A stretch of 12,139 nt of DNA from Nanobdellota archaeon (lineage in GTDB: Archaea; Nanobdellota; Nanobdellia; Woesearchaeales; JAGLGH01). The stretch covers positions 1 to 12,139 of the forward strand of contig JAGLGH010000014.1 in assembly GCA_023144115.1 (NCBI GenBank). Reading direction: 5' to 3'. This document shows, piece by piece, positions 1-12,139 of the stretch (its first letter is position 1; every line of letters begins with the position of its first letter). A program made the position numbers and the translations under genes. The notes beneath the pieces were generated by a model. The model searched no databases, was not told the DNA's origin, and saw only the letters and a list, made by a program, of their open reading frames with translations.

Positions 1-1135
1 TGACTGAATATATCACAAAAATAATCCCCAAAATTGCAAGAGACGTCTGCATTGACCTGATTTTGGTCATATAGCCAACTGCAAGAAATAAAATAAAGAT
101 TCCAAGATTATCAGCAAGATTTTTTATTGACAGCATTGTTGCCCTGTGTGAGGTTTCTATATGGCTATTCATATAATGGTTGATAAGCACTCCAAAAAAA
201 CCTGAGGATAGGGGTATAAGAAAATAAAATATTACGCCAAAATAATTTATCATAAGAGACATTAAAAATATACCTGCAACAACCAAAGCCTGAATAAGAT
301 ATAATGACTTCTTATCCCCTAATCTTTTTTCAAACCTGTGCGCTTTTTTAGAGAAATATGCTGTTATCATTGATGAAATAAAAGCAAAAATGCCTATGAG
401 CGCAACAGGAATCATTATTTTTTCAAAATATGCAGAGGAGATTGATAATATGATGGATATTCCTGAGGCTATAGGAATTGAGAAAAAAACGAGAAATTTA
501 ACATAATCATGGTGCAGGAAATATATAAGCCCTGTTTTTAGATGAAGATATGCATTCCTTAAATTAACTCTATGATTAATAGCATATGGTTCCTTGAGGA
601 AGAAAGTAAGCACAAATCCTAATGATATAAATGGAAGAGAAGCAACAGCAGGAAGCTTGTTATTGATTGAAAAAAGAAAAGCCCCAATAATAAAGACAAA
701 AGCAGTGGAGATATTTGTTATCATGAAGATCTTGCCTGATATTCTCTTATGTTCTTGTTCTTTATTGAGTCTTTTTAATGTATCATATAACAGAGCTTCA
801 TTTGCGCCAGAAGATAGGCTTACTCCAATTCCACTGATAATTTTTGCAATGAGAAAAACCCAGAATCCATTGTAAAAAGCAATCAAAAATATCTCAATAA
901 TGTATAAAAACCTTGCTAACAAAAGTACTTTTTTCCTGCCTATCAGATCAGCAACAACCCCTGAAGGGATTTCAAGGATTAATGTTGCCAATGCAAATAC
1001 AGACATAATGACAGCGAATTGCTCAAGAGGGACTTGGGATGCTATATAGAACAAAGCTAACACAGGAATGAAAAATCTCACCCACATTAGACTTGAGATA
1101 ATATAGATTAAGGAGAGATTGTTTTTTAAATTCAT
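1..1135 (-). CDS. MFS transporter, partial (C-terminus beyond left edge)
   Basis: I translated this frame by hand: it is open from ATG at 1135 down to the window edge (378 residues, no stop), so the 3' end is missing. It is a polytopic membrane protein of the major facilitator superfamily, a secondary transporter of the cytoplasmic membrane. The clearest mark is loop 2-3 motif A, EIPSGVVADLIGRKKVLL (about residues 55-72), after two hydrophobic segments. SGANEALLYDTLK (about 109-121) follows TM4, as in the drug/sugar efflux-like MFS branch. Further hydrophobic stretches lie near 140-156, 167-180, 213-233, 241-261, 277-296, 298-318 and 343-356, so roughly 10-11 of the usual 12 helices are present. 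The substrate cannot be read from sequence. The gene lies 35 bp after smc on the same strand but has its own TATA box 27 nt before the ATG and no Shine-Dalgarno, so it is probably transcribed separately as a leaderless mRNA. Confidence 0.88.
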   Translation of the reverse strand, partial: MNLKNNLSLIYIISSLMWVRFFIPVLALFYIASQVPLEQFAVIMSVFALATLILEIPSGVVADLIGRKKVLLLARFLYIIEIFLIAFYNGFWVFLIAKIISGIGVSLSSGANEALLYDTLKRLNKEQEHKRISGKIFMITNISTAFVFIIGAFLFSINNKLPAVASLPFISLGFVLTFFLKEPYAINHRVNLRNAYLHLKTGLIYFLHHDYVKFLVFFSIPIASGISIILSISSAYFEKIMIPVALIGIFAFISSMITAYFSKKAHRFEKRLGDKKSLYLIQALVVAGIFLMSLMINYFGVIFYFLIPLSSGFFGVLINHYMNSHIETSHRATMLSIKNLADNLGIFILFLAVGYMTKIRSMQTSLAILGIIFVIYSV

Positions 1136-1158
1136 GATTATGTTTTAATTAATTCAAT

Positions 1159-1166
1159 ATATAAAA
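1159..1166 (-). promoter_or_regulatory. TATA box of the MFS gene
   Basis: TTTTATAT on the minus strand, centred about 27 nt before the MFS ATG at 1135. At the usual archaeal TATA-to-start distance (25-27 nt), transcription would begin at or next to the start codon. No Shine-Dalgarno motif is visible between box and ATG. Confidence 0.55.
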
Positions 1167-1170
1167 CTTC

Positions 1171-4100
1171 TCATATCCTCAAGCTAACAACATGGCTTAT
1201 GCCATGCTCATTCATGCTGACGCCATATAGATTGTCTGCTTCTGCGATTACGCCGTCATTATGAGAGATGATGACATATTGCGATCTGCCAGAGTATTTG
1301 CTTACTAGCTTTGCCAGCTTTTCTGAGTTTTTCTTGTCAAGAGCTGCATCAACTTCATCAAGAACATAGAATGTGGCAGGATCATGCTCCTGGATAGCGA
1401 ATATGAAAGCAAGCGCAGTCATTGTCTTCTCGCCGCCGCTCAAGCCGCGAATATCCATGAATTTATCTCCTGAGAGTCTTACCTTTATATTCAATCCGCC
1501 CTCAAATGGACTATCAGGAGATTCCAATGCAAGTGATGCTTCTCCTTTTGTAGAAAGATTTGTGAATATCTCCTTAAAATGAGTATTGACAACATCATAT
1601 GTCTGCATAAAAAGCTCAGCTTTTTTAGTATCTATTTCCAGCATCAAATTAAGGACAGTCTCTTTTTCTTCCTGAAGCACGTCTTTCTTCTTTAGCAGAT
1701 TTTGGTATTCGCTTTCAACACTCTCATATATCTCAAGAGCCTTGAGATTGACAGGACCAGTCTCATCAACCATCCTTTCGAATTTTCTTATTTCTGACTT
1801 CAATTGGTCTTCATTCTTATTAGTGAAGAGCTTTACGCCATGATACTGCTCAAACTCATGTTCAATGCCAGTCAGCTCTGCACGGATTGCTGCAACCTGC
1901 AGGGAGATTGCATTTGACTTGTGCTCAGACTCTCTGCTTTTCCCCATGGAACTATCAACAAGCAACTCATTCTTTGATATCTCTTTCTGAATCTTGCTTC
2001 TCTTATTGAACAAGGATTTATATTGCGAATAGAATTGTGATACCAGCTCCTCTTTCTTTTTTAGCTCTTTCATTCCAGAAGCTATCTTTTCCTTCAACTG
2101 GGCAGCCTGAGCATTGAATTCTTTTTCATCTGTATCAAGCTGAAGAAGGTCTTTTGTGCCAGACTCTTTTTCCTTATTGAATATGCTGTCAATCTGCATC
2201 TGCATGTTCTTCAGTTCTGTTCCAAGTCCAACCATCTGCTCATTTAGCTGCGATCTTTTCTCTTCAAATGCATTGAGTTCTGCAAGCTTCAGAGGGTTTC
2301 TCAGTTCATTGACTTTTGAACGAAGTTCCTGCTTCTTTATCTTGAATGTTGCCAGCTCCCTATTTTGTTTGGAGATTGTATCCTGCATATGGCTTATCTT
2401 GCCAACTGCCTTTTCAAGTCCCCTGGAAAGTTCTTCTTTCTTCTTTTTTGATGCTCCCAGGTCACCAGAATCAAGATGAAGACTTTTCTCTGTTTTGATA
2501 ATTTCTCCTTCAAGTCCTGCCTTATCTTCGCGCAACCTGGTGATATTAACATCATAGTCTTCTCTCTTTTTCTCCATCACTGAGATTGAGTTCTGAAGTT
2601 CTGAGATATTGCCTTCAAGCTGACCTATATCCTGAGTAAGCTCCTTTTCCTTAAAACCATATCCAGACTTGCCTGATTTCCTATAACCACCATGCATGGC
2701 TCCGCTAAGTTCAGTCTTGTCACCCTCAAGAGTGACCATCTTTGCTTCCCCTATGCCCAGCCTCCTGGCAACATCAATATTGTCAACAACAAGGGTGTTA
2801 GCAAAGATATACTGAAAAACTTTCTTCAGCTTTGGCTCAAATTCAACAAGGTCAAGAGCAAGGCCTTCAACCCCTCTTGAGCCAGCAAGTTTCTTTATGT
2901 TGGAATCCTGTTCTTTGCTTTTGATTTTGTTCAATGGAAGAAATGTTGCTGTGCCGAGCCTGTTTGTCTTAAGGTATTTTATGCAGTCAGATGCTACTTT
3001 ATCATTTTCAACAACAATGCTCTTGATTCTTGGTCCTGCTGCTGTCTCAAGCGCAAGGGCAAATTTTGAGCTGACATTGCCTAATTCTGATACAGTTCCA
3101 AAGACTCCAGGAAATCTATTCTTGTTTTCGATTATTTTTCTAATTGCAAGATCCCCAGATATCCTTTCTTTGAGACCTGCTGTCCTTACCTGAAGTTTTG
3201 CAAGGTCTTCATTAGCTGCAAGAAGCTTTTTTCTTGATGCCCCAAGTTTTGCAGACATCATTGAATCCTCATCAAGGCATCTGTTCAGCTCAATCATTGC
3301 TGCCTTGAACCTGCTCTTCATCTGTTTAAGAGCATCAATCTGCGCCTTGTTCTCTTTCTCCACTTCAAGGACTTTGGATATCTTTTCATCTATGCCCTGA
3401 ATCTGGAAATTGAGCTGATCCTCTTCCCTTAGCATATTCTGCTGCTCTTCTCTAAGCACCTGCATATCGTTTTCTTTCTTTTCTATGATAATCTCCAACT
3501 CTTCAATCTGCTTTTCTATATCGCCTGCTCCAGCAAGGTTATTCTTTTCCTTGAAGGCTTTTATCTTGGCTTCAATCTTATCTTTTTCCTGCTTCATCTC
3601 TTCAAATGCCTTATTTTTCTCTGTTATTGATGAGCCCTTATCCTGGATATTCTGGCTTATGGCATCAAGATTGGACTTTATGTCCTGTTTTCTTGTTTTT
3701 ATCTTTTCTAATTCTGATTCAAGATGGCCAATCTGGTTTTTCTTGTTCGCAAGTTCAACCCTGAGATTTTCCACTTCCTTATTGATCTTGACCTGCTCGA
3801 CTTCACCCTTGTTCTCGACTTCTTTTGATATAGCTTCCATCTCTGCCTTAAGCTTAGTGTTGCTCTCTTTTATATCAGCAATTTTCTTATTAGCAGATTC
3901 AGTCTGGGAATTGAACTTCTCAACTTGTTCTTGCAGCTTATCTCTTTGCTTGGACTTATTGTCTATCTGCATCTTGAGGTATGTGGCCTTGTTCTGCTTT
4001 ATCTTGTCAGCCATCTCTTTATATTTCAATGCCTGATCGCGCTCTTTCTTCAGCTCCTTAAGATAATTATTTCTTTCAGAAAGTATGATGTCTGCCTCAT

Positions 4101-4668
4101 TCAGCTTATCTTCTACCTTGCCAAGCTCGCGCAGTGCATTCTGCTTTTTATCTTCATATACTGAGATACCTGCAATCTCTTCTATGATTTCCCTTCTCTG
4201 GTTCGGAGGCATCTCAACAAATCTCACAATATCTCCCTGAAGGATTATATTATATCCATTAGGATCAATCTTAGCTACTGAAAGAAGTTCAAGAATTTCC
4301 TGCCTTGTTCTTCGCTTGTCATTTATCTTATATATGCTCTGCCCGCTGCTCTTTATTACCCTAGTTACTTTAATCTGCTGCAGGTCTGTGGGAAATGTGC
4401 CTTTTGTGTTGTCAAAGAATATTGATACTTCACCTTCTTTTGCAGGCTTTTTTGATTTTCCACCATTATAGACAAGATTGGCACTTTTTTCCGCCCTTAG
4501 GGCACGTGAAGAGGATTTGCCGAGAACAAAGCATATGCTATCAAGGATATTAGACTTGCCGCTGCCATTCGGACCTAGTACACAGTTAAACTTTTCCCCA
4601 AAAAGCAGCTCAGTCTTGTTTGCAAAAGACTTGAATCCTCTGAGTGTGATTTTATTTATTCTTGTCAC
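1171..4668 (-). CDS. smc: Chromosome segregation ATPase SMC
   Basis: SMC is the ATPase core of the bacterial/archaeal condensin complex; it organises and segregates chromosomes by ATP-driven DNA looping. The 1165-residue product has the family's normal length and domain order: N-terminal head with Walker A GPNGSGKSN (about 32-40) and Q-loop ILQGDI (about 141-146), a long charged coiled coil (about 170-510), an SMC hinge (about 515-670, starting FPGVFGTVSEL and ending near SGAMHGGYRKSG), the returning coiled coil, and a C-terminal head with signature LSGGEK (about 1076-1081), Walker B FYVLDEVDAALD (catalytic E near 1105) and H-loop IISHND. All ATPase motifs are intact. I chose GTG at 4668 (MTRINKITLRGFKSF): AGGTG sits six bases before it, and the protein then starts as archaeal SMCs do. 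An in-frame GTG at 4677 would lie within that same AGGTG. The gene starts 11-20 bp after rnhB and is probably co-transcribed with it. Kleisin partners (ScpA/ScpB) are not in the window. Confidence 0.97.
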   Translation of the reverse strand: MTRINKITLRGFKSFANKTELLFGEKFNCVLGPNGSGKSNILDSICFVLGKSSSRALRAEKSANLVYNGGKSKKPAKEGEVSIFFDNTKGTFPTDLQQIKVTRVIKSSGQSIYKINDKRRTRQEILELLSVAKIDPNGYNIILQGDIVRFVEMPPNQRREIIEEIAGISVYEDKKQNALRELGKVEDKLNEADIILSERNNYLKELKKERDQALKYKEMADKIKQNKATYLKMQIDNKSKQRDKLQEQVEKFNSQTESANKKIADIKESNTKLKAEMEAISKEVENKGEVEQVKINKEVENLRVELANKKNQIGHLESELEKIKTRKQDIKSNLDAISQNIQDKGSSITEKNKAFEEMKQEKDKIEAKIKAFKEKNNLAGAGDIEKQIEELEIIIEKKENDMQVLREEQQNMLREEDQLNFQIQGIDEKISKVLEVEKENKAQIDALKQMKSRFKAAMIELNRCLDEDSMMSAKLGASRKKLLAANEDLAKLQVRTAGLKERISGDLAIRKIIENKNRFPGVFGTVSELGNVSSKFALALETAAGPRIKSIVVENDKVASDCIKYLKTNRLGTATFLPLNKIKSKEQDSNIKKLAGSRGVEGLALDLVEFEPKLKKVFQYIFANTLVVDNIDVARRLGIGEAKMVTLEGDKTELSGAMHGGYRKSGKSGYGFKEKELTQDIGQLEGNISELQNSISVMEKKREDYDVNITRLREDKAGLEGEIIKTEKSLHLDSGDLGASKKKKEELSRGLEKAVGKISHMQDTISKQNRELATFKIKKQELRSKVNELRNPLKLAELNAFEEKRSQLNEQMVGLGTELKNMQMQIDSIFNKEKESGTKDLLQLDTDEKEFNAQAAQLKEKIASGMKELKKKEELVSQFYSQYKSLFNKRSKIQKEISKNELLVDSSMGKSRESEHKSNAISLQVAAIRAELTGIEHEFEQYHGVKLFTNKNEDQLKSEIRKFERMVDETGPVNLKALEIYESVESEYQNLLKKKDVLQEEKETVLNLMLEIDTKKAELFMQTYDVVNTHFKEIFTNLSTKGEASLALESPDSPFEGGLNIKVRLSGDKFMDIRGLSGGEKTMTALAFIFAIQEHDPATFYVLDEVDAALDKKNSEKLAKLVSKYSGRSQYVIISHNDGVIAEADNLYGVSMNEHGISHVVSLRI

Positions 4669-4674
4669 TTTAAG

Positions 4675-4679
4675 CACCT
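4675..4679 (-). promoter_or_regulatory. Ribosome binding site deciding the smc start
   Basis: AGGTG on the minus strand, six bases before GTG at 4668. It overlaps the alternative upstream GTG (4677), which therefore would have no Shine-Dalgarno of its own. This favours the shorter SMC. Confidence 0.5.
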
Positions 4680-4688
4680 ATAGGCTTG

Positions 4689-5345
4689 TTAAAAATCAGT
4701 CAATCCTCTCTGTTTCTTTTTTTCAACAACCCTCTTGTATGATGCCCAGGTTTTTCTGAATATTTCTTTGTGTGTTTCGTAGTTTTCATTAAGGAACTTT
4801 ACTGTCCTGGGGTCTGAAGGGTATCCTGAGCCAAAGTCTATCCTTATCCTGTCCTTGATTTTCTTTATTTCCCTGTCTCTTGTGACTTTTGCAAGGATTG
4901 ATGCTGCTCCAACAACTGGATAATTTACATCTGCCTTGTGTTCTGATATTATTTTTACAGATTTGTTGTTTAGTTTGTTTTTTACATATTCTGTATATGC
5001 AGGGATGTTTGTGCTTGGGCAGTCAAGGATTGCAGTGTCAGGGCTTAAGTTGTCTATTAGCTTTGCTGAGGTAACTGCTTCAAGCCAGTTCAGGTTCATG
5101 TTTGGATCTAATAATGCGTTATCTACTTCTGCTGCAGAGAGGATTATTATTTCGTATTTTACTACTGCTTGTTTGATTTTGTCAAATAATGCTTCTCTTT
5201 TTTCTGGAGTGAGGAGCTTGGAGTCTTTGACTCCCATTTCTACCAAAAGGTGTTCGTCGTCTTTATCTATGTTGACACCTGCCATTACTAATGGTCCTAT
5301 GACTGGCCCTCTTCCTGCTTCTTCTACTCCGCATATGATTGTCAT
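4689..5345 (-). CDS. rnhB: Ribonuclease HII (archaeal type)
   Basis: RNase HII cuts the RNA strand of RNA/DNA hybrids, including single ribonucleotides in DNA. The 218-residue product matches the archaeal/eukaryotic subfamily: N-terminal GVEEAGRGPVIGPLV (6-20), GVKDSKLLTPEKRE (38-51), ILDCPS with catalytic D108, EHKADVNYPVVGAASILAKV (135-154) with D139, and GSGYPSDPRT (172-181). Oddly, the first catalytic Asp of the usual G-[IV]-D-E-A-G-R-G motif is Glu here (E8); the codons read GAA GAA. The other three acidic residues are present. The last residues, QRGLTDF (212-218), resemble a PCNA-interacting (PIP) box, so tethering to the sliding clamp is plausible. The ATG at 5345 has a TATA box 27 nt upstream and no Shine-Dalgarno, suggesting a leaderless transcript. 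It is the first gene of the minus-strand block, ahead of smc. Confidence 0.95.
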   Translation of the reverse strand: MTIICGVEEAGRGPVIGPLVMAGVNIDKDDEHLLVEMGVKDSKLLTPEKREALFDKIKQAVVKYEIIILSAAEVDNALLDPNMNLNWLEAVTSAKLIDNLSPDTAILDCPSTNIPAYTEYVKNKLNNKSVKIISEHKADVNYPVVGAASILAKVTRDREIKKIKDRIRIDFGSGYPSDPRTVKFLNENYETHKEIFRKTWASYKRVVEKKKQRGLTDF

Positions 5346-5368
5346 GTTAGAGGATGAAGATGAGGGGG

Positions 5369-5376
5369 TTAATAAA
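5369..5376 (-). promoter_or_regulatory. TATA box of rnhB(-smc)
   Basis: TTTATTAA on the minus strand, centred about 27 nt before the rnhB ATG at 5345. The spacing predicts transcription starting at the start codon. Confidence 0.5.
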
Positions 5377-5458
5377 GGTTTTGTCTTGGGTGTTTGTGTG
5401 TTAGTCTGATTATTGATTACATGGTAATTTTAGGGGTGGTTGAATTTTCATTTCTTTT

Positions 5459-5475
5459 TTCGGAAAATCTCCGAA
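5459..5475. repeat. Small perfect inverted repeat between divergent promoters
   Basis: TTCGGA (5459-5464) and TCCGAA (5470-5475) form a 6-bp perfect inverted repeat with a 5-base spacer. T-rich and A-rich flanks (TTTCTTTT before, AAAAGAAA after) can extend the pairing with bulges. It lies between rnhB and the divergent six-gene operon, about 16 bases before the first operon TATA candidate. It could bind a regulator or be an RNA hairpin; the function is not known. Confidence 0.35.
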
Positions 5476-5490
5476 TTTAAAAAGAAAAGG

Positions 5491-5526
5491 TTATAAAAGA
5501 ATACTACTTATTAGGAGTAATATAAA
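5491..5526 (+). promoter_or_regulatory. Promoter region of the six-gene operon (two TATA candidates)
   Basis: Two archaeal TATA-like sites precede the cyclase gene: TTATAAAA (5491-5498) and AATATAAA (5519-5526). The first would start RNA near 5521 and give a leader of about 50 nt; the second would start near 5549 and give about 22 nt, still including the GGAG at 5556-5559. Unlike the leaderless genes in this window, this operon therefore appears to have a 5' leader with a Shine-Dalgarno. Which box is used cannot be decided from sequence. Confidence 0.45.
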
Positions 5527-5570
5527 TTTGAAATTAAACAAAATATTTGATATATGGAGACTTTTTTAAG

Positions 5571-6581
5571 ATGATACCAAAACTATTAATTGAAGATAAT
5601 GAAATTGATTTAACAGATTATACTAAAGTTGTTGCTATTGTTGATAAAGATGTTCATAAATTACATGGAGCATTTTTGCACAAACATTTCAAAGATATTA
5701 TCTTTATTAAATCAAAAGAAAAAAGAAAAAATATTGATAATATAGTTCCAATACTCAAGAGCCTTACTGATAGAAATCTTGATAGAAATTCTTGTCTAGT
5801 TGCAATAGGTGGAGGAGTTATTGGAGATATCACAGGGTTTATGGCTTCAATTTATATGAGAGGAATAGATTTTATTCAAATACCCACAACATATATGGCA
5901 ATGTGTGACCATATTATTGGCAAAGTGGCAATATCAAATGTAAAAAAGAATGTTTTTGGTTCATTTTATAGTCCCAAGAGAACTTATATTTTCAAAACAT
6001 TTATTAAAACACTTCCACAAAAACTGATTAATCAAGGTTTTGCTGAAGTGTTAAAAAATTATTTTATTATAAATAATAAAGAATTGAAAAAAATAATTAT
6101 GAAAGAAAAAATTAAAACTGAAGACCTTATAGAAGCAGTTAAAATTTCTCATGAAATTAAATCTTTCTTTGTAAAAGAAGACCCAAGAGATACAAAGGGT
6201 TTGCACAAGGCATTAAGTTATGGCCATACTTTTGCCAATGCAATTGAAAAAATAGATCAAAACATAAATCATGGTGAAGCAGTTTTAAAAGGAATGATAC
6301 TTGCTGCCAAACTTTCATATCAATTAGGTCTGCTTAAAGAGAAAGAATTTCTCGAGCACATGAATATTTGTGAAAAACTAGAAAGAAAATTTGATGCAAA
6401 AATAAAAATTGAGAGATATAATATTGATAATATGTTACAATCTTTTAAAACTGATAAACTTTCTTGTGGTGGGAAAATGAAATTTGTTCTACTTACAAAA
6501 ATTGGAAAATATGAGATTATTGAAGTAGAAGAAGAGCAAGTAAAAACTCTTCTTTTGAGAGAGTGTGAAAATGATGCTTAA
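5571..6581 (+). CDS. 3-dehydroquinate synthase-like sugar phosphate cyclase
   Basis: This 336-residue cytosolic enzyme belongs to the NAD- and metal-dependent sugar phosphate cyclase superfamily (dehydroquinate synthase, 2-epi-5-epi-valiolone synthase, 2-deoxy-scyllo-inosose synthase), which closes a sugar phosphate into a carbocycle. Visible motifs are the NAD loop GGGVIGDITGF (80-90), YMRGIDFIQIPTT (95-107), D113/K118 and KNVFGSFYSPK (126-136). Metal ligands are E159 (GFAEVLK), H219 (YGHTF) and H234 (NHGEA), all present. By eye, three positions that bind substrate in true dehydroquinate synthases differ: GLR to GLH (H212), LNxGHT to LSYGHT (S216) and GHTFGH to GHTFAN (N223). The DxxxGGKT loop is about two residues shorter. 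The substrate may therefore not be that of AroB, and no shikimate genes are nearby. I chose ATG 5571, with GGAG 11 bases upstream, over an in-frame TTG at 5547. It is the first gene of an overlapping operon; its end overlaps the next gene by 11 nt. Confidence 0.85.
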   Translation: MIPKLLIEDNEIDLTDYTKVVAIVDKDVHKLHGAFLHKHFKDIIFIKSKEKRKNIDNIVPILKSLTDRNLDRNSCLVAIGGGVIGDITGFMASIYMRGIDFIQIPTTYMAMCDHIIGKVAISNVKKNVFGSFYSPKRTYIFKTFIKTLPQKLINQGFAEVLKNYFIINNKELKKIIMKEKIKTEDLIEAVKISHEIKSFFVKEDPRDTKGLHKALSYGHTFANAIEKIDQNINHGEAVLKGMILAAKLSYQLGLLKEKEFLEHMNICEKLERKFDAKIKIERYNIDNMLQSFKTDKLSCGGKMKFVLLTKIGKYEIIEVEEEQVKTLLLRECENDA

Positions 6582-7461
6582 TATGCACAAACAAAATATT
6601 GATTTACAATTGTATAATCCAAAAGATGATGGAGCTACAAAAAAGCTGTTAAAACAATATATCCCAGATGTAAAATTTGATGATCTTTTCCCTTTAAAGT
6701 CAACTTATGATATGACTTTTCCAATAACAATTGAAAAAGGAGAACCATTTTATCAAACAAACCCCTTGGGCGTGAGGTATAGAACTCCAGAAATAGTTAG
6801 AGGGGATGTGATGGCACTTGTTTCAAGACATGCCGAATACCTTTGGGCGAATAAAGGTATTTATTCAGTTCATTCTTCTTCAGTAAATATTGATGGAAAA
6901 ACAATACTTATTCCTGGAAGAAGTGGTGCTGGTAAAACAACTCTTATGATGGAACTTATAAAAAAATTCCCACAAACAAAAATAATTTCTGGTGATAGAA
7001 CACTTATTGACAACGAAGAAATTGTTGGAGGAACTAAACTACTTAATTTTATCGCAAGTTCGTTAAAAGAGGAATTTCCTTACATGGCTGATGTTCTTGA
7101 TACTTATACTGTAAGAGATAGAATTAGACTTGCTCCAGAGAACAGTCCTTTTGATTATCAACAAGAACCAGCAATAACGGATGCGATAGTGTATCCACAA
7201 AAACATTCAGGTAAATTTATTGTTCAAGAACTTGAAGGAATTCCAAAGTTCACAAGATTTGTTAATCAAGGTTATCATTTTTTGGATGAATTTCCTAGAT
7301 TATTACTTGGGATTATGGAACCTTTAAGTACTCCAGTTACTAATGAAGATAGAAAAAGAGTGCTTGATGAAATGAGAAATTTAACTGATAAGACACCATC
7401 ATATGCCTTGGCTGGAAAACTTACTGAGATGGTTGATTTTATTAGGCGGGAGGTCTTATGA
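6571..7461 (+). CDS. HPr kinase-like P-loop kinase
   Basis: This 296-residue protein resembles the catalytic domain of HPr kinase/phosphorylase and related PEP-carboxykinase-fold kinases. The signature stretch is VHSSSVNIDGKTILIPG followed by Walker A GRSGAGKTT (about 116-124, K122/T123), then IISGD (about 138-142), whose Asp could act as the catalytic base. The H-x-S-x-V strand just before the P-loop is typical of this family. Classical HprK phosphorylates Ser46 of HPr in the phosphotransferase system. No HPr or other PTS gene is seen here, so a small-molecule or different protein substrate is likelier; relatives phosphorylate free serine or peptides. The N-terminal 90 residues are not recognisable. 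ATG 6571 is preferred, with GAGAG about ten bases upstream; GTG 6565 and ATG 6574 or 6583 are alternatives. It overlaps the cyclase end and shares ATGA with the next gene. Confidence 0.78.
   Translation: MMLNMHKQNIDLQLYNPKDDGATKKLLKQYIPDVKFDDLFPLKSTYDMTFPITIEKGEPFYQTNPLGVRYRTPEIVRGDVMALVSRHAEYLWANKGIYSVHSSSVNIDGKTILIPGRSGAGKTTLMMELIKKFPQTKIISGDRTLIDNEEIVGGTKLLNFIASSLKEEFPYMADVLDTYTVRDRIRLAPENSPFDYQQEPAITDAIVYPQKHSGKFIVQELEGIPKFTRFVNQGYHFLDEFPRLLLGIMEPLSTPVTNEDRKRVLDEMRNLTDKTPSYALAGKLTEMVDFIRREVL
7448..7454 (+). promoter_or_regulatory. Strong ribosome binding site for the methyltransferase
   Basis: GGGAGGT three bases before ATG 7458, which overlaps the kinase stop codon as ATGA. The site lies inside the kinase coding sequence and fixes the start of the next gene. 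Confidence 0.6.
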
Positions 7462-8315
7462 ACAAACAACTAAAATTTTTGCTAAAAGCAAATTTACAAA
7501 AAGACCTTGAAATTTATCGGAAAAAAATTAGCAAAGTAAAGGGAATTCCACTTATCACTTATGATAAAAAAACAGAAGAATATAAAATAGATTTTTCTTC
7601 TATCGGTGAAAGAAATCCTCTGAAGAGGGTAATATTTGAACATATTCCATTAAAAGATAATAATGTCGCCAATTATCATATTAGACAGGAAGACATACTA
7701 ATTTTTCATGAGCAAATGCTTAGTGACCTTTCACAAAGATTTCCACAAATGGCTGAAAATCTTAATGAAACTACATGGCAATATTGGCAGATGTTACAAA
7801 ATTATGCTGAGTTCAGAAAATATTTCAATTATTACAAAGAAGCATTTAGAATAGCAATGGAGCTTAGATCAGAAGAAACTGGAACTGTTATTGATGTTGG
7901 TGTTAAAAACTCAACAGTTGTCCTTGAAATGTTTGGTAATGGTTATGAAAAAACTGCAATGGATAATGATTTCCCAAAAGGATTTAAACCAATTGATAAG
8001 AATATTAGAATATTGGATGCTGACCTTTTTACATATAATATTAAAACTCCTTACAATATTGTTATGTGTCAACAAGTCCTTGAGCACCTTGATGACCCTC
8101 AAAAAGCTTTTAGCCATCTTGAAGTGCTTTCAAATGATGTAGTGGTTATTTCGGTTCCTTATGGTTCATGGCACAAGACACAACATGACCCTATTGATAA
8201 AGAAAAGGTAAAATCTTGGACAGGAAGAACTCCAGAACTTGAGTCCGTGGTTGAAGATTTTGGAGTAAAAAGGTATGTTGCAGGATACAAAGGAGGTAAA
8301 GAAAATGCTAAATAA
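7458..8315 (+). CDS. Class I SAM-dependent methyltransferase with novel N-terminal region
   Basis: The C-terminal half of this 285-residue protein reads as a Rossmann-fold methyltransferase: motif I strand and loop GTVIDVGVKNSTVVLEMFG (142-160), an acidic residue after strand 2 (TAMDND, 167-171), DADLFTYNI (187-195), and post-II motif VMCQQVLEHLDDPQKAF (202-218), close to the Methyltransf_11/23 pattern. The glycine-rich loop is degenerate: DVGVKNS instead of DxGCGxG. SAM binding is therefore likely but not certain. Residues 1-135 match no domain I know; they are polar and rich in Trp/Tyr near 105-125 (TTWQYWQMLQNYAEFRKYF), perhaps a substrate-binding or helical cap domain. It starts in an ATGA overlap with the kinase and overlaps the next gene by 11 nt, so translation is probably coupled. 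The methyl acceptor is unknown; in the operon's context a cyclitol or nucleotide-linked intermediate is possible. Confidence 0.75.
   Translation: MNKQLKFLLKANLQKDLEIYRKKISKVKGIPLITYDKKTEEYKIDFSSIGERNPLKRVIFEHIPLKDNNVANYHIRQEDILIFHEQMLSDLSQRFPQMAENLNETTWQYWQMLQNYAEFRKYFNYYKEAFRIAMELRSEETGTVIDVGVKNSTVVLEMFGNGYEKTAMDNDFPKGFKPIDKNIRILDADLFTYNIKTPYNIVMCQQVLEHLDDPQKAFSHLEVLSNDVVVISVPYGSWHKTQHDPIDKEKVKSWTGRTPELESVVEDFGVKRYVAGYKGGKENAK
8291..8297 (+). promoter_or_regulatory. Ribosome binding site deciding the nucleotidyltransferase start
   Basis: AGGAGGT seven bases before ATG 8305. This favours 8305 over the in-frame upstream ATG at 8275, which lies 41 bases inside the methyltransferase gene and lacks such a site. 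Confidence 0.65.
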
Positions 8316-9096
8316 ATTTGATAATGATGATAGAAAAGAAGAACAACTAGAAGTTATTGCTGAGAATCTTCATAGAAGTGTTGAAAAAAATAGTAAAGGC
8401 GCTATAATTATTGGTTCTTTTGCACATAGTAAAGGATATGCTATTAGACAAGGGACTGATATTGATGCAATGGTGTTTTGTAACTTGGAAGAGATTAAAG
8501 AAATTCTTCAAACCTCAATTTATGAAGATTATGAACCAGTATCATTAGATTTAGCAACAAAATATTTTTTACAAGGGATAACAAACCTTATGAGCACCCG
8601 CCATGATGCAAATGGGTCATTGGTTACAGTTCATTATATGACCCCACAAACTTTTGTTCAAAAATTTGCAAATGGAATCACTCCAAACATACTTCATTCT
8701 TTTAGAAAAGTTCCTAAGGAATATATTTATCGCTTCAAGAATTTTGCTGGTGACTCAATTGCAGTCCCAGTTGAGAATGAAGCAATTGAAGGAGGATATA
8801 GGACCCCAATGGAAACATCAAAAATAGTTGGGGGTCATTATTATTCTGGTTCTCCTCATAATAAATTGATGAGCGCACCAACAATTCTTTTTGATAAAGA
8901 AGGTTTTATTCAACCTGCTATTGATAAACTTAGAATTGATCTTGCTAAAAGACTTTTGTATGAACATGGAAAATATATTAACCAGACAGAATTGTCTGTG
9001 GTTAATACCCTTATAAGACAAGAAAAGATTAAACCTGATATTTTACAAGATCTTTATGAAAGAGAAAAAGAGACATTTGAGGGGGTAATAAATTGA
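8305..9096 (+). CDS. Pol-beta superfamily nucleotidyltransferase
   Basis: This 263-residue protein carries the hallmark of Pol-beta-type nucleotidyltransferases: a GS loop in AIIIGSFAHSKG (33-44), then TDIDAMVF (51-58), whose D52 and D54 would bind the metal ions. Such enzymes transfer an NMP from an NTP to a protein, RNA, antibiotic or other small molecule. A third catalytic carboxylate is not obvious: the likely strand reads SLVTVHYMTP (105-114), with His where Asp/Glu is often found. The remainder (about 115-263), with VGGHYYSGSPHNKLMS (175-190) and a helical tail, is not a domain I recognise. It fits neither CCA-adding enzymes nor kanamycin nucleotidyltransferases clearly, and similarity to CD-NTases does not go beyond the shared core. 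The start is set by AGGAGGT at 8291. It overlaps the methyltransferase by 11 nt and the next gene by 4 nt (TTGA). Confidence 0.75.
   Translation: MLNKFDNDDRKEEQLEVIAENLHRSVEKNSKGAIIIGSFAHSKGYAIRQGTDIDAMVFCNLEEIKEILQTSIYEDYEPVSLDLATKYFLQGITNLMSTRHDANGSLVTVHYMTPQTFVQKFANGITPNILHSFRKVPKEYIYRFKNFAGDSIAVPVENEAIEGGYRTPMETSKIVGGHYYSGSPHNKLMSAPTILFDKEGFIQPAIDKLRIDLAKRLLYEHGKYINQTELSVVNTLIRQEKIKPDILQDLYEREKETFEGVIN
9079..9086 (+). promoter_or_regulatory. Ribosome binding site for the TTG-started TIM-barrel gene
   Basis: GAGGGGGT six bases before TTG 9093. It supports the unusual TTG start, which overlaps the preceding TGA stop as TTGA. Confidence 0.5.
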
Positions 9097-9803
9097 AACA
9101 GAAATTAGTCTTTGGAAGCGGAACTTTTTATAAAGAAGGTTTAAATCTCAAAGCGCAAAGAGATATACTTATGACTCTTGATATTGATGGAGTAGAATTA
9201 TGTATGGCTCAAACTGAAGAGATGGATGAAATTGATGATGAACATATTTCTTTTTTACGAAGATATGATTATAATATCCTTCATGCCCCATTTAAGAAAA
9301 AATATCTGATTACTGAAAGTAATAAACTAGAAGAATTTGAAAGGCTGATTACTCTAGCTAAAAAGATTAAAGCTCACCATATTGTTTTTCATCTTTATAA
9401 TGTTGAGTCGCTGAATATACTTAGTGATTTTCCATATCCTTTTACAATAGAGAATACTCTTACTGGTGACTGGAATGGAGATAAGATTATCCAAACAGTG
9501 AAGTCTAATCCTAATTGTATTATGACTCTTGATACAAGCCATGCTTTTCATTTTGGTATTAAAGAATTTTTTTTACTCACAAGTAATCTTAGGGATAAAA
9601 TAAAACATGTTCATTTAAGTAACATCATTGATGGTGTTCATCATAGGCAATTTGTTCATGTTGAAAATAGTTTACATAAATTAAAAAGAATTATGGAAAG
9701 ACTACCTTATGCTGAAATAATTACTATGGAAGAGAATTTCAGTAATAATGAAGATATACCAAAAGAGATTGAATTAGTAAGAAAGGTGATTAATAATGAA
9801 TGA
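9093..9803 (+). CDS. Xylose isomerase/endonuclease IV-like TIM-barrel protein
   Basis: This 236-residue protein has the pattern of the AP-endonuclease-2 family of TIM barrels, which covers sugar isomerases/epimerases, hydrolases and endonuclease IV. Strand-end metal ligands are visible in order: E35 (GVELC), H64 (ILHAPF), H100 (IVFHLY), E120 (TIENT), D147 and H150 (LDTSH), H174 (HVHLSN), H183/H184 and E213/E214 (TMEEN). The D-x-x-H spacing equals that of the zinc sites in endonuclease IV, and the set is nearly complete, so it should bind metal. At 236 residues it is shorter than Nfo (about 280). Beside a sugar cyclase, a sugar or cyclitol isomerase/epimerase role is more likely than DNA repair. 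It starts with TTG in a TTGA overlap with the nucleotidyltransferase and overlaps the Nudix gene by 8 nt. Confidence 0.8.
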   Translation: MKQKLVFGSGTFYKEGLNLKAQRDILMTLDIDGVELCMAQTEEMDEIDDEHISFLRRYDYNILHAPFKKKYLITESNKLEEFERLITLAKKIKAHHIVFHLYNVESLNILSDFPYPFTIENTLTGDWNGDKIIQTVKSNPNCIMTLDTSHAFHFGIKEFFLLTSNLRDKIKHVHLSNIIDGVHHRQFVHVENSLHKLKRIMERLPYAEIITMEENFSNNEDIPKEIELVRKVINNE

Positions 9804-10200
9804 TGGCGTAGGAATGCTTGTTGAGCATGAAGGTAAGTTTTTGATTCTGTTAAGAACTAATGATGAATTTTGGGAGTGTCCTAAAGGTCACATCGAAGTG
9901 AATGAGTCTCATAGAGATACTATTAAAAGAGAACTGATGGAAGAATGTAAACTTAAAGAATTTGCAGTAAAAGATAAAATTGGAGACATGGTATTTTCTT
10001 TCATAATTAAAAAGACAGGCAAACATAAAACAAGAATAATTACTTATTATCATATTATAAGCCATACTAACCTAATTGAAATATCTGAAGAGCATCAAGC
10101 ATATTTATGGCTAAGGCAAGAAGATTTTCTGGCTAAACTGAAATTTGAGGATATTAAAAATCTCTTAAAAGAGTATTTTGATAAAATACAAATCAGATGA
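9796..10200 (+). CDS. Nudix hydrolase, diadenosine-tetraphosphatase-like
   Basis: Nudix enzymes hydrolyse a nucleoside diphosphate linked to another group. In this 134-residue protein the Nudix box runs from G31 to L53 (GHIEVNE, seven residues, RELMEECKL). The metal-binding R-E-x-x-E-E core (R45, E46, E49, E50) is intact, while the glycine near the end of the consensus is Lys (K52). FWECPKGHIE just before and into the box matches the W-x-x-P-K-G-H-x-E pattern of Ap4A hydrolases of the NUDT2/archaeal type, so a (di)nucleoside polyphosphate or NDP-linked compound is a fair guess. The ATG at 9796 has AGGTGAT about seven bases upstream and overlaps the TIM-barrel gene by 8 nt. It is the last gene of the operon; its TGA stop lies inside the left arm of a stem-loop repeat that could end transcription. 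Confidence 0.85.
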   Translation: MNDGVGMLVEHEGKFLILLRTNDEFWECPKGHIEVNESHRDTIKRELMEECKLKEFAVKDKIGDMVFSFIIKKTGKHKTRIITYYHIISHTNLIEISEEHQAYLWLRQEDFLAKLKFEDIKNLLKEYFDKIQIR

Positions 10201-10237
10201 CCACAGTTTCAGGTATCTTTATTTTGTGGTCACCTTT
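10194..10237. repeat. Stem-loop repeat, copy 1
   Basis: This 44-bp sequence matches 11160-11203 at 39 positions. Arms TGACCACA (10198-10205) and TGTGGTCA (10225-10232) form a perfect 8-bp inverted repeat around a 19-base T-rich loop. It contains the Nudix stop codon and sits between convergent coding sequences (Nudix plus, methyltransferase remnant minus). A bidirectional terminator is the simplest role; similarity to copy 2 continues weakly to about 10252 with one indel. Confidence 0.7.
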
Positions 10238-10249
10238 ATCAAGAGTTTC

Positions 10250-10495
10250 TTATCTCTTCCTCAATTCAAAAATCATAAATAATGGAATCTTTTGATGGAT
10301 TTCCCAGAAGACTGCATTTTCTTCCTTTGCTGCATCTATTGATTTAGGTTCAATGAAATCAATAATCTCAAATCTGGATTTAATAATATCTTTTATTATG
10401 GAGGACATAGATTTATGATAAAAGAGGACTTCAAAATCATTAAACCATACATCTTTTATTTTTCTTGTATTGAGAGAATCTCCGGAAATTTTGCA
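10250..10495 (-). pseudogene. Remnant of a SAM-dependent methyltransferase C-terminus
   Basis: Hand translation gives about 80 residues ending at TAA (10250-10252) and limited upstream by an in-frame TGA (10496-10498). Visible pieces are KIKDVWFNDFEVLFYHKS, IIKSRFEIIDFIEPK, ENAVFWEIHQKIP and LFMIFELRKR. This is the usual tail of Methyltransf_11-like enzymes (W-F...YH+x(L/M)S..I...L...GF.I..F.EP...F.....+IP.F+IF). The SAM-binding half is absent: no frame between here and the GNAT gene encodes it. A minus-strand AGGAGGT (10559-10565) survives upstream but precedes no long frame. It is therefore a decayed gene fragment, not an active enzyme. It lies in the 375-bp stretch between the operon and the GNAT gene and ends next to repeat copy 1. 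Confidence 0.6.
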
Positions 10496-10545
10496 TCATA
10501 GAATTTTATTATATTCAATTAATTTAATTGGCTAAAACGCAAAGC

Positions 10546-10553
10546 TTATAATA
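10546..10553 (+). promoter_or_regulatory. TATA box of the GNAT gene
   Basis: TTATAATA centred about 27 nt before ATG 10576. No Shine-Dalgarno lies between them (the sequence there, CCTCCTAA, is the complement of one), so the transcript is probably leaderless. Confidence 0.55.
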
Positions 10554-10575
10554 TTCAAAACCTCCTAATATTTTT

Positions 10576-11052
10576 ATGGAAATTAGAAAAGCAAATAATA
10601 ATGATTTAGAACAATTAACTCAACTCATGATTGAATTTAAAGATGGTTTGACTGATTTTGAACCTGAAGATCTCAAACTATTTCGTAGAAAAATAAAATC
10701 TATAGATTTAATTAAAAAATCAGTTAAAGAAGAAATTGATAATCCAAACGGACTATTTTTAGTTGCAGAAGATGAAAACAAATTAGTGGGTTTTGCTGTT
10801 GGTACAACTAGAGAAAATATCCATCTGGTTTATGACACAGTAAAATCCGGGATGTTAAATCACATATGGATAACAAACAATTATAGGGGTCGAGGTTTAG
10901 CTTCAAAATTTAAAGACAATTTGTTTCAATGGTTTAAAGACAACAATTGTAAATATATTAAATTGTTAGTTTTAGACGCAAATCCTGCTAAGCACATTTA
11001 TGAAAAATGGGGTTTTGAAATAGTATTAGATTCAATGGTGAAAGTAATCTGA
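10576..11052 (+). CDS. GNAT family N-acetyltransferase
   Basis: This 158-residue protein has the GNAT fold, which transfers an acetyl group from acetyl-CoA to an amine. An N-terminal strand MEIRKANNNDLEQL opens the domain. FLVAEDENKLVGFAVGTT (61-78) is the strand 2-3 hairpin. LNHIWITNNYRGRGLASKF (94-112) carries the acetyl-CoA pyrophosphate loop (R104-G-R-G-L-A), and VLDANPAKHIYEKWGFEIV (132-150) is the motif B region. Length and motifs are normal and complete. The acceptor cannot be told: antibiotic, polyamine or protein N-terminus are all possible. It stands alone, with its own TATA box 27 nt upstream and no Shine-Dalgarno, so it is probably monocistronic and leaderless. It converges on the Fic gene, with stem-loop repeat copy 2 between them. 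Confidence 0.88.
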   Translation: MEIRKANNNDLEQLTQLMIEFKDGLTDFEPEDLKLFRRKIKSIDLIKKSVKEEIDNPNGLFLVAEDENKLVGFAVGTTRENIHLVYDTVKSGMLNHIWITNNYRGRGLASKFKDNLFQWFKDNNCKYIKLLVLDANPAKHIYEKWGFEIVLDSMVKVI

Positions 11053-11159
11053 ACGCCAATAAAATTAACTTCTCTGTTTCTCACTTCGTATGGGGAACAA
11101 ATATAACAGAAGGAATATTCAAAGACTGTCGCTAAAGAAAATAGACATATAATATTAGT

Positions 11160-11203
11160 CAGGTGACCACTTTTTCAGATGTCTTTATTTTGTGGTCACC
11201 TTT
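11160..11203. repeat. Stem-loop repeat, copy 2
   Basis: AGGTGACCAC (11161-11170) and GTGGTCACCT (11192-11201) form a perfect 10-bp inverted repeat around a 21-base T-rich loop. The 44-bp unit is 39/44 identical to 10194-10237. It sits between the convergent GNAT and Fic genes and encodes the last residues of Fic (VTTK and its stop). A terminator function is plausible; the copy number elsewhere in the genome is unknown. Confidence 0.75.
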
Positions 11204-12102
11204 CTAAGGGTTTTCTTATATTGTTTTATCAGGAAATTAAGGGAGGGTCTTAGTTTGTCATTTTTTTCATATTCCTGCAGAGTATAGTAATATTCCCCCC
11301 TGTCTTCTAAGAGTATGTTTATTGGAGGGTATTTATTTCGCACTAATATAAAATTCAATAATAATCTTCCAACTCTGCCATTTCCATCTTGAAATGGATG
11401 TATGTCTTCAAATTGGTTATGAATAATTGCGGCAAGAGCCAGGGGTTTGAAGATTTCTTTATTCTTTTTATACCATAGAATCAATTCATTTAACTCTTTA
11501 TCTAAATTTTCTATTGGCGTTCCAGAATGAATTATTTCACCACCCCTATCCCTAATAACAACTTCTACATTTCTTAATTTACCTGCAAAATGTTTTGAAC
11601 CTTTAAAACATAGTTCATGTAATTTTAATATCAAATTAACTGATAAATCCTGTTTTGTTTTTCTTATATATTCGATAGCTTTTGCAACCCCTTTTGTTTC
11701 AATCTCTTCATCATCATTAGTTTCTTTCTTTTTTAGAATCTTAGGAACTTCTTCTTTAAGGATTGTTGACCCTTCTATTGCATTTGTATTATATACAAAT
11801 TCTTCAGTAAATTGCTGCCATTGTTTCTCATTAAAGTGGAAGATTGTAATTTTGTCATCATATTTATTGAGAGATTCAATCTGCTTTTCTGTTAAGGAGA
11901 ACTCAAATACATCTGATTCTAGGGATTTTAACAAATTAAGAAGTGAATTCCTTGCTTTTTTAGTTAATATCTCCAGTTTCTGGGGGGCAAGGTTGCTCCC
12001 CAGATATTTTCTTATTTTTTGAACCTTATTATTTATATCCCTATATGAATGAACTAAATAATATTTAATATTCTTACCAGATTTTCTTTTTTCGATGTAC
12101 AT
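11185..12102 (-). CDS. Fic family protein (class II, self-inhibited AMPylase)
   Basis: Fic enzymes usually transfer AMP from ATP to a hydroxyl group on a target protein. This 305-residue protein has the catalytic motif HPFQDGNGR (235-243) in full, with H235 as the base, and the helix that follows (VGRLLLNFIL). The inhibitory motif (S/T)xxxE(G/N) is present before the domain as TNAIEG (106-111), with E110 expected to block productive ATP binding. This places it in class II, regulated within its own chain, so no separate antitoxin is needed and none is visible. Residues 1-40 (MYIEKRKSGKNIKYYLVHSY...RKYLGSNL) form a basic beta-rich segment often seen ahead of archaeal Fic domains. The ATG at 12102 lies 27 nt after a TATA box, suggesting a leaderless transcript. 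The last residues come from stem-loop repeat copy 2. The target protein is unknown. Confidence 0.92.
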   Translation of the reverse strand: MYIEKRKSGKNIKYYLVHSYRDINNKVQKIRKYLGSNLAPQKLEILTKKARNSLLNLLKSLESDVFEFSLTEKQIESLNKYDDKITIFHFNEKQWQQFTEEFVYNTNAIEGSTILKEEVPKILKKKETNDDEEIETKGVAKAIEYIRKTKQDLSVNLILKLHELCFKGSKHFAGKLRNVEVVIRDRGGEIIHSGTPIENLDKELNELILWYKKNKEIFKPLALAAIIHNQFEDIHPFQDGNGRVGRLLLNFILVRNKYPPINILLEDRGEYYYTLQEYEKNDKLRPSLNFLIKQYKKTLRKVTTK

Positions 12103-12114
12103 ATATACCTATAA

Positions 12115-12125
12115 GGGTGACCACA
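12115..12125. repeat. Third copy of the repeat arm at the Fic promoter
   Basis: GGGTGACCACA holds the same GGTGACCAC core as the left arms of the two stem-loop repeats. No partner arm is present before the window ends. It lies between the Fic TATA box (12126-12133) and start codon, where a bound repressor would block transcription, so an operator role is possible. Confidence 0.45.
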
Positions 12126-12133
12126 TATTTAAA
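12126..12133 (-). promoter_or_regulatory. TATA box of the Fic gene
   Basis: TTTAAATA on the minus strand, centred about 27 nt before ATG 12102. The spacing predicts a leaderless mRNA. The repeat arm GTGGTCACC follows immediately downstream. Confidence 0.55.
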
Positions 12134-12139
12134 TCTTTT

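Follow-up and report, generated by a model that had tools for sequence, protein, structure and literature searches.

What could a set of six tightly overlapping genes, headed by a sugar phosphate cyclase, produce in a DPANN archaeon? DPANN archaea are commonly viewed as partner organisms of reduced make-up, in which secondary metabolism is scarce. The genes (g1 to g6) lie on a contig of a Nanobdellota archaeon, in the window (the whole stretch of DNA analysed, 12,139 nucleotides). As the preliminary description had reported, all six are on the plus strand and every junction overlaps, by 11, 4, 11, 4 and 8 nt from g1 to g6, with clear Shine-Dalgarno-like runs upstream of four genes (g3, g4, g5 and g6). 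They are presumably co-transcribed as one operon; a putative TATA-like promoter element (gttataaaag, 5490..5499, plus strand) is located about 70 nt upstream of the first ATG, and a hairpin with 11-nt arms that are 91% complementary (10195..10235, plus strand) may be a terminator at the operon end. The reading that we favor, with a probability of about 40%, is that the six genes constitute a horizontally acquired small-molecule pathway, encoded by one operon, in which a carbocycle is formed and then tailored. No six-gene set like it was found in the open-licence PMC literature, which agrees with the original remark that no described system has exactly this composition.

Host genome and probable acquisition of the operon

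The operon was probably acquired horizontally, because it is absent from the same SMC-RNase HII site in a genome of the same genus and because its GC3 is low (0.15-0.23, against a median of 0.28 for 29 further long ORFs from the same genome; p 2e-4). Composition alone would be a weak argument, since four of those 29 ORFs are also at or below a GC3 of 0.23.

The suggestion that this archaeon is probably poor in biosynthesis is contradicted in part: the host genome encodes chorismate synthase and EPSP synthase, which are late shikimate genes, and contains genes that look, by eye, like those for trp, prephenate dehydrogenase and prephenate dehydratase.

The cyclase and its altered active site

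The first gene, g1 (5571..6581, plus strand), encodes an AroB-like sugar phosphate cyclase whose active site is altered. It matches PF01761 (4.8e-33) and PF24621 (2.3e-25), and its score of 252 bits with the aroB equivalog model does not reach the cut-off of 305. Residue numbers, and the roles of Arg264, Asn268, His275, Lys250 and Lys356, are taken here to be those of the A. nidulans dehydroquinate synthase. A survey of 193 genomes of the order yielded 38 g1-like matches, spread over 36 genomes. Of the 37 AroB-like matches other than g1 itself, the 30 with the best scores were compared, and the remaining seven were read separately. In g1, Arg264, Asn268 and His275 are replaced by H, S and N, and the GGK loop is changed and lacks one residue, whereas all of these features are intact in each of the 30 best matches. 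Among the lower-scoring seven, three (L143, L144 and L145) possess all three residues and L141 possesses Arg264 and His275 with A in place of Asn268; a simple scan gave no motif for L142 (divergent), L146 (at a contig end) and L147 (a fragment), which are therefore unscored. The three changes of g1 were found in none of the four scorable proteins.

In the tree, g1 falls within the 34-row AroB side with support of 99/94, on the longest branch of all (1.82). Lys250 and Lys356 are conserved in g1, as in all 30 AroB-like proteins compared, and are lost in the EEVS-like, DDGS-like and EboD rows; their retention is not specific to the AroB side, because two unassigned Streptomyces cyclases outside it also keep them (Lys250 in both, Lys356 in one). 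Placement of g1 with the four non-AroB rows of EEVS/DDGS type was weakly rejected, with a borderline p-AU of 0.043; placement with EboD was likewise weakly rejected (p-AU 0.019, borderline), and the tree puts g1 outside the EboD clade. The analogy to C7-cyclitol and mycosporine pathways that was drawn initially is thereby weakened. Judged by its sequence, g1 is unlikely to be either an ordinary AroB or a C7-cyclitol synthase.

A role for g1 as the shikimate dehydroquinate synthase of the host, substituting for a lost AroB next to unrelated neighbors, is distinctly unlikely. Such a role would fit the observations that PF01761 has no match in the assembly other than g1, that no PF01959 match was found there, and that the genome encodes chorismate synthase and EPSP synthase, but it would have to be performed by an active site altered at positions that the 30 best-scoring AroB-like matches from the order leave intact. 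Moreover, completeness of the assembly is 87%. A search for DAHP synthase, which had no positive control in this genome, also found nothing; in the same-genus genome G106, DAHP synthase is encoded beside aroB, and the AroB of G106 is a separate, high-scoring one. In G106, aroB is preceded by a gene whose counterpart in G000 is followed by a different gene, so that synteny argues neither for nor against an AroB beyond the assembly.

Enzymes encoded downstream of the cyclase

The second gene, g2 (6571..7461, plus strand), encodes an HPr-kinase-like P-loop kinase that is modelled with the PEPCK/HprK fold. All of its matches to the HPr-kinase/PEPCK family are below threshold, including that to the Pfam HPr kinase C-terminal domain (21.1 bits; cut-off 33.3). 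Its start is the ATG at 6571 or that at 6574; the close relative P0010 opens with MMLNMHKQ, matching 6571. The product of g3 (7458..8315, plus strand) resembles SAM-dependent methyltransferases of the Methyltransf_23 family at a sub-threshold score (23.7 bits; cut-off 27) and carries an additional N-terminal part of roughly 105-130 residues. The product of g4 (8305..9096, plus strand) has no significant match in Pfam and none in NCBIfam; it is labelled a putative polymerase-beta-type nucleotidyltransferase because of its GS-x13-DxD motif and its relatives. The pattern for such enzymes is, we assume, hG[GS]x(9-13)Dx[DE], which the motif of g4 fits. D52 and D54 are invariant in all seven close rows, and DxD is present in 17 of 17 rows of a wider alignment; the third carboxylate is not evident, T108 being aligned with D in L019 and with E in L022.

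The fifth gene, g5 (9093..9803, plus strand), starts with TTG and encodes a xylose-isomerase-like TIM barrel (PF01261, 1e-9) with a weak CbiR match (4.8e-5); a sequence comparison with the PDB gave no relatives up to an E of 1. The protein may be an isomerase, an epimerase or a dehydratase. The Nudix hydrolase encoded by g6 (9796..10200, plus strand) passes the cut-off for PF00293 (4.3e-10; 40.1 bits against 21.1), has the Nudix box GHIEVNESHRDTIKRELMEE, and finds its closest solved relatives among Ap4A hydrolases (3u53, 1.3e-8).

The patchy distribution and low GC content of the operon, with a GNAT gene and a Fic gene downstream of it, could also be those of an RNA-modifying, nucleotide-modifying or defence cassette, whose kinase, methyltransferase, nucleotidyltransferase and Nudix enzyme would target RNA ends or nucleotides, such as a carbocyclic nucleotide. 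PADLOC returned matches for g2 (mad8, 6.8e-6), g5 (PDC-M70B, 2.9e-9) and g6 (PDC-S07, 1e-11), but these are read as tracking the broad P-loop, TIM barrel and Nudix families, and there was no PADLOC match for g1, g3 or g4. To our knowledge, RNA-modifying or defence systems do not usually include a sugar phosphate cyclase, and we regard this explanation as very improbable.

A candidate pathway beside known gene clusters

If the six genes are instead an acquired carbocycle pathway, g1, as a derived AroB-type cyclase, would convert a sugar-phosphate precursor to a carbocycle with loss of phosphate; in our opinion the precursor would be carboxylated and DAHP-like. The carbocycle would be isomerised, epimerised or dehydrated by g5, a phosphate would be placed on the ring or on a carrier group by g2, and a nucleotidyl (or other) group would be attached to that phosphate by g4. 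Methylation would be due to g3, and g6 may hydrolyse a nucleotide-linked by-product or intermediate. Every catalytic step, the order of steps, the precursor and the product are what we infer for these enzymes.

A precedent for the proposed g2 and g4 steps is found in pseudomycoidin, where, as far as the excerpt of the source goes, a kinase phosphorylates a serine and a nucleotidyltransferase adds a hexose to that phosphate (PMC8498205). The lasso peptide clusters of paeninodin and pseudomycoidin resemble the operon in having an HPr-kinase homologue, accompanied in the pseudomycoidin cluster by the nucleotidyltransferase that acts on its phosphate (same excerpt); they differ in that the scan of window proteins turned up neither a lasso protease nor an asparagine-synthetase-like gene. 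The ebo operon also has six genes (eboA-F), for which the excerpted description gives no kinase, methyltransferase, nucleotidyltransferase or Nudix gene (PMC5133447). Conversely, no UbiA domain (EboC) or PF01663 domain (EboF) was found among nine window proteins scanned, g5 has no significant BLASTP similarity to two EboE proteins, and g1 is outside the EboD group. Clusters of sedoheptulose 7-phosphate cyclases of EEVS or DDGS type share with the operon the succession of a sugar phosphate cyclase and tailoring enzymes, and a DDGS-like gene adjoins an O-methyltransferase gene in two loci (L097 and L098); g1 differs by its position on the AroB side and its two conserved lysines.

Relatives of the operon genes in other genomes

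Profile and sequence searches of overlapping genome draws found relatives of the three central genes, with the operon's own genome counted in: for g2, 13 of 371 phylum genomes at E 1e-5 (best other 1.2e-23); for g3, 20 of 371 phylum genomes at E 1e-8 (best other 1.3e-14); and for g4, 14 of 279 phylum genomes at E 1e-3 (best other 7e-18) and, by profile, 10 of 352 order genomes (best other 7.7e-24). Ten contig sizes recur among the relatives of g2, g3 and g4. Three are in all three lists (140676, 13971 and 5950 bases), and the sizes 206846, 84337, 51401, 3532, 2357, 2414 and 2008 bases are common to two; the g2 and g3 relatives listed with 2008 bases would jointly take up about 1.7 kb of that size. 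Because relatives recur on contigs of the same size, the kinase, methyltransferase and nucleotidyltransferase appear to be conserved together beyond chance. Of the preliminary interpretation, the view of the six genes as a single overlapping set is supported, with g2, g3 and g4 as the conserved core; product and target are guesses. The start of one protein, P0004, resembles a cyclase N-terminus at 8 of 16 residues, the sole hint that g1, g5 or g6 may accompany this trio.

When the six proteins and the GNAT protein were compared by tblastn with 138 of 147 loci (nine own-genome loci being left out, and loci from the g4 and g3 profile searches having flanks of only about 1.5 kb), two window proteins occurred together only in L133 and L134 (g2 and g6). 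Thirteen loci with distant g4 relatives contained no further window gene at E 0.01, except for a cyclase piece in L024 (E 0.002). Plasmid searches gave 115 records for g1, each below 60% identity, and no match for g3 or g4; there was no match for g2 in phages, and viral contigs gave none either.

Around distant DPANN relatives of the g2 kinase, Nudix genes were found at 6 of 11 loci, compared with 0 of 13 in the control (p 0.003, Fisher test). They were counted among hand-chosen neighbors, and the Nudix profile used had been made from g6 together with six of the seven domains that it then detected. The kinase matches that define L137-L140 are weak (1.6e-7 to 3.2e-6). Methyltransferase genes also neighbor these kinases, and fusions occur (Nudix-MT in L133 and L134, GT2-Nudix in L131, NT-Nudix in L140). 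A glycosyltransferase gene is close by at 7 of the 11 loci, as might be expected if g2, g3, g4 and g6 tailor a polymer such as a surface glycan, glycolipid or peptide, for which g1 and g5 supply a ring-shaped building block. Modification of a lasso peptide by an HPr-kinase homologue and a nucleotidyltransferase, in the excerpt cited above (PMC8498205), would also suit such a role; no glycosyltransferase was found among nine window proteins scanned, so that these enzymes would have to be encoded elsewhere. We consider polymer tailoring rather doubtful, and still the strongest competitor of the small-molecule pathway that we favor.

An inositol-phosphate synthase neighbors a distant kinase once, in L140 of the DPANN genome G510, where genes for inositol-1-phosphate synthase, NT-Nudix, a CTP-synthase-like protein, an HprK-like kinase, PfkB and Nudix are closely packed on one strand. 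The combination of a ring-forming enzyme with kinase, nucleotidyltransferase and Nudix is that of the operon, but the ring-forming family is another, the six genes include no methyltransferase or TIM barrel, and the kinase is only distantly related to g2 (3.2e-6). It is conceivable, if unlikely, that both are examples of a hitherto undescribed type of mobile cassette in DPANN archaea. In cassettes of this type, ring-forming enzymes would be interchangeable (AroB-derived here, inositol-phosphate synthase in L140) and would feed a shared kinase-nucleotidyltransferase-Nudix core, often with a methyltransferase, to yield a new sort of nucleotide-activated carbocycle destined for a lipid, a nucleic acid or a surface glycan. 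If the pathway is indeed mobile and its cyclase fingerprint new, the sugar phosphate cyclase superfamily would gain a branch, and DPANN cells would be shown to perform tailored small-molecule chemistry.

A search of genome contigs gave no match for g4 and eight weak matches for g2, none of them beside another window protein at E 0.1. By eye, an asparagine-synthetase-like gene adjoins two of these weak matches (L040 and L041), as in lasso clusters, and the surroundings of two others (L039 and L046) resemble those of ordinary HprK.

Operon layout and genomic setting

The window is the complete contig C46 (12139 bases) of a 1.72-Mb assembly in 408 contigs that is 86.9% complete. The overlapping arrangement on which the preliminary description based its operon was borne out when the window was re-read: genes for an AroB-like cyclase (g1), an HPr-kinase-like kinase (g2), a methyltransferase (g3), a putative nucleotidyltransferase (g4), a xylose-isomerase-like barrel (g5) and a Nudix hydrolase (g6) occupy 5571-10200, all on the plus strand, with successive overlaps of 11, 4, 11, 4 and 8 nt and Shine-Dalgarno-like sites upstream of g3, g4, g5 and g6. 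A hairpin is located at the g6 stop codon.

The gene set was probably acquired. In the one same-genus genome in our lists (G106), the SMC and RNase HII genes are found in the same order with 72% DNA identity, other genes come next with no operon at the site, and searches for g4, g3 and g2 gave no match. GC3 is 0.15-0.23 in the operon versus 0.42 in SMC and 0.36 in RNase HII; a set of 29 additional long ORFs from the genome has a median of 0.28, with four of them as low as the operon.

Genes for a GNAT acetyltransferase (10576-11052) and a Fic-domain protein (11185-12102) share the operon's low-GC stretch and perhaps belong with it to one variable region. By eye, an open stretch on the minus strand at 10250-10400 looks like a methyltransferase gene reduced to its C-terminal part, and is a possible remnant; the stretch at 1-1137, also on the minus strand, looks by eye like an incomplete MFS-type transporter gene cut by the contig end. 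An interspersed, MITE-like repeat of ~178 bp (locus L096, 8292-8469) is bounded by terminal inverted repeats of 43 nt that agree at 77%. Among the matches listed, it recurs on 15 contigs of the window's assembly at 79-96% identity, often over only part of its length, with no convincing copy within the window.

Conserved core and distant kinase loci

Protein searches returned eight rows with g4 as query, 13 with g2 and 24 with g3, each including one for the window's own cluster. Longest contigs of 140676, 13971 and 5950 bases occur in all three lists, and those of 206846, 84337, 51401, 3532, 2357, 2414 and 2008 bases in two, ten coincidences very unlikely to arise by chance. A partner's contig size was matched in six of the seven other g4 rows, nine of the 12 other g2 rows, eight of the 14 g3 rows P0023-P0036 and none of the nine weaker g3 rows P0037-P0045. 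This measure is indirect, relying on equal sizes rather than contig names, and partners can be missed; the rows for the window's own trio differ in size among themselves (5245, 2969 and 3516). One relative, P0004, has a start that looks like the N-terminal end of the cyclase, with 8 of 16 residues shared.

Distant g2-like kinases were found in 12 non-window genomes, and 11 loci were read, three of them on contigs shorter than 4.5 kb. With a profile whose source sequences were g6 together with six of its own seven domain hits, Nudix was found near the kinase in six of the 11 (L131, L133, L134, L137, L138 and L140, of which L133 and L134 belong to one genus and L137 and L140 to one family) and in none of 13 control loci, those of distant g4 relatives (Fisher p 0.003). 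Among 40 hand-chosen proteins around the kinases, glycosyltransferases are present at seven of the 11 loci, methyltransferases at four, nucleotidyltransferases at three (two polymerase-beta type, one PF00483), and a PF01261 barrel and an inositol-1-phosphate synthase at one each; Nudix-methyltransferase, GT2-Nudix and nucleotidyltransferase-Nudix fusions also occur. The kinase matches defining L137-L140 are weak (1.6e-7 to 3.2e-6). In the DPANN locus L140, genes for inositol-1-phosphate synthase, a nucleotidyltransferase-Nudix fusion, a CTP-synthase-like protein, an HprK-like kinase, a PfkB kinase and Nudix are closely packed on one strand (2063-8090).

L133 (5585-6436) and L134 (6083-6946) each carry another gene with weak HprK likeness, facing the g2-like kinase gene and next to a GT2 gene and a Nudix-methyltransferase fusion. 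Distant g4-type genes adjoin an opposite-strand calcineurin-type phosphoesterase-like gene in five of 12 loci read (L016, L017, L018, L020 and L021), with Pfam confirmation in the two checked.

The cyclase and the host shikimate pathway

A search of 193 genomes from the order gave 37 PF01761 matches besides g1, and the 30 that scored best were compared with it. Where we take Arg264, Asn268 and His275 to lie, g1 carries H, S and N, and its GGK loop is one residue shorter; all 30 keep the three residues and the full loop. Four of the seven lower-scoring matches could be judged: three keep all three residues and one has A for Asn268. The residues that we take, in number and role, to be Lys250 and Lys356 are present in g1 and lost in EEVS-like, DDGS-like and two EboD rows; of two Streptomyces cyclases that carry no assignment and lie beyond the AroB side of the tree, both have Lys250 and one has Lys356. 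A 40-row tree places g1 on the AroB side (support 99/94) on its longest branch (1.82), and constraining g1 to four EEVS/DDGS/Streptomyces rows or to EboD is weakly rejected (p-AU 0.043 and 0.019, respectively). We infer a derived AroB, perhaps with a carboxylated, DAHP-like sugar phosphate as substrate.

Because the genome encodes EPSP synthase and chorismate synthase, and its 86.9% complete assembly contains neither a PF01959 match nor a PF01761 match besides g1, g1 may serve the host shikimate pathway. DAHP synthase was not found in the same assembly, which may reflect a gap. In G106, aroB adjoins a DAHP synthase gene (L096, 8566-10736); counterparts of neither were found in the window's genome, where later shikimate genes are present.

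A candidate six-step pathway

The gene set is real and rare, its g2-g3-g4 core is conserved and its cyclase fingerprint is unusual. The best reading, to which we assign a probability of roughly 40%, is a pathway in which g1 would close a ring, g5 rearrange the product, g2 phosphorylate it, g4 transfer a group onto the phosphate added by g2, g3 methylate and g6 hydrolyse a nucleotide-linked species. Such a pathway is a plausible candidate. Pseudomycoidin (PMC8498205) offers a precedent for pairing a kinase with a subsequent nucleotidyltransferase. Although the window differs from the ebo operon (PMC5133447; L099) in that no UbiA or PF01663 gene is found among the window proteins scanned, the two are alike in that the ebo cyclase adjoins a xylose-isomerase-like barrel, comparable to g1 with g5.
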